From contig NZ_JAFEMB010000002.1 in NCBI RefSeq assembly GCF_016892705.1, forward strand, positions 62,001 through 126,000: a stretch of 64,000 nucleotides of DNA, in the 5' to 3' direction. The notes beneath the pieces are model-generated. The model had not been told where the DNA came from and made no database searches. It saw only the letters and a program-made list of their open reading frames with translations. Positions 1-64,000 of this stretch are shown here, one piece after another. This DNA is from Microvirga pudoricolor. GTDB taxonomy: Bacteria > Pseudomonadota > Alphaproteobacteria > Rhizobiales > Beijerinckiaceae. A program made the position numbers and the translations under genes. How positions within the stretch are numbered: the stretch's first letter is position 1; the number at the start of each line of letters is the position of its first letter.

Positions 1-1391
1 TGCCGCCCATGAAGGCGAACGATCCGCTGGAACGCCGCCGCATCACGGCCAACCAGCACTTCACGGAGCCGCCCCCGCGCTATTCCGAGGCCAGCCTCGT
101 CAAGCGCATGGAGGAGCTCGGCATCGGACGCCCGTCCACCTACGCGGCGGTGCTGCAGGTCCTGCAGGACCGGGAATATGTGCGCATCGACAAGAAGCGC
201 CTCGTTCCCGAGGACAAGGGCCGTATCGTGATCGCCTTCCTGGAGAGCTTCTTCAGCCGCTATGTGGAATACGACTTCACGGCGGATCTCGAAGAGCAGC
301 TCGACCGGATCTCCAACCATGAGATCGACTGGAAGCAGGTCCTGCGCGACTTCTGGCGCGATTTCTCGGCCGCCATCGGCGAGACCAAGGAGCTTCGCAC
401 CACCGAGGTGCTGGACGCCCTGAACGAGCTGCTCGGTCCCCACATCTTCCCGGACAAGGGCGACGGCTCGAACCCGCGCACCTGCCCGACCTGCGGCACC
501 GGCCAGCTTTCGCTCAAGCTCGGCAAGTTCGGGGCCTTTATCGGCTGTTCGAACTATCCGGAGTGCAAGTTCACCCGCCAGCTCGCCACCAACGGCGCGA
601 ACGGCGACGGCGACGCGACGTCCGAGAATGGCGGCCAGCCCGGCACCAGGGTTCTCGGCGACGACCCGGAGACCGGCCTGCAGGTGACCCTGCGGGACGG
701 CCGATTCGGTCCCTTCGTCCAACTCGGCGAGGGAGAGAAGCCCAAGCGCTCCTCCCTGCCGCGTGGCCTGTCACCGGCCCAGGTGGACCTGGAAAAGGCC
801 CTCAAACTCCTGTCCCTGCCGCGCCAGGTGGCGGTTCATCCTGAAACGGGCGAGCCGATCCTGGCCAGCATCGGCCGTTATGGCCCTTACGTTCAGCATG
901 GCAAGACCTATGCGAATCTCGGCAAGGACGACGATGTCCTGGAGATCGGCGGCAACCGGGCGATCGACCTGATCGTCGCCAAGGAGAGCGGTGCGGGCGG
1001 CTTCCGGCGGGGCGCGGCCGATCCGGGCCGGGCGCTGGGTGAGGACCCGTCGAACGGCAAGGCCGTGGTGGTGAAGGCCGGACGGTTCGGGCCCTACGTG
1101 ACCGACGGCGAGACCAACGCCACGATCCCGAAGGCCATGTCGGCGGACGCGATCACCCTCGACGAGGCTGTCGGGCTGATCCGGGCCCGAGAGGCCATGG
1201 GGCCGAGCAAAAAGCCCGCGCGTGGCAGGAAGGCCGCCTCGAAGAAGGCCGCGACCGCCAAGACGGCGACCAAGACCACCGCGAAGAAGGCACCAGCCAA
1301 AAAGGCTGCGGCTAAGACCAGTGCCACGAAGAAGGCCCCAGCCAAGAAGCCGGCGGCGAAGAAAGCGGCAGGCAAGTCGAAGTCGGCTTGA
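1..1391 (+). CDS. topA: DNA topoisomerase I, C-terminal part (5' end outside window)
   Basis: This is the 3' part of type IA topoisomerase, the enzyme that relaxes negative supercoils through a tyrosine-linked single-strand break. The reading frame is open to the left edge, so the start and probably the catalytic tyrosine lie upstream. Visible are the end of the core (GIGRPSTYA), one C4 zinc ribbon (CPTCG...CSNYPEC, about nt 483-570) and then three copies of a GRFGP/GRYGP repeat typical of alphaproteobacterial TopA tails (about nt 690, 880 and 1080). The protein ends in a Lys/Ala-rich, histone-like tail of about 60 residues, presumably for DNA binding. Identity is secure; only the truncation at the window edge limits it. 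Confidence 0.95.
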   Translation, partial: PPMKANDPLERRRITANQHFTEPPPRYSEASLVKRMEELGIGRPSTYAAVLQVLQDREYVRIDKKRLVPEDKGRIVIAFLESFFSRYVEYDFTADLEEQLDRISNHEIDWKQVLRDFWRDFSAAIGETKELRTTEVLDALNELLGPHIFPDKGDGSNPRTCPTCGTGQLSLKLGKFGAFIGCSNYPECKFTRQLATNGANGDGDATSENGGQPGTRVLGDDPETGLQVTLRDGRFGPFVQLGEGEKPKRSSLPRGLSPAQVDLEKALKLLSLPRQVAVHPETGEPILASIGRYGPYVQHGKTYANLGKDDDVLEIGGNRAIDLIVAKESGAGGFRRGAADPGRALGEDPSNGKAVVVKAGRFGPYVTDGETNATIPKAMSADAITLDEAVGLIRAREAMGPSKKPARGRKAASKKAATAKTATKTTAKKAPAKKAAAKTSATKKAPAKKPAAKKAAGKSKSA

Positions 1392-1402
1392 AGCGCGGCT
1401 TC

Positions 1403-1441
1403 AAAAACAAAAGCGCCGCCGCTCAAACGAGCGGGCGGCGC
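1403..1441 (-). terminator. Rho-independent terminator of the 61-aa membrane protein gene
   Basis: A GC-rich stem (GCGCCGCCGCTC / GAGCGGGCGGCGC, loop AAAC, one bulged G) at 1413-1441 is followed on the minus strand by TTTTGTTTTTG. The T tract is only on that side, so it terminates the minus-strand gene rather than topA. Confidence 0.75.
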
Positions 1442-1462
1442 CTCAACGATGGGGTTGGACGC

Positions 1463-1648
1463 TTAGAGGAAGGCCACGATCGTCAGGGCGACGACCACGC
1501 CGACCGCGACGGTTAAGAGGCTCAGGCCGAGGGATCGTTTCTCGGGGGCAGCGTCCGGTTCGTTGAAGGCGAACGCCTCTCCGGCCACGCGCGCCGCGCG
1601 GGTCAGATGCAGGTTTCTCGCCGAACCGAAAGAAGTCTGGGCTGCCAC
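1463..1648 (-). CDS. Small single-pass membrane protein (61 aa), unknown function
   Basis: I do not recognise a family. The protein has a polar N-terminal 38 residues and one C-terminal hydrophobic helix (LLTVAVGVVVALTIVAF), which makes it a likely tail-anchored inner-membrane protein. The start is a GTG placed 5 nt after a near-perfect ribosome binding site (GAGGAGG), which is strong evidence that it is translated. A longer frame reading from 1682 lacks such a site. It stands alone on the minus strand between topA and parE, has its own terminator, and lies about 40 nt downstream of a general-stress (EcfG) promoter match. A stress-induced envelope peptide is an inference from that promoter. 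Confidence 0.7.
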   Translation of the reverse strand: MAAQTSFGSARNLHLTRAARVAGEAFAFNEPDAAPEKRSLGLSLLTVAVGVVVALTIVAFL

Positions 1649-1684
1649 GGTGTCCTCCTCGCATTACCGAAAGCTTAACCAATC

Positions 1685-1710
1685 AACGTGAACCTGTTTT
1701 AAACGGTTCC
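1685..1710 (-). promoter_or_regulatory. Putative EcfG (general stress sigma) promoter
   Basis: On the minus strand GGAAC (1710-1706), a 17-nt spacer and CGTT (1688-1685) match the alphaproteobacterial EcfG/RpoE2/SigT consensus GGAAC-N16/17-CGTT. Transcription would start near 1678, leaving a leader of about 30 nt before the GTG at 1648. The -35 half overlaps an imperfect dyad (GAACC...GGTTC, 1690-1709). Confidence 0.6.
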
Positions 1711-1856
1711 TGTGACGATGCCGTGAACGGACATTTTCCCGGCGCCGGTCTGGAATACGCCCTCGAGGCCATGATAGGAGGCACCGTCGTCAACGCAAAA
1801 GCGGCTTTAGTCTTAGGGGCTAGGCAGCTGAGTCTTTTTAGGCGAGAAGTTGTAAC

Positions 1857-1877
1857 TGGGTCACAGCTTGTGACCCA
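1857..1877. promoter_or_regulatory. Perfect 9-bp-arm palindrome upstream of parE
   Basis: TGGGTCACA and TGTGACCCA are exact inverted repeats separated by GCT, centred about 104 nt before the chosen parE start. The lack of a T tract and the position in a promoter region favour a protein-binding operator over a terminator. The binding factor is unknown. Confidence 0.45.
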
Positions 1878-1970
1878 ACGACGCTCTTCCTGTTTACGGT
1901 TTGTTCACGTATGTAATGGGGGATGAGACACCATGCAAAAACACGCGAATCATCTCGGACCAAGGTTCGA

Positions 1971-4034
1971 ATGACTGACAACGATGATCTCTTCAATGGC
2001 GGCAGCGCCTCCGCGAAACGTGCCGCAACGGCAGCCGCCAGGAACGCCGCCGTGAAGGTCTCGCGTGCGCCGCAGGGCGGCACCCTGGACGAGGTCGGCT
2101 ACGACGCCTCCGCCATCGAGGTTCTCGAAGGCCTGGAGCCCGTGCGCCGCCGTCCGGGCATGTATATCGGCGGCACGGACGAGAAGGCCCTGCACCACCT
2201 CTTCGCCGAGGTGATCGATAACGCCATGGATGAGGCCGTGGCCGGGCACGCCACCTTCATCGAGGTGGAGCTGGAAGAGGACAACTGGCTGTCCGTGACC
2301 GACAACGGACGCGGCATCCCGGTGGACCCGCACCCGAAATTCCCCAAGAAATCCGCCCTCGAAGTGATCATGACGACCCTGCATGCGGGCGGCAAGTTCG
2401 ACTCGAAGGCCTATGAGACCTCCGGTGGCCTCCACGGCGTCGGCGTGTCCGTGGTGAACGCGCTCTCCGAGACCCTGGACGTCGAGGTCGCGCGCGGGCA
2501 GACCCTCTATCGCCAGATCTTTTCGCGGGGCATCCCCAAGGGCAAGCTGGAAACCGTCGGACGGGTCCTCAACCGGCGCGGCACCAAGGTGCGCTTCAAG
2601 CCGGATCATCAGATCTTCGGCGAGGACGCCCATTTTCAGCCTCGCCGCCTCTTCAAGATGGCGCGCTCGAAGGCCTATCTGTTCGGCGGCGTCGAGATCC
2701 GCTGGAAATGCGCGCCCTCCCTCATCGAGGGCGAGGCGAATGTCCCGGCCGAGGCCGTGTTCCGCTTTCCCAACGGCCTGAAGGACTACCTGGCCCGGGA
2801 TATCGAGGGCAAGGAACTCGTCACGGATCAGGTCTTCTCCGGCAAGATCACCAAGCAGGGCGGCCACGGGTCCCTTGAATGGGCCGTCGCCTGGATGGCG
2901 AACGAGGACGGGTTCTCGTCCTCCTATTGCAACACGATCCCGACGCCGGAAGGCGGCACCCACGAGAACGGGTTGCGCATCGCCCTCCTCCGGGGCCTGC
3001 GCGAGCACGCGGAACGCGTCGGCCAGCAGAAGCGCATGGCGGCCGTCACCACCGACGACGTGATGGCCACCTGCGCGTCCATGCTGTCGGTCTTCATCCG
3101 CGAGCCGGAATTCCAGGGCCAGACCAAGGACAAGCTCGCCACCGTGGAGGCGGGCCGCATCGTCGAGAACGCGGTGCGGGACTCCTTCGACCACTGGCTC
3201 GCCGCCTCGCCCCAGCAGGCCAACAAGGTGCTGGACTGGGTCATCGACCGGGCGGAAGAGCGCCTGCGCCGCCGCCAGGAGAAGGAGGTCGCCCGCAAGA
3301 CCGCCACCCGCAAGCTGCGCCTGCCCGGCAAGCTGGCGGATTGCTCGAACGCGGGCGCGGCGGGCTCCGAACTGTTCATCGTCGAGGGCGATTCGGCGGG
3401 CGGCTCCGCCAAGCAGGCCCGCGACCGCGCCACCCAGGCGATCCTGCCGCTGCGGGGCAAGATTCTCAACGTGGCCTCTGCCGGCAAGGACAAGCTGCAC
3501 CAGAACCAGCAGCTCTCGGACCTGGTCCAGGCGCTCGGCTGCGGCACGGGCTCAGGTTATCGCGACGGGGACCTGCGCTACGAGCGCGTGATCATCATGA
3601 CGGACGCGGACGTGGACGGAGCACATATCGCATCGCTCCTCATCACGTTCTTCTACCGCCAGATGCCCCGCCTCATCGATGCGGGCCATCTCTACCTCGC
3701 GGTCCCGCCCCTCTACCGCATGAGCCAGGGCACGAAGACGATTTATGCCCGCACGGACGCCGACCGGGAGAAGCTCCTGAAGACGGCTTTCAAGGGCAAC
3801 GGCAAGATCGAGATCGGGCGCTTCAAGGGTCTCGGCGAGATGCTGCCGGGCCAGCTCAAGGAAACGACCATGGACCCGAAGAAGCGCACGCTTCTGAAAG
3901 TGGTGATCGCGGCCGAGGAGCGCCCCGAGACCGGAGACGCGATCGAGCGCCTGATGGGAAACAAACCCGAAGCGCGCTTCGCCTTCATCCAGGAACGCGC
4001 CGCGTTCGCGGACGAGGCGGATCTGGACATCTGA
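1971..4034 (+). CDS. parE: DNA topoisomerase IV subunit B (ParE)
   Basis: This is the ATPase subunit of topoisomerase IV, which works with ParC to decatenate daughter chromosomes. GHKL ATPase motifs are present (DNAMDEAV near residue 83, DNGRGIP, SGGLHGVGVSVVNALS), followed by the TOPRIM region EGDSAGGSAKQARDR (near 471), TDADVDGAHI (near 545) and the RFKGLGEM motif. The QARDR variant and PPLYRMSQG favour ParE over GyrB. I chose the ATG at 1971 (MTDNDDLF, 687 aa), with AAGG upstream; an in-frame ATG at 1923 would add 16 unconserved residues. It lies between topA and rnr, away from any parC in the window. Confidence 0.93.
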   Translation: MTDNDDLFNGGSASAKRAATAAARNAAVKVSRAPQGGTLDEVGYDASAIEVLEGLEPVRRRPGMYIGGTDEKALHHLFAEVIDNAMDEAVAGHATFIEVELEEDNWLSVTDNGRGIPVDPHPKFPKKSALEVIMTTLHAGGKFDSKAYETSGGLHGVGVSVVNALSETLDVEVARGQTLYRQIFSRGIPKGKLETVGRVLNRRGTKVRFKPDHQIFGEDAHFQPRRLFKMARSKAYLFGGVEIRWKCAPSLIEGEANVPAEAVFRFPNGLKDYLARDIEGKELVTDQVFSGKITKQGGHGSLEWAVAWMANEDGFSSSYCNTIPTPEGGTHENGLRIALLRGLREHAERVGQQKRMAAVTTDDVMATCASMLSVFIREPEFQGQTKDKLATVEAGRIVENAVRDSFDHWLAASPQQANKVLDWVIDRAEERLRRRQEKEVARKTATRKLRLPGKLADCSNAGAAGSELFIVEGDSAGGSAKQARDRATQAILPLRGKILNVASAGKDKLHQNQQLSDLVQALGCGTGSGYRDGDLRYERVIIMTDADVDGAHIASLLITFFYRQMPRLIDAGHLYLAVPPLYRMSQGTKTIYARTDADREKLLKTAFKGNGKIEIGRFKGLGEMLPGQLKETTMDPKKRTLLKVVIAAEERPETGDAIERLMGNKPEARFAFIQERAAFADEADLDI

Positions 4035-4063
4035 TCATTGGGCTGACCGGGGCCGATCCTCCG

Positions 4064-4954
4064 TCAGTCTGAAGCTGCCTCCCGCTGGAGCCAGGCGCAA
4101 AACTGTGCCGCTCCCGCGCCGCGCCGCTTTCGATAAAGGGCAAAGTAGCGCTTCCCGCTGGTCAGGAAGCCGAAGGGAGCCACCAGCCGGTTATCGGCGA
4201 TATCCCTCGCCACGAGATGCCGAGGGGTCAGGCAGATGCCGAGGCCGGCGCTGGCGGCCTCCAGCGAGAAATAATAGTGCTCGAACTCGGGCCCCTCGGG
4301 TATGGGCGGCTTCAAGCCGTGCCGGGTAGCCCAAACCTCCCAGGCATCCGGCCGGGTCTTGGTTCGCAGCAGCATCGCTGCCGGAAGTGTCGCAGGCGAC
4401 TCCAACGCCAGCATTGCCGCTAGGCCCGGGGCGAGAACCGGCCCCAGTTCCTCCGGAAAGAGGTCGACGTGGACGGCGTCGGCAAGATCCTGCAGCCTCG
4501 GATCGGTTCCGTCTCCCACGGAGATCACCACGTCCAGCGAGCCCCGTTCCATGTCCAGATGCCTGTCGGTGCCGCTGAGGCGCACGTTCAGGCCGGGATG
4601 CTGCGCCTTGAACCGATACAGGCGCGGGATCAGCCATCGCATCATGAAACTGCTCAGGCATGACACGTCGATGGTCCCGTAGTCCGGGCGCCTGACGTCT
4701 CTGACGACAGCCTCGATCTGGTCGAACGCCACCGTGAGGCGCGGCAGCAAGGCGGCGCCTTCCTGGGTCAGAACGGGACTTTTGCGGGGACCGTCAAAAA
4801 GCTTCAGCCCAAGATATTCCTCAAGCCGGCTGATCTGGTAGCTGACCGCCCCGTGGGTCACGGAAAGCTCGTCCGCAGCCGCGTTCATGCGTCCGAGCCG
4901 GCCAGCGGCCTCGAAGGCCCGCAGGGCGTTCAGGGAAGGCAAACGTCGCTTCAT
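4064..4954 (-). CDS. LysR-family transcriptional regulator (GcvA-like)
   Basis: A 296-aa LysR regulator. The N-terminal winged helix (LNALRAFEAAGRLGRMNAAADELSV, with SYQISRLEEYLG as recognition region) is followed by a periplasmic-binding-protein-like effector domain. The RRLPSLNALRAFEA opening is typical of the GcvA branch. It is transcribed divergently from the tautomerase gene at 5055 with a 100-bp shared promoter region, the classic arrangement in which a LysR protein controls its neighbour and itself. The effector is unknown; the tautomerase pairing suggests a small oxo-acid or aromatic compound. Confidence 0.88.
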   Translation of the reverse strand: MKRRLPSLNALRAFEAAGRLGRMNAAADELSVTHGAVSYQISRLEEYLGLKLFDGPRKSPVLTQEGAALLPRLTVAFDQIEAVVRDVRRPDYGTIDVSCLSSFMMRWLIPRLYRFKAQHPGLNVRLSGTDRHLDMERGSLDVVISVGDGTDPRLQDLADAVHVDLFPEELGPVLAPGLAAMLALESPATLPAAMLLRTKTRPDAWEVWATRHGLKPPIPEGPEFEHYYFSLEAASAGLGICLTPRHLVARDIADNRLVAPFGFLTSGKRYFALYRKRRGAGAAQFCAWLQREAASD

Positions 4955-4962
4955 AAGACGAG

Positions 4963-4988
4963 TTTAACTCACATTATAACAGTGTAAA
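4963..4988. promoter_or_regulatory. AT-rich imperfect dyad, possible LysR box
   Basis: TTTAACTCAC (4963-4972) faces GTGTAAA (4982-4988) across an AT-rich centre in the divergent LysR/tautomerase promoter. TTTA/TAAA and CAC/GTG are the matching parts. It is the only AT-rich island in this interval and sits where LysR proteins usually bind, but the symmetry is weak. Confidence 0.3.
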
Positions 4989-5054
4989 TCTCGTTTTTGA
5001 CGGGTCGATTGCTGCGTTATGAAACCCGGCAGACTTCACCATCGAGGACGCAAG

Positions 5055-5462
5055 ATGCCCATCATGAGAACGGCTGTTCGCAAGGACACCAGCCGGCAGA
5101 CCCGCGACGCGATCGTCTCAGGAATCCATCAGGCCATGGTCGATGCCATCGGGATGCCCGAGGACGAACTGTTCAATATCGTCTCCGAGTATGATCCGAA
5201 GGATTTCCACTACAGCAGGACCTTCAACGGCATCGCCCGCTCCGATAACTTGGTCCTCATCGAAATCACGATGCGCCGGGGTCGGAGCGACGCCATGAAG
5301 CGCGAGATCTATCGCCTGATCACCGTCAATCTTGAGAAAAGCTCAGGTATCTCACCCAAAGACGTCTTCATCTTCGTCCATGAGAATGACTATTCGGACT
5401 GGTCCGTGGGCAATGGAATCGGCGCAATGGCCCTCGTTCAACAAAGAGGCACGGACTTCTGA
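5055..5462 (+). CDS. Tautomerase-superfamily protein
   Basis: A 135-aa protein of the tautomerase superfamily (Tautomerase_2 type, longer than 4-oxalocrotonate tautomerase). The start at 5055 is chosen because it puts proline directly after the initiator Met (MPIMRTAVRKD); the exposed N-terminal Pro is the catalytic base of the family. An upstream in-frame ATG at 5019 would bury it. GAGG lies upstream. A conserved central stretch (LVLIEITMRRGRS...KREIYR) matches the beta-alpha-beta core. The substrate is unknown. It is divergent from the LysR gene, which is its likely regulator. Confidence 0.8.
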   Translation: MPIMRTAVRKDTSRQTRDAIVSGIHQAMVDAIGMPEDELFNIVSEYDPKDFHYSRTFNGIARSDNLVLIEITMRRGRSDAMKREIYRLITVNLEKSSGISPKDVFIFVHENDYSDWSVGNGIGAMALVQQRGTDF

Positions 5463-5552
5463 CGCGGCCCCGGCCTACCTCGGTTGCGACGGCTGCCGGG
5501 CAGGGAAACTCCTTTATACTCCCCTCGTCCGCTTGAGGTGCCGGGGAGCAGA

Positions 5553-6440
5553 ATGGTCAGTCGGCAGGCGCAGATGTTCTGGAATCTCCTGCGGGTTGCC
5601 CCCAAGCAGGTCGATCTCCCGATCGCCCAACGTCGTGAGGCGGGGGAGCATGCCGAAGATGCGACGGCGGAGCCGACCGGCGTGACCTATCGGCCCGCTC
5701 CCGAGGTCGGCGGTTTCGTCGCCCTGCCCGAGGGGCCTCCGCCGCCATCGGCCATCCTCTACCTTTTCGGTGGCGGCTACATGCTCGGCTCGCCCGCTTC
5801 GCGCCGGAAAACCGCCGGTCATCTGGCGAAGGCATGCCAGACGCGGGTTCTTGTCCCGGCCTATCGCCTCGCCCCTGAACACCCCTTTCCGGCCGCGCTC
5901 GATGATGCGGTGCTGGCGTACCGTTGGCTTTTGTCCCAGGACGTCAAAGCATCGAAGGTCATCATTGCGGGCGATTCTTCCGGCGGAGGGCTCGCCTTCG
6001 CGACGGCTCTCGCCTTGAAGCGACAGGGTCTCGATCAGCCCGCTGGGATCATCGGGCTCTCGCCCTGGGCCGACCTCACATGCCAGGGCGCCAGCATGGA
6101 CGAGTGTGCGGAGCGTGATATCGAATGCACCCGGGTGTCGCTCCTGCAGATGGCGCAGTGGTATCTGGCGGGAGCGAGCCCGGCGCAGCCTTTGGCGTCC
6201 CCGGTTTTGGGAGACTTATCCGGCTTGAAGTCGGTGCTTTGCTTGGTGGGCAGCGAGGAGATCCTCCTGGATGACAGCGTTCGTCTGGTCCGCAATGCCG
6301 GACTTGCCGGAACGGACGCCACGTTGCACGTCGCTCCCGGCATGCAGCACATCTATCCGATCTGGGCCGGAGCCTTTCCGGAAGCCGATGAGGCCATCTC
6401 GATGATCGCCAGCTGGGCTCGATGCCGCCTCGGAAACTAA
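5553..6440 (+). CDS. Alpha/beta hydrolase, hormone-sensitive-lipase family, altered oxyanion motif
   Basis: A 295-aa carboxylesterase-like protein. The nucleophile motif GDSSGGG (Ser142), YRLAPEHPFPAAL and a C-terminal His (PGMQHIYP) are those of HSL-family (family IV) esterases, with an acidic residue in SEEILLDD. The usual HGGG oxyanion motif reads FGGG here (Phe72), which is odd. I chose the ATG at 5553 because GGGGAG lies 4 nt upstream; a frame from 5484 adds 23 unlikely residues. No signal peptide is visible, so it is probably cytoplasmic. It may belong with the tautomerase upstream (90-bp gap), but a TATACT-like -10 at about 5515 suggests its own promoter. Confidence 0.8.
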   Translation: MVSRQAQMFWNLLRVAPKQVDLPIAQRREAGEHAEDATAEPTGVTYRPAPEVGGFVALPEGPPPPSAILYLFGGGYMLGSPASRRKTAGHLAKACQTRVLVPAYRLAPEHPFPAALDDAVLAYRWLLSQDVKASKVIIAGDSSGGGLAFATALALKRQGLDQPAGIIGLSPWADLTCQGASMDECAERDIECTRVSLLQMAQWYLAGASPAQPLASPVLGDLSGLKSVLCLVGSEEILLDDSVRLVRNAGLAGTDATLHVAPGMQHIYPIWAGAFPEADEAISMIASWARCRLGN

Positions 6441-6490
6441 CGGGGCATCGCTATCCTTTCCGATGGATCGAAAATTTCTTCGAAAAAGTT

Positions 6491-6515
6491 GGAACCGCTG
6501 TCCAGGCCCGGCGTT
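6491..6515 (+). promoter_or_regulatory. Putative EcfG (general stress sigma) promoter
   Basis: GGAAC (6491-6495), a 16-nt spacer and CGTT (6512-6515) match the consensus for the alphaproteobacterial general stress sigma factor exactly. No protein-coding start follows within 180 nt, but a two-hairpin structure begins about 12 nt downstream. Confidence 0.65.
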
Positions 6516-6521
6516 GTATGG

Positions 6522-6595
6522 ACATCACCGGCTCGCTCTGCCCCCAAGAGCCGGTCTCCTACAAGGCCCCCTACTCGGGGGCCTTTCTTTTTGTT
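6522..6595 (+). ncRNA. Candidate stress-induced small RNA (~74 nt, two hairpins)
   Basis: Starting about 6 nt after the EcfG promoter match, the sequence folds into hairpin 1 (ACCGGCTC / GAGCCGGT, 6527-6555) with a cytosine-rich loop containing TGCCCCCA. Hairpin 2 is a classic terminator (AAGGCCCCC / GGGGGCCTT, 6563-6585) followed by TCTTTTTGTT. Promoter, size, C-rich loop and terminator fit the design of alphaproteobacterial trans-acting sRNAs whose C-rich loops bind purine-rich ribosome binding sites. No convincing ORF lies inside. The alternative is a 3' UTR of the upstream hydrolase gene. The start is estimated from the promoter, not known. Confidence 0.55.
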
Positions 6596-6703
6596 CATAA
6601 GGCCTTAGGAGCATTTATAGGGCTAGCAATCGGGGCCGGCTGACATCATCTTGAGTGGGATCCCTGCGCTTGCCGGATTGCCTTAGCGGCTACCCGCGAC
6701 AAG

Positions 6704-9082
6704 TTGTCAGCGGATCAGCTGCATCCTTCGAAGGCATTCAAGAGTCCTCCCGCATTGGCCAGACGCCCCAAAGCCCCCGCCCCCTCCCTCCCGACCCGGG
6801 AGGAACTCATGAGCTTCATCGCGGATTCGCCCCGAAAGGTGGGCAAACGGGAAATCGCGAAGGCCTTCGGCATCCATGGTGGTGACCGGATCTGGCTCAA
6901 GCAGGCCCTCAAGGAACTCGAGGACGAGGGCGCTATCGACCGGCGCCACAAGAGCGTTCACAAGGCCGGGCAGCTTCCGCCCGTTGTCTTGGCCGACATC
7001 AAGCGTCGGGACCAAGATGGCGAGCTGATCGCGGAGCCGGCCGAATGGAATGCCGACGAAGACGGCCCGATCCCCACCATCCTGGTCACGTTTCCCCATA
7101 AGCCGCGCCGTGACCAGCCGACGCCCGGCGTGAACGACCGAGCGCTGATCAGGGTCTCGCCGCTCAAGGGCGACATCCACAGATATACCGGCCGCGTGGT
7201 CAAGATCGTGGCCCGCCAGCGCAGCCAGGTGCTCGGCATCTTCCAGGCCATGCCGGAGGGCGGCGGCAGGATCGTACCGGTCGAGAAGAAATCGCGCGAC
7301 AAGGAGCTCCTCGTCCGCCCCGGCGACGAGAACGAGGCCCAAGACGGCGATCTGGTCTCCGTTTCCTTATCGAAGCCGAGCCGCTTCGGCCTGCCCCAGG
7401 CCAAGGTGCAGGAGCGCTTGGGCTCCGTGAAATCCGAGAAGGCCGTCAGCCTCATCGCGATCCACGCCCACGGCATCCCCAACGTGTTCTCCAAGGAAGC
7501 CCTGGCCGAGGCGGAGTCCGCCAAGCCCGTGACGCTCGCGGAGCGCGAGGATTGGCGAAAGCTGCCGCTCGTCACCATCGATCCGCCCGACGCCAAGGAC
7601 CACGACGACGCCGTGCACGCGGTGGCCGACGAAGACCCCGACAACCCGGGCGGGTTTGTGGTCACCGTGGCCATCGCGGATGTGTCGGCCTATGTGCGGC
7701 CCGGCTCCGCGCTGGATCGCGATGCGCTGGAGCGCGGCAACTCGGTGTACTTCCCGGATCGTGTCGTGCCCATGCTGCCGGAACGGATCTCGAACGACCT
7801 CTGCTCCCTGAGGCCCCTGGAAGATCGCCCAGCCCTCGCCATGCGCATGATCGTGGACGCGGACGGCCGCAAGAAGAGCCATGGCTTCCACCGGATCATG
7901 ATGCGCTCGGCCGCGAAGCTATCCTACCAGCAAGCGCAGTCCGCCATCGATGGAAGGCCGGACGACACGACCGGCCCCATCCTCGAGCCGATCCTCAAGC
8001 CGCTTTGGGCCGCCTATGCGGCGGTTAAAAAAGCACGCGACATCCGCGAGCCGCTGTTCCTCGACCTACCCGAGCGCAAGATCGTGCTGAAACAGGACGG
8101 GACTGTGGACCGGGTCCTCGTGCCGGAGAGGTTGGAAGCCCACAAATTGATCGAGGAGTTCATGATCCTCGCCAACGTGGCGGCGGCCGAGACCCTGGAG
8201 AAGGCGGGGTCCGACCTGATCTATCGGGTCCATGACGAGCCATCCCTCGAGAAGATGAAGTCACTCGGCGAGGTCCTCGCTTCGGTCGGCCTCAAGCTGT
8301 CTGCGCAAGGCGCGCTCAAGGCCGAACTCTTCAATCGCATTCTCCGGTCGGTCGAGAACTCCGAAAACCAGCTCTTCATCAACGAAGTGGTGCTGCGGTC
8401 CCAATCCCAGGCCGAGTATTCGGCTGAGAATTATGGCCATTTCGGCTTGAACCTGCGCCGCTATGCACACTTCACCTCCCCGATCCGTCGCTATGCGGAC
8501 CTCATCGTGCACCGGGCTCTGATAACGGCTCTGAAGCTCGGCAAGGATGGGCTTTCGCCCGACACCAAGCGCCAGCAGCTCATCGAGATCAGCGCCGGCA
8601 TCTCCACCGCCGAGCGCCGCGCCATGGCGGCGGAGCGCGAGACCATCGACCGCCTGATCGCCCATCACCTCGCCGACCGGATCGGCGCGACGTTCGATGG
8701 GCAGATTTCCGGCGTCACCAAGTCCGGACTGTTCGTGAAGCTGCACGACACGGGCGCCGATGGCTTCATTCCGGCAGGCACCATCGGGGCGGACTATTAC
8801 CGGTTCGAGGAAGGCACGCACTCCATGCGCGGCGAGCGGACGGGCGAGACCTTTCGACTTGGCGACAACGTGAAGGTGAAGCTGGTGGAAGCCGCTCCCG
8901 TGGCGGGCGCCCTTCGCTTCGAGTTGATGTCGGAGGGCCGCTACAGCAAAAAGCCGCATGGCGGAAAAGGTGGCGGCAAGGCTAAACGGGGGCCGGACGC
9001 CAAGAAGGGCGCGACGCGGGCTCAGTCCCGTCCCGGCAAGACGCGGGTCAGAACCAAGAGCAGGCGTGGCGGCGCCGCATAG
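6704..9082 (+). CDS. rnr: Ribonuclease R
   Basis: A 3'-5' processive exoribonuclease that degrades structured RNA. Domain order: N-terminal winged helix (KVGKREIAKAFGI), cold-shock-like OB folds, the RNB catalytic domain with the Asp cluster DPPDAKDHDDAVHA, the helical part with HFTSPIRRYADL, a C-terminal S1 domain (ISGVTKSGLFVKL) and a Lys/Arg-rich tail for RNA binding. At 792 aa it has the usual family length. The start is uncertain: the frame opens with TTG at 6704, another TTG lies at 6755, and the ATG at 6808 would cut into the winged helix; none has a clear ribosome binding site. It leads the rnr-DUF983-NUDIX gene run. Confidence 0.93.
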   Translation: MSADQLHPSKAFKSPPALARRPKAPAPSLPTREELMSFIADSPRKVGKREIAKAFGIHGGDRIWLKQALKELEDEGAIDRRHKSVHKAGQLPPVVLADIKRRDQDGELIAEPAEWNADEDGPIPTILVTFPHKPRRDQPTPGVNDRALIRVSPLKGDIHRYTGRVVKIVARQRSQVLGIFQAMPEGGGRIVPVEKKSRDKELLVRPGDENEAQDGDLVSVSLSKPSRFGLPQAKVQERLGSVKSEKAVSLIAIHAHGIPNVFSKEALAEAESAKPVTLAEREDWRKLPLVTIDPPDAKDHDDAVHAVADEDPDNPGGFVVTVAIADVSAYVRPGSALDRDALERGNSVYFPDRVVPMLPERISNDLCSLRPLEDRPALAMRMIVDADGRKKSHGFHRIMMRSAAKLSYQQAQSAIDGRPDDTTGPILEPILKPLWAAYAAVKKARDIREPLFLDLPERKIVLKQDGTVDRVLVPERLEAHKLIEEFMILANVAAAETLEKAGSDLIYRVHDEPSLEKMKSLGEVLASVGLKLSAQGALKAELFNRILRSVENSENQLFINEVVLRSQSQAEYSAENYGHFGLNLRRYAHFTSPIRRYADLIVHRALITALKLGKDGLSPDTKRQQLIEISAGISTAERRAMAAERETIDRLIAHHLADRIGATFDGQISGVTKSGLFVKLHDTGADGFIPAGTIGADYYRFEEGTHSMRGERTGETFRLGDNVKVKLVEAAPVAGALRFELMSEGRYSKKPHGGKGGGKAKRGPDAKKGATRAQSRPGKTRVRTKSRRGGAA

Positions 9083-9115
9083 GCAAAAGGCGCGCAAGCG
9101 TCAGATGGAATCGAG

Positions 9116-9601
9116 ATGTCGGACGTGACGGTCGCCTCACCGGGCGAAAGCCCCAATGCCTACCGGTCCATGAAGAACGGGTTCCTGTGCCGCTGCCCCG
9201 CCTGCGGCCAGGGAAGGCTGTTCGGCCGGTTTCTGAAGGTCGTGGACGCGTGCGACGTCTGCGGAACGGAGTTCCACCATCACCGGGCCGACGACTTTCC
9301 GCCCTACATCGTCATGTTCATCGTCGGCCACCTCATCGGCTACGGCGTTCTGACGGCGGAGACCCGGTTCGAGGTGCCGCTTTGGCTTCACCTCGCGGTC
9401 TGGCCGGCCCTCACCCTGATCCTGTGCGTCGCACTGCTTCAGCCCATCAAGGGCGTTGTCGTGGGCTTGCAATACGCGCTAGGGATGCACGGATTCGCGG
9501 CCGCACGAGCGGCCCGAACCGCCAGGAACGAGAGCGTCGAGGAGAAGGCCGGTGTCGGAGACGGAGCAGAAGGCCCCCGTGCGCCTGTATATGGAGCGTG
9601 A
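9116..9601 (+). CDS. DUF983 zinc-ribbon membrane protein
   Basis: A 161-aa protein of the DUF983 family, function unknown. Two Cys pairs (CPACGQG near residue 29 and CDVCG near 44) suggest a zinc ribbon, followed by two hydrophobic helices (PPYIVMFIVGHLIGYGVL and LTLILCVALLQPIKGVVVG). It sits 33 nt after rnr, and the NUDIX gene overlaps its 3' end by 50 nt, so the three are probably one transcript. A paralogue lies at 39678-40112. Confidence 0.85.
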   Translation: MSDVTVASPGESPNAYRSMKNGFLCRCPACGQGRLFGRFLKVVDACDVCGTEFHHHRADDFPPYIVMFIVGHLIGYGVLTAETRFEVPLWLHLAVWPALTLILCVALLQPIKGVVVGLQYALGMHGFAAARAARTARNESVEEKAGVGDGAEGPRAPVYGA

Positions 9602-10301
9602 CGTCAGCGCTCCCAAGCTTCGCCCCAAGGACGCCGCGACCCTCATCATCATCGACCGGACGTCGAAGCGCAGCCCCAAGGTTCTGATGGGCCGGCGCAG
9701 CATGAAGCACAAGTTCATGCCGGGCGTCTTCGTGTTCCCAGGCGGCCGCACGGAGCCCAGCGACCGGCTGATGTCCGTGGCGGGAGCCCTCCATCCCCGG
9801 GCCGAGGAAGCCCTGATCGCCCGTGTGTCGAAGGGAAGCGCCGGACGCGCCCGAGCCCTGGCCCTCGCGGCGATCCGGGAGACCTTCGAGGAGACGGGTC
9901 TCCTGCTCGGAACGAAGGATTACGGCGCTCCGGAATCGGTCCCCGCAGGCTCGAGCTGGGCAGCCTTCCAGGAAAACGGGGTCTTTCCGGACCTCGAAGG
10001 CCTGCAATTCGTGGCCCGCGCCATCACGCCCCCGGGGCGGAGCCGCCGGTTCGACACCCGGTTCTTCGCGGTGGACCGCACGGCCGTCGCTCAAGAGGTG
10101 GAGGGCATCCTGGGTCCCGACGCGGAGCTGAGCGAACTCGACTGGATGACCTTGGAGCGTGCCAAATCCCTGGACCTACCCCTGATCACGGAGATCATCC
10201 TGGGAGAACTCCAGGCCAGAATCGAGGCGGGGTTCCTGCATCAGCTTCCGGTGCCGTTCTTCCATTTCCGCAAGGACCGGCAAATCCGTGAAACGCTATA
10301 G
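9552..10301 (+). CDS. NUDIX hydrolase
   Basis: A 249-aa NUDIX-fold hydrolase. The Nudix box is recognisable as GGR...[12 protein letters not shown] (around residues 58-120, with a long insertion between the glycine and REXXEE parts, as in the RHBs/YfcD-CoA-like branch). Substrates of such proteins are nucleoside diphosphates linked to another group; this one cannot be assigned. It starts with GTG at 9552 inside the DUF983 gene, preceded by GAGGAGAAGG, which indicates translational coupling. The late end ([18 protein letters not shown]) resembles rhizobial homologues found before rpmG. Confidence 0.85.
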
Positions 10302-10392
10302 TTTGCTTCGCCTTAGGCCGCGATCCTGCGCCGAAAACGGCTCCTGCCCTTGACGAAAGGCCCGTTATCGGGCATGGATCCCACGAGATTTC

Positions 10393-10420
10393 GGCCGGGC
10401 TCGCCCGGCCCTTTGTATTT
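10393..10420 (+). terminator. Hairpin between the NUDIX gene and rpmG
   Basis: GGCCGGGC / GCCCGGCC (10393-10410) forms a strong stem followed by CTTTGTATTT. It lies in the 155-bp gap between the NUDIX stop and rpmG. It could end the rnr operon or act as a leader structure for the ribosomal protein gene; the broken T tract makes either possible. Confidence 0.5.
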
Positions 10421-10456
10421 CGGCTCAAGCCGAGCATCCATCAAAGAGGTTCTACC

Positions 10457-10624
10457 ATGGCCAAAGCCGCCACCATCAAGGTCAAGCTCGTCTCCACGGC
10501 CGACACGGGCTATTTCTACGTGACCAAGAAGAATTCGCGCACGATGACCGACAAGATCGCCATGAAGAAGTACGATCCTGTCGCCAAGAAGCATGTCGAG
10601 TTCAAGGAAGCCAAGATCAAGTAA
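10457..10624 (+). CDS. rpmG: 50S ribosomal protein L33
   Basis: This 55-aa Lys-rich protein ([20 protein letters not shown]..., ending [11 protein letters not shown]) is the large-subunit protein L33. It lacks the four zinc-binding cysteines, so it is the Cys-minus (zinc-independent) paralogue, as is normal in alphaproteobacteria. The ribosome binding site AGAGG lies 8 nt upstream, and a strong terminator follows at 10658. Its position after the NUDIX gene matches the order in rhizobial relatives. Confidence 0.95.
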
Positions 10625-10657
10625 TCGGCTTCTCTGCGAGTTCTTTTAAGTTTTGAC

Positions 10658-10684
10658 AAAACCGCCACCACGTGGCGGTTTTTT
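10658..10684. terminator. Bidirectional terminator between rpmG and aqpZ
   Basis: AAAACCGCCA / TGGCGGTTTTTT with loop CCACG gives a stem flanked by an A run on the left and a T run on the right. It can terminate rpmG rightward and aqpZ leftward, consistent with their convergent orientation. Confidence 0.85.
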
Positions 10685-10743
10685 CATGTTGGATCACAGG
10701 CGGTCCAGCAGGAGCCCCTGCGGCCCCGATGGAACCTGCCCTC

Positions 10744-11496
10744 TCACTCGGCTGGGGCGGCCGGCGTGACACCCGTCACCTGGGCTGAAGGCTCCTCGCT
10801 GAGCCAGCGGTACAGGATGCCGCCCAACACACCGCCGACCAATGGTGCGACCCAGAACATCCAGAGCTGCGCCAGCGCCCAGCCGCCCACGAACAGCGCC
10901 GGACCCGTGCTGCGGGCCGGGTTGACCGACGTGTTGGTGATGGGAATGCCCACCAGATGGATCAGGGTCAGCCCGAGCCCGATCGCGAGGGGCGCGAACC
11001 CGGCCGGGGCTTTGCCGTGTGTGGCTCCCATGATGATGAACAGGAACATCATCGTCAGCACCACCTCGGCCACGAAGCCCGAAGCCATGCTGTACTGGCC
11101 CGGAGAATGAGCGCCGTACCCGTTGGCCGCGAAGCCCTTGGCGAGATCGAAGGTCGGTGAGCCGGTCGCAATGGCATAGAGAGCGGCCGACGCAATGATG
11201 GCCCCGATGACCTGCGACACGACATATGGCAGGATATCTTGCTTGGGGAAGCGCCCCCCGGCTGCAAGACCGATGGTCACGGCCGGATTGAGATGGCATC
11301 CTGAAACGTGGCCAATGGCATAGGCCATGGTCACGACGCTCAGTCCGAAGGCGAGTGAAACGCCGAGCAGGCCGATGCCGACATCGGGGAAGCCGGCGGC
11401 GATCACGGCGCTGCCGCATCCGGCGAAGGTGAGCCAGAAGGTGCCGATGCCCTCTGCCACGCAGCGGTGAATGTTCTGTGAGTTGTGCAGGTCCAT
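10744..11496 (-). CDS. aqpZ: Aquaporin Z
   Basis: A 250-aa MIP-family channel with two NPA boxes ([10 protein letters not shown] and [14 protein letters not shown]) and six predicted membrane helices. The Ser/Cys/Arg surroundings and length fit a water-selective AqpZ rather than a glycerol facilitator. The start at 11496 follows an excellent ribosome binding site (AGGGAGGAG, 3 nt spacer); a GTG/ATG frame to 11550 adds 18 residues with no support. A short dyad GGTTTACGCAAACC (11511-11524) lies just upstream and might be an operator. In relatives rpmG is directly followed by pleD/divK, so aqpZ looks inserted into that order. Confidence 0.93.
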
Positions 11497-11838
11497 GGGC
11501 TCCTCCCTGGGGTTTACGCAAACCACGCGGTGCTGGAGCGACGTCGACACAGCTGTCGATCAAAGGCGGCCCGTCGGGAGCCGAGGCAGAACGCAGGACG
11601 CTTCTTGGTGAAAGCAGAATACGCCCGGACGACCGGGTTGCAAAGCCGGGCTCGCGAGCGATCCTTTGTGTTTCCCGTCTTTCGTCTCGTGGGCGATGAG
11701 CCGGCTGCGGGCGACCATGCAGCGACCTGCCCCGCCCGCGTGATCGCTGCGGCGACCCGTGCGCCTCTCGCGGCGGCTGCCGCGTGAGCGCCAAACCGTG
11801 TCGCGCACCCCTTTCCCATCCTCCGTGAGCCTAACGCC
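11497..11838. other. Intergenic stretch, no gene supported
   Basis: About 340 bp upstream of aqpZ and downstream of the minus-strand small gene. Several overlapping open frames cross it on both strands, but none has a ribosome binding site, a recognisable domain or a plausible composition. Apart from the GGTTT/AAACC dyad at 11511-11524 I see nothing in it. Confidence 0.5.
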
Positions 11839-12090
11839 TCAATGGGATGGATCAAGGAATGACCGGAAATTCTCGAGCCAGGACGCCAGCCAGAGTTCCA
11901 GGCCCGCCTTGGCTGCGTTCTCCGTCGGCCCATACCCCCAGGCATCCTCCTGGAGCGGGCTCGCCCAGATCCAGAACTTGTTGCTCCCGTCATAGGTGAT
12001 GTTGCCGACCTCTATGGCATTGACGAAGCCGACATATCGGTTGAGCGGCACGCCCGCCACGCTGTCCCGCTTCCATGAAATTCTGCTCAT
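11839..12090 (-). CDS. Small hypothetical protein (83 aa)
   Basis: An 83-aa soluble protein (MSRISWKRDSVAG...SFLDPSH) rich in aromatic residues (nine Trp/Tyr), without signal peptide or membrane helix. I do not recognise the family. The start at 12090 is chosen because the longer frame upstream (to 12306) is Arg/Pro/His-rich out-of-frame noise, while the last 83 residues have normal composition. AGGA lies close to the ATG. It is probably monocistronic, converging with nothing, and sits in the accessory insert between rpmG and the pleD-like gene. Confidence 0.6.
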   Translation of the reverse strand: MSRISWKRDSVAGVPLNRYVGFVNAIEVGNITYDGSNKFWIWASPLQEDAWGYGPTENAAKAGLELWLASWLENFRSFLDPSH

Positions 12091-12293
12091 GTCCTGGGCC
12101 GCCTCTCCGTGAAGTGTCGGAACTAGATCAACGGACGGCTGGCGCAAGCCGTCAGGAAGACCGGGATGTCGGCGGCCGTGGCGCCTGCTATGCAACGCCA
12201 TCGGGGAAAGGGAGGCGGGACGATGGCCTGTTGGCATGGCTCTCGGGAGAGCGCTCGTAAAGGCACACGGAATCGCTGTCGGATGCGCTCGTC

Positions 12294-12974
12294 GTGAAGG
12301 GCACATCCAGGCCTGAGGCCACCGTTGCCCTCCTGCTCGCCGGGACCGCCGGGTACGTGGACGGGATGGGTTTTCTCCACCTGGGCGGCCTGTTCGTGTC
12401 GTTCATGACCGGCAACTCGACCCGCCTGGGCGTCAGCCTCGCCGAAGGCCGCTGGGGCGAGGCCGGACTGGCGGCGGGGATCCTGGCGCTCTTCGTGGTC
12501 GGGGCCACCACGGGAGCCCTCATCGGAGGAGGCGGAACGCCATCCGGGCGGCGGCGGGTTCTGGTTGCGGTCGGAGCGCTCCTGGCCGCGGCGGCCCTGT
12601 CCGAAGGCTCTTCGGTGCGGGGCTTGAGCATTGCCGCCATGGTCCTGGCCATGGGGATCGAGAACGCAGTGTTTCAGAAGAACGGCGAGACGGGGATCGG
12701 CCTCACCTACATGACCGGCACCCTCGTGCGGGCCGGCCAGCGAATCGCCGCGGCTCTGCGGGGTGGCCCGCCGCTGGCCTGGACGTCTAGCATCACCTTG
12801 TGGGCGTCCCTGACCGCCGGGGCGCTTGTCGGCGCGTGGAGCTACGCCCAGGTCGGGATGACCGGACTCTGGGTACCGGCCGGGCTCGCCTTCATGCTCG
12901 CGGGTGTCGCGCCCCTCCTGGGGCCCGGACGCGACAGCGACCGCTCGGAGCGGGCACGGGAGAATCAGCGGTGA
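12294..12974 (+). CDS. DUF1275 (YoaK-like) membrane protein
   Basis: A 226-aa integral membrane protein of the DUF1275/UPF0700 family with about six hydrophobic helices. The family signature is present near the N terminus: GTAGYVDGMGFL then FVSFMTGNSTRLG, and again TYMTGTLVRAGQ in the second half, consistent with an internal repeat. The function of the family is unknown; transport has been proposed. GTG at 12294 is the only sensible start. It is an isolated plus-strand gene within the insert between rpmG and the pleD-like gene. Confidence 0.85.
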   Translation: MKGTSRPEATVALLLAGTAGYVDGMGFLHLGGLFVSFMTGNSTRLGVSLAEGRWGEAGLAAGILALFVVGATTGALIGGGGTPSGRRRVLVAVGALLAAAALSEGSSVRGLSIAAMVLAMGIENAVFQKNGETGIGLTYMTGTLVRAGQRIAAALRGGPPLAWTSSITLWASLTAGALVGAWSYAQVGMTGLWVPAGLAFMLAGVAPLLGPGRDSDRSERARENQR

Positions 12975-12989
12975 CGGGAAATGGTGGCC

Positions 12990-13150
12990 AGCTGGAGGTA
13001 GAGCTGAGGAGGCAACATCCACCTCCAGCTTGGCCGAGCCCTCGAACCCAGGAGATGCGGCGGACCTGAGCATCAAAGGCATGGAAGACCCGCTTGCGGC
13101 GGGAAAGGCGTGACCAGAAGAAAATCAGAAACCGGAAGCCCTTGCAAGGG
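12990..13150. repeat. Intergenic inverted repeats
   Basis: AGCTGGAGGT (12990-12999) and ACCTCCAGCT (13021-13030) are exact inverted repeats, and a second perfect palindrome CCCTTGCAAGGG lies at 13139-13150. No gene is supported between 12975 and 13247. The first pair may terminate the DUF1275 transcript, although no T tract follows; the second could be a binding site or terminator element for the minus-strand pleD-like gene. Confidence 0.4.
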
Positions 13151-13247
13151 AACCGGAATTCATTCTCCCCAAGATCGATGTTCTCTATTTATCCCTGTGG
13201 AGGAATGTGGACAAGAGCCTACCTCCGGAAAGCTTGAGTTAACCCCT

Positions 13248-14153
13248 TCAGGCGGCGCTGCGCAGGAAGGTTGCCGAGCGAGGTTCGGGAGCGGGAGCGG
13301 GAGCTGGCGCGGGCTCGGCCGGACGGCCGTCGGGGACTTTGCTCCCGTCCAGGTCCAGGATCTGAGCCATGAGACGGCGCTTCCGCCCCGCGAGGCGCAC
13401 CCTGGCCAGAAGTTCGCTGCGGTCCACGGGGCGGGCCAGCACGTCGTCCACGTTCCGGTCCCGGCAATCACGGGGGATCGGCTCGCCTTCGTCGAGGAGC
13501 AGAAGCGTCCGGCTCGGGTTCGGGTCCACAGGTTCGGGAACGGGCGGCCAGGCGGCATCGCGGATGATCACGTCGAACTCGCCCAGCAGGCTGCAATCGG
13601 CTCCCGGATCGTCGCTCACGCAGACGACCTCGCACTCCGCCGACAGGATCTCCTCGATCCGCGAACAAGAGCGCGGATCGCCGTCCATCACCAGGACTTT
13701 GAGGGGAAGGTTGACGTCGCAGGAATAGTCGAACGCGTCACTCCCGCGCAGGACCGCGATGCGGCGCTGGTCGTCCTGCAAGGCCTTGAAGGCCGCCAGG
13801 TTGCGCATCCGGAGCGCCAGCAAGCCGTCCGAGAACGGAGCGGAGAGGCATTCATCCGCGCCCGCGTTCAGGGCGTCCAGCCGCAGGGCCGGACGGGTCC
13901 GGTCGCTCATCAGCGCCACGGGCAGGTGGCGCAGGGTCGGGTCGCGCTTCAAGGTGGCGCAGAATTCGAAGGCGTCGAGCCCAGTCTGGGCCGCGTCGAC
14001 AAGGACGAGGTCCACATGGCCCTTGCAGCACAGGAGGAGGGCATCATAGGCCGTGGTGGCGACGGCCACGTCGAAGGACGCCCCTGTGAGACTACTCTCG
14101 ATGGGAGCGGTCTTCGGGAAGGCGGAATCGAGGATGAGGATTCGCGCCGTCAT
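13248..14153 (-). CDS. PleD-like double-receiver protein lacking the GGDEF domain
   Basis: A 301-aa protein with two receiver-like domains (residues about 3-125 and 150-265), co-encoded with DivK (4-nt overlap), the position of pleD in relatives. PleD normally has REC-REC-GGDEF and makes c-di-GMP; here the protein ends after the second receiver in a Pro/Ala-rich tail, and no GGDEF coding remains in the 270 bp downstream. Receiver 1 keeps the phospho-acceptor position (Asp53) and one acidic residue (Asp9) but has Ser10 for the second Asp and Ala105 where the conserved Lys should be. Receiver 2 has Asp199 but Arg241 at the Lys position. It is likely a phosphorylation-independent partner or adaptor rather than a cyclase. 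Confidence 0.75.
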
Positions 14154-14533
14154 GGGGGGCTGGCGTCCACATCGAGATAGGTTTTCACGGTCGCGATGAA
14201 CTTGGCCACGGAGATGGGCTTGGACAGATAGGCCTCGCAGCCCCCTTCGCGGATCCGCTCCTCATCCCCCTTCATGGCGAAGGCCGTGATGGCGATCACC
14301 GGGATGGACTTCAATTCCTCGTCGGCTTTGAGCCAGCGCGTGACTTCCAACCCTGAAACCTCAGGCAGCTGGATGTCCATGAGGATCAGGTCCGGCTTGT
14401 GGGCCCGCGCGAGCTCCATGGCCTCGATTCCGTGCCCCGTCTTCAGGGTCGCGTAGCCGTGGGCCTCCAGAAGGTCGTTGAAGAGCTTCATGTTGAGCTC
14501 GTTATCCTCGACGATCAACACCGTCTTCTTCAT
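14150..14533 (-). CDS. divK: Single-domain response regulator DivK
   Basis: A 127-aa lone receiver. All catalytic positions are present: Asp10 in VEDNELN, the phospho-acceptor Asp53 in [11 protein letters not shown], Thr83 and Lys105 in LSKPISV. The sequence ([22 protein letters not shown]) is characteristic of DivK, which in Caulobacter and rhizobia relays PleC/DivJ phosphorylation to DivL-CckA-CtrA and controls cell-cycle asymmetry. I chose the ATG at 14533 (GAGG 8 nt upstream); the frame to 14566 adds 11 residues not in the family. It is first in an operon with the GGDEF-less PleD-like gene. Confidence 0.92.
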
Positions 14534-14638
14534 TGCCGCAGCCTCAACGCCAAAAACACACTTCACCGGCCCGCTTATTCACCCGATGATAGACCTAACC
14601 CGAAACATATTGATGAATTACGAATCCCCTGGATCCAA

Positions 14639-14923
14639 ATGCCGCTCCACAAGATCACCCCCGATCAAGCCCAGACCGTCGCCCTCCAGGTCTTCACGGC
14701 GCTGTCCAGCCATGGCGGACGCTTGGCCCGCTTCATGAACATCTCCGGCCTCACGCCCGAGACCATCAGGGACGCGGCGCAAGAACCCGGCTTTCTGGCC
14801 GGCATTCTGGACTACGTCGCGTCCGACGAGGCCCTGCTGCTGGAGCTTTCGAAGGAAATGGACACGAAGCCGGAACAGATCATGGAAGCCCGTGCCACGC
14901 TGTCGCCGTCCGAGTTCGAGTAG
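14639..14923 (+). CDS. DUF3572 family protein
   Basis: A 94-aa soluble helical protein (MPLHKITPDQAQTVALQVF...) of the DUF3572 family, unknown function, found mainly in Hyphomicrobiales next to dinB. It is divergent from divK with about 105 bp between starts, and dinB begins 4 nt after its stop, so the two are likely cotranscribed. The ATG at 14639 has only a weak GGA upstream; the longer open frame from 14399 overlaps divK and is not credible. Confidence 0.82.
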   Translation: MPLHKITPDQAQTVALQVFTALSSHGGRLARFMNISGLTPETIRDAAQEPGFLAGILDYVASDEALLLELSKEMDTKPEQIMEARATLSPSEFE

Positions 14924-14927
14924 CACC

Positions 14928-16208
14928 GTGATACAGGCCGCTCCGTTCTGCCGGGACTGCCTCACCCTGTCGGGCAAGGCCTCGACGGGCGGTCGCTGCC
15001 CGGCCTGCGGATCCCCTCGCCTGCTGGAACATCCGGAACGGGACCTCCTGACGATTGCCCACGTGGATTGCGACGCCTTTTTCGCGGCCGTGGAAAAGCG
15101 CGACGATCCCAGCCTTGCCGACAAGCCCGTGATCATCGGGGGCGGCAAGCGTGGCGTGGTGTCCACGGCCTGCTACATTGCCCGGACCTACGGGGTACGC
15201 TCGGCGATGCCCATGTTCAAGGCTCTCAAGGCATGTCCGCATGCGGTGGTGATCAAGCCCAACGGCGACAAATACCGGGTCGCGGGCCGGGCGGTGCGCC
15301 AGTTGATGTTCGAACTGACGCCTCTCGTGGAGCCGGTCTCCATCGATGAGGCCTTCATGGACCTCTCGGGGACCGAGAGGCTCCATCACGCCAGCCCGGC
15401 GATCACCCTGGCGCGCTTCGCCAGACGGGTGGAGGACGAGCTCGGCATCACCATCTCGGTCGGGCTGTCCTACAACAAGTTCCTGGCCAAGATCGCGTCC
15501 GACTTCGAGAAACCGCGCGGCTTCTCCATCATCGGACGCGGCGAGGCGGCGGATTTCCTGGCGGACAAGCCGGTCTCCATCATCCCCGGCATCGGGGCCG
15601 CCGCTCAGGGGAGGCTGGCCAAGGCCGGCATCACGAAGATCGCGCACCTGCGCGAGGTCCAGCAGAAGACCCTGTTCGACGCGCTCGGGCGGGATGCGCA
15701 GCGGCTCGCGCGGATCGCCTGGGGCGAGGATCACCGCCCCGTGAAGGTGGAGCGGGAAACCAAGAGCATTTCGTCCGAGACCACCTTCGATACGGACCTG
15801 CGCTCCTTCGAGGAGCTGGAGCCCGTCCTGTGGCGCCTGTCGGAGAAGGTGTCGGCCCGCATGAAGGCATCCGGCTTCGCAGGCCGCAGCGTCACCTTGA
15901 AGCTCAAGGACACGGAGTTCAGGCTCCTCACACGCACCCGCTCCGGACTGCCCGCCACCCAACTCGCCTCGCGCCTGTTCGAACCGGCCCGCGCCCTGCT
16001 GAAGCAGGCCTGCGACGGGACAGCCTATAGGCTCATCGGGATCGGGGCCGCCGATCTCTGCGACCCGGCGGAGGCCGACAAGGGCGACCTGGCCGACCAG
16101 AGCGTGGTCCGCGACGCCCACCGGGAGGCGGCCATCGATCGGATCCGTGAGAAGTTCGGCGTCGGAGCCCTTCAGAAGGGCATCATGCTGCGCTCCCGTC
16201 AGCGCTGA
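14928..16208 (+). CDS. dinB: DNA polymerase IV (rhizobial type with N-terminal zinc ribbon)
   Basis: A 426-aa Y-family translesion polymerase. Catalytic acidic residues are in HVDCDAFF (Asp47) and SIDEAFMDL; the palm, thumb (NKFLAKIASDFEKPRG, helix-hairpin-helix PGIGAAAQGRLAKAGI) and little-finger domains are complete. A 40-residue N-terminal extension carries CRDC and CPAC (Cys8, 11, 24, 27), a presumed zinc ribbon typical of rhizobial DinB. The start is GTG at 14928, right after the DUF3572 stop; the frame from 14892 overlaps that gene. The stop overlaps the convergent eipB gene by 10 nt. No LexA-type box was found close by. Confidence 0.92.
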   Translation: MIQAAPFCRDCLTLSGKASTGGRCPACGSPRLLEHPERDLLTIAHVDCDAFFAAVEKRDDPSLADKPVIIGGGKRGVVSTACYIARTYGVRSAMPMFKALKACPHAVVIKPNGDKYRVAGRAVRQLMFELTPLVEPVSIDEAFMDLSGTERLHHASPAITLARFARRVEDELGITISVGLSYNKFLAKIASDFEKPRGFSIIGRGEAADFLADKPVSIIPGIGAAAQGRLAKAGITKIAHLREVQQKTLFDALGRDAQRLARIAWGEDHRPVKVERETKSISSETTFDTDLRSFEELEPVLWRLSEKVSARMKASGFAGRSVTLKLKDTEFRLLTRTRSGLPATQLASRLFEPARALLKQACDGTAYRLIGIGAADLCDPAEADKGDLADQSVVRDAHREAAIDRIREKFGVGALQKGIMLRSRQR

Positions 16209-17035
16209 CAGGCGCTGGCGGAGGAGAGGTCCAGGCTCTTGAGGTCGCCCTTGAGGGCGAAATCCCCGTAATCCAGCTTGAGGGCTCGGCTGATCCCGTT
16301 CTCGTAGAGGTCGAAGGAGATCGTGTAGGCCGGGGTCTGGTCGCCGTTGGCCACGTTGAAGTAGCTGATCGTGACGGGCCAGCGGGCGACCCCCGCGAGG
16401 GCGTCCTTCCTGACGGCCTCTTCCAGATTCGCGCCCGCGCCTCCCTCGATCTTGCGGCCGATCAGCGCCAGCGTGTCGTACACCTTCGTGCCGCCGTCCG
16501 ACCCGTCGTAGATCTTCACCGACACGGTGTTCTGGCCGGCCCTCGCGGCCTCGATGAGCCGCTTCATGTGCTCCGTGGGAAAGACGGGATGGCCGCCCGC
16601 CGAGAACCCCTTCTCCTTGCCGCCCTTGAGGCTGACCGACAGGTTCCCGTCGGGCCGGACCTTGGCTTCCCCGTCCACATTGTCGGTCGGGGTGCCCTCG
16701 GAGGCGGACTCGGTCTTGAACCGCATGGAGTTGCCATCGCCCGACTCGAAGGTGGCGGTGCGAACGTCCAGGGTTCGCGATCCCGTCTCGGAGCCGTTGA
16801 GGATCGTGACCTGGCGGTACTTCAACGTATAGCCGTCGCAGGCGTCGCCGCCGAAATCCATTGCGATGCGGCCGGTCGCGCTCTCGACCCCGCGCGAGCC
16901 CGTGGAGCGCACCAGCGACAGGTCATAGACCGCCCTGTGGGGCACGAGCTGGACCGGCGTGGACGGTTGAGTCTGCGCTGACGCTGCGGAAACGGAGGAG
17001 AGCAAAAGGCTCGACAGCAGGATCAGGCTTCGCAT
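16199..17035 (-). CDS. eipB: EipB-like periplasmic envelope protein (DUF1849)
   Basis: A 278-aa secreted protein: signal peptide of about 20 residues (RSLILLSSLLLSSVSAASA) and a beta-rich body with the DUF1849 motifs (RAVYDLSL, GGDACDGYTLKYRQ, FPTEHMKRLIEAA, YDGSDGG). EipB is a periplasmic beta-spiral protein needed for envelope integrity in Brucella, with a conserved disulfide; here Cys66 and Cys276 are the only cysteines in the mature protein and are placed as expected. The ATG at 17035 follows GAGGA; a frame to 17089 would place residues before the signal peptide. Its 3' end overlaps dinB. Confidence 0.85.
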   Translation of the reverse strand: MRSLILLSSLLLSSVSAASAQTQPSTPVQLVPHRAVYDLSLVRSTGSRGVESATGRIAMDFGGDACDGYTLKYRQVTILNGSETGSRTLDVRTATFESGDGNSMRFKTESASEGTPTDNVDGEAKVRPDGNLSVSLKGGKEKGFSAGGHPVFPTEHMKRLIEAARAGQNTVSVKIYDGSDGGTKVYDTLALIGRKIEGGAGANLEEAVRKDALAGVARWPVTISYFNVANGDQTPAYTISFDLYENGISRALKLDYGDFALKGDLKSLDLSSASACQR

Positions 17036-17156
17036 GGATTGTCCTCGTACATGAACAGGGAAGATAGAGTCCGGCCCCCTCCTCCGCAACGTCCGGCTTG
17101 CCTATCGAAGGCGGTTCCGCCACAACCGGGCCGTCATCGAACCCGAGAGGCTCGCC

Positions 17157-17627
17157 ATGAGCAGCATCGACACCAAACTGAACGACCTCGGCATCACCCT
17201 GCCGACCCCCGCCGCCCCGGTGGCGAATTATGTCGGTTTCGTCCGCACCGGCAATCTGGTGATCATTTCCGGTCAGCTCTGCCTGGGCACCGACGGCAAG
17301 ATGGCGGATGCCCACAAGGGCAAGCTCGGCGCCGAGATCACCCCGGACGTCGGCCAGCAGGCGGCGCGCCTGTGCGCCATCAACCTCCTGGCCCAGCTCA
17401 AGGCCGCCGTGGGCGACCTCGACAAGGTCGTGCGCTGCGTCCGCCTCGGCGGCTTCATCAACGCGGTACCCACCTTCGCCGGCCTTGCCCCCGTGATGAA
17501 CGGCGCGTCCGACCTCATGGTCGAGGTGCTGGGCGACAAGGGCCGCCATGCCCGCTCCACCATCGGCGTCGCGGAACTGCCGCTCGACGCCTGCGTGGAA
17601 GTCGAAGGGATGTTCGAAGTCCAATGA
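17157..17627 (+). CDS. RidA-family (YjgF) protein
   Basis: A 156-aa protein of the RidA/YjgF/UK114 superfamily, longer-type subgroup, with the motifs VIISGQLCLG, QAARLCAINLLAQLKAAVGDLDKV and RSTIGVAELPLDACVEVE. The conserved arginine of enamine/imine deaminases is present in the RSTIGVAELP segment, so reactive 2-aminoacrylate-type intermediates are possible substrates. GAGAGG precedes the ATG. It overlaps the glycerophosphodiesterase gene by 4 nt (ATGA), which implies coupled translation. A second, unrelated RidA-type protein lies at 45125. Confidence 0.88.
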   Translation: MSSIDTKLNDLGITLPTPAAPVANYVGFVRTGNLVIISGQLCLGTDGKMADAHKGKLGAEITPDVGQQAARLCAINLLAQLKAAVGDLDKVVRCVRLGGFINAVPTFAGLAPVMNGASDLMVEVLGDKGRHARSTIGVAELPLDACVEVEGMFEVQ

Positions 17628-18373
17628 GCACGCCTTCCTGGCTCGTCGCGAAGCCCATCGCCCATCGCGGCCTCCACAACAAAGCCAACGGCATCGTCGA
17701 GAACACGATCTCGGCCGCGGAAGCGGCCATCGGTCACGGCTTTCCCATCGAATGCGACGTCCAGCTCACGGCGGACGGCGAGGCCATCGTGTTCCACGAT
17801 TTCGACCTGAACCGGCTGACGGCCGAGCAAGGCAAGGTCGTGGACCGCACGCTCGCCAGCCTGACGACCATCGCCATCGCGGGCTCGGCCTCCGACAGGA
17901 TCCCGTCCCTGAAAGGTTTCCTGGACACGATCGACGGCCGGGTGCCGCTCGTCATCGAGATCAAGAGCCTCTTCAACGGCGACATGCGACTGACGGAGCG
18001 GGTCTGCGCGGTCCTAGCGGAGTATCGGGGCCCGTTCGTCCTCAAGTCCTTCGACCCGGATATCGTGGCGCATGTGCGCAAGATCGCCCCTGACGTGACG
18101 CGCGGCATCATCGCCCAGCTCGAGTACAATTCCTCCTCGGACGGCTTCCTGTCGCCTGAGAAGAAGCACGCCTTCGCGAATCTTCTGCACTTCCCGGAAT
18201 CGCAGCCGCAATTCCTGTCCTGGCACGTGAAGGACCTGCCCTCGGCCGTTCCCAACCTTTTCCGCCATCTTGGCCACCTGCCGGTGATGACCTGGACGGT
18301 CAGGAACCCGGAGGACCGGGCTCGGGCTGAGGCCTATGCCGACCAGATGGTCTTCGAGGGCTTCCTGCCATAG
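17624..18373 (+). CDS. Glycerophosphodiester phosphodiesterase
   Basis: A 249-aa GDPD-family enzyme that hydrolyses glycerophosphodiesters to glycerol 3-phosphate and an alcohol. Typical motifs: PIAHRGLHNKANGIVENT (catalytic His and metal-binding Glu), PIECDVQLTADGEAIVFHDF (Glu, Asp and second catalytic His) and VIEIKS. There is no signal peptide, so it is cytoplasmic. It begins within the RidA stop codon; a much longer frame in the same phase (from 17039) is rejected because its first 195 codons are the RidA gene in another frame. Confidence 0.9.
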   Translation: MSTPSWLVAKPIAHRGLHNKANGIVENTISAAEAAIGHGFPIECDVQLTADGEAIVFHDFDLNRLTAEQGKVVDRTLASLTTIAIAGSASDRIPSLKGFLDTIDGRVPLVIEIKSLFNGDMRLTERVCAVLAEYRGPFVLKSFDPDIVAHVRKIAPDVTRGIIAQLEYNSSSDGFLSPEKKHAFANLLHFPESQPQFLSWHVKDLPSAVPNLFRHLGHLPVMTWTVRNPEDRARAEAYADQMVFEGFLP

Positions 18374-18390
18374 CGGCGGGCGCCTCGGAT

Positions 18391-18580
18391 CCTCATCCTG
18401 AGGGCGGCCATCTCGAAAACTCTGGACCTCATCCTGAGGGAATGGCGCAGCCATTCGTCTCGAAGGATGATCCAGTGTTCCCTGGAGGCGCTCCGCTGGG
18501 GCCCTCCTTCGAGACGGGCTGACGGCCTCCTCAGGATGAGGTCTTCGAGACGGGCCTAGCGGCTCTCCTCAGCATGATGT
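18391..18580. repeat. Intergenic nested inverted-repeat element
   Basis: Outer arms ACCTCATCCTGAGG (18426-18439) and CCTCAGGATGAGGT (18530-18543) and inner arms CGTCTCGAAGGA (18456-18467) and TCCTTCGAGACG (18506-18517) are exact inverted repeats, with a small AATGGC/GCCATT hairpin inside. Extra partial copies of the same words (CCTCATCCTGAGG at 18391, CTTCGAGACGGG at 18543, CTCCTCAGCATGA at 18565) flank the core. This is the pattern of the dispersed, non-coding palindromic repeats common in Methylobacteriaceae and Bradyrhizobium genomes. It fills the gap between the GDPD and FemAB-like genes. Confidence 0.7.
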
Positions 18581-18688
18581 CCAAAACGGGAGAGCAGTCT
18601 TCGTCGCTGCGGTGAAGTGGCCGGCATTCTTGCCACCTCGCCCCCTGAGACCTACCTTCAGGTTTCGAGCGGTGAGTTTCCCGGCCCA

Positions 18689-19858
18689 GTGTCCTTCCAA
18701 GTCAAGATCGCCCAAGGTTTGAAGCCTGTTTCGGCCGACGCGTGGGATGCCTGCGCCCGTTCGACCGATCCGGGAACGGACCCCTCCAACCCCTTCGTCT
18801 CGCATGCCTTTCTGTCGAGCCTGGAGGATTCCGGTTGCGTCACGGGAGCGAAGGGCTGGATGCCTCTCCACGTCCTTGTCGAGGACTCGGCCGGAACGCT
18901 GCTCGGTGCCGCTCCATGCTACCTGAAGTCCCATTCCATGGGCGAGTACGTGTTCGACCATTCCTGGGCCGATGCCTACGAGCGCGCAGGCGGGCGCTAC
19001 TACCCGAAGCTTCAAGCCTCCGTCCCGTTCACGCCGGTCTCCGGGCCCCGCCTCCTCGTGCCCGACAGTGACAAGGCCGATGGGGTCCGGGCTCATCTCA
19101 TCGGAGGCCTGGACGCCTTGCGCGAGCAGACGAAGGCGTCGTCGATCCACGCCACCTTTCTCCAAGACAAGGACGTCCAGTCTTTCGAGGCGGCAGGCTT
19201 CCTCTTGCGCGACGACCAGCAGTTTCACTGGTTCAACGAGGATTACGGGAGCTTCGAGGATTTCCTGGCGGCCCTCTCATCTCGCAAGCGCAAGGCCATC
19301 CGCCGCGAGCGGCGGGACGCCCTCGCGAACGGCATCACGGTGGAATGGCTCCGGGGCCGCGACATCACGGAAGCGCATTGGGACGCATTCTTTTCGTTCT
19401 ACATGGATACGGGCTCGCGCAAGTGGGGCCGCCCCTACCTGAACCGGGGATTCTTCTCGCTGATCGGCGAGCGCATGGCGGACCGGATCCTTCTGGTGAT
19501 GGCCAAGCGAGCCGGGAGCTACATCGCGGGCGCGATCAATTTCGTCGGCGATACGCGGCTCTATGGGCGCAATTGGGGCTGCGTCGAGGACCACCCCTTC
19601 CTGCACTTCGAGGTCTGCTACTATCAGGCGATAGACTATGCCGTCGCCCATGGCCTCGACCGGGTCGAGGCGGGGGCCCAGGGCGAGCACAAGCTGGCTC
19701 GGGGCTATCGGCCAGTCATCACGCACTCGGCGCATGAGATCGCCGATCCGGGTTTGCGGGAGGCGATTGCGGCTTATCTCGACCAGGAACGAGCCTATAT
19801 GGCCAAAGCTGTGGATGAGCTGGCCGAGGCCGTGCCTTTTCGGCACACCGACGAGTGA
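18689..19858 (+). CDS. FemAB-like GNAT-fold protein (DUF482)
   Basis: A 389-aa protein of the DUF482/peptidogalycan family, related to FemAB and GNAT acyltransferases. Typical segments are NPFVSHAFLSSLEDSG, HSWADAYERAGGRYYPKLQASVPFTPVSGPRLL, SSRKRKAIRRERR and GRNWGCVEDHPFLHFEVCYYQ. The role in the cell is unproven; an aminoacyl- or acyl-transfer step is inferred from the fold. The start is uncertain: GTG at 18617 opens the frame, but GTG at 18689 gives the usual family length and removes 24 residues that overlap repeat-flanking DNA. Neither has a clear ribosome binding site. Confidence 0.82.
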   Translation: MSFQVKIAQGLKPVSADAWDACARSTDPGTDPSNPFVSHAFLSSLEDSGCVTGAKGWMPLHVLVEDSAGTLLGAAPCYLKSHSMGEYVFDHSWADAYERAGGRYYPKLQASVPFTPVSGPRLLVPDSDKADGVRAHLIGGLDALREQTKASSIHATFLQDKDVQSFEAAGFLLRDDQQFHWFNEDYGSFEDFLAALSSRKRKAIRRERRDALANGITVEWLRGRDITEAHWDAFFSFYMDTGSRKWGRPYLNRGFFSLIGERMADRILLVMAKRAGSYIAGAINFVGDTRLYGRNWGCVEDHPFLHFEVCYYQAIDYAVAHGLDRVEAGAQGEHKLARGYRPVITHSAHEIADPGLREAIAAYLDQERAYMAKAVDELAEAVPFRHTDE

Positions 19859-19924
19859 AATCAAGCCGACAGCACCCGACAATGCGGCAGCCTGGAAGGC
19901 TTACAGGCGGGCTCCTGCGGTACC

Positions 19925-20172
19925 CTAGAAAGCCGACGTGATGGTGCTGAGGCCGTTGATGATGGCCGAGGGCGACGTCCCGAGGGCATCGAGCCCGCCG
20001 ACCACGAGCCAATAGGTGCCGACGATGATGATCGGCACGAGGATCCAGCCCATCAGCTCTTCGAGCCAGACGCGGCGGCGGCGGCGCAGCTCGCGCTGCT
20101 CCCGCCAGGAACGACGGGCGGGAGCCGCCACTTCCGTGGCGGCTTCCAGGGGTCCTTGATGAATGTCGGACG

Positions 20173-20176
<4 letters not shown>
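19925..20176 (-). CDS. Small membrane protein coupled to clpA (83 aa)
   Basis: An 83-aa protein with a basic stretch (RRSWREQRELRRRRRVW) followed by one strong membrane helix (LMGWILVPIIIVGTYWLVVGGL), so it should be an N-in inner-membrane protein. I do not know its function. Its ATG overlaps the clpA stop (ATGA), which makes translation dependent on clpA and suggests expression with the ClpAP machinery. It might tether or modulate Clp at the membrane, but that is speculation from position alone. Confidence 0.7.
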
Positions 20177-22638
<2,462 letters not shown>

Positions 22639-22668
22639 GGGCCTATCCTTTAAGAGACGGTGTCTCGG

Positions 22669-23055
22669 CTAGTTCTTTTCCATGACGCATTGGAGAGGAT
22701 GCTGGTGCTTGCGGGCAAAGTCCATCACCTGCGTCACCTTGGTCTCCGCCACCTCATAGGTGAAGACGCCGCACTCCCCGACGCCGTTCTGGTGCACGTG
22801 CAGCATGATGCGGGTGGCATCCTCCCGGTTCTTGTTGAAGAACCGCTCCAGCACGTGAATCACGAACTCCATGGGAGTGTAGTCGTCGTTCAGAAGGAGA
22901 ACGCGGTACAGATTGGGTCGTTTCGTCTGCGGCTTGGCTTTCGTGATGATGGCGGTTCCGGAACCGCTGCCGTCACGATCGTCGCCAGCCGGCCCCTTGG
23001 GTCCGGCCGCCCGCAGCGGATGCCGGCCCTTGTCGTCGAAGGTCTCTGATGTCAT
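22669..23055 (-). CDS. clpS: ClpS adaptor (N-end rule)
   Basis: A 128-aa ClpS. The core [28 protein letters not shown] contains the Asn-Asp residues that read the N-degron amino group, and MLHVHQNG / CVMEKN are the usual later motifs. It presents substrates with destabilising N termini to ClpA. A Gly/Asp/Ser-rich N-terminal extension of about 45 residues precedes the core. Two ATGs compete (23064 and 23055): GGAAGA is too close to the first and somewhat far from the second, so the exact start is open. Confidence 0.92.
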
Positions 23056-23250
23056 CAGCCACATGTTCTTCCGACCGACTCCCCCGGGATAGCTCGATTT
23101 CGAGGCTCCGCCTGTGGGGCGGGCTCGACAGTCGTCCGAGTGTATAGTCGCTCTTTCCTGTTCTCCAGATCAACAAGATGGGAAGTCGCAGGCCAAAGCG
23201 GTAGATCCCGATCTCGTGAGCGGCCGCCGCGAAACGTCGCGCCGGTCCGA

Positions 23251-23284
23251 AAACGAAAAACGCCCGGCCTTTCGGTCCGGGCGC
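23251..23284 (-). terminator. Terminator of the phasin gene
   Basis: CGCCCGG / CCGGGCG with loop CCTTTCGGT (23262-23284) is followed on the minus strand by TTTTTCGTTTT. It sits about 25 nt beyond the phasin stop. Confidence 0.8.
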
Positions 23285-23309
23285 TTCAAGGTCGTTCGGT
23301 CGCGGGCGA

Positions 23310-23645
23310 TCAGGCCGCGAAGGGCTTCTTCACGAAGCCTTCGAAAGGCTTGAAGGTCTCCTTGGCGAGGGCGGTGTAAAGCTCGCCCATTTTGGCCGAC
23401 TGGGCCACGAGGTCCTCGTAGGTCGTGCGCATGTAGGCCGACTGGATCTCGATGGCGGTCTCGAGGGTGCGGGCGCCCGTCAGCTTCTCGAGGGTGCCGG
23501 TGCCCGTCTCGAAAGCCTTCTTGGCGTAATCGGCGGTCTCGGCCGCGATGGTCTGGCTGGCCTTGGTGAAGGCGCCCATGGCCGTCATGGTGGCGTCAAG
23601 GCCGTCCTGGCCCATCTTCTGCATCTGGTCGTAGGGTTGGAACAT
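23310..23645 (-). CDS. Phasin family protein
   Basis: A 111-aa helical protein with the Phasin_2 pattern (MFQPYDQMQKMGQDGLDATMTAMGAFTKASQTIAAE...). Phasins coat polyhydroxybutyrate granules and limit their size; some also act as stress chaperones. The ATG at 23645 gives the usual N terminus, whereas the longer frame to 23750 runs through the promoter palindromes. It is monocistronic, with its own terminator, and is preceded by two palindromes of the kind bound by PHB-responsive repressors, so it is probably induced when granules form. Confidence 0.88.
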   Translation of the reverse strand: MFQPYDQMQKMGQDGLDATMTAMGAFTKASQTIAAETADYAKKAFETGTGTLEKLTGARTLETAIEIQSAYMRTTYEDLVAQSAKMGELYTALAKETFKPFEGFVKKPFAA

Positions 23646-23714
23646 CTGAATCTCAGCGCCGCAACGCTGCCTCTGTTGAGAAATCATTCGCTGGTGGCGA
23701 CGATCAGCCTTATA

Positions 23715-23758
23715 GTGCAGCGCACAATATGTGTCAATATTTTTGTGCACTGCACAAA
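23715..23758. promoter_or_regulatory. Two palindromes upstream of the phasin gene (PhaR-type operator candidate)
   Basis: GTGCAGCGCAC (23715-23725) and TTTGTGCACTGCACAAA (23742-23758, perfect 8-bp arms around one base) share the half-site TGCA/GTGC. Their centres are 30 bp apart, about three helical turns, so two dimers could bind one face. PhaR repressors of PHB-producing alphaproteobacteria recognise TGC-rich palindromes in phasin promoters. The AT-rich stretch between the palindromes (CAATATTTTT) is a plausible promoter core. The PhaR assignment is an inference. Confidence 0.6.
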
Positions 23759-23895
23759 TTTGCCTTTCGCGAGAGTCTCGTTAACTTGCGCGTAACCGCA
23801 ATCTCCTACCGTCCAGGACTGTGTTGTGCCGGCAACGATCTCCTCGACGAGACGGCCGGTGGGGGCCTGAGACCAAGGACAGGGACGGTAACAGG

Positions 23896-25485
23896 ATGAG
23901 TTTAGTACGCGTTTGGGCTGGGCATGGGAAAACCTTCGGGGCCGTGATGGCGATCACGGCTTCGTTCGCCATCGCTCTCTCCACTCCCGCGGAAGCGGCG
24001 CGCAAGAAGGCGGCACCGAAGGGCGGCGGCTACAGCCCGCCCTACGCGACCATCGTCGTGGACGCGAAGACCGGCAAGGTGCTCCAGGGCGAGAACGAGG
24101 ACGCTCCGCGCATCCCCGCCTCTCTCACGAAAGTGATGAGCCTATACCTCCTGTTCGAGCAGCTTGAGCGCGGCCGGATCCGCCTGGACACTCCCCTGAC
24201 GGTGTCGGCTTACGCGGCCTCCCAGCCGCCGACCAAGATCGGCCTGCGGCCGGGCTCGACGATCGATGTCGAGGACGCCATCAAGTCCATGGTCACGCTC
24301 TCGGCCAACGACGTGTCCGTGGTGGTCGCAGAGAACATCGCCGGGTCCGAGGACGCCTTCGCCGACATGATGACCAAGAAGGCTCGGTCGCTGGGCATGA
24401 GCTCATCCACCTTCTACAACCCGCACGGCCTGCCCCATTCGCCGCCCAACATCACCACGGCCCGGGATCTGTCGATCCTCGGCCGGGCGATCCAGGATCG
24501 CTTCCCGAAGTATTTTTCCTATTTCTCGACCCGTTCGTTCCAGTACGGCCAACGGACGATCCGCGGTCATAACCGGCTGCTCGGCAAGGTCGAGGGCGTG
24601 GACGGCATCAAGACGGGTTATACCCGCCTCTCGGGCTTCAACCTGCTCACCTCGGTGAACACGGACACCCGCAGCGTCGTCGCCGTCGTGCTTGGCGGAC
24701 GTTCCGGCGCCTCCCGCGACCAGCAGATGACAGCCTTGGTCCAAAACCATCTGTCCCGCGCCTATGCGGGCAATCGCACGGCTCCCCCGGTTCTCGAAGG
24801 CTCACGCCCGACCATGGTCGCCGATGCGTCGCCGCAGCCCACGGTCGGTCTCAACGTGGAGACCACGGCCACGACCGCACCGGCGGCGCCCGTCAAGGTC
24901 GCGTCCGCCACTCCGGCAGCCGCTCCCATCGCGGCTCCGGCTCCGACGGCCGAGGCCCGCAAGCCGCTCGATCTCAACGCGCTTCGTCCGGTTGTCGCTT
25001 CGGCCGCGGGTGCGAGCTCGACCACGACGCCCTCCTCCACCGTGCGCTGGCAGAAAGGCCAGGAGCCCCTGCCCCTGAATGCGCAGGCCTATGCGGCACT
25101 GCAGCCCCCCGCCGCGCCCGCCGGACGGCCGTCCGCGCCGGCCGAGCCCGCGGCGGCCGCCAAGACCCAGGAGCGCGTGCCGGCCGCGACCGCCAAGGCC
25201 GCTCCGGCTCCCGAGCCGAAAGCCTCCCGCCCGAACGTGACGGAGTGGGTGATCCAGCTTGGCGCCACGGACGACGAGGATAAGGCGAAGGATATGCTCG
25301 CCTCCGCCCGTTCCCGCTCCGGAAAGCTCCTGGCGAAGGCTGCTCCCTTCACCGAGAAGGTGAACAAGGACGGCTCGACCCTCTACCGCGCCCGGTTCTC
25401 CGGCTTCAATGAATCGGGTGAGGCCGAGAAGGCCTGCAAGGCGCTCAAGCGTAGCGGCATCGCCTGTTTCGCGACCCGCAGCTAG
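23896..25485 (+). CDS. D-alanyl-D-alanine carboxypeptidase with SPOR domain
   Basis: A 529-aa penicillin-binding protein of the DacF/PBP5-type S11 family, trimming the terminal D-Ala of peptidoglycan stem peptides in the periplasm. The signal peptide ends near AEA (about residue 34). The three active-site motifs are SLTK (Ser76, Lys79), SAN (136-138) and KTG (239-241). A Pro/Ala-rich linker of about 150 residues leads to a C-terminal SPOR domain (EWVIQLGATDDEDKAKDML), which binds denuded glycan at division sites. The start at 23896 is set by the signal peptide; the frame from 23821 adds 25 charged residues. Confidence 0.92.
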   Translation: MSLVRVWAGHGKTFGAVMAITASFAIALSTPAEAARKKAAPKGGGYSPPYATIVVDAKTGKVLQGENEDAPRIPASLTKVMSLYLLFEQLERGRIRLDTPLTVSAYAASQPPTKIGLRPGSTIDVEDAIKSMVTLSANDVSVVVAENIAGSEDAFADMMTKKARSLGMSSSTFYNPHGLPHSPPNITTARDLSILGRAIQDRFPKYFSYFSTRSFQYGQRTIRGHNRLLGKVEGVDGIKTGYTRLSGFNLLTSVNTDTRSVVAVVLGGRSGASRDQQMTALVQNHLSRAYAGNRTAPPVLEGSRPTMVADASPQPTVGLNVETTATTAPAAPVKVASATPAAAPIAAPAPTAEARKPLDLNALRPVVASAAGASSTTTPSSTVRWQKGQEPLPLNAQAYAALQPPAAPAGRPSAPAEPAAAAKTQERVPAATAKAAPAPEPKASRPNVTEWVIQLGATDDEDKAKDMLASARSRSGKLLAKAAPFTEKVNKDGSTLYRARFSGFNESGEAEKACKALKRSGIACFATRS

Positions 25486-25663
25486 CTGTCACGGAAGGCC
25501 GCCCTCCACGGTTCGAACGGCGCGGCCTCCGCAGACATAGATCCGAAACGATCCCGGAGAGCCCGTCCGCTTCCGGATCCAAGGGGTCAATTTCAATGAG
25601 AATCCAGGAGCGACGTGCGTTTCGCGCCGCTCCCCCAAATTCAACCGGATCGCGCGTGGAGTA

Positions 25664-26371
25664 TCAGCGATGTCGGCTCAACAGGACTTCCTTGGCCTCA
25701 TTCACCCGGGTCGCGAGATACGTCGTGCCCCCCTGGTCCGGATGGAGCTTTTTCATCAGCGTCCGGTAGGCACGCTGAATGTCGTCGACACTCGCGCCCG
25801 GTTGAAGCCCCAGGACTTGGTAGGCTTCCTCCTTCGTCATCGCGCCCGGCTGCGCCTGACGTCCCGACCGCGTGTATCCATTGGCTTGAGCGTTTTCACG
25901 CCAAGAGGAAAACCGGCGATCAAGATAAGCCTCTAGGAGCGCCAACCCCTCGGGGTCGGCCGCCTGGCATTCGCCATGAAGCCGGCTCAGGCTCCCTGGG
26001 TCGAGGTCCTCGAGGCGGCGTCCGTGGAAGGTGCCGGCGAGAACCAGGCCCCTGACGGCCCCCGTCGCATGGTCCAGTTCGACCTCGATCAGGGCCGAAC
26101 GCATCCGCGAGGTGCGCTTCTCTCCAATGCCGAACCTTCGCAGCGGCGCCGGGAGGCTGGCACTCCACCCCAGGAGCCAAGCCCCGATGCCGCCAGTGAG
26201 CAACGCCATGTCGAAGCGCCCGCGCATGCCCAAGATGACGGCAGCCCCCAGCGCCATGATCCCGCCCACGACCTTGAAGGCGCGCGCCAGCGCCTTGGCG
26301 TCGCTGCGAACGAAAGTCTTGGAAAGCCACCACAGCAGGAGAACCGCCGCGATTCCGAAGAGCAGCATCAT
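25664..26371 (-). CDS. Membrane-anchored J-domain protein
   Basis: A 235-aa protein with two to three hydrophobic helices at the N terminus (LLFGIAAVLLLWWLS, VVGGIMALGAAVILG, MALLTGGIGAWLLGW), a middle domain and a C-terminal J domain with the HPD motif (MKKLHPDQGG). The order resembles mitochondrial Tim14/Pam18 and related alphaproteobacterial proteins, which recruit DnaK to the membrane. The J domain at the very C terminus rather than the N terminus is typical of this group. It is convergent with the carboxypeptidase gene. Two adjacent ATGs (26371 and 26368) are possible starts. Confidence 0.85.
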   Translation of the reverse strand: MMLLFGIAAVLLLWWLSKTFVRSDAKALARAFKVVGGIMALGAAVILGMRGRFDMALLTGGIGAWLLGWSASLPAPLRRFGIGEKRTSRMRSALIEVELDHATGAVRGLVLAGTFHGRRLEDLDPGSLSRLHGECQAADPEGLALLEAYLDRRFSSWRENAQANGYTRSGRQAQPGAMTKEEAYQVLGLQPGASVDDIQRAYRTLMKKLHPDQGGTTYLATRVNEAKEVLLSRHR

Positions 26372-26600
26372 GTCCTTTTCCCTTGCCGCATCGTGCCAAG
26401 AAAGCGGCCCCGGTTCTCGTCGGCGCGAACCCTCGGGCGTTCTCTGACGATGCGCGATCTGGAGGATGCGGCGTCGGATTCGAAATCACGTCCGGCTTTC
26501 GAGTCCGACGCTCTGAGGGACATGTGAGTGCCGTTAACCCTGTTGTAAATGGGTCATGTTCATCCTGAAGGCCGACGAGGCCCGCAATCTGGGCGCTATG

Positions 26601-27308
26601 TCAGGCCTCGCGGCTGGGGATCGAGAGCCCGCGCTGGACGGCGGGACGCGCCAGCCCTCGCTCCAGCCAGGCGGGAACGTTCCGGAGCGAATCGAACTCG
26701 ACGAGTTCACCCGCCCCGTAGAAGCCGACGAGGTTGCGAACCCATCCTAAGAGGGAAATGTCGGCGATGGTGTAATCGCCGCCCATGAGCCATTCACGGC
26801 CGTCCAGTCTCGTTTCGAGAACCCCAAGCAGGCGCTTCGATTCGGCGCGGTAGCGCTCCAGGGGCCGCTTGTCCTCGATCTCGCGGCCGGCAAACTTGTG
26901 AAAGTAGCCCACTTGGCCGAACATCGGTCCAACGGCCGCCATCTGGAAGAAGACCCACTGGATCGTCTCGTAGCGCCGGGCGGGGTCGGACGGCATCAAC
27001 TGGCCCGTCTTCTCAGCGAGATAGAGCAGGATCGCGCCTGATTCGAACAGCCCGAAGGGTTTTCCGTCCGGCCCGTCGGGATCGAGGATGGCCGGGATCT
27101 TGCCGTTGGGGTTGAGCGACAGGAATTCGGGTCCCCAGGTCTCGTTCTTGCCGATATCGATGAGATGAGGCTCGTAGGGCAGCCCCGTCTCCTCCAGCAT
27201 GATCGAGACTTTCACGCCGTTGGGGGTCGGCAGGGAGTAGAGTTGCAGACGGTCCGGGTGCTGGGCGGGCCAACGGGTCGTGATCGGGAAGGCGGACAGA
27301 TCGGCCAT
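26601..27308 (-). CDS. Glutathione S-transferase family protein (YfcG/YghU-like)
   Basis: A 235-aa GST. The N-terminal thioredoxin-like half has LQLYSLPTPNGVKVSIMLEETGLPYEPH, LNPNGKIPAI with the cis-Pro, and FESGAILLYLAEK (glutathione binding). The all-helical C-terminal half has MFGQVGYFHKFA and YTIADISLLGWV. This pattern is that of the Nu-class YfcG/YghU enzymes, which act as disulfide-bond reductases on glutathionylated or organic disulfide substrates. The ATG at 27308 (MADLSAFPIT) is preferred over 27320 by similarity of the N terminus to the family; neither has a strong ribosome binding site. Confidence 0.88.
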   Translation of the reverse strand: MADLSAFPITTRWPAQHPDRLQLYSLPTPNGVKVSIMLEETGLPYEPHLIDIGKNETWGPEFLSLNPNGKIPAILDPDGPDGKPFGLFESGAILLYLAEKTGQLMPSDPARRYETIQWVFFQMAAVGPMFGQVGYFHKFAGREIEDKRPLERYRAESKRLLGVLETRLDGREWLMGGDYTIADISLLGWVRNLVGFYGAGELVEFDSLRNVPAWLERGLARPAVQRGLSIPSREA

Positions 27309-27414
27309 GAAAGGTCTCATTTAAGGGCTTCGACAGGATGGGGTGAATTTCTCCTCCCGTCCGTCGCCTGTGGCAAGTCCCCCTGCGGGTTGGCCTCGAC
27401 GTGCAGAGACGACG

Positions 27415-27443
27415 AAGGCGGCGCCCCCAATGGGCGCCGCCTT
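27415..27443. terminator. Strong hairpin downstream of the 118-aa gene
   Basis: AAGGCGGCGCCC (27415-27426) and GGGCGCCGCCTT (27432-27443) are exact inverted repeats with a 5-nt loop. No T tract follows on the minus strand, so termination efficiency is uncertain; the stem may mainly protect the 3' end of the minus-strand transcript. Confidence 0.5.
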
Positions 27444-27476
27444 GCCATGAATTCCTTCGTGAGACGTGACCTGGTG

Positions 27477-27833
27477 CTAGTGCAGCATCCGCGCGGCGCC
27501 GATCTGGCTCTCCCGGTTCCAGGTCTGGATGACCACGCCGTTGATCCCATTGTCGTGAAGGCGGTCGCTTAGGTCGATGAAGTGGCGTTCCGTTTCCTCG
27601 ACGTCGATCTCGATCTGGTCGTCCTTGACGATTTCCATCTCGGAGGCTGCGTATCGCTCATAGGCGGCCGACATCTCGGCATAGGCGAACGCGACGGGAA
27701 GGGTTCGAAAGATGGTGGTGAAATCCTCGTCGAGATCGCCCGTCTCGAGATCGCGCATCTGGACGAGATACCCGTCGACATGCTCGCAGACTTCATAACG
27801 CCAGTGCCGGCCCTCGGACGCTACCAGAAGCAT
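27477..27833 (-). CDS. Hypothetical protein (118 aa)
   Basis: A 118-aa acidic soluble protein without signal peptide or membrane helix. I do not recognise a domain. The start at 27833 is well supported by GGAGG 5 nt upstream; the GTG at 27845 is not needed. Sequence features are a charged centre (LETGDLDEDFTTIFRTLPVAFAYAEM) and a second acidic stretch (IEIDVEETERHF). It is followed by a strong hairpin and is probably monocistronic or the last gene after the 89-aa and DUF1489 genes upstream (80-bp gap). Confidence 0.7.
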   Translation of the reverse strand: MLLVASEGRHWRYEVCEHVDGYLVQMRDLETGDLDEDFTTIFRTLPVAFAYAEMSAAYERYAASEMEIVKDDQIEIDVEETERHFIDLSDRLHDNGINGVVIQTWNRESQIGAARMLH

Positions 27834-27913
27834 CGCAACCTCCACTCAACTATACCGCTGAGCCAATGCGAATCGGAGCTTTGCGGTTCCATGCCGCTAC
27901 CTGAGGCAAAAGG

Positions 27914-28183
27914 CTAACGCCGAAATCCCACCTCACCCCGGACGCGACCGGTCATCCGGACGCTCGTGCCGTTTCCAAGGTCGATGAAACCTTCCCGACC
28001 CTTGAGAGCGCGCTGATCCAGGTTCTCGGGGCGCGACGGCAGGCGGCCGACCTCGCAGCGGCCTTGCGGGCGCGCGGAGCGGGACGAAGGCTCCGGCGGC
28101 GGGCAATCTTTGGCCAGGGCGGGAGCGGCCGCCGTCACGACCGCGATCAGGAAGGGTAGTGCCGAAAAGACGCGCTTGTTCAT
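27914..28183 (-). CDS. Small secreted protein (89 aa), unknown function
   Basis: An 89-aa protein with a clear signal peptide (NKRVFSALPFLIAVVTAAAPALA, cleavage before KDC) and a basic, Pro/Arg-rich mature part of about 65 residues containing two Cys (KDCPPPE and GRCEVG) that may form a disulfide. No family is recognised. Its ATG overlaps the stop of the DUF1489 gene by one base (TGATG), so the two are translated together. It is probably periplasmic. Confidence 0.65.
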   Translation of the reverse strand: MNKRVFSALPFLIAVVTAAAPALAKDCPPPEPSSRSARPQGRCEVGRLPSRPENLDQRALKGREGFIDLGNGTSVRMTGRVRGEVGFRR

Positions 28184-28620
28184 CACAGCAATCCCAGATC
28201 GGCCAGTTCTCGCCGCATTGCCTCCGGCATGGTCATGACGTCGCCGCCATGTTGCCCGAGGTCACGCGGCGCATCCTTGCCCTTCAGATAGCGCCAGCCC
28301 TGAAACGCCCGGCAGGGTCTCGATTCGACAGGGGTGAGCGTCGGCTCCAGCACGAGATGGCATCGACCGATGCCGTCGGAATCCGTGAAGGGCCGAATGG
28401 CCAGCAGGGGCTGCCGACAGGCCACCTGCCCTTTGATGACCCAGTACAGCGACCCGTCCTTGAGGAGCTCTCCCGCCCGTTTCGGCACCATGCGGGTCGT
28501 ATGGGTCTGCTCGTAATCGCGGCCCAGGCGTCGATGATGGGCGCGGTTCTCCTCTATCCATTCCTGAAGATCGGCGATCGAATCGCAGCCGACGCAGAGC
28601 TTGATGAGGTGCAAAGCCAT
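28183..28620 (-). CDS. DUF1489 family protein
   Basis: A 145-aa soluble protein matching DUF1489, an alphaproteobacterial family of unknown function. Characteristic segments are LHLIKLCVGCDSI at the N terminus, HTTRMVPKRAGELL, LYWVIKGQVACRQPLL and the C-terminal GWRYLKGKDAPRD. Two closely spaced Cys in the N-terminal CVGC motif could bind metal. It is transcribed divergently from mntH (238 bp apart) and overlaps the secreted-protein gene downstream by one base. Confidence 0.85.
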   Translation of the reverse strand: MALHLIKLCVGCDSIADLQEWIEENRAHHRRLGRDYEQTHTTRMVPKRAGELLKDGSLYWVIKGQVACRQPLLAIRPFTDSDGIGRCHLVLEPTLTPVESRPCRAFQGWRYLKGKDAPRDLGQHGGDVMTMPEAMRRELADLGLL

Positions 28621-28826
28621 GGGTTCTCTTCAACCATATTTCCGGGCCCGAGGAAAACCTGTCGCCACGCCGCAGCGGCATGGGGCGCAGGATTGCACTG
28701 GATCCATCGCGTCTTCGGATCCCTACGTGTTCGAGGTTTCTTGGAGCCATCTTGGAGGCTTCTCGGAGTTTCGCACGGCACGGCGATGATTGCCTCTTGC
28801 AATCCTCCAGGGTTTCACCCACTCTT

Positions 28827-28845
28827 GTTGCAAATAATTTGCAAC
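28827..28845. promoter_or_regulatory. Mur-type (manganese-responsive) operator upstream of mntH
   Basis: GTTGCAAATAATTTGCAAC is a perfect 19-bp palindrome around one A. It matches the TGCAAAT-ATTTGCA pattern of Mur boxes, the Fur-family sites through which rhizobia and Brucella repress mntH/sitABCD when manganese is available. It ends 13 nt before the first ATG of mntH, so it probably covers the transcription start. Confidence 0.7.
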
Positions 28846-28858
28846 TGCAAGAACGGCC

Positions 28859-30202
28859 ATGGACAATTCCCCCATTTCTCTTCTCGAACGTGCCGCGTGG
28901 CGGCGCGAGCGCTCCATGCCGTCGATGCCGGAGGTCAGCGGATCGATCCCGATTCGGGGCGGTACGCGCTGGCGGCGCGCACTGGCCTTCATGGGACCGG
29001 GATACCTTGTGGCCGTCGGCTACATGGATCCCGGCAATTGGGCGACCTCCATCGCCGGCGGTTCGCGCTACGGCTACGCGCTTCTCACCGTGGCGCTCGT
29101 GTCGAACATCATGGCGATCATTCTCCAGGCGCTGTGTTCGCGGCTCGCGATCGCGACGGGCCGGGACCTCGCCCAAGCGTGCCGGGACGCCTATTCCAAG
29201 CCCGTGGCCTGGGTGCTGTGGGCTCTCGCTGAACTCGCCATCTGCGCCACGGACTTGGCGGAGGTGATCGGCACGGCGATCGGCCTCAACCTGCTGTTCG
29301 GGGTCCCGCTCGAGATCGGCGTCCTCGTGACCGCCCTCGACGTGTTCCTGATTCTCTATCTGCAGAACCTGGGCTTCCGCTGGGTCGAGGCCTTCGTCAT
29401 CGCGCTGCTTGCCGTCATTGCGGTCTGCTTCGGCATTCAGATTGCCCTAGCCGATCCGCAATGGGGGCTCGTCATCCGCGGCTTCGCGCCGACCACGGAG
29501 ATCATCACCAACCCGGACATGCTGTATCTCGCTCTCGGCATCCTCGGCGCCACAGTGATGCCGCATAACCTCTACCTGCACTCGGGCATCGTCCAGACCC
29601 GCGCCTACGGCGACACGCTGCCGGAAAAGCGCGAAGCGCTGCGCTACGCGACACTCGACTCGACTCTCGCGCTGATGTTCGCGCTCACCATCAACGCGTC
29701 CCTGCTCATCCTGGCGGCGGCGGCGTTTCACCACACCGGACGGACCGAGATCGCGGAGCTCGGCGAAGCCCACACGCTCCTCCAGCCCCTCCTCGGCTCC
29801 GCCATCGCGCCAACTTTGTTCGGCCTGTCGCTCCTGTGCTGCGGTCTCAACTCCACCGTCACGGCCACCATGGCGGGTCAGATCGTCATGGAAGGCTTCA
29901 TCAACTTCCGGCTCGCTCCCTGGCTGCGCCGCCTCGTGACACGCGGCATCGCCATCGTGCCGGCAGCGGCCGTCACCATCGCCTACGGGGAAAGCGGCAC
30001 CGCGAAGCTGCTGATCTTCAGCCAGGTCATCCTGAGCCTCCAGTTGCCCTTCGCGGTGATCCCGCTCGTCACGCTCACGGCATCGAAGGCCAAGATGGGC
30101 GTTATGGTCGCGCCGCGCTGGCTGACCGTCGTAGCGGGCATCATCGCCGCCATCATCGTGGCCCTGAACATCAAGCTGCTGGTGGATTTCGTGCTCGGCT
30201 AG
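28859..30202 (+). CDS. mntH: Nramp-family manganese/divalent metal transporter
   Basis: A 447-aa proton-coupled Mn(II)/divalent metal importer. The helix-1 metal motif DPGN ([10 protein letters not shown]) and the helix-6 MPH motif ([12 protein letters not shown]) are intact, with eleven predicted helices. A palindromic Mur-type operator lies directly upstream, so expression should rise under manganese limitation. The first ATG (28859) is only 13 nt from that box; an ATG at 28913 (18 residues on, still before helix 1) would leave room for a normal leader and is a fair alternative start. Confidence 0.93.
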
Positions 30203-30247
30203 CCGCCTGTCAGCGGACAAAAGCCGACTTCGGCGATTGAACGAGGA

Positions 30248-31429
30248 CTAGGCTCTCCGCCTCACGATGGCAGTCAACCCTTCGGCGAGGCTGAAGCTTG
30301 CGAGGATGATGAGGAAGGGTTCGAGGGGAAGGCGGTAGCGCGGGATGCCGTGGGTCACGGTGTGAATCGCCGTCAGGTAGGCTGCCAGGAGAAGGATCGG
30401 GACGATCAGCAGCCATTGCTGAAAACTGAGCCGCAGGAGCGCGAAGACCGCAAGCCCATAGACGGGTACGACCGTGACGAACGAAATGGCGTTGACGGCT
30501 GCCGAGTCCGATCCCGGCATGGGATTCCAGAACCGGAGAAACCGCTCCATGCAACGCTGGAGCCAATGGATCGGATCGGATGTGATGTAGTGCAGGGCCG
30601 CATCGACCATGGCCCGATCCCGGGCGATGGGATCGGCGATGCCGTTGAACCGCTCCCAGGCCGGAGCGAGCGCCTGGAAGTCGAGGCCGACACGGTCGAA
30701 CAAGGCGGAATTCTCGATCACGAGCAAATTGCCCATGCCCAGATCGAGGCGCACGAAGGTGTGGTAGAGGTTCCAGTTATGCCACCACCAGGGGGCCATC
30801 AGCGCCCCATACACGAGCGCATAGAGCCCGAGGCGAAGGGCGACCGTGCGAAGTCCCGTTTCCCTTCGTGCGATGCAGAAGGCGACGATCAGGAGAGGCG
30901 CCAGGAGGTCGAGCGTGGGACGGGTCAGGATCGACAGAACCACGCACACGCTCCCGACGGCGAAGCGTCCCCGGTAGAAGCTCAGGAAGGCCAGGAGCAA
31001 CAAAGCGATATAGATCGTCTCGGTCAGCCGCATATGAGCGTAGAAGACCAAGGATGGGGAGAGCGCAGCCATCAGCCCGGCCAGGAAGGCCGCCAGCCGC
31101 GACCGGAAGAGGTCGAATGAAATCAGTTGGACCACTGCGGCTGAAAGCGCGGAGACGACCCCTTGCAGGATGAGGATGCCGTTCGGTCCGAGCACACTGA
31201 TCGCCAGCGGATAGAGCGGCATGTAATTGCCGGAGCTCATCGCGCCCGTGGACAGCAGCGCGTGTCCGGTCGCCTGGTAGACCGCGGTATCGGGCCAGTC
31301 GCGAACAGGGACGAACAGGTGCCACACGATCCTGACGACGAGCGCCAGGATCGTGACAACCATGAGGTCCTGAGACGGGACCCGTGCCAGGGCGGCCGTT
31401 TCGGCCCGGTTCCGGTTCTCCGCCCTCAC
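30248..31429 (-). CDS. GT-C-type membrane glycosyltransferase (ArnT/PMT-like)
   Basis: A 393-aa polytopic membrane protein with roughly nine helices. The first loop after helix 1 carries an acidic motif (RDWPDTAVYQATGHALL), the expected place of the catalytic Asp in GT-C enzymes that use polyprenyl-phosphate sugars, and the last helices follow a GIPRYRLPLEPFL motif common in this group. The acceptor and the sugar are unknown. It begins with GTG 30 nt downstream of valS, behind GGAGAG, and is probably cotranscribed with it. Confidence 0.78.
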   Translation of the reverse strand: MRAENRNRAETAALARVPSQDLMVVTILALVVRIVWHLFVPVRDWPDTAVYQATGHALLSTGAMSSGNYMPLYPLAISVLGPNGILILQGVVSALSAAVVQLISFDLFRSRLAAFLAGLMAALSPSLVFYAHMRLTETIYIALLLLAFLSFYRGRFAVGSVCVVLSILTRPTLDLLAPLLIVAFCIARRETGLRTVALRLGLYALVYGALMAPWWWHNWNLYHTFVRLDLGMGNLLVIENSALFDRVGLDFQALAPAWERFNGIADPIARDRAMVDAALHYITSDPIHWLQRCMERFLRFWNPMPGSDSAAVNAISFVTVVPVYGLAVFALLRLSFQQWLLIVPILLLAAYLTAIHTVTHGIPRYRLPLEPFLIILASFSLAEGLTAIVRRRA

Positions 31430-31458
31430 CCCGCTCTCCAGCTTCGGCGGCTCAAGGC

Positions 31459-34167
31459 TCAGGCCGCCTGCAGGCGGCTCAGAGCTTCTTCGATCTTAGC
31501 CTTGCGTGACAAAGCGTCGTCCCGGCGATCGCGCTGCTCGTCTACCACTTCTTCCGGCGCACGCGCGATGAAGTCGGCGTTCCCGAGCTTGGCGTCGATC
31601 TTGCCCACATCGGCGACGATCTTCTGAATCTCCTTTTCGAGCCGCGCGCGCTCCGCCGAAAGATCGACGACGCCCTCGAGAGGAAGTGCCGCGACCTCGC
31701 CCCGCACGAGGAGTTGGACCGAACTCTTCGGAGCCGCCTCGACGACGCTGATCTCGGACACCCGAGCCAAGCGCTTGATGGTATCGTTCCAGCGCTCGGC
31801 CCGTGCTTTCACGTCGGCGGAAGGCGAGACGAGGGAGAGCGGGATCTGAGCTCCTGCCGGGACGTTGGTCTCGGCCCGTGCCGAACGGATCTCCGTCACG
31901 AGGTCGACGACCCAGCCGATTTCCGCTTCTGCGCCGTCATTGGAAAGCCCCGAGAGGTTCGACCATGGCGACAGGGCCAGGATCCGTTCGCGGGCGGGGC
32001 CCTGCCGGCCTTTGATCTCCCACAATTCTTCCGTCAGGAACGGCATGAACGGATGGAGAAGCTTGCAGATTTCATCGATGATAAAGGCAATCGTGGCGCG
32101 CGTCTCGTCCTTGGCGGGCGAGTCAGGCCCCTGGAAAACGGGTTTGGCGAATTCCAGCATCCAGTCGCAGAACACGTTCCAGACGAAGCGATAGGCCGCG
32201 TTCGCCGCATCGTTGAACCGATAGGCCTCGATGCCCGCCGTGACCTCGGAGAGCGCCTTGGCGCATTCGCCCAGGGCCCATTGGTTGAGGGTTTCCTTCA
32301 CGGATGCGGGATCGAAACCTTCGACCCGCACGCAGCCGTTCATCTCGGCGAAGCGCGCGGCGTTCCAGATCTTCGTCGAGAAGTTCCGATAGCCCTCGAT
32401 CCGCTGTGTGCTGAGCTTGATGTCGCGTCCCTGCGCGGCCATGGCCGACAGGGTCATGCGCATGGCGTCGGCGCCGAACTGGTCGATGATGTCGAGGGGA
32501 TCAAGGACGTTGCCCTTGGACTTCGACATCTTGGCGCCCTTCTCGTCGCGAACGAGGGCGTGGATGTAGACCGTCTCGAACGGCACTTCGTCCATGAAGT
32601 GAAGGCCCATCATCATCATCCGGGCGACCCAGAAGAAGATGATGTCGAACCCGGTGACGAGCACGTTCGTCGGGTAGTATCGCTTCACCTCCGGCGCGTC
32701 GTCGGGCCAGCCGAGGGTCGAGAAGGGCCACAGGGCGGACGAGAACCAGGTGTCGAGCACGTCCTCGTCACGGACCAGATCGACGTCCCGTCCATGCTTG
32801 GCGCGGGCCTCTGCCTTGGCGTCCTCCTCGCTCAGGGCCACGTAGACGTTGCCGTCCGCATCGTACCAGGCCGGGATCTGGTGACCCCACCAGAGCTGGC
32901 GCGACACGCACCAGGGCTCGATATGCTCGAGCCATTGGAAGTAGGTCTTCTCCCAGTTCTCCGGCACGAACGTGGTGCGCCCGTCCTTCACGGCACCGAG
33001 CGCCCGTTCGGCCAGGGGCTTCACGTTCAGGTACCACTGATCGGTCAGATAAGGCTCGATGACCACGTTGGACCGGTCGCCATGCGGGACCACATGCGTA
33101 TGCGCCTCGACCTGCACGAGGTCGCCGCGCTCTTCGAGCAGGTCGACGACGCGCTTGCGGGCGATCGCGCGATCGAGACCGTCGAGCTCCATGACGGCGC
33201 TCAGGTCATCCGACGCGGGCAATCCCACCAGGAAATCGTCGTTGCCTTTCAGAAGCATCCCGGCTTCGACGTTCAGGATGTTGATCAGGGGCAGCTTGTG
33301 GCGGCGGCCGACCTCGAAATCGTTGAAGTCGTGAGCCGGCGTGATCTTGACCGCGCCCGTGCCCTTCTCGGGATCGGAGTACTCGTCCGCCACGATGGGA
33401 ATCCGGCGACCGATCAGCGGCACGAGGGCGAACTTGCCAATCAGGTCCTTGTAGCGTTCGTCATCCGGATGGACTGCAACGGCCACATCGCCCAGCATGG
33501 TTTCGGGCCGGGTGGTGGCGACCGTGATGAAACGCTCAGGCTCGCCCTCGATGGCGTAGCGGATGTGCCAGAGATGGCCCTTGACCTCGACCTGCTCGAC
33601 CTCGAGATCCGAGATCGCCGTCTGGAACTTGGGGTCCCAGTTCACGAGGCGCTTGTCCTTGTACATCAAGCCCTGCTTGTACAAGTCGACGAAGACTTTC
33701 AGCACGGCCCGGGACAGGCCCTCGTCCATGGTGAAGCGCTCCCGCGACCAATCGCAGGACGCGCCGAGACGCCTGAGCTGGCTCTGGATGCGCCCGCCCG
33801 ACACTTCCTTCCATTCCCAGACCTTGGCCACGAACTCCTCACGGCCGAGCTGGCGCCTGTGAATCTGCTGCTCCATGAGCTGGCGCTCGACCACCATCTG
33901 CGTGGCGATGCCCGCATGGTCCATGCCGGGCTGCCAGAGGACGTCGCGCCCGCGCATGCGCTCGAACCGGCAGAGGATGTCCTGCAGGGTGTTGTTGAGG
34001 GCGTGGCCCATGTGGAGGGAGCCGGTCACGTTCGGCGGCGGAATTACGATGGTGTAGGGTTCGGCGCCCAGCCGTTCCGGCCGGCCGGCCTTGAAGGCCT
34101 CCTCGGCCTCCCAGCGATCGGCAATGCGCGCCTCAACGGTCGCGGGGTCAAACGTCTTGTCCATCAT
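31459..34167 (-). CDS. valS: Valyl-tRNA synthetase
   Basis: A 902-aa class I aminoacyl-tRNA synthetase. The HIGH motif reads HMGHAL (PPPNVTGSLHMGHALNNT) and the KMSKS motif is intact (GAKMSKSKGN). The CP1 editing domain is present (TTRPETMLGD), and a C-terminal coiled coil (ERARLEKEIQKIVADVGKIDAKL) ends the protein, all as in bacterial ValRS. Two adjacent ATGs at 34167 and 34164 are possible. It lies between popZ and a membrane glycosyltransferase gene on the minus strand. Confidence 0.96.
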   Translation of the reverse strand: MMDKTFDPATVEARIADRWEAEEAFKAGRPERLGAEPYTIVIPPPNVTGSLHMGHALNNTLQDILCRFERMRGRDVLWQPGMDHAGIATQMVVERQLMEQQIHRRQLGREEFVAKVWEWKEVSGGRIQSQLRRLGASCDWSRERFTMDEGLSRAVLKVFVDLYKQGLMYKDKRLVNWDPKFQTAISDLEVEQVEVKGHLWHIRYAIEGEPERFITVATTRPETMLGDVAVAVHPDDERYKDLIGKFALVPLIGRRIPIVADEYSDPEKGTGAVKITPAHDFNDFEVGRRHKLPLINILNVEAGMLLKGNDDFLVGLPASDDLSAVMELDGLDRAIARKRVVDLLEERGDLVQVEAHTHVVPHGDRSNVVIEPYLTDQWYLNVKPLAERALGAVKDGRTTFVPENWEKTYFQWLEHIEPWCVSRQLWWGHQIPAWYDADGNVYVALSEEDAKAEARAKHGRDVDLVRDEDVLDTWFSSALWPFSTLGWPDDAPEVKRYYPTNVLVTGFDIIFFWVARMMMMGLHFMDEVPFETVYIHALVRDEKGAKMSKSKGNVLDPLDIIDQFGADAMRMTLSAMAAQGRDIKLSTQRIEGYRNFSTKIWNAARFAEMNGCVRVEGFDPASVKETLNQWALGECAKALSEVTAGIEAYRFNDAANAAYRFVWNVFCDWMLEFAKPVFQGPDSPAKDETRATIAFIIDEICKLLHPFMPFLTEELWEIKGRQGPARERILALSPWSNLSGLSNDGAEAEIGWVVDLVTEIRSARAETNVPAGAQIPLSLVSPSADVKARAERWNDTIKRLARVSEISVVEAAPKSSVQLLVRGEVAALPLEGVVDLSAERARLEKEIQKIVADVGKIDAKLGNADFIARAPEEVVDEQRDRRDDALSRKAKIEEALSRLQAA

Positions 34168-34298
34168 GGCGAAAAACCAGCAATTGGGCGCAAATGCGCA
34201 TCGATGGGGTTACAAACCGAACCCGACCGGGGAAGTCAACAGAAGAGGGAGCGGCTCCAGGCTCATAGGCCTTGGGCGCAAGGGCGCGCGGCCTGCGC

Positions 34299-34811
34299 TC
34301 AGGCGCGGGTGACCCGCTCGATTTCGGCCTGTACCAAGCGCTCGACGATGCCGGGAAGGTTCTGGTCGAGCCATGCCTTCAGCATCGGGCGCAGCATCTC
34401 CTTGACGGTGTCCTCTAGGGTGGACGCGGCGGCTGCCTGGGGGCGCGGCTCAAGACGGCCGAAGGCGTTCGCCACCGAGGCGCTGACCGTGTTGGACAGG
34501 AGCGGGCTCGCCGGAGCGCCGTCATCCGGCGCGGCGGCTGATACGGAAATGGCGGTGGCAGGCTCGTCCACGGCGGGCGAAACGGGCTCATCGTTCTCGC
34601 TCGCGGGTGGGGCTGCCTCCACGAGCGGACGGAGCGCCTCGGACTCCGGCGTGTCTTGTGAGTCGGGCTCGTCCTGATGCGGAACGGCATAGAGGCCCGG
34701 GTGGGGGCGCGAACTCGCGATCATATCTCCTTCGTCGGAGATGATCCGGCGGATGGAGGCGAGGATTTCTTCCATCGAAGGTTCGGACACCTTCGGGTTT
34801 GCTGAACTCAT
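34299..34811 (-). CDS. popZ: Polar organizing protein PopZ (DUF2497)
   Basis: A 170-aa protein with the three-part PopZ layout: a conserved N-terminal helix (EPSMEEILASIRRIISDE), a Pro/acidic disordered middle of about 90 residues, and C-terminal oligomerisation helices (TLEDTVKEMLRPMLKAWLDQ, LPGIVERLVQAEIERV). PopZ forms a polar matrix that anchors the chromosome origin through ParB and recruits cell-cycle regulators. I chose MSSANPKVSEP (34811); two in-frame ATGs upstream add six residues. It precedes valS, the usual neighbour in relatives, with 130 bp between. Confidence 0.88.
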   Translation of the reverse strand: MSSANPKVSEPSMEEILASIRRIISDEGDMIASSRPHPGLYAVPHQDEPDSQDTPESEALRPLVEAAPPASENDEPVSPAVDEPATAISVSAAAPDDGAPASPLLSNTVSASVANAFGRLEPRPQAAAASTLEDTVKEMLRPMLKAWLDQNLPGIVERLVQAEIERVTRA

Positions 34812-34964
34812 GCGCCGCATCCGGATCAAAAATGGCGAGACGGGCGACCTTAGCCCGTCAAACGTTAAATTAGTTCAGCCACCTCCCATCCGGCAAGCTC
34901 ACGGGAGGAATGTCGCTCGGGCGCGGCCTGGACTCTCCGGCGGCCTCAGCGGCTTATGGAATGT

Positions 34965-36374
34965 TCAGCGGCCGTCAGGCGTCGTCAGGCCGTGCCACAG
35001 GTCCTTGACCTGATCGAAATGCTCCTTGGCGCTGTAATGTGCGACATTAAGCCCGAGAGCGCGGGAATTCAGGCGACCGGAGGCTTGCACCACGGCGTAG
35101 GAGGCCACGACGCGGTCGCGCTGGGCCGTGATGAGATTGACGCGCGCGTTCAGCAGTTCCTGCTGGGCGTTCAGGACGTCCAGAGTGGTCCGCTGGCCGA
35201 CCCGAGCCTCTTCGCGGACGCCGTTCAGCGCGGTCTCAGAGGCCTCCACCTGCGCCTGCGCGGCGAGGATCTGGGCCCTGGCGGCCTCGAGCTGGCCCCA
35301 GGACGAGATGACGGCGGCGCGCACCTGATCGCGGATCGAGTCGGATTCGAGCCGGCGCTGCCCCGCCGTTTCCTTGGCCTGGCGGGTGCTGGCGGAGGCG
35401 ACGCCGCCATCGTAGAGCGGCACCGACAGCTGGATCGTGGCGGAGGCCGAGATGGCGCGGTCGCCGAAGCTGGTATTGTCGAACCGGTTGGCGACGGAAC
35501 CGCTCAGGCCCACGGTCGGCGCGAGGGCGCCTTCCTCGATCTTGATCTGAAGTTCGGCGGCGTCGACCCCATGGAGCGAGGCCTTGATGGCCGGATGCTC
35601 GCTGAAGGCGACCTTCAGGGCCGCGTCCACGTTCCGGGGCAGAAGCCGATCGAGCGGTCGGCCCGGCGCCAATTGGCGGGGCTCGACACCGATGGTCTGG
35701 CGGTACACCGCGATGCTGGTGCGCAGATTGGCCTCGGCGAGGCTCGCCTGCGAGCGGGCGGCCGCGAGGCGGGATTCGGCCTGGGCCACGTCCGTGCGGG
35801 TGACTTCGCCCACGTTGAAGCGGTCGCGGGTCTGGCGAAGCTGCTCCTCGATGACCTCGACGTTGTTACGCTGCAGGTCGAGGATCGCGGTATCCCGCAG
35901 CACGTTCATGTAGGACGAGGCCGAGTTGAATAGGGTGTTCTGTTCGTCGTTCCTCAGGGTTTCGCGAGCGCCGAGGGAGGCCGACTCGGCCTGCCGGACG
36001 GAGTTTTCGGTGCGAAAGCCGTTGAAAAGGTTCTGATCCACCTGAACGCCGTAGCCCCGCGGACGGAGCTTGCGGGTCGTCTCCTGGTGGCTCGACTGGG
36101 CGGAGGCGGGAATGTCCCCTTCCACGATGGAGAGGCCCGCATCGGCGGTAGCGTTCACGCGGGGGCGGTAGCCCGACTTGGCCCGAGGCACGTTCTCGTC
36201 CGTCGAGCGCACTTCCGCGCGTGTCGCATTGAGGCTCGGGTTATTCACATAGGCTCGGGACAGGGCGCTCTCCAGCGTCTCGGCGGAAGCAGCCTGAAGA
36301 CCCGCAATCGCAAATACCGAAGTCATCATGCCCAAAAGAGCAGTCCGACCATCGAGGATTCGAATGTTTTTCAC
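34965..36374 (-). CDS. tolC: TolC-family outer membrane efflux protein
   Basis: A 469-aa outer membrane channel of the TolC type I secretion/efflux family. Two OEP repeats are visible, with the usual start (TLESALSRAYVNNPSLNATRAEVRSTDENVPRA split by Q/N-rich helices) and the late motifs QLSVPLYDGG and VGQRTTLDVLNAQQELL. The start is GTG at 36374, because it begins a proper signal peptide (KNIRILDGRTALLGMMTSVFAIAGLQAASA) behind AGGTAGG; the frame to 36542 has no ATG near the signal sequence. No inner-membrane partner is in the window, so it is probably shared. Confidence 0.9.
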   Translation of the reverse strand: MKNIRILDGRTALLGMMTSVFAIAGLQAASAETLESALSRAYVNNPSLNATRAEVRSTDENVPRAKSGYRPRVNATADAGLSIVEGDIPASAQSSHQETTRKLRPRGYGVQVDQNLFNGFRTENSVRQAESASLGARETLRNDEQNTLFNSASSYMNVLRDTAILDLQRNNVEVIEEQLRQTRDRFNVGEVTRTDVAQAESRLAAARSQASLAEANLRTSIAVYRQTIGVEPRQLAPGRPLDRLLPRNVDAALKVAFSEHPAIKASLHGVDAAELQIKIEEGALAPTVGLSGSVANRFDNTSFGDRAISASATIQLSVPLYDGGVASASTRQAKETAGQRRLESDSIRDQVRAAVISSWGQLEAARAQILAAQAQVEASETALNGVREEARVGQRTTLDVLNAQQELLNARVNLITAQRDRVVASYAVVQASGRLNSRALGLNVAHYSAKEHFDQVKDLWHGLTTPDGR

Positions 36375-36566
36375 GCCTACCTGCCCATCAACTGAACGCT
36401 TTGGCCCGGAGTTGAGCCATTTTTTAAAAGTTTGATTCACCAAAACACTCAAAGCGCGACAATAAACATTAGGGGCGAGTCGGCAATTAGCCCCTTGGGT
36501 ATCGGGCTCAATAAAAGTGCGGGTGGCGCAAAAAAGCGACACCTGTTCGGATGTGTTTACAAAGAC

Positions 36567-37229
36567 TTAAAAGACAAAGGCCGGCTTGGGCTGAAAGGCC
36601 GGAATCACCGGGGCGGCGGCGTCGAAGAGTTGTCGGGACCCGAATGCATCGCCCGTACGGACGTGGAGCATGGTTCGTGCCGAGCGTCCGTCTCCTTCGA
36701 TGCAAACGAGACGGCCGCCATCGGCCAGCTGGCTCAAGAGGGCGTCAGGCCGGAGATTCACGGATCCGTTGACGAGTATGGCCGCATAGGGAGCGTTTTC
36801 GGCCCAGCCCTTGTCGAGGGGGCCGGCCTTCACGGTGACGCCCGCCACACCCTGGGCCGCCAATGCATGCTTGGCGGCCTCGGCCAGGGCCTCGTCGGCC
36901 TCGAGGGCCGTCACGTTGGCGCCGACCTCCGCCAGCACGGCGGAGGAGTAGCCGCGCCCGCAGGCCACGTCGAGAACCGCCATGCCGGGCTCGATCTCGA
37001 GCGCCTGGATCATGCGGGCCTGAACGGCGGGGGCGAGCATGAACCGGGGCTGCGCCCCCTCGCTCACGGCGATGTTCTGGTCGATATAAGCGAGCTGCTC
37101 GCGGCCCGGCAGCACGAAGCGCTCGCGCTGAATCGTGCCCATGGCGTCGAGCAGGGCGATGTCGTTCACGTCGAAGGTGCGCAGCTGGCTGTCAACCATC
37201 GTGCGGCGCGCATACGCGAAATCGACCAT
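36567..37229 (-). CDS. Protein-L-isoaspartate O-methyltransferase family protein
   Basis: A 220-aa SAM-dependent methyltransferase of the Pcm family. The SAM-binding motif is VLDVACGRGYSSAVLA, preceded by the family's N-terminal part (RRTMVDSQLRTFDVNDIALLDAM, RERFVLPG) and followed by ILVNGSVN. Compared with bona fide Pcm the last strand regions are less conserved, so repair of isoaspartate is likely but not certain. The ATG at 37229 has GATGGGG upstream; the one at 37241 is less well placed. It reads in the same direction as tolC, 190 bp upstream of it, and the tRNA-Cys gene sits just 5' of it. Confidence 0.85.
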   Translation of the reverse strand: MVDFAYARRTMVDSQLRTFDVNDIALLDAMGTIQRERFVLPGREQLAYIDQNIAVSEGAQPRFMLAPAVQARMIQALEIEPGMAVLDVACGRGYSSAVLAEVGANVTALEADEALAEAAKHALAAQGVAGVTVKAGPLDKGWAENAPYAAILVNGSVNLRPDALLSQLADGGRLVCIEGDGRSARTMLHVRTGDAFGSRQLFDAAAPVIPAFQPKPAFVF

Positions 37230-37252
37230 CAAATGCCCCATCAGGAAATTTT

Positions 37253-37326
37253 TGGAGGCCTCGCCCGGAATCGAACCGGGGTGCAAGGATTTGCAGTCCT
37301 CTGCGTAACCACTCCGCCACGAGGCC
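37253..37326 (-). tRNA. tRNA-Cys (GCA)
   Basis: A 74-nt cloverleaf: acceptor GGCCTCG / CGAGGCC, D arm with GGAGTGGTTACGC, anticodon GCA within CTGCAAA, T arm CCCGG-TTCGATT-CCGGG, discriminator U and an encoded CCA. Confidence 0.96.
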
Positions 37327-37530
37327 TTCCGTAGAGCCGCCGACGCGGCTGGTGCTCCATAGCAGAGCGTCGCACCAAAGAGCAACCTCCCAAAGTGATT
37401 GTGGACAGACAAGATGGGGGTTGCAACGGCCCGAACCCTGATATATGCCCTCGACCACACCGGCTGACAGGGCGCTCGCCTTTCCGTCGGCCCTGCCGGA
37501 CGATCGGTTCCGGCACTGGTGTGGTGATAT

Positions 37531-37605
37531 TCCGGCGTGGCGCAGCGGTAGCGCAGCGGACTGTTAATCCGTTGGTCGTAGGTTCGAATCCTACCGCCGG
37601 AGCCA
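37531..37605 (+). tRNA. tRNA-Asn (GUU)
   Basis: A 75-nt cloverleaf: acceptor TCCGGCG / CGCCGGA, D arm GCGCAGCGGTAGCGC, anticodon GTT in CTGTTAA, T arm GTAGG-TTCGAAT-CCTAC, discriminator G and an encoded CCA. Confidence 0.97.
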
Positions 37606-38123
37606 TCACCCTCCTCCCCCTTTTTTTCTCATAGCCTCGAAGACGGTTGGGCCCTCCCCTCGGGGGTGCGCATCTCCTTCCATACACCTCGCTGCCCAGC
37701 GCTTCCGTAGCCGAACGTCATATCGGAAATCCCAGGATGCGAGCGCTTCAGACGCCAGGCTGCCCACGGGCACCGGAAGCTTGGCCTTGCCCGTCCCGCT
37801 CCAGCGCGGACGAATCTCCTGGCACAAGCGGACAAGGAAAAGCCCAGGCTCCGGGGCGAACGGGCGGGGTGCCTTCGCACCTCCTGCCGCGCCTGCTACG
37901 GGCCTGGGCTGAACGGTTACCAGACGGGCGCTCGCATCGTCAGGCGAGCGCGGGAAAGGACCGGGCCGGAGTACATCCGTCCTGGCACGGCCTCATCGCG
38001 GCTGCGGTGACGCCCGCCGCCGTCGAAGTCCCTGTCATGTCCGCTGGGGTCAACCTGATATGGGGGTTGTTACGCAATCCGCAAGGGCTTGCCGTAGGTC
38101 CATCGCGGAGGATCGCATAGGGA
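37606..38123. other. Intergenic stretch after tRNA-Asn, no gene supported
   Basis: About 520 bp. It begins with a run of seven T at 37620-37626, which may end the tRNA transcript although no strong stem precedes it. Short open frames on both strands (for example minus 37629-37880) are Arg/Pro-rich and have no ribosome binding site or family. The junk-like composition beside a tRNA fits an old integration or decay scar, but I see no attachment-site repeat. Confidence 0.45.
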
Positions 38124-39509
38124 TCAGACGACGGAAGACACGGTCCCGGCCCCCTGGGACAAGACCGCCGCGAGAAGCCCGAGACCGCGCTCCAGTTCGA
38201 CCCGGTTCTCGGCCGCGCCGAGCGAGACCCGGATGGCGTCCGGCGCTGCCCCTACGGCGAACGCCTCGCTCGGGACCAGCGCCAAGCCCGACTGCCGCGC
38301 TTGCCGGTTGAGGTCCCCCTGCCGCCAACGATCCGGCAGGGTCAGCCAGAGGTGGTGTCCCTCCGGATGCGCCTGGAGGTCCATCCCGCGCAGGATTCGG
38401 CGCGCAATCGCCTGTCGGGCCGCACTCTCCTCGCGAATGGCGGCCGTGATCGCATCGAGCGTACCGTCTTCGATCCATCGGGTGGCCAGGGCTGTCATGA
38501 GCGGCGGCGCCATCAGGGATGCGGCCCGGATCCGCGCCGCGAGATTCAGCGCGTCGGCAAGCGCGGGGGTCGCAACGAAGGCCGTTCTCAGGGCGGGTGT
38601 GGCGCATTTCGACAGGGTCGCGATGTGCCAGGTGAGATCGGGCGCCAGAGCGGCGATCGGCGCCGGCGCATGCCGGGGCAGAGCCCCGTAGGCGTCATCC
38701 TCGATGATCGCGATGCCGTGACGGCGGGCGACTCGGATGATCGCCTCGCGCCGCGACTCGGTCATCGTGGCCGTCGTCGGATTGTGGATGGTCGGGACGC
38801 AGTAGATTCCGCGCGGACTCTCCCGCTCGCAAGTCACCGCGAGGGCGTCGGCCAGCATCCCCTCCCCGTCCATGGCCACGGGTGCGAGCCGCACGTGGAG
38901 CTGCTCCGCGATGGCCTTCAGGCCCGGATAGGTGACATCCGGCACGCATAAGGTCTGACCAGGCCGCACGAGAATCTGGACGACCGCATGAAGGGCCGTC
39001 TGCGCTCCCCCCGCCACGACGAGCCGATCGATGGAAACAGGGCCGAGACGCGCCGCGAGCCAGCGGGAAGCGGCCAAGCGGTCCGGCCGGGCCCCGGCGC
39101 TCTCCTGGTAGTTCAGATGCATGAGCCCATGCGGCCCCGAGAGCACCTCCGCGACGCCATCCCTGATGCGCTCGCGCAACTTCGCGCCGGCCGGTTGCGG
39201 CGGCATGTTCATGCTCAGGTCGATCATGGGCGGTGCTGCGGGCGTGTTGCCGCGGGCGAAAGTCGGCCTCCCGCGCACGAAGCTTCCCCGCCCGGCGCTC
39301 GCCTCGATCAGACCCAGTCGATGCGCCTCGTTGAAGGCTCGCGTGATCGTGGTGAGGTCGACGCCGAGCTCCCTCGCAAGCTGGCGCTGTGGCGGCAGGC
39401 GGTCTCCCACCTTCAAGCGCCCGGATTCGATGTCGACGGCCAAAGCTCCCGCGATGGCGAGATATTTGGGACCGGTGCTTTCCGCGATCTGCGGCATCCA
39501 GGACACCAT
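38124..39509 (-). CDS. MocR-type regulator (GntR winged helix fused to PLP aminotransferase fold)
   Basis: A 461-aa MocR/PdxR-family transcription factor. The N-terminal GntR winged helix (IESGRLKVGDRLPPQRQLARELGV, TTITRAFNEAHRLG, GRGSFV) is joined to a fold-type I aminotransferase domain with VVAGGAQTALHAVV, EDDAYGALP and the presumed PLP-lysine in IATLSKCATPALR. Such proteins usually sense PLP or an amino acid derivative and regulate a divergent neighbour. The ATG at 39509 is used; the frame to 39569 runs through TGTATGC/GCATACA half-sites that are better read as operator. The neighbour is a DUF983 gene. Confidence 0.88.
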   Translation of the reverse strand: MVSWMPQIAESTGPKYLAIAGALAVDIESGRLKVGDRLPPQRQLARELGVDLTTITRAFNEAHRLGLIEASAGRGSFVRGRPTFARGNTPAAPPMIDLSMNMPPQPAGAKLRERIRDGVAEVLSGPHGLMHLNYQESAGARPDRLAASRWLAARLGPVSIDRLVVAGGAQTALHAVVQILVRPGQTLCVPDVTYPGLKAIAEQLHVRLAPVAMDGEGMLADALAVTCERESPRGIYCVPTIHNPTTATMTESRREAIIRVARRHGIAIIEDDAYGALPRHAPAPIAALAPDLTWHIATLSKCATPALRTAFVATPALADALNLAARIRAASLMAPPLMTALATRWIEDGTLDAITAAIREESAARQAIARRILRGMDLQAHPEGHHLWLTLPDRWRQGDLNRQARQSGLALVPSEAFAVGAAPDAIRVSLGAAENRVELERGLGLLAAVLSQGAGTVSSVV

Positions 39510-39536
39510 GCGTTCTTGACCCCGACATTTCAGAAT

Positions 39537-39647
39537 TGTATGCATAGTCCCGAACTGAGAAGCATACATCTAACCGACCTTGCTCGTTGCCGAGCAGCCT
39601 AATGCCGCAATTCATATCACGCATTGTATGGTTTTACAATCCATACA
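39537..39647. promoter_or_regulatory. Four TGTATG half-sites in the MocR/DUF983 divergent promoter
   Basis: Two inverted pairs are present: TGTATGC (39537-39543) with GCATACA (39562-39568), and TGTATGG (39625-39631) with CCATACA (39641-39647). The first lies before the MocR start, the second before the DUF983 start. The recurrence of one 6-bp word in both orientations strongly suggests the binding site of the MocR regulator acting on both genes. Confidence 0.6.
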
Positions 39648-39677
39648 TGCTGCGAGATCCGACGCAGAACCGCAGGA

Positions 39678-40112
39678 ATGACCGTGACCAAGCCCATGTC
39701 CGCCCGGGATACCGTTCTCAAGTACGGCCTCAGATGCCGCTGTCCCCGGTGCGGGCAGGGGCAACTGTTCGACGGCTTCCTGACCTTGGCTCCGCGTTGC
39801 GGATCCTGCGGGCTTGACTATTCGTTCGCCGATCCGGCGGACGGTCCCGCGTTCTTCGTCATGATGACCATGGCCATTCCGGCCACCGCCCTGGGGGTCT
39901 GGATTGAGCTGGCCTACGAGCCGCACCTTTGGGTCCACCTGCTCACGACCCTGCCCTTCCTGTTGCTGTGCTGCATCCCGACCATCAGGCCCTTCAAAGG
40001 GATGCTGGTGGCGAGCCAGTACTTCTACAAGGCCGAGGAAGGACGCTTCGAAAAGGCGAAGCCACCCCGCGATCCGTCCGCACGCGGGCCGGACCGCGCT
40101 TTCGGGAGCTGA
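39678..40112 (+). CDS. DUF983 protein, second copy
   Basis: A 144-aa DUF983 protein: Cys pairs CPRCGQG and CGSCGLDYSF, then two membrane helices (AFFVMMTMAIPATALGVWI and LLTTLPFLLLCCIPTI) and the motif RPFKGMLVASQY. It is a diverged paralogue of the 9116-9601 gene and lies outside the rnr context. The start is uncertain: ATG at 39678 has AGGA almost touching it, and ATG at 39696 (MSARDTVLKYGL) also matches family N termini. It is divergent from, and probably controlled by, the MocR regulator. Confidence 0.83.
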   Translation: MTVTKPMSARDTVLKYGLRCRCPRCGQGQLFDGFLTLAPRCGSCGLDYSFADPADGPAFFVMMTMAIPATALGVWIELAYEPHLWVHLLTTLPFLLLCCIPTIRPFKGMLVASQYFYKAEEGRFEKAKPPRDPSARGPDRAFGS

Positions 40113-40221
40113 AGGCAGCTCGGGGCGGCCACCGCGCCGGAACTTACCCCCGTGCTTCGCCGTCTATCCGAACCTGTCGCAAGCCAGCACTCCTGCGACG
40201 GACACACCCGGGAGGCTTCAG

Positions 40222-40461
40222 ATGTACAGGGGTTTTGGCGTCACGGTCACGGTTCCGCAGCCCGGAGGCGAACCGAAAACGGCTCCGCTGGTGGTTGTGG
40301 CCCGAGACGAGACGGATGCCGAGCTCGTGGCGGCGCAGGCTGCCGGGCCGGATGCCCATGCCGAGACCCTGCGCGAATTGACGGAGGCGGAGGTTCTGGC
40401 CCATGAGCTCGACCTCACCGCGCATGGCAGCGCAAAGGTCCTGCCCGTTCTCAACCTCTAG
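40222..40461 (+). CDS. Small hypothetical protein (79 aa)
   Basis: A 79-aa protein (MYRGFGVTVTVPQPGGEPK...VLPVLNL) with normal composition, no signal peptide and no membrane helix; two short beta-like segments flank an Ala/Glu-rich helix. No family is recognised. The start is convincing: GGGAGG lies 6 nt upstream of the ATG. The longer frame through it from 39904 is the DUF983 gene in another phase. A weak EcfG-like sequence (GGAAC-N17-CGTC) at 40139-40164 could be its promoter. Confidence 0.7.
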   Translation: MYRGFGVTVTVPQPGGEPKTAPLVVVARDETDAELVAAQAAGPDAHAETLRELTEAEVLAHELDLTAHGSAKVLPVLNL

Positions 40462-40517
40462 CCCGGCGGATGCAGCGGGCATGCCGCATGCCCGCCCTCC
40501 CCGTTCAAGCCGAACCG

Positions 40518-40652
40518 CTACCGCACCGGCGGCGCGTACACGATGCCCCCTTTGGACCACAGGCGATTGAGTCCCCGGTCCAGTGCGAGTTTCGTCCCCG
40601 GTCCGAGATTGCGGTCGAAGCCCTCGCCGTAGTTGCCGACTGCGCGCACGAC
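40518..40652 (-). pseudogene. Remnant: C-terminal end of an AapJ-like amino acid-binding protein
   Basis: The minus strand encodes VRAVGNYGEGFDRNLGPG...LWSKGGIVYAPPVR and a stop, 44 residues that match the C terminus of the AapJ general L-amino acid-binding protein (VGNYGE, RGLN.LW.KGG, YAPP.R). Upstream the frame continues without homology (about 40665 and beyond) and no start or signal peptide exists. It is a gene fragment, not an expressed gene. The live aap operon lies at the right end of the window (aapM, aapP), so this is either a duplicated piece or a relic of a second transporter. Confidence 0.75.
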
Positions 40653-40830
40653 TATGAAGAAAGCCTCAGGGCGGTGGCGCGGTCTTTCCTTCGGTGCTCG
40701 AGGCTAGACCGTAACATCCGTCGCGAAGTCTCATCTGTGAGGGGCGTTACATGCGGGTGCACGAGGCCTCGCGGGCGATCCGCACGCGGCGGGATCGATG
40801 GAACCTCCGTCCGGGTCGGGCGATTGTAGG

Positions 40831-40936
40831 AACAAGTGGATGGGCGACGGCAGGACTGATCACCCTCGACCGGGCCTGGAGGCCCTCCCATCCGTCAAAG
40901 GCCTCGTGCTCCCCACGGCACGGGGCCTTTCATTTT
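40831..40936 (+). ncRNA. Candidate small RNA with terminator
   Basis: After a near-EcfG promoter (GGAAC at 40800, N16, CGAT) the sequence can fold into an outer stem GGATGGG / CCCATCC (40838-40844 with 40887-40893) enclosing a hairpin GGGCC-TGGA-GGCCC (40872-40885). It ends in a terminator AAAGGCCTCGTGC / GCACGGGGCCTTT (40897-40930, C-rich loop TCCCCA) followed by CATTTT. No supported ORF lies inside. The layout resembles the candidate RNA at 6522, with a weaker promoter match. The start is an estimate. Confidence 0.4.
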
Positions 40937-40970
40937 GGCGCCCGGCCGCATGGCGCTGGAATATCCCGTG

Positions 40971-41324
40971 TTATAGGCTCGGGTCGTGAACCCGGCGGCT
41001 GTCGTCCGGCGCCTCGGCGCGGTCGTGCAATCCATAATCGCGGATGACCGTCGCAACCCGAAGTCGGTAATCCGCGAAGACCCCCTGGCGGCCCTCCCGC
41101 TGCGTGGCCCGGTGGCCCGGACGGTTGCGCCAGCGCCGCACCGCGTCCTCGTCACGCCAGAAGGACAGCGACAGGATTCGGCTGGGATCGGTCAGGCTTT
41201 GGAAACGTTCGACCGAGATGAACCCTTCGATCTGCCAGAGATCGTCGCGGAGGGCGGATGCGAGGTCGAGATAAGCTTGCCTCTGGCCCTGGGCGGGCCC
41301 CACCTCGAAGATTACGGCGATCAT
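40971..41324 (-). CDS. Antibiotic biosynthesis monooxygenase (ABM) domain protein
   Basis: A 117-aa ferredoxin-like dimeric alpha/beta-barrel protein with the ABM pattern ([55 protein letters not shown]). Members of the fold include cofactor-free monooxygenases and heme-degrading enzymes; the substrate here is unknown. Its ATG overlaps the NIPSNAP stop by 4 nt, so both are translated together. The final 15 residues are charged and probably disordered. Confidence 0.8.
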
Positions 41325-41650
41325 GACCCGACCGTCTGCGCGTGAGGAGCGGAGACCAGGCGCAGAAACGTGCGGTCCTCCCGGCGGATGAAGCGTTCTC
41401 GCTTGGCGAATTCGAAGTTCTCCCTGCCGAGGCGATCCTGGCGAAGGCGCTCGCGGTAGGCCTCGTATTCGGCGAGGCTTCCGACGGTGTACACCCCGTA
41501 GGCAAGCGTGCTGGAGCCTTCGTGCGGTGCGAAGTACCCGATGAGGCCGGCACCGCAACGGGGAATGATCTGACCCCAGTTGCGCACATAGGCTTCGAAG
41601 GCATCGACCGCGCATGGGTCGATTTCGTAGCGGATGAAGCAAGTGATCAT
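41321..41650 (-). CDS. NIPSNAP family protein
   Basis: A 109-aa NIPSNAP-type dimeric alpha/beta-barrel protein ([47 protein letters not shown] split here as [17 protein letters not shown] and YFAPHEG). Bacterial NIPSNAP proteins often accompany small oxidoreductases and have no settled function. It is the first gene of a two-gene operon with the ABM-domain gene, which encodes the same general fold; the two may form a heterodimer, though this is inference. Confidence 0.8.
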
Positions 41651-41773
41651 GCTCGGTTATCCTCCCGAGCCCGTTGTAGCCCATGCTCCGCCAGCGATGG
41701 ACGGGATCGCTTCGGCCGTGACCGAAGCGACGGGAGCCCCAAGGCGCCCGCCGCCGGACGCCGGCCAGAGGGA

Positions 41774-42253
41774 TCAGGATCGAGGCGGCAGCATCTCAAT
41801 GCCGTAGCGGGCACCCGCTGAGACGATCCGTGGAATGTCGGGCGGCGTCATCGGCGGGAAAACCGATGCATCGGCCACCGGCTCCCCGGCCTCCGCAAAG
41901 AAATTCTCGTGCAGGCCGCCCGGCAGGTTGATGATCAGCATCCGGGCCGGGGCCTCGCCGCCATTGCGGAATCCATGCGGCGTTCCACGGGGCACGAAAA
42001 CGAACGACCCCGGCCCACGCAGCGACTTTTGCTCGCCGAGAATGAACTCGTACTCGCCCTCCAGCACATAGAACGCCTCGGCGTCGTCACGCTGGAGATG
42101 GGGGGGCGTGCCCTGGCCCGGCGCGGTGCTGGTCTCCACCAGGGAGAAGAGCCCCTCGGTCTCGGCCGCCGTAGCCTTGAACGTGATGAGGGTTCCCAGC
42201 AGATGAACGGTGTCGCCTGCCCGGGGATGTGAATGAGCCGTGAGGGATGCCAT
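41774..42253 (-). CDS. Cupin-domain protein
   Basis: A 159-aa single-domain cupin. Motif 1 (PPHLQRDDAEAFYVLEGEYEF) keeps His, Glu and the Gly, and motif 2 is PRGTPHGFRN with its His; the second His of the canonical HxH is Gln here. It resembles quercetin-dioxygenase-like cupins of unknown substrate. AGGAGA lies 5 nt before the ATG. It is divergent from a TetR gene across 70 bp with overlapping palindromes, so it is the probable target of that repressor. Confidence 0.82.
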   Translation of the reverse strand: MASLTAHSHPRAGDTVHLLGTLITFKATAAETEGLFSLVETSTAPGQGTPPHLQRDDAEAFYVLEGEYEFILGEQKSLRGPGSFVFVPRGTPHGFRNGGEAPARMLIINLPGGLHENFFAEAGEPVADASVFPPMTPPDIPRIVSAGARYGIEMLPPRS

Positions 42254-42285
42254 GATTGTCTCCTGATCCGCAAAATGATACGATT

Positions 42286-42316
42286 ATCTCTTAATGAGAT
42301 TGTCGTCTCATAAGAG
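42286..42316. promoter_or_regulatory. Palindromic operator between cupin and TetR genes
   Basis: ATCTC-TTAAT-GAGAT (42286-42300) is a perfect interrupted palindrome, and TCTCATAAGAG (42306-42316) repeats the same half-site, so GAGA/TCTC occurs four times within 31 bp. The position between divergent starts fits a TetR autoregulatory operator. Confidence 0.55.
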
Positions 42317-42323
42317 GATTGAT

Positions 42324-42917
42324 GTGAGCAGTCAAGATTCCAAAGAGCGCGTTCGGCAGAAGCAGCGCACCCGCAACGCGCTGCTGGCGGCGGCGCGGGA
42401 ACTGCTGACGTCCGGGAGGCAACCGACGGTGTCGGAGGTGGCCGACCATGCGGGCATCTCGCGGGCGACCGCCTACCGCTATTATTCGGCGCCCGAGGTG
42501 TTGGCTCAGGAGGCGATCCTCGATGCGGTTGCGGCGCAGTTCGAGGGCCTAGCCGCCGGAATGACGCGGGGCGACGACCCGGCGAGGAACGCCGAAGACC
42601 TCGTCGCGGCCGTGCTTCGCATGGTTCTGGCGAACGAGGCGCTGTTTCGAACGTTCCTGACCCTGGCCAGCGCAGGCGATGGTCGACCCACCCGTGGCGG
42701 CCGAAGGGTCCGATGGATCGGAGCCGCTTTGGAGCCTCTGGCGAGCAGGCTGCTGCCTGGAGACTTCGATCGCCTCGTGAATGCCCTGTCTCTCCTGGCC
42801 GGAATCGAGACTGTCGTCGTTCTCAAGGATGTGTGCGGCCTCGATCCGGACGCTATGGAGAACACCGTCCGATGGATGACCCGCGCGCTCGTGGCGCAGG
42901 CCTTGGAGGCCGGATAG
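42324..42917 (+). CDS. TetR-family transcriptional regulator
   Basis: A 197-aa regulator. The N-terminal helix-turn-helix is TetR-like (QKQRTRNALLAAARELL, PTVSEVADHAGISRATAYRYYSAPEVL), followed by a helical ligand domain (about residues 60-195). The start is GTG at 42324 with GAGG 7 nt upstream; the frame from the ATG at 42294 would start inside the operator. It probably represses itself and the divergent cupin gene. Confidence 0.87.
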   Translation: MSSQDSKERVRQKQRTRNALLAAARELLTSGRQPTVSEVADHAGISRATAYRYYSAPEVLAQEAILDAVAAQFEGLAAGMTRGDDPARNAEDLVAAVLRMVLANEALFRTFLTLASAGDGRPTRGGRRVRWIGAALEPLASRLLPGDFDRLVNALSLLAGIETVVVLKDVCGLDPDAMENTVRWMTRALVAQALEAG

Positions 42918-42948
42918 GCGGCCGAACCGGAGAGGGAGCCCGGGGGTT

Positions 42949-43308
42949 TCACGGACGTCCGTCGGTCTCGCGGTAGAACAGCATTCCGCCGTGATGCAGC
43001 ACATCGTCGATGAACTCGCCATCGGCGGTGAAGCCGGTGTCGTCCCAGTAGTCGATCTTGGTGCCGCGCACCTCGTAGCGCCCCTGATAGGCGCTCCTGC
43101 GGTTCCCTCGGGCCTCGTCGTAGCGGCCGTTCGGGAGAAGCTCCTGGCGGATGTGGCCGTCCTTCGTGACCCACATGCCGAGATAAGGATGGCCTGTCAT
43201 CGTCGTGTCCTGAGTTTGCGGTTGAGACGGGTTCGTCGCTTGTCCGTGCGCCCATGGCGCAATGGCTATCGCGGCGACGAAAGCGAGAGGAACGATGGAT
43301 TTCGGCAT
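42949..43308 (-). CDS. Secreted Atu4866-type protein
   Basis: A 119-aa protein with a signal peptide (PKSIVPLAFVAAIAIAPWAHGQA) and a mature domain matching the Atu4866 family (YLGMWVTKDGHIRQELLPNG, GNRRSAYQGRYEV, DYWDDTGFTADGEF, MLFYRE), a small beta-barrel of unknown function. Many homologues are found beside SDR or nitroreductase-type genes; here the SDR gene lies 15 nt upstream on the same strand, so the two form an operon. It is likely periplasmic. Confidence 0.8.
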   Translation of the reverse strand: MPKSIVPLAFVAAIAIAPWAHGQATNPSQPQTQDTTMTGHPYLGMWVTKDGHIRQELLPNGRYDEARGNRRSAYQGRYEVRGTKIDYWDDTGFTADGEFIDDVLHHGGMLFYRETDGRP

Positions 43309-43323
43309 CGGATGGCTTCCGTG

Positions 43324-44052
43324 TCAGTGCGGGCTTGCGACCGGGCGGACGACGATCTCGCTCACATCCACCTCCGGCGGCTGCTCGATCGCATACCGGA
43401 TCGCGCGTCCGATGGCGGCGGGATCGATCGCGTTCTTTCGGAAGTCCCGCATGGCCTCGCGGGCCGTCTCGTCGGAGATCGTTTCGGCGAGCTCGCTCGT
43501 GACGACGCCGGGCGAGATGACGGTGACCCGCAACCTGTCGGTCTCCTGGCGCAGGCCGTCGGAGATCGCCCAGACCGCGTATTTGGTCGCGCAGTAGACG
43601 GCCGCCGTGGGCGAGACCCGATGGGCACCAATGGACGCCACGTTGACGATGTGCCCGGAACCTCTGGCCTCCATGGCGGGCAATACGGCGGCGATGCCGT
43701 TCAGAACGCCCTTGATGTTGACGTCGATCATCTGGTCCCACTCGTCGACCTTCAACGCTTTGAGAGGGGACAGCGGCATCACGCCGGCGTTGTTGACCAT
43801 GACGTCGATGCGGCCGAACTCGTCCAGCGTCGCGTTGACGACCCTGACGAGGTCGCCTCGGGACGTGACATCGAGCGGGTGGGCGCGTGCCACGCCACCG
43901 GACGCCTCGATGCGGCTGACGAGGTCTTGCAGGCGTTCGGTTCTGCGCGCCCCGACCACGATCGTATGCCCGGCCTTCGACAATTCCAGGGCCACGGCCT
44001 CACCGATTCCGCTGGATGCGCCCGTGATCACGACAATCTTGCTCTCGGCCAT
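43324..44052 (-). CDS. Short-chain dehydrogenase/reductase
   Basis: A 242-aa classical SDR. The cofactor motif is TGASSGIG (residues 10-17), followed by NNAGV, the catalytic Ser in IVNVASIGA and YCATK (Tyr and Lys of the YxxxK pair). The basic residues after strand 2 (GARRTERL) favour NADP(H). The sequence resembles YdfG/clavaldehyde-reductase-type SDRs acting on small aldehydes or hydroxy acids. AGGAGA lies 5 nt before the start. It is divergent from a LysR gene (133 bp apart), its probable regulator, and followed by the Atu4866-type gene. Confidence 0.88.
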   Translation of the reverse strand: MAESKIVVITGASSGIGEAVALELSKAGHTIVVGARRTERLQDLVSRIEASGGVARAHPLDVTSRGDLVRVVNATLDEFGRIDVMVNNAGVMPLSPLKALKVDEWDQMIDVNIKGVLNGIAAVLPAMEARGSGHIVNVASIGAHRVSPTAAVYCATKYAVWAISDGLRQETDRLRVTVISPGVVTSELAETISDETAREAMRDFRKNAIDPAAIGRAIRYAIEQPPEVDVSEIVVRPVASPH

Positions 44053-44184
44053 CTGGTTCTCCTCTTATGCTCCGGGGACCGGGCTCATCGAATGCCGGGC
44101 CCCTCCTTCCCTTCGAGAGGTAATCGACCTTGCTTGCTCGTTCGAGTTGCCAATCACGAATGATGCGTTCAGTATTTGTCACCA

Positions 44185-45102
44185 ATGAACCTCGATTTGG
44201 CAGGCATCACGGTTTTCGTCACCGTCGCGGACGCAGGCAGCTTCCGGGCGGCCAGCGAGCGGCTTGGCGTGACGCGGTCCGCCGTCAGCCAGTCGATCCG
44301 GCGCTTGGAGGAGCGGATGGGCGTCGCGCTTCTCCAGCGGACCACCCGAAGCGTTCACCTGACCGAAGCCGGGGATCGGCTCTACCAGGCGGTACGCCCC
44401 GCCCTGGACGATTTGGGCGCCGCGGTGGAGGCCGTGGGCGAAACCCGCGACCGGCCGAGGGGAACGCTGCGCATCACGGTCTCATCTATCGCGGAACGGT
44501 TCCTAAGCGGCTCCCTGCTGGCGGGCTTTCTGGCCGCCTATCAGGAGATCCGCCTCGACATCACCGTCAGCGACGAGGAGTTCGACATCGTCGCCGAGGG
44601 GTTCGATGCCGGCGTGCGCCTCGGCGAGGTGATCGAGCAGGACATGGTCGCCGTTCCCGTGTCGGACGAACAGCGTCAGCTCGTCGTGGGATCCCCGGCC
44701 TACCTGGCGCGGCACGGCAGGCCCGAGCACCCGAGGGAGCTCTCGGAGCACCAATGCATCGGCTGGCGCCCCAGTCCGCGGGTAGCGCCGTATCGGTGGG
44801 AGTTCGGCGAGGACGGACGCGACTTCGACGTGGCCGTGAACGCTCGAGTGAACACCAACGACATGCGAGTGATGATCAGGCTCGCCTGCGCGGGCGCGGG
44901 CCTGACCTTCGGCATGGAGGAGACCTTCAGGCCCTATCTCGCGCGGGGCGAGCTGATCCCGCTGCTTCAGGACTTCTGCCCGCCGTTTCCGGGCTTCTAT
45001 CTCTACTACCCGAGCCGCAGGAACGTGCCGCCGAAACTGCGCGTCCTCATCGATCATCTGCGTCGGAACCGACGGCGGGACCCGCCCGCCGTACGATCCT
45101 GA
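44185..45102 (+). CDS. LysR-family regulator, divergent from the SDR gene
   Basis: A 305-aa LysR regulator of the large CrgA/DsdC-like group: winged helix in DLAGITVFVTVADAGSF and SAVSQSIRRLEERMGVALLQRTTRSV, then the effector domain with the common motif FDAGVRLGE. The ATG at 44185 is preferred over the TTG three codons earlier. No ribosome binding site is obvious. It shares 132 bp of promoter DNA with the SDR/Atu4866 operon. It resembles the LysR protein at 45666 in architecture, which suggests an old duplication of LysR-plus-enzyme modules. Confidence 0.87.
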   Translation: MNLDLAGITVFVTVADAGSFRAASERLGVTRSAVSQSIRRLEERMGVALLQRTTRSVHLTEAGDRLYQAVRPALDDLGAAVEAVGETRDRPRGTLRITVSSIAERFLSGSLLAGFLAAYQEIRLDITVSDEEFDIVAEGFDAGVRLGEVIEQDMVAVPVSDEQRQLVVGSPAYLARHGRPEHPRELSEHQCIGWRPSPRVAPYRWEFGEDGRDFDVAVNARVNTNDMRVMIRLACAGAGLTFGMEETFRPYLARGELIPLLQDFCPPFPGFYLYYPSRRNVPPKLRVLIDHLRRNRRRDPPAVRS

Positions 45103-45124
45103 CGGCACGGCCGAGCCGTTGCGG

Positions 45125-45523
45125 TCACTGTGTCTGCGGGACGCGGGCGATGACCTTGATCTCGAAATCGAACCCCGCGAGCCAGTTCACGCCGACGGCG
45201 GTCCAGTTGGGATAGGGCTTCTCGGGGAACGCCTTGTCCTTCGCCGACAGGACGACGCCGAACTGCGTCTCGGGATCGGTATGGAAGGTCGTCACATCCA
45301 CGATGTCGTCGACGGTGGCACCCGCCGATTTCAGGACTTCGGACAGGTTGGCGAAGGCGAGCTGCACCTGCTTTTCGAAATCGGGCTCGGGCGAGCCGTC
45401 CTCCCGGCTTCCCACCTGACCCGACACGAACAGGAGGTCGCCCGATCGGATCGCGGCCGAATAGCGGTTGATCTCGTAGAGGGCCTGCCGGCCGGCAGGG
45501 AAGATAGCTGTGCGTTGGGACAT
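45125..45523 (-). CDS. RidA-family protein (YjgF), second type
   Basis: A 132-aa RidA-superfamily protein (PAGRQALYEINRYSAAIRSGDLLFVSGQVG, TVDDIVDVTTFHTDPE, NWTAVGVNWLAG). The usual catalytic Arg near the C terminus is not evident, so it may belong to a subgroup without deaminase activity. GAGGAGA precedes the ATG at 45523; the frame to 45583 is not supported. It is divergent from a LysR gene across 142 bp and convergent with the previous LysR gene. Confidence 0.83.
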   Translation of the reverse strand: MSQRTAIFPAGRQALYEINRYSAAIRSGDLLFVSGQVGSREDGSPEPDFEKQVQLAFANLSEVLKSAGATVDDIVDVTTFHTDPETQFGVVLSAKDKAFPEKPYPNWTAVGVNWLAGFDFEIKVIARVPQTQ

Positions 45524-45665
45524 TCGTGTTCTCCTCGGATTGGGCGGCTTGCTGCCCCGTCGGCAGCCGACGGTGGCGGCCATGGCGGCTGAGCCCGAGA
45601 TAGCTCCAGCCTATTCCCATGATTAGACGTTGCAATCGGCATGGGCCGATGCAAAATCGCCATCA

Positions 45666-46568
45666 ATGATGCGCCCCTCCCTCAACGATCTCATCGCCTT
45701 CGTAGCGGTTGCCACCCATCGCAGCTTTCGCAGGGCGGCCGAGGAGCTTGGGACCGCGCCCTCGACCCTGAGCCACGCCATGCGGGCCTTGGAAGAGCGG
45801 CTGGGCGTGCACCTCCTCCACCGGACCACCCGAAGCGTCTCGCCCACAGAGGCGGGGGTGGAACTGCTCGGACGCCTGCAGACCACCTTGGCCTCCCTGG
45901 ACGACGCGCTGAATGCCGTCACAGCCTTCCGGGGCCGCGTGGCAGGTACCGTCAGGATCAATGCCCCGCGGCTGGCCGCCGTCCTTCTCGTTCGCGACAT
46001 CCTCCCGCGCATGGCGACCCGGTTTCCCGACGTGACCGTCGACGTTGTGGTGGAAGGCCGGCTGGTCGATATCGTGTCCGGAGGGTTCGATGCCGGCGTG
46101 CGCCTGACCGGGACGATCCCGAAGGACATGGTCGCCGTGCCGCTCGGGGAGCCGATCGGATTCGTCTGCGTCGCGTCGCCTGCCTATCTGGCTCGGGCGG
46201 GTGAGCCCGAAACGCCCGACGACCTCCAACATCACCGCTGCATCGGTCACCGCTTTCCTGGCGGCAGGCTGTATCGCTGGGAATTTGAACGCGCCGGGCA
46301 GGAACTGACCGTCGACGCCATGGGTCCGCTCGTGCTCGACGATGAGGAGTTGATGGTCGAAGCGGCCCTACGGGGCCTGGGCATCGCCTATGTGGCGACC
46401 TGGGCCGCCGAGGAATGCATCGCCGACGGTCGACTGCTCCCGATCCTGTCCTCCTGGATGCACAAACCCGAGCAGGCCGCGGTCTACTACCCCGGCCATC
46501 GCGCCGTTCCGCCTGCGCTGCGGGCCTTCCTCGACGTGGTGAGGGACGCAAGGCCCGTGGCGCCTTAG
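45666..46568 (+). CDS. LysR-family regulator, divergent from the RidA gene
   Basis: A 300-aa LysR regulator of the same group as the one at 44185: NDLIAFVAVATHRSFRRAAEELG and RALEERLGVHLLHRTTRSVSPTEAG in the DNA-binding part, FDAGVRLTGTIPKDMVAVPLGEP in the effector domain. The ATG at 45666 is used; codons back to 45630 carry no support. It likely controls the divergent RidA-type gene. The effector is unknown. Confidence 0.87.
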   Translation: MMRPSLNDLIAFVAVATHRSFRRAAEELGTAPSTLSHAMRALEERLGVHLLHRTTRSVSPTEAGVELLGRLQTTLASLDDALNAVTAFRGRVAGTVRINAPRLAAVLLVRDILPRMATRFPDVTVDVVVEGRLVDIVSGGFDAGVRLTGTIPKDMVAVPLGEPIGFVCVASPAYLARAGEPETPDDLQHHRCIGHRFPGGRLYRWEFERAGQELTVDAMGPLVLDDEELMVEAALRGLGIAYVATWAAEECIADGRLLPILSSWMHKPEQAAVYYPGHRAVPPALRAFLDVVRDARPVAP

Positions 46569-46697
46569 GCCTCGCGCCCACCATCATGGACGCCTTCGAG
46601 CACCTTGCGGGAACGCAAGCGGCGTTGCCGCGGGCCGGTTCTCGACATCTCGCGCCGTAGCCCATACGTGTTTCGGCGTGGATGCGGAGAGGACGGG

Positions 46698-47393
46698 ATG
46701 GACAAATCGTTCGGGCCGAAGCGAGAGCACGCCCTCACCCGGGAGGCCTTGCAGGACGGCTTCGTCGATGCCCTGATCGCGCGTTCGGGAACGACCCTGC
46801 GGGTCATGAGCGACGACGAACGCCGGCAGTCGCTCGAAGCCACCCTCGCGGCCCGGCCCGTGGCGGGCGATGTGTGGCTGTTCGGCTACGGTTCGCTCAT
46901 CTGGAATCCGGCCTTCCGGTATGTCGAGCGGCAAGCCGTGTCGATCCGGGGCTGGCACCGCCAATTCTGCCTGTCGACTCCCATCGGACGCGGCACGCCG
47001 GAGCGGCCCGGCTTGGTGCTAGGTCTGGATCGCGGCGGGGCGTGCAGGGGCGTGGCATTCCGGATCGACAGCGCCTCGGCGCACGACGAGCTCGAACTGG
47101 TCTGGCGCCGCGAGATGGTCACCGGCTCATACGTGCCCCGGTGGGTCAGGCTGCAGGGGCCGGAGATGCCCCCCACCACGTACGGCATCGCCTTCACCAT
47201 CAACCGCGCGGCTCCCAATTATGTGCGCCCTGTCTCCGAAGCGAGCACCGCGCAGGTCATCGCGACCGCCTGCGGTGCCCTCGGAACGTGCAGTGATTAT
47301 CTCTTCGACACGATCCAGGGCCTGGAAGGTTTCGGAATCCGTGACGGACACCTCGAACGGATCGCGCGTCTGGTGAACCAGGCACAGGCTTGA
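46698..47393 (+). CDS. ChaC-like gamma-glutamylcyclotransferase
   Basis: A 231-aa protein of the ChaC family, which cleaves glutathione to 5-oxoproline and Cys-Gly. The substrate loop VWLFGYGSLIWNP and RGWHRQFCL are present, and the later part has the acidic position expected for the catalytic Glu around ELELVWRREM. GAGAGGAC lies upstream of the ATG at 46698; the frame from 46605 is not credible. With the GST at 26601 it is one of two glutathione-linked enzymes in the window. Confidence 0.87.
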   Translation: MDKSFGPKREHALTREALQDGFVDALIARSGTTLRVMSDDERRQSLEATLAARPVAGDVWLFGYGSLIWNPAFRYVERQAVSIRGWHRQFCLSTPIGRGTPERPGLVLGLDRGGACRGVAFRIDSASAHDELELVWRREMVTGSYVPRWVRLQGPEMPPTTYGIAFTINRAAPNYVRPVSEASTAQVIATACGALGTCSDYLFDTIQGLEGFGIRDGHLERIARLVNQAQA

Positions 47394-47513
47394 TCGCCGT
47401 CCGGCGAAGCGGGATCCTCCCGCGAAACCCGCCGTCGCATCTGGATCGTGGGCGCCGCTCCGCCACATTCACCCCGGCGCCGTGACACCGCCCTTCCGCG
47501 AAAAGAGGATCCC

Positions 47514-48494
47514 ATGGAATACACGAAGCTCGGCCGGACCGGCCTCGACGTCTCCAGGCTGTGCCTGGGCTGCATGAGCTACGGCGAGCCTGATCGAGGC
47601 GCGCATCCCTGGACACTCCCGGAGGCCGAGAGCCGCCCCTTCATCCGCCAGGCTCTCGATCACGGGTTCAACTTCTTCGATACGGCCAACGTCTATTCGG
47701 ACGGAACCTCCGAGGAGATCGTCGGCCGCGCCCTCAAGGAGTTCGCTCGGCGCGAGGACATCGTTCTCGCCACCAAGCTGAACGGGCGCATGCGGCCGGG
47801 ACCGAACGGGGCCGGCCTCTCCCGGAAGGAGGTCTTCACGGAAACCGATGCGAGCCTGAAGCGCCTCGGAACCGACTATATCGACCTGTTGCAGATCCAC
47901 CGATGGGATCCCTCGACGCCGATCGAGGAGACGCTCGAAGCCCTCAATGACGTGGTGCGGGCCGGCAAGGTTCGCTACATCGGCGCGTCCTCCATGTATG
48001 CCTGGCAGTTCGCCAAGGCGCTGGCGCTGTCCGAGAGGCATGGCTGGGCCCGTTTCGTTTCGATGCAGAACTACGTGAATCTCCTCTACCGGGAGGAAGA
48101 GCGGGAGATGCTGCCTCTATGCCGGGCGGAAGGCATCGGCGTGATTCCGTGGAGCCCTCTCGCAAGGGGGCGCCTCACACGGGACTGGGACGAGACGAGC
48201 GCGCGCTCCGAGACCGACGCATTCGGCAAGACCCTCTATGCCGCAACCGCCGATGCGGATCGCAAGGTCGTGGAGGCCGTGGCGAGGGTCGCGGCGCAAA
48301 GGGGCATTCCGCGCGCGCAGGTCGCACTGGCCTGGGTCCTGGCCAAGCCGGGCATCACCGCCCCGATCGTCGGCGCCACCAAGCCGCATCATCTTGACGA
48401 TGCGGTGGCGGCCCTATCGGTGGAGCTGACACAGGACGAGATCTTGGCGCTCGAGGAGCCGTATGTGCCGCATGCGGTCACAGGGTTCTCGTGA
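47514..48494 (+). CDS. Aldo/keto reductase
   Basis: A 326-aa NADPH-dependent AKR of the YajO/PhdE-like group. The catalytic tetrad is visible: Asp and Tyr in FFDTANVYSDGTSEE, Lys in LATKLN and His in LLQIHRWD; cofactor-binding residues lie in IPWSPLARGRL and APIVGATKPHHL. Typical substrates are small aldehydes or ketones. AGAGGA lies 5 nt upstream of the ATG at 47514; the frame from 47448 is not supported. It reads in the same direction as ChaC, 120 bp downstream. Confidence 0.9.
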   Translation: MEYTKLGRTGLDVSRLCLGCMSYGEPDRGAHPWTLPEAESRPFIRQALDHGFNFFDTANVYSDGTSEEIVGRALKEFARREDIVLATKLNGRMRPGPNGAGLSRKEVFTETDASLKRLGTDYIDLLQIHRWDPSTPIEETLEALNDVVRAGKVRYIGASSMYAWQFAKALALSERHGWARFVSMQNYVNLLYREEEREMLPLCRAEGIGVIPWSPLARGRLTRDWDETSARSETDAFGKTLYAATADADRKVVEAVARVAAQRGIPRAQVALAWVLAKPGITAPIVGATKPHHLDDAVAALSVELTQDEILALEEPYVPHAVTGFS

Positions 48495-48650
48495 TCCCGG
48501 TGCCGATGCGGCGAGTGCTCAAAGTTTGGTCATGGGAGCGCTCACAGGTTCGGCATCAACGCGAAACTCTACGGGGCGCAAGCGGTTGAACCGCCGTCCC
48601 GGCACGACGCTCCGCCGTTCCGGGAAGCCCTGTGACAAAAAGAGGATCGC

Positions 48651-48737
48651 ATGTCGCCCATTTTGTTTGAGCTGTTGCCCCTCCTTGGGGCCTTTTCGAT
48701 TTTCCTGGCGATCTGCTCCCTCGAAGGAGCTCCCTAG
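48651..48737 (+). CDS. Candidate 28-aa hydrophobic microprotein
   Basis: A 28-codon frame (MSPILFELLPLLGAFSIFLA...SLEGAP) starts 5 nt after AGAGGA and is almost entirely one hydrophobic helix, the usual look of bacterial single-pass membrane microproteins. It lies alone in a 350-bp gap between the aldo-keto reductase and the monooxygenase. No homologue can be judged by eye. Chance occurrence is possible, but start signal and helix together are more than expected by chance. Confidence 0.4.
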   Translation: MSPILFELLPLLGAFSIFLAICSLEGAP

Positions 48738-48842
48738 CCACGGCCTTGCCGCCGCACTTGCAATCTTCGGCCGGATGGCCAAGCTCCCGACGGACTCTCC
48801 GGATTGCACCAGCTCCGGAGCGAGAGTGGAGCCGGCTTGCCG

Positions 48843-49967
<1,125 letters not shown>

Positions 49968-50109
49968 CGTGACCTCACGTGATGCCGGAACCAAACTCGC
50001 GTAAGGGTTTTGAGTGGCGGGCTGGCGCTGCTTCCAGAACTCGGCAAAGCCTTTCATCAGGCTGCGACGCCCCATCACCGATCGCCGCGAGGAGGAGCCC
50101 GACGCACCC

Positions 50110-51705
50110 ATGACCGACGCGACCGGCAGACACCCCTTCCTGTTGACCACCGCCGCGCCCAACCGGCGCCAGCGGCGGCTGGCCTGGGGCATTCTCGCGG
50201 CCTTGGCATGCGCATTGCTCGTGGCGGCGCCGTTCGCGCGCCTGATCCTGCCGGGGACCGAAATCGTGATCCCGGCCTACGCGGCGGCCGCTTTTCTGGT
50301 GGAGATTCTCACGTCCGCCCTCCTGTTCGCGCTGTTTTCCGTCGACCGCTCCCGCTCGGTCCTTCTCCTGGCCACGGGCTACCTGCTCTCGGGGCTCCTC
50401 GTCCTACCCTGGGCGCTGACATTCCCGGGCGTGTTCACGCCGCTCGGCCTCGACCCCGACATTCAGGTCACGCCCCTGATCGCCGCCGTCCGGCGACTCG
50501 GCTTCGCGGGTATCATCCTCGCCTATGCGCTGGCAAAGAAGGGCCGGCCGGGCGACCGGATCCGCGGCCCCGTGGGCCGGGTGATCGCGGGGCGCGTCGC
50601 ACTGGTGCTCGCCGGAGCGGCCGGCATCGTGCTCCTGGCCGTGCTTGGGGCGGGCCGGTTGCCGGCCTTCATGCAGGACGCCAGAAACGTCACGCCGCTC
50701 TGGAGCGTCGTCCCGGCAGCCTCCGTCGCTCTCTACTCGGCGGGCCTTGCGGCACTCTGGACCCGTTCGCGCTCCACCCTCGATCTCTGGCTCATGGTGG
50801 TTCTGGGCACGCTGCTGATCGAGATCCTCCTGATCTCCTATCTCGGCGGCGCGACCCGCCTCAGCGTCGGCTGGTGGGCCGGCCGCTTTTTCGGACTGGC
50901 GTCCGCCAGCGTGGTTCTCCTCGTCCTCCTGTCGGAGACCACGACCCTGCTGGCTCGGCTGGCCCGTTCCGTGCGTTCGGAACGCCTGGCCCGCGAGAGC
51001 CGGCTCACCGCCATGGAGGCCCTGTCGGCCTCGATCGCCCATGAGATCAACCAGCCCCTTGCGAGCATGGTCACCAGCGCCAGCGCCGGCTTGCGTTGGC
51101 TCGACAAGGACGTCCCGCGCGTCGGCGAGGCGCGTTCGGCACTGGAGCGCGTGGTGCGGGACGGGCATCGGGCCCGGGACACCGTCGACGGGATCCGGAA
51201 CCTCTTCAGGACGGACACCCGGGAGCGCGTTCCCGTGGACCTCAACAGGCTCATCGAAGGGATCGTTCGGCGATCCGAGGAGGAGACGCGTCTCGGACAG
51301 GTTTCCATCGAGACCCGCCTTCAGCAAAGTCCCCTTCCCGTCACGGCGAATCCGTTGCAGATGGAACAGGTCGTGTCGAACCTCGTGGCGAACGCGGTCG
51401 ATGCCCTGAGCACGGTCACCGACCGGCCGAGAATCGTGCGGGTGACGACGCGTTCGCAGGGGGGATCGGCTCTCGTGACCGTGGAAGACACGGGCCCCGG
51501 GATCGCGGCCGATATCCGAGACAGGATCTTCGATCCATTTTTCAGCACGAAGCCGGAGGGCATGGGCATGGGGCTGATGTTCAGCCGTTCGATCGTCGAA
51601 GACCATGGCGGGCGGCTCTGGGCATCCGACAACCGCCCGTCCGGGGCCGTCTTTCACTTCACCCTGCCAAGCGGACCCGCATCCGGCGCGGAGGCAGGCC
51701 GGTGA
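50110..51705 (+). CDS. Membrane sensor histidine kinase (MASE4-like input)
   Basis: A 531-aa kinase. The first 275 residues form about seven to eight membrane helices, like the MASE4 integral-membrane sensor, with no periplasmic domain, so the signal is probably sensed within the membrane. The HisKA box is [15 protein letters not shown] (phospho-His), and the ATPase domain has [19 protein letters not shown] and [18 protein letters not shown]. The ATG at 50110 is used; GAGGAG lies about 13 nt before it, and a GTG frame from 50014 is less likely. Its stop overlaps the start of the FixJ-like gene, so they are cognate partners. Confidence 0.88.
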
Positions 51706-52328
51706 GCCGGGAGGGAGCGGTGGTGTTCGTCGTGGACGACGATTTTTCCGTCCGCGAGTCCATCGAGGATCTCCTGCGTTCGGTCGGCCACGACGTACGG
51801 TCCTACGATTCCGTCGCGGCCTTCCTGGAAGACCGCCGGGTCGATCATCCGGCCTGCCTCGTGCTGGATGTCCGCCTGCCGGATACGAGCGGGCTGGAGT
51901 TCCAGCAGCTTCTGCTCACTCAGGGGATGAATCTCCCCATCGTCTTCATCACGGGGCATGGCGATATTCCGATGTCGGTGGCCGCCATGAAGGCCGGCGC
52001 CATCGAGTTTCTCACCAAGCCCTTCCGTGACCAGGACCTCCTCGACGCGGTTCATGCGGGCATCGCCCTCGACCGCCGCCGCCGGGCGGACGAGGAGACG
52101 CTGGCTTCCCTGAAGGAGCGCCATGCCTCCCTAACGCCCCGCGAGCAGGAGACCATGGCGCTGGTCGTGAACGGACTCATGAACAAGCAGATCGCCGCGG
52201 CGCTCGGGTTGAGCGAGATGACCGTGAAGGTGCATCGCGCACATGTGATGCGCAAGATGAACGCCGCCTCACTGCCGGAGCTCGTGCGCATCGCCGACAG
52301 CCTCGCCGGGATGACCACAAGGGCGTAG
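51702..52328 (+). CDS. FixJ-type response regulator (REC-LuxR)
   Basis: A 208-aa regulator: receiver with VVDDD, phospho-acceptor Asp in LVLDVRLPDTSG and Lys in LTKPFRD, then a LuxR helix-turn-helix (LTPREQETMALVVNGLMNKQIAAALGLSEMTVKVHR split over about residues 145-190). It starts with GTG overlapping the kinase stop (GTGA), behind GGAGG. It is the output of the upstream kinase and the only DNA-binding protein in the cluster, so it should drive the hydrolase genes downstream. Confidence 0.9.
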   Translation: MSREGAVVFVVDDDFSVRESIEDLLRSVGHDVRSYDSVAAFLEDRRVDHPACLVLDVRLPDTSGLEFQQLLLTQGMNLPIVFITGHGDIPMSVAAMKAGAIEFLTKPFRDQDLLDAVHAGIALDRRRRADEETLASLKERHASLTPREQETMALVVNGLMNKQIAAALGLSEMTVKVHRAHVMRKMNAASLPELVRIADSLAGMTTRA

Positions 52329-52455
52329 AGACCCGACACCACAGTTCAATTGAACACAGGGCCCCGGCCTTGCCATGGTCTGCGCGGCGCCGAAGCTGCG
52401 GTGCCGTCACCCGGACGAGACGTCAGGCTCCACGGGGCTCGGAAAGGTTTCCCGG

Positions 52456-52860
52456 ATGCCGGGCGTCCTGATGATCGCAATCGTGGATGACGACGAATCC
52501 GCCCGCGAGGCGGCTGTCGACCTGGTCAAGGCCCTTGGATTTCGCGCTTCCGGGTTCGGATCGGCTGCTTCGTTCTTGGAGTCGGAGGATCTGAGCCGGA
52601 TGGATTGCCTGATCGCGGATGTACGCATGCCCGGCATGAGCGGGCTCGATCTTCATCTCACCCTGGCCGGATCCGGTGTCGCCATTCCGACGATCCTCAT
52701 GACGGCCTATCCGGACGAGTATGCCCGGCGGCAGGCGCTCGTGGTGGGCGTCAAGCGCTACATCCGCAAACCCTTGGAGCCCGAGGAACTCCTCTCCTGC
52801 ATCCGCGCCGCGGTCGGCCATGCCGCCGCGTCGGGAAACGGGGACCCCCAACCCTCCTGA
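52456..52860 (+). CDS. Single-domain response regulator
   Basis: A 134-aa receiver without output domain: acidic pair in IVDDDESARE, Asp in LIADVRMPGMSG, Thr in LMTAYPD and Lys in IRKPLEPEEL, all phosphorylation residues present. The start may be the ATG at 52456 or the one at 52471. It lies 127 bp after the FixJ-type gene and 40 bp before the isochorismatase gene. A lone receiver in such a locus often acts as a phosphate sink or second target for the same kinase. Confidence 0.85.
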   Translation: MPGVLMIAIVDDDESAREAAVDLVKALGFRASGFGSAASFLESEDLSRMDCLIADVRMPGMSGLDLHLTLAGSGVAIPTILMTAYPDEYARRQALVVGVKRYIRKPLEPEELLSCIRAAVGHAAASGNGDPQPS

Positions 52861-52900
52861 GGCGCTCCCGCCCAACCCTCGATCCATGAAGGAGAAGACC

Positions 52901-53575
52901 ATGACCACCAAGGCCACCCCGACCCCTGGCGCGCAGCTCGTCTCGCCCGCCGACCACACCCTGATCATGATCGACTTCCAGTCGCAGATGGCGTTCGCCA
53001 CCAAATCGATCGATGCGGTGATGCTGCGCAACAACGCGGCTCTCGTGGCTCATGCGGCGGCGGGTTTCGGCGTGTCGACCATCCTGACGACCGTTGCGGA
53101 GAAAAGCTTCTCGGGACCGATGTTCACCGAGATCACCGATGCGTTTCCGGGTCAGGCGCTGCTCGACCGCACGTCCATGAACACCTGGGAGGACGCCCCG
53201 GTCATCGAGGAGATCAACCGGATCGGCAAGAACCGGATCGTCCTGTCTGGGCTCTGGACGTCCGTTTGCATCATCGGCCCTGCCCTGTCGGCCCTCGACC
53301 AGGGTTTCGAGGTCTACGTGATCGCCGATGCCTGCGGCGACGTGTCGGAGGAGGCCCACGAACGGGCCATGGAGCGCATGGTCCAGGCGGGCGCCCGGCC
53401 CATGACGGCGCTTCAGTACCTCCTGGAGCTCCAGCGCGACTGGGCGCGAGCCGGCACCTACGACATGACAACGGGTATCGCCAAGAAATACGGCGGCGCC
53501 TACGGGCTCGGTATCATCTACGCGAAGTCGATGTTCGGCGCGAGCGAGGGATCCCACTCCCAGGCGGCCGAATAG
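52901..53575 (+). CDS. Isochorismatase-fold hydrolase (YcaC-like)
   Basis: A 224-aa cysteine hydrolase. The catalytic triad of the fold is recognisable: Asp25 (LIMIDFQ), Lys110 (RIGKNRIV) and Cys123 (GLWTSVCI). Closest in pattern to E. coli YcaC, an octameric hydrolase of unknown substrate, and to other amidases of the family. AGGAG lies 6 nt before the ATG at 52901; the longer frame from 52721 is rejected. The preceding receiver gene ends 40 nt before it and the amidohydrolase gene starts 75 nt after it, in line with one operon. Confidence 0.88.
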   Translation: MTTKATPTPGAQLVSPADHTLIMIDFQSQMAFATKSIDAVMLRNNAALVAHAAAGFGVSTILTTVAEKSFSGPMFTEITDAFPGQALLDRTSMNTWEDAPVIEEINRIGKNRIVLSGLWTSVCIIGPALSALDQGFEVYVIADACGDVSEEAHERAMERMVQAGARPMTALQYLLELQRDWARAGTYDMTTGIAKKYGGAYGLGIIYAKSMFGASEGSHSQAAE

Positions 53576-53650
53576 CCCTCACGGGCGGGCCCGGCGCCGG
53601 GCCCGCCCGGACATCCATCTCGGCCCGCCCGGCAGGATAGGGAACCTCAC

Positions 53651-55648
53651 ATGTCCACCCCCCAAGACCGCATTCCAGACCGCAGCGCGGACCTCACCCC
53701 TAACCGCCGCATCGTCGTCGGCGGGCTCGGGGCGCTGGCGGCCGGGCTCGGCCTGCCGCACAGCCTGGAGGCGCAATCCATGAACACGACCGCAGACCTG
53801 ATCCTGCTCAACGGCAAGATCACGACCCTCGACCGCGAGAAGCCGGAGGCCTCCGCGGCGGCCATCCGCGACGGCGTCTTCATCGCGGTAGGCGCCGAGA
53901 CCGAGGTGGTGCCCCTCGCCGGCCCGGCTACGCAGCGCATCGACCTCAGGGGACGCCGCGTCATTCCGGGGCTGATCGACAGCCACATGCACATCATCCG
54001 CGGCGGCCTGAACTACAACATGGAGCTGCGCTGGGACGGCGTGCGCTCGCTGGCCGACGCCATGCGCATGCTGAAGGAACAGGTGGACCGGACCCCGGCC
54101 CCGCAATGGGTGCGGGTCGTCGGCGGCTTCACGGAGCATCAGTTCGCCGAGAAGCGCCTGCCAACGCTCGACGAGATCAACGCGGTGTCGCCCGACACGC
54201 CCGTCTTCATCCTGCACCTCTACGACCGTGCCATCCTGAACGCCGCAGCCCTGCGCACGGTCGGCTACACCAGGGACACCCCCAACCCGCCCGGGGGCGA
54301 GATCCAGCGCGACGCGCAGGGCAACCCCACCGGTGTACTCATCGCCAAGCCCAACGCCACGATCCTTTATGCGACCCTGGCCAAGGGTCCGAAGTTGCCG
54401 CCCGAGTACCAAAAGAATTCGACGCGCCATTTCATGCGCGAGGTCAACCGCCTGGGCGTGACCGGCGTCATCGACGCGGGCGGCGGATTTCAGAACTACC
54501 CGGACGATTATGCCATCATCGAGGAGCTGCACCGCGACGGCCAGCTCACGGTGCGCCTCGCCTACAACCTCTTCACGCAAAAGCCCAAGGAAGAGCTCAA
54601 GGACTTTCAGACCTGGGCGTCGCAGGTGAAGCCCGGCCAGGGCGACGACCTCTATCGCCACAACGGCGCGGGCGAGATGCTGGTCTACACCGCCGCCGAC
54701 TTCGAGGACTTCAAGTTCGAGCGGCCCGACATGCCGCCGTCCATGGAAGCGGACCTCGAACCGGTGGTGCGGCTCCTGGCCGAGAACCGCTGGCCCTGGC
54801 GCCTGCATGCCACCTACAACGAGACCATCACCCGCGCCCTCGACGTGTTCGAGAAGGTCAACCGGGACGTTCCCCTGCAAGGCCTGAACTGGTTCATCGA
54901 CCATGCGGAGACCATCGACGACCGCAACATCGACCGCATCGCGGCGCTCGGCGGCGGCATCGCGGTCCAGCACCGCATGGCCTTCCAGGGCGAGGACTTC
55001 GTGGCGCGCTACGGCAACAAGGCGGCCGAGCGGACCCCTCCGATCCGCCGCATGATGGAAGCCGGCGTCCCGGTCGGAGGCGGCACCGACGCGACCCGCG
55101 TGGCCTCCTACAACCCGTGGGTTTCGCTCTCCTGGTTGGTGACGGGCAAGACCCTCGGCGGACTGACCCTCTATCCCGCCGCGAACAGGCTCGACCGCGA
55201 GACCGCTCTGCGCCTGTGGACCGAGGCCAATACCTGGTTCTCGAACGAGGTCGGCAAGAAGGGACAGATCAAGACCGGCCAGCTCGCCGACCTGGCGGTT
55301 CTCTCGGACGACTATCTCACGGTGCCGGAGGATTCGATCCAGGACATCACGTCCGTTCTGACGCTGCTCGGCGGAAAGCCCGTCCACGGCGATGCCGAGT
55401 TCAAGTCCCTCGGGCCCGCCCTGCCGCCGCCCATGCCCGATTGGTCGCCAGTCGGCCGTTTCGGCGGCTATCAGAAGCGGGCCGAGAGCGCCGACCAGGC
55501 CAAATACGCCTTCGCGGCCGCGTGCGGCTGCGCGAGCAGCTGCGGCGTGCACGGACACGCACACGTGGGGGCCTGGACCGCCAGCGTCCCGGCCTCCGAT
55601 TCCCGGTCCTTCTGGGGAGCGCTGGGCTGCTCCTGCTGGGCGTTCTGA
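53651..55648 (+). CDS. Exported amidohydrolase (YtcJ-like) with Cys/His-rich C-terminal tail
   Basis: A 665-aa metal-dependent amidohydrolase of the Amidohydro_3/YtcJ branch. Metal ligands appear in PGLIDSHMHI, LHATYNETI, WFIDHAETI and GGGTDATRVAS. A twin-Arg motif before a hydrophobic stretch (NRRIVVGGLGALAAGLGL, ending near LEAQ) suggests Tat export after folding with metal. The last 50 residues are unusual: CGCASSCGVHGHAH and a terminal GCSCWAF, separated from the enzyme domain by an Ala-rich stretch. Substrate unknown (amides, hydantoins or formamides are possible for the family). It is in line with DoxX and MFS genes. Confidence 0.85.
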   Translation: MSTPQDRIPDRSADLTPNRRIVVGGLGALAAGLGLPHSLEAQSMNTTADLILLNGKITTLDREKPEASAAAIRDGVFIAVGAETEVVPLAGPATQRIDLRGRRVIPGLIDSHMHIIRGGLNYNMELRWDGVRSLADAMRMLKEQVDRTPAPQWVRVVGGFTEHQFAEKRLPTLDEINAVSPDTPVFILHLYDRAILNAAALRTVGYTRDTPNPPGGEIQRDAQGNPTGVLIAKPNATILYATLAKGPKLPPEYQKNSTRHFMREVNRLGVTGVIDAGGGFQNYPDDYAIIEELHRDGQLTVRLAYNLFTQKPKEELKDFQTWASQVKPGQGDDLYRHNGAGEMLVYTAADFEDFKFERPDMPPSMEADLEPVVRLLAENRWPWRLHATYNETITRALDVFEKVNRDVPLQGLNWFIDHAETIDDRNIDRIAALGGGIAVQHRMAFQGEDFVARYGNKAAERTPPIRRMMEAGVPVGGGTDATRVASYNPWVSLSWLVTGKTLGGLTLYPAANRLDRETALRLWTEANTWFSNEVGKKGQIKTGQLADLAVLSDDYLTVPEDSIQDITSVLTLLGGKPVHGDAEFKSLGPALPPPMPDWSPVGRFGGYQKRAESADQAKYAFAAACGCASSCGVHGHAHVGAWTASVPASDSRSFWGALGCSCWAF

Positions 55649-55657
55649 GGAGGTATC

Positions 55658-56083
55658 ATGCCCGACATCGCCCTGCCCCGCCCCATCGCCAGAATCCTCG
55701 ACCTCCCGGCCGCCGACTACGTCGTCCGCCTCGCGCTGGCCTCTCCGTTCCTGATCAGCGGGATCGTGAAGCTCTTGGATTTCGGCGGCGCGGCCGGCGA
55801 GGTCGCCGGGCTGGGGCTGCAACCGGCGGCGCCCGTCGCGGCGGACGTGATTGCCGCGCAGCTCGGCGGGTCGGTTCTGTTCCTGACCCGCCGCTATTGC
55901 TGGCTCGGAGCCGGGATCCTGGCCGTGTTCACGGCCCTCGCCACGCTCGTGGCGCACCCGTTCTGGGCGTTCGACGGGCCCGACAGGGGCCGTCAGACCG
56001 CAACCTTCTTCGAACATGTCGCCATCGTGGGCGGATTGGCGGCTGCGGCCATGACCGTCCATGGCGCGAGGCCGGGACGATGA
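55658..56083 (+). CDS. DoxX-family membrane protein
   Basis: A 141-aa four-helix membrane protein of the DoxX family (FLISGIVKLLDFGG, RYCWLGAGILAVFTALATLVAHPFW as typical parts). DoxX proteins accompany redox and detoxification operons; some form thiosulfate:quinone oxidoreductase subunits or respond to oxidative stress. GAGGAGG lies 4 nt before the ATG, 9 nt after the amidohydrolase stop. The MFS gene overlaps its stop by 4 nt. Confidence 0.87.
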   Translation: MPDIALPRPIARILDLPAADYVVRLALASPFLISGIVKLLDFGGAAGEVAGLGLQPAAPVAADVIAAQLGGSVLFLTRRYCWLGAGILAVFTALATLVAHPFWAFDGPDRGRQTATFFEHVAIVGGLAAAAMTVHGARPGR

Positions 56084-57717
56084 CCGGATCGTCAACCCCT
56101 GCGGCCCATAACGGCGACTCGCCGCCGCCCGGCACCTTCGCGCCGCTGCACCACCGTCTCTTCGCCGTCATCTGGGCCGCGACCGTCCTGGGCAATATCG
56201 GCACCTTCATGCGGGATGTGTCCTCGTCCTGGCTCGTCACGGACCTCTCCGCCTCACCGGCAGCGGTGGCGATGATCCAGACCGCCGGAACGCTTCCGGT
56301 CTTCCTGTTCGCCATCCCGGCGGGCGTCCTGTCCGATATCCTGGACCGCCGGCGCTTCCTCCTCATAATCCAGGTCGGGCTCGGCCTCGTCAGTTCCTCG
56401 CTGGCCTTCCTGGCCTGGACGGGCAACGTGACGGTCGAGAGCCTCGTCCTGTTGACCTTCCTCGGCGGCACGGGCGCGGCCCTCGCCACTCCGGCCTGGC
56501 AGGCGATCACGCCGGAACTGGTGCCCAAGGCCGAGGTGAAGGGCGCCGTGGCGCTCAATTCGCTCGGCATCAACATCGCCCGCTCCATCGGTCCGGCCCT
56601 GGGCGGATTCATTCTGGCGGCCCTGGGCGCGGCAGCGGTCTACGGCCTCGATGTGCTCACCTACGTGATCGTCAGCGCCGCCCTGCTCTGGTGGCGCCGG
56701 GAGGCCGATGCCGATACGGGCCTTCGCGAGCAATTCGGCGGTGCCCTCAGGGCCGGGCTCCGTTATGCCCGCGCCAGCCGGGACCTTCACCGCATTCTGT
56801 GGCGCGCAGTCCTGTTCTTCGCCATGTCGAGCGCCGTGTGGGCGCTCCTGCCCCTCGTGGCGCGCCAGGAGATCGGAGGCGGTCCCGGCTTCTACGGCCT
56901 CCTCCTCGGCAGCGTCGGCGCGGGTGCCATCGGCGGGGCTCTCCTTCTCCCGCGAGCACGGGCGCGCCTCGGTCAGGACGGGCTGGTCCTCGCGGCATCG
57001 CTGACGACGGCCTGCGCCACCGTCCTGCTGGCCCTGACCGACCTCGAGATCGTGGCCATCGTGGCCACCTTCGTGCTCGGGCTGGCCTGGATCGCCATGC
57101 TGACGACCCTCAACAGCACCATGCAGGCGATCTTGCCCAACTGGATCCGCGGTCGCGGCCTGGCGATCTATCTCACGGCCTTCAATGGGGCCATGGCGGC
57201 CGGAAGCTTGGGCTGGGGTCTGGTCGCCCAGGAAATCGGGGTCGACGCCACCCTTCTCGTCGCCGGGGCCGGTCTCGCGACGGTGGCGTTGCTGGCCCAT
57301 CGCGCGAAGCTGCCCTCGGGGGAAGGCGATCTCACGCCATCTCAGCACTGGCCCGAGCCCGCCATGGCCGAACCTGTCGCCCACGACCGGGGACCGGTAA
57401 TGATCACGATCACCTACAGCATCCGGCAATCCGATCGTCCGGCGTTTCTCGCGGCCCTGTATCGGCTGTCCGAGGAGCGGCGCCGCGACGGCGCCTATGC
57501 CTGGGGCGTCTCCGAGAACGCCGCCGATCCCCAGCACATCGTCGAATGGTTCTTCGTCGAATCCTGGGCCGAGCACCTGCGCCAGCACAAGCGCGTCTCG
57601 AAGACCGACGCCGACATCCAAGCCGCGGCGCGCCGCTTCCACCAGGGGCCGGACGCCCCTAAAGTCGAGCACTTCCTCGCGGTCGACAGGCCATCGGGGA
57701 AGCTCATCAGAACGTGA
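56080..57717 (+). CDS. MFS exporter fused to a C-terminal ABM-like domain
   Basis: A 545-aa major facilitator of the MFS_3/EntS type: about twelve helices with [15 protein letters not shown] as the loop 2-3 motif and [14 protein letters not shown] in helix 5. The last 120 residues ([23 protein letters not shown]...[19 protein letters not shown]) form a soluble ferredoxin-like domain related to antibiotic-monooxygenase proteins, a fusion known in this subfamily. The start at 56080 overlaps the DoxX stop (ATGA). The far longer frame beginning at 54106 is the amidohydrolase region in another phase. It probably exports a small, possibly toxic compound. Confidence 0.87.
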
Positions 57718-57734
57718 TGAAGGAGACCATGCCG

Positions 57735-58712
57735 ATGACCGGATCACATAGCCCTCCCGTCACCATGACCCGACGCGATGCCCTAGCGGCGGCAGCCACG
57801 CTCTCGGCCTCTCTCGCCCTGACCGGCCCGTCAGACGCGGCCACACCTTCCACCCAAGCGCAAGGAGCACAGACCATGGCGACAGTCACGACCAAGGACG
57901 GCACGGAGATCTTCTACAAGGATTGGGGCCCGAAAGACGCCCAGCCGATCATGTTCCATCACGGCTGGCCGCTCTCGGCCGACGATTGGGACGCCCAGAT
58001 GCTCTTCTTCCTGCATAACGGCTACCGGGTCATCGCCCATGACCGGCGCGGGCACGGACGCTCTGCACAGGTGAGCGAGGGCCATGACATGGACCACTAC
58101 GCCGCCGACGCCTTCGCGGTGGTGGAAGCGCTCGACCTGAAGAACGCCGTTCATATCGGTCACTCGACCGGCGGCGGCGAAGTGGCCCGCTACGTGGCCA
58201 AGCACGGCGAGCCCAGCGGCCGCGTCGCCAAGGCCGTGCTGGTGAGCGCCGTTCCGCCGCTCATGCTCAAGACCTCGAACAACCCCGAAGGCCTGCCGAT
58301 CGAAGTGTTCGACGGCTTCCGCAAGGGTGTCGCCGACAATCGGGCGCAGCTCTATGTCGACGTGGCGTCGGGGCCGTTCTACGGCTTCAACCGCGACGGC
58401 GCGAAGGTCTATCAGGGCGTGATCCAGAATTGGTGGCGCCAGGGCATGATCGGCTCGGCCAAGGCCCATTACGACGGCATCAAGGCGTTCTCCGAAACGG
58501 ACCAGACGGAAGACCTCAAGGCGATCACGGTTCCGACCCTCGTCATGCATGGCGACGACGACCAGATCGTCCCGATCGCGGACGCCGCCATGAAGTCGAT
58601 CAAGCTCCTGAAGAACGGCACCCTCAAGGTCTACAAGGGCTTCCCGCACGGGATGCTGACGACGCATGCCGACGTCATCAACCCGGACCTGCTGGCCTTC
58701 GTGAAGGGCTGA
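57735..58712 (+). CDS. Alpha/beta hydrolase, non-heme chloroperoxidase type, Tat leader
   Basis: A 325-aa alpha/beta hydrolase. Catalytic triad: Ser in GHSTGGG (residue 144), Asp in HGDDDQIVP and His in [20 protein letters not shown] is the oxyanion loop of the cofactor-free haloperoxidase/perhydrolase group. A twin-Arg leader ([14 protein letters not shown]..., Ala-rich core) precedes the domain. Starts are ambiguous: AGGAG serves ATG 57735 (9 nt) or 57729 (3 nt), and a second site (AAGGAG, 8 nt before ATG 57876, MATVTTKDG) would produce a cytosolic form with the usual family N terminus. It follows the MFS gene directly and completes the cluster. Confidence 0.87.
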
Positions 58713-58728
58713 AGCGGCGCGACTGCCG

Positions 58729-58762
58729 GACGCTCCCGCGCGAGCCAAGGCGCGGGAGCGTC
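58729..58762. terminator. Strong hairpin ending the 50-59 kb cluster
   Basis: GACGCTCCCGCGC (58729-58741) and GCGCGGGAGCGTC (58750-58762) are exact 13-bp inverted repeats with an 8-nt loop, 17 nt after the chloroperoxidase-like gene. No T tract follows. The remaining 275 bp to the next gene contain no supported feature. Confidence 0.6.
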
Positions 58763-59038
58763 GAGCAATTGCTAAGGCAGGCTGCCTCGGCACGTTTGCC
58801 GGCAGGTTCCGGGCGGCTGCCTGATCGGGCCGACGAAAGGAAACCTCGAGGGCTGAGCGCTTCTTGGTGTGTTCGTCGCGGGATGCTCCAAGGATCGCCT
58901 AAACCCGTTCCGGCACCGAGCCGCCGACCCGCTCCGCGGGTTTCCCCGCATTCCACAGGATGTGAACAAAGCAAGAACATTACTCTGGCCGACCCCATCG
59001 CGGGACGATACCGTCGTTCGTCTCAATGGGAGGTGACG

Positions 59039-59254
59039 ATGACGGTTCGGGCGCAAGCCGGTGACGAGGCGGATGACAGGGATGCCGACGTCGCGGCGGT
59101 GATCCAGGCCTGCGGCGGCGATCCCAAAGCTGCCGTCAGGGCCCTCCTGATCGAGCAGGAGATCCTCGAACAACGCATCGGGCGGCTAGCGGCGGCTCTG
59201 TCGTTCGGATACGTCCGCGGCCGAACCGACGCCACGCTCGGCGAGAACCGCTGA
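59039..59254 (+). CDS. Small hypothetical protein (71 aa)
   Basis: A 71-aa soluble helical protein (VIQACGGDPKAAVRALLIEQEILEQRI at its core) of the kind found in many Hyphomicrobiales as short unannotated genes; no function is known. GGAGG lies 5 nt before the ATG at 59039, which decides the start; the long frame in phase from 58430 overlaps the hydrolase gene. It converges with the antiporter gene 45 bp downstream. Confidence 0.72.
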   Translation: MTVRAQAGDEADDRDADVAAVIQACGGDPKAAVRALLIEQEILEQRIGRLAAALSFGYVRGRTDATLGENR

Positions 59255-59299
59255 CCCGCAGATTCGGCGAAGGGCTCGTCCGCCGGTTCGGGACGTCCT

Positions 59300-61084
59300 T
59301 CAGGAGCCGGACACGCCCGCGACCTGGGCACCTGGCGACCCGACATCGGCAGGCGCAGGCGCCCCTGCTCCGTTCATGGCTCTGCGCTGCTCCGCCATCT
59401 CGCTCACGGCGCTGCGAAGAGCCGGATGGCGGCCCATGAACTGGTTGAAATCGCGGTTTTCCAGCACCAGGAACTGGCAATAGTCGATCGCCGTGACGTC
59501 GGCGTTCCGGCGTGCATCGTCGACCAGCGCCATCTCGCCGAAGAACGCGCCATGGTCGAGCCGGATCTTCCGGTCGCCGACCGTCACCTCCACCGCGCCG
59601 GAGGAGATGAAATACATCCCGTCGGGGCGGTCTCCACGCCGGATCACCCGCTCGCCCGGCGCCGCAGATTTGGGCCGGAACAGAAGCAGCAGCTCCTCCT
59701 GCTCGTGACGATCGACCAAGGCCAGCACCGGGAAGGTGGCCAGCAGCGCCTGAAGCTCCAGGTCTCTTTCCCGATCCCGATCCTCGCTGCGTTTGCGGTT
59801 GGCCTCCAGCTCGGCCTCCAGGGCATGATAGCGCTTGAAGCCGTAGTCGGCCGCCCGCGACGGGTTGTCGATGCCGAGCCGCTTCCTGATCTTGTTGACC
59901 ACATGGAACGACAGCGGGTTCAGGGTGATCGACAGAAGCGCTCCCGCCAGGATCAGGTCCCGACCTTCGTTCGGCAGCAGGCCGAGGGCCATGCCGAGGC
60001 CCGCCAGGATGAAGGAGAATTCGCCGATCTGGGCGAGGCTCGCGGCCACGAGCAGGCCCATGTTGAGCGGATACCGCAGGGCCAGCACAATGCCCAGGGC
60101 GATGAGCCCCTTGCCGATCACGATGAGAGCGAGAACAAGGAGCACCGAGAGCGGGTCGCGGACCAACACCATCGGGTCGAACAGCATGCCGACGGAGACG
60201 AAGAACAGGACCGAGAAGGCGTCCTGCAACGGCAGCGATTCCTCCGCGGCCCTGTGGCTGAAGCTCGATTCGCTCAGCACGACCCCTGCGAAGAAAGCGC
60301 CAAGCGCGAAGGACACTCCGAAGACCTTGGCGGAGCCGTAGGCGATGCCGATGGCAAGGGCCAGCACCGACAGGGTGAACAGTTCACGGCTGCCGGTTCG
60401 CGCCACCTGCTTTAGGAGATAGGGAACCACCTTGGGCCCGAGCAGGATCGCCAGCGCGACGAAGAGGGCGACCTTGCCGAGAGTGACCGCAAGGGTCATC
60501 CAAACGGGTCCCTCGGCAATCGGCGCCGCGTGGGCGCCCGACCCCGTCGCCGCATGCCCGCCCAGGACCTCGGCGAAGGCGGGGAGCAGCACCAGGGTCA
60601 AGACCATGGCGAGATCCTCGACGATGAGCCACCCGACCGCGACTCGTCCATTGGAGCTTTGCAGGAGGTTGCGCTCCTCGAGGGCCTTCAGCAGGACGAC
60701 GGTGCTGGCCACCGACAGGGTCAGGCCGAAGACGATGCCCTCGCCGAGGGTCCAGCCCCAGAGATGGGCGAGCCCCGCGCCCAATGCCGTCGCCGCAACG
60801 ATCTGTCCGACGGCGCCCGGCACGGCGATGCTGCGGACGGCCATGAGGTCACGGACCGAGAAGTGGAGCCCAACCCCGAACATGAGCAGGATCACGCCCA
60901 TCTCGGCCAGTTCGGCCGCCAGGGCGCCGTCGGCCTCGAAGCCCGGCGTGAAAGGCCCCACGCAGATCCCGGCGACGAGATACCCGACGAGGGGCGGCAG
61001 GCGAAGGCGGTCGGCCAGGTAGCCGAACGCAAACGCGAACACGAAGCAGACGGCGACCGTAGCGATGAACGTGGCTTCGTGCAT
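59300..61084 (-). CDS. CPA2 cation:proton antiporter with C-terminal cyclic-nucleotide-type domain
   Basis: A 594-aa monovalent cation/proton antiporter-2 (KefB/YbaL-like). The membrane domain (residues 1-385) has about twelve helices with the CPA2 motif in GLTLSVASTVVLLKALEE and the charged IVEDLAMVL. Instead of the usual TrkA-N/RCK domain, the C terminus (about 455-560) is a cNMP-binding-type fold (LLLLFRPKSAAPGERVIRRGDRPDGMYFISSGAVEV split, then DHGAFFGEMALVDDARRNADVTAID). The phosphate-binding cassette core FFGEMAL...RRNADV is retained, so it may bind cyclic nucleotide. CAGGA precedes the ATG. Confidence 0.88.
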   Translation of the reverse strand: MHEATFIATVAVCFVFAFAFGYLADRLRLPPLVGYLVAGICVGPFTPGFEADGALAAELAEMGVILLMFGVGLHFSVRDLMAVRSIAVPGAVGQIVAATALGAGLAHLWGWTLGEGIVFGLTLSVASTVVLLKALEERNLLQSSNGRVAVGWLIVEDLAMVLTLVLLPAFAEVLGGHAATGSGAHAAPIAEGPVWMTLAVTLGKVALFVALAILLGPKVVPYLLKQVARTGSRELFTLSVLALAIGIAYGSAKVFGVSFALGAFFAGVVLSESSFSHRAAEESLPLQDAFSVLFFVSVGMLFDPMVLVRDPLSVLLVLALIVIGKGLIALGIVLALRYPLNMGLLVAASLAQIGEFSFILAGLGMALGLLPNEGRDLILAGALLSITLNPLSFHVVNKIRKRLGIDNPSRAADYGFKRYHALEAELEANRKRSEDRDRERDLELQALLATFPVLALVDRHEQEELLLLFRPKSAAPGERVIRRGDRPDGMYFISSGAVEVTVGDRKIRLDHGAFFGEMALVDDARRNADVTAIDYCQFLVLENRDFNQFMGRHPALRSAVSEMAEQRRAMNGAGAPAPADVGSPGAQVAGVSGS

Positions 61085-61310
61085 GGAATCCTGCCGAGTG
61101 TGGAGTTTTCCCCTTCTAAGGCATAGTTCCGTCCTGGGCCAACGGCAGACTTACGCTGCGGAGCTAGGGCGGGTCGCAACAGGCCGCCCCCGGATCGGCG
61201 TGTCCCGTCCCGCCTGCGCGGCACAAAACCTGCGGGGACGGCTTTGCAAGTCGCGGCAAGGCGTGGGATGGTCCGCTCCCCGATGTTTCGACGAGACCTT
61301 GCGCACTGCC

Positions 61311-62033
61311 ATGACCGCCACGACTCCCCTTTTCCGTGAAGATGCCTATCTGGAATCCTGCCCGGCGACCGTCATCGAGGTGACGCCCGAGGGCGGCGTG
61401 GTTCTGGATCGGACGGTATTCTACGTCCAGGGCGGGGGCCAGCCCGGCGATACCGGCGCGCTGCGGGCCAGCGACGGCCGAGAGATCCCGGTGACGAACA
61501 CGGTCTATTCGAAGGACAGATCGCAGATCCTGCATCTCGTGGCGCCGGAATCGGCGGCTGCGTTCAAGGCCGGCGATCAGGTCGAGGCCAAACTGGATTG
61601 GCTCCAGCGCTACCTGCGCATGCGGGTCCACACGGCCCTCCATCTGCTCAGCGTCGTCCTGCCCTATCCAGTCACGGGCGGCGCGATCGCCGACGGCGAG
61701 GGGCGGCTCGACTTCGATATCCAGGAGGCGGGCCTCGACAAGACGGACCTGACGGAAAAGCTCAACGCCCTGGTGGCCAAGGATGCGGCCGTCACGGACC
61801 GGTGGATCACGGACGAGGAGCTCGACGCCAATCCGGGCTTGGTGAAAACCATGTCGGTCAAGCCCCCGCGCGGCTCGGGCAAGGTTCGGCTCGTGGAGAT
61901 CGAGGGCATCGATCTCCAGCCTTGCGGCGGCACCCATGTGCGCCGGACGGGCGAGATCGGCATCGTGGTGGTGACCGATATCGAAAAGAAGGGAAAGCAG
62001 AACCGCCGGGTTCGCATCTCCCTGGCCGAGTGA
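61311..62033 (+). CDS. Alanyl-tRNA editing protein AlaX
   Basis: A 240-aa freestanding editing domain that hydrolyses Ser-tRNA(Ala) or Gly-tRNA(Ala). The zinc ligands HxxxH (His107 and His111 in RVHTALHLL) and CxxxH (Cys205 and His209 in QPCGGTHV) are intact, and the N-terminal FYVQGGGQPGDTG glycine motif marks the AlaX-M type. The start at 61311 (MTATTPLF) is chosen by family length; the long frame from 61065 would overlap the antiporter's promoter side. It is followed 27 nt later by the sulfurtransferase gene, so the two form an operon. Confidence 0.9.
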   Translation: MTATTPLFREDAYLESCPATVIEVTPEGGVVLDRTVFYVQGGGQPGDTGALRASDGREIPVTNTVYSKDRSQILHLVAPESAAAFKAGDQVEAKLDWLQRYLRMRVHTALHLLSVVLPYPVTGGAIADGEGRLDFDIQEAGLDKTDLTEKLNALVAKDAAVTDRWITDEELDANPGLVKTMSVKPPRGSGKVRLVEIEGIDLQPCGGTHVRRTGEIGIVVVTDIEKKGKQNRRVRISLAE

Positions 62034-62060
62034 GGCCGAACTCCAACCGTGAGAATCACC

Positions 62061-62921
62061 ATGGCCGATCCATTCGTCACCACCGCCTGGCTGCAGGACC
62101 ACCTGAACGACCCGGATCTCGTGGTCGTCGACGGCTCCTGGTATTTGCCGGGACAGAACCGCGACCCGCAGGCGGAATACATCGCCGGACACATCCCCGG
62201 CGCCGTGCGCTTCGACATCGATACGATTCGGGACGTCTCCTCCCCGCTGCCCCACATGTTGCCGAAGCCTGAGAGCTTCGCCGAGGCGGTCGGCCGCATG
62301 GGCATCACCAACGATACCCGGATCGTCGTCTATGACGGCTCAGGGCTGTTCGCGGCCCCGCGCGTCCGGTGGATGTTTCAGCTCTACGGCGCCCGCGACG
62401 TGTCTCTTCTCGAAGGCGGCTATCCGGCCTGGCAGCGCGAGGGGCGGCCGGTGGAGACCGGCGAGGCCCGAACCCGGCAGGCCCGGACATTCCAGGCCAC
62501 CTTCGATTCGTCGGTCGTGGCAGGCGTCGACGAGGTCCAGGCAGCGCTTCGGGACGGGGACGCCCAGGTGGTGGACGCCCGGCCAGGAGACCGTTTCCGG
62601 GGCGAGGCTCCGGAGCCGCGTCCGGGCGTTCGCGCCGGCCACATCCCCGGCAGCCACAGCCTGCCCTTCAGCGACATCGTGCAGGACGGACGGCTGAAGG
62701 ATCCGGCCGGAATCCGGGAAGCCCTGACGCAGGCCGGAATCGATCCGGCCAAGCCGGTGATCGCCAGCTGTGGCTCCGGCGTATCGGCCGCGATTCTGTC
62801 GCTCGCCCTCGAGACCACGGGCAAGCCGGCTCAAGCGATCTATGACGGGTCCTGGGCCGAATGGGGCTCACGGGAAGACCTGCCCGTCGAGACGGGTCCG
62901 GGCGGAAGCCGCAAGCGCTGA
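62061..62921 (+). CDS. 3-mercaptopyruvate sulfurtransferase
   Basis: A 286-aa two-rhodanese-domain enzyme. The catalytic loop ASCGSGVSA (Cys237) is of the CGSGVT type that marks mercaptopyruvate sulfurtransferase rather than thiosulfate sulfurtransferase. The N-terminal domain ([27 protein letters not shown]) and the second [12 protein letters not shown] are typical. It moves sulfur from 3-mercaptopyruvate to thiol acceptors in cysteine catabolism. The ATG at 62061 (MADPFVTT) is preferred to 62049. A perfect terminator follows. Confidence 0.92.
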
Positions 62922-62923
62922 CG

Positions 62924-62955
62924 AAAAAAGCCCCGGTCGAACCGGGGCTTTTTTG
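62924..62955. terminator. Bidirectional terminator between sulfurtransferase and aap genes
   Basis: AAAAAAGCCCCGGT and ACCGGGGCTTTTTT with loop TCGA give a stem with A run and T run on its two sides, suiting the convergent sulfurtransferase and aapP genes. Confidence 0.9.
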
Positions 62956-62978
62956 AGCGGGGTCGCTCCGGCCGATCC

Positions 62979-63764
<786 letters not shown>

Positions 63765-63769
63765 GGTGC

Positions 63770-64000
63770 TCACCGGTTCTGACCTGCCGCAAGACGACGC
63801 TCGACTCCGAGGGAGTAGCGAGACATGCCCCAGCAGAAGATGAAGTAGAAGAAGGCCGCGAAGGCGTAGCCCGTATAGCCGATCGTGGGAGCCGACCAGC
63901 TGGGATCGATGCGCGACGCCTCGATGGTCTTGACGAGGTCGAAGATGCCGACGATGGCCACCAGCGACGTGTCCTTGAACAGGCCGATGAAGGTGTTGAC
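63770..64000 (-). CDS. aapM: General L-amino acid ABC transporter permease, C-terminal part
   Basis: The 3' end of an inner-membrane permease: [18 protein letters not shown], the EAA-type cytoplasmic loop and helix, then [29 protein letters not shown]. This is the usual C terminus of AapM. The frame is open to the right edge, so the start and the genes aapQ and aapJ are expected beyond the window. Six nt separate its stop from the aapP start. Confidence 0.92.

Follow-up and report, generated by a model that had tools for sequence, protein, structure and literature searches.

To our knowledge, small RNAs (sRNAs) under the control of EcfG have been described from few alphaproteobacteria, with GsrN of Caulobacter crescentus as the worked example. 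Other C-rich stress RNAs invite comparison: the CcsR ('cuckoo') RNAs of Rhodobacter sphaeroides are stress-induced, carry repeated C-rich loops with the motif CCUCCUCCC, and follow a DUF1127 gene and an RpoH-type promoter, whilst the LhrC RNAs, from another phylum, are controlled by LisRK, carry UCCC motifs and resemble one another in sequence. LhrC constitutes an sRNA family of Listeria monocytogenes (PMC4132741). GsrN itself is described in PMC5869019 as a general stress sRNA of ~106 nt, transcribed from a sigma-T promoter (GGAAC / CGTT, for which Tien et al. used a consensus spacing of 15-17 bp), whose C-rich 5' loop, with six tandem C, pairs with the first bases (the leader) of katG mRNA; it ends in a 3' intrinsic terminator and is processed to a stable 5' isoform. 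According to the same source, BLAST relatives of GsrN come from Caulobacteraceae only and usually lie near ecfG-nepR-phyR, though not in C. crescentus itself, and GsrN-like RNAs with an EcfG box and an exposed C-rich loop are predicted at the general stress response (GSR) locus of Rhizobiaceae, Rhodopseudomonas and Bradyrhizobium (PMC5869019). Among the matches listed from the open literature (including PMC5869019 and PMC4842269) there is no report of such an sRNA from Microvirga.

The window analysed here is a stretch of 64,000 nucleotides from Microvirga pudoricolor (contig NZ_JAFEMB010000002.1, positions 62,001 to 126,000). Its sequence confirms the original prediction of an EcfG box at 6491-6515 followed by a two-hairpin RNA with a terminator (~6521-6592; Table 1), and the accompanying remark that no gene starts for 180 nt also holds, the furthest possible start of rnr (6704) lying 189 nt past the box. 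Folding of 6520-6595 gives a minimum free energy of -35.0 kcal/mol against -21.8 (sd 2.7) for shuffled sequences (z = -4.9; 0 of 200 shuffles fold as well) and leaves the C-rich loop GCUCUGCCCCCAA, with five C, unpaired near the predicted 5' end. The 9-pair stem of hairpin 2 is the longest among the 7 terminator candidates found by a scan of 5000-8000, where 1.9 were expected, and a second hairpin followed by a U tail is present in 46 of 47 orthologues. Two open reading frames touch the region: a mechanical ORF of 73 aa (6422-6643) spans the RNA, and its ATG at 6518 (41 codons) is without evident ribosome binding site, is missing in 35 of 46 orthologues and stands in another frame in 9; a 76-aa ORF beginning at 6655, which runs into rnr, seems spurious.

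Table 1. Features of the locus and of related predicted RNAs; positions are those of the window unless a contig or another locus is named
Feature	Position	Strand	Sequence, basis or context
parE (topoisomerase IV subunit B), upstream landmark	1923..4034	+	TIGR01055 above cut-off
AT-rich stretch, possible UP-like element	6461..6490	+	74% A+T, mean of 30 nt in 46 orthologues
-35 element GGAAC, EcfG-type promoter	6491..6495	+	sequence; kept in 46/46 orthologues
-10 element CGTT, spacer 16	6512..6515	+	CGTT in 44/46, AGTT in 2/46 orthologues
Predicted small RNA, ~70 nt	6521..6592	+	start (~6521-6524) placed from the -10 box, 3' end from the terminator
Hairpin 1, 8-bp stem, 13-nt loop	6527..6555	+	ACCGGCTC (6527-6534), loop GCTCTGCCCCCAA (6535-6547), GAGCCGGT (6548-6555); sequence, fold
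Loop core, putative seed CTGCCCCCA	6538..6546	+	TCTGCCCCCA in 46/46 orthologues
Hairpin 2 and U-rich tail, predicted intrinsic terminator	6563..6592	+	AAGGCCCCC (6563-6571), TACTC, GGGGGCCTT (6577-6585), T-rich tail to 6592; terminator scan
rnr (ribonuclease R), downstream landmark	6704..9082	+	TIGR02063 above cut-off
Sister RNA (predicted)	C8:679325		stem GGAAGGTC/GACCTTTC, loop TAACTGCCCCCAT
Sister RNA (predicted)	C11:407791		stem CGGAAGCGCG/TGCGCTTCCG, loop TCTGCCCCC
Class B RNA	relatives, phyR-nepR-ecfG locus (~2 kb from phyR)		TGCCCC loop
Class C RNA	relatives		TGCCCC loop
Class D RNA	one genome, adjoining a second nepR-ecfG pair		TGCCCC loop
Class E, EcfG-driven C-rich RNA (predicted)	L211 near 6701; L212 8223; L202 9183	-; +; +	GCACCGGCCTCCTGGTCCTCCCC...; beside phyR
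Class E copy in the window's genome	L210 near 6588	+	weaker -10 box
Divergent G-loop hairpins	L290, L291, L292, L293, L204, L288, L273; also L272, L083		e.g. GGGGCAAA or GGGGGCAGA; upstream of class C/D RNAs

Measured against the published description of GsrN, the predicted RNA shares the EcfG-type promoter, the C-rich loop in the 5' part and the 3' intrinsic terminator; it differs in being shorter, in carrying UGCCCCCA rather than six tandem C, in lying between parE and rnr, away from ecfG-nepR-phyR, and in that the GsrN target katG is not found in its genome. We regard its regulation and its probable mode of action as GsrN-like, and do not file it as GsrN. The RNAs predicted at the GSR locus of other families, again compared by description, have the EcfG box and exposed C-rich loop in common with it but occupy a different locus. 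LhrC offers the likeness of multiple stress-induced sRNA genes per genome with an identical short C-rich motif, whereas the stems of the copies in the window's genome are unrelated; the CcsR RNAs are likewise alphaproteobacterial stress RNAs with C-rich loops, but here the loop holds UGCCCCCA and the upstream gene encodes a hydrolase. Rfam models matching at the locus all score below their gathering thresholds (Phe_leader 24.1/55, 6C 20.1/47 and suhB 15.1/41 bits).

Conservation carries much of the argument. A DNA search of 101 genomes returned 26 loci, many matching the terminator alone, and 14 of them, the window included, held box, UGCCCCC loop and terminator together. From these 14 we built a model, R1, of hairpin 1 alone, without promoter or terminator. 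R1 finds the RNA in nearly all of 48 Microvirga genomes, with E <= 5.4e-10 in 46, 2.6e-7 in one more and 0.097 in the last, a fragmented genome that is 92% complete. The model is now usable for annotation. An exact-pattern scan of the genome collection gave 33 records, all Microvirga, and R1 applied to 397 genomes of the order yielded, outside the genus, 10 weak matches (6e-4 to 0.09), none with an EcfG box; the RNA appears, on this sequence evidence, to be restricted to Microvirga. R1 gave 80 matches in all, of which 3 among the weakest were left uninspected; the pattern GGAAC-N15-18-(C/T)GTT, absent from the model, lies upstream of 60 of the 77 inspected, and of 46 of 63 once the 14 training copies are removed.

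Mean column identity over 46 orthologues is 1.00 in GGAAC, 0.99 in the -10 box and 0.99 in the loop, values which for the box and ten of the 13 loop columns hold by construction because the searches used to locate these columns also fixed them. The remaining values are free: 0.96 for the other three loop columns, 0.96 and 0.98 for the stem arms, 0.61 for the promoter spacer, 0.36 further upstream and 0.42 downstream. The universal TCTGCCCCCA is likewise an anchor of the alignment. The stem varies little, its seventh pair being T-G in 30, C-G in 12 and T-A in 4 of the 46. Spacing is similarly constrained, with 16 nt between -35 and -10 elements in 40 orthologues and 17 in 6, and 24-25 nt from the -10 box to TCTGCCCCCA in all 46; the AT-rich stretch before the -35 element has a column identity of 0.61 over 35 nt, compared with 0.36 further upstream. 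As far as sequence can tell, conservation falls on the functional elements, namely box, hairpin and loop. The exact EcfG pattern is not significant by itself (0.85 are expected in the window and 3 occur, a count that 8 of 100 shuffles reach); the box at 6491-6515 is significant because of its conservation and shared locus, not the pattern alone.

The surroundings are equally stable on one side. Downstream on the same strand, rnr follows in 47 of 47 syntenic copies (47 of 48 genomes) and in 32 of the 33 Microvirga records, the remaining one (L118, 8 kb) ending before rnr would be reached. Upstream, also on the same strand, parE is seen in 27 of the 33 records and 36 of the 47 loci, counts limited by flank length. 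Genes for a LysR regulator, a tautomerase and a hydrolase intervene between parE and the RNA in the window, and tblastn finds none of the three in the 33 records, some of which are short upstream.

This constancy raises the possibility that the locus is an EcfG-driven, attenuated rnr leader, in which transcription mostly stops at the terminator, read-through into RNase R is regulated, and the loop, by sensing or binding, contributes to the choice between the two. The gap to rnr is 69-307 nt in 45 of the 47 loci, and a near-fixed distance in most species would be expected of a leader too. Against this reading stand the U tail after the second hairpin and two species in which the gap widens to ~1.14 kb, with ORFs on both strands between; these two distant rnr genes disfavour an obligate leader. 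Moreover, the unit of box, hairpin, loop and terminator recurs at two further loci of the window's genome and, in relatives, close to the GSR locus, with no rnr noticed there, so that the arrangement is neither always directly upstream of rnr nor confined to it. We consider a leader unlikely, and rnr is thought to lie outside the sRNA transcript.

We favour instead a stand-alone, trans-acting sRNA of ~70 nt that would be transcribed by EcfG under general stress and pair through its loop with G-rich mRNAs, a reading to which we assign a probability of roughly 75%. PhyR (92% identical to that of a relative), NepR and EcfG are all encoded in the window's genome, with the GSR locus on contig C8 and the window RNA on C9. 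A loop-blind pattern (box, then TTTTT at sRNA distance) gives 4 sites in this genome against 1 in the reversed control: three are the window RNA and two others with a UGCCCCC loop, and the fourth resembles the start of a short gene. All three RNA sites are also found by a pattern of box plus TGCCCC, which matches 6 sites against 3 in its control. Both sister RNAs end in strong terminators, and no two of the three RNAs have related stems, TGCCCC being common to all. That three predicted RNAs of one genome share box, loop and terminator, but not the stem, suggests that the useful part is a cassette of promoter plus loop, and points to a set of stress RNAs with one common recognition sequence. 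The central proposal of the original prediction, an sRNA with a C-rich loop under general stress control, is thereby supported at the level of sequence: by the conserved box, hairpin and loop, by the presence of PhyR, NepR and EcfG, and by the recurrence of the unit with the same loop.

The mechanism we envisage would run as follows. Under general stress, PhyR would free EcfG from NepR, and RNA polymerase with EcfG would transcribe the RNA; hairpin 1 would present the unpaired seed UCUGCCCCCA, and hairpin 2, as an intrinsic terminator, would leave a U tail of the kind suited to Hfq. The seed would pair with G-rich stretches (GGGGCA/GGGGGCAG) of target mRNAs, likeliest in leaders or ribosome binding sites, altering their translation or stability. 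On conservation and the analogy with GsrN, from which the claims on seed and regulation derive, the exposed UCUGCCCCCA is likely the seed and G-rich mRNA leaders likely its targets. Each cell would hold several EcfG-driven RNAs of unrelated stem and identical seed, and since the sister RNAs carry the same seed, partial redundancy or additive effects on a shared group of targets would be expected. If so, the window RNA would be a second case of an EcfG-controlled sRNA, and one that is syntenic across a genus. It opens two questions to experiment: whether selection favours a shared seed among stress RNAs, and what such a seed recognises in bacteria lacking KatG. Searching for the box and then a T-run at sRNA distance offers, in addition, a homology-free route to discovery.

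Searches for targets gave negative results, and no mRNA target emerged from them. The 13-mer complement TGGGGGCAGAATG occurs at 56 sites in 44 of the 48 genomes, and the antisense strand of the sRNA genes themselves accounts for 44 of these sites; none of the other 12 lies at an evident gene start, as judged by eye without gene calls, five being one recurring coding stretch (WGQNAG) and the rest falling in open frames. In the window's genome, the 10-mer TGGGGGCAGA has 9 sites against 10 in the reversed control. Duplex energies over 293 candidate start regions (window and three further stretches of the same genome, crude gene calls, at most 3 candidate starts per ORF) reach -21.0 at best, compared with a mean best of -23.5 for shuffled loops. 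The only complement at a possible start in this genome, 11 nt before the ATG of a sensor kinase (L172), was rejected as a conserved target because it is missing in 14 relatives, which keep 6 nt at most; at 40-52% identity these relatives are not certain to be orthologues, and their start codons are uncertain. KatG was rejected as a target as well: TIGR00198 finds none in the window's genome and matches in only 6 of the 48 genomes (5 above cut-off), so the target set must differ from that of GsrN.

Related RNAs occur more widely in the genus. A simple scan over all loci examined gave 32 distinct TGCCCC hairpins, 4 of them outside Microvirga. Classes B and E, near phyR-nepR-ecfG, are the positional counterparts of the GsrN-like RNAs of other families; class E corresponds by position to GsrN too, and its copies seen are nearly identical. 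For the sister RNAs and class E, Rfam returned sub-threshold or unrelated matches only; ctRNA_p42d scores 31.6 of 50 bits at L181, and RNAI matches elsewhere in L211. Tandem class D RNAs with divergent partners lie at L272 (5250-5760), beside the second nepR-ecfG pair (NepR 37%, EcfG 72% identity). Three further loci (L279, L280, L281) have a TGCCCC loop and terminator, with the EcfG box absent by eye and a different conserved upstream region; possibly this RNA is a constitutive relative. Across the 397 genomes of the order, box plus TGCCCC matched in 150, and the reversed control matched in many too. Among 20 wider sites chosen by eye one (L224, 100-240), from another family of the order, resembles such an RNA, with an EcfG box, a CGATCAC/GTGATCG stem, the loop TGCCCCCG and a terminator-like hairpin that the terminator scan does not list; no GSR genes were found within 7 kb of it.

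Class C adds an upstream hairpin, probably on the opposite strand and 81-83 nt from the EcfG box in 7 genomes, whose G-rich loop is complementary to the seed and which, if transcribed, could be a dedicated antagonist RNA. The terminator scan finds a terminator for 3 of the 7, and cross-pairs between class C/D loops and divergent G-loops score about as well as own pairs. At L082 no G hairpin was found by scan; the hairpin seen by eye at L093, at L025 and in the second module of L272 was passed over by the scan for a distant one. We treat this complementarity as a lead rather than a result. A wider scheme, in which EcfG sRNAs of unrelated bodies share the one seed UGCCCC, a divergent G-loop antagonist counters classes C and D and the window RNA is the genus-wide core, is tentative, and we would sooner expect it to fail than to hold.

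The same hairpins bear on whether the C-rich loop is a regulatory decoy, titrating a protein or a G-rich-loop RNA rather than pairing with mRNAs. Several RNAs with one repeated loop would fit a decoy, as would the complementary partner of class C. In the window and four stretches of its own genome, however, a scan for G-loop hairpins with a terminator gave none but one (L173), and we know of no protein with specificity for such a C-rich loop. L173, considered as a sponge RNA, appears by eye to be the end of an integrase-type ORF and is for that reason probably a chance match. We judge a decoy to be distinctly improbable, and retain the stand-alone sRNA. The original prediction had itself named an outcome that would count against it, a transcript that is only the 3' UTR of the 5553-6440 gene. 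This gene encodes a hydrolase, and on such a reading the terminator would be an ordinary one and the EcfG box a chance match; the RNA does begin on the strand of the hydrolase gene, ~80 nt beyond it, and ~0.85 exact boxes per window arise by chance, but the hydrolase is found in 0 of 33 relatives' records (parE visible upstream in 27, some with little upstream sequence) whilst box and RNA are kept, which leaves this explanation very hard to sustain.

Two minor observations concern other parts of the window. A second exact EcfG box, with an N17 spacer, lies on the reverse strand at 1710-1685, and is followed by a possible 61-aa ORF (GTG 1648) whose C-terminus is hydrophobic and which may be a stress gene. 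Also on the reverse strand, at 12981-13083, a match to the known sRNA family EcpR1 (Atu_C6, RF02500) scores 72.1 bits against a threshold of 60.
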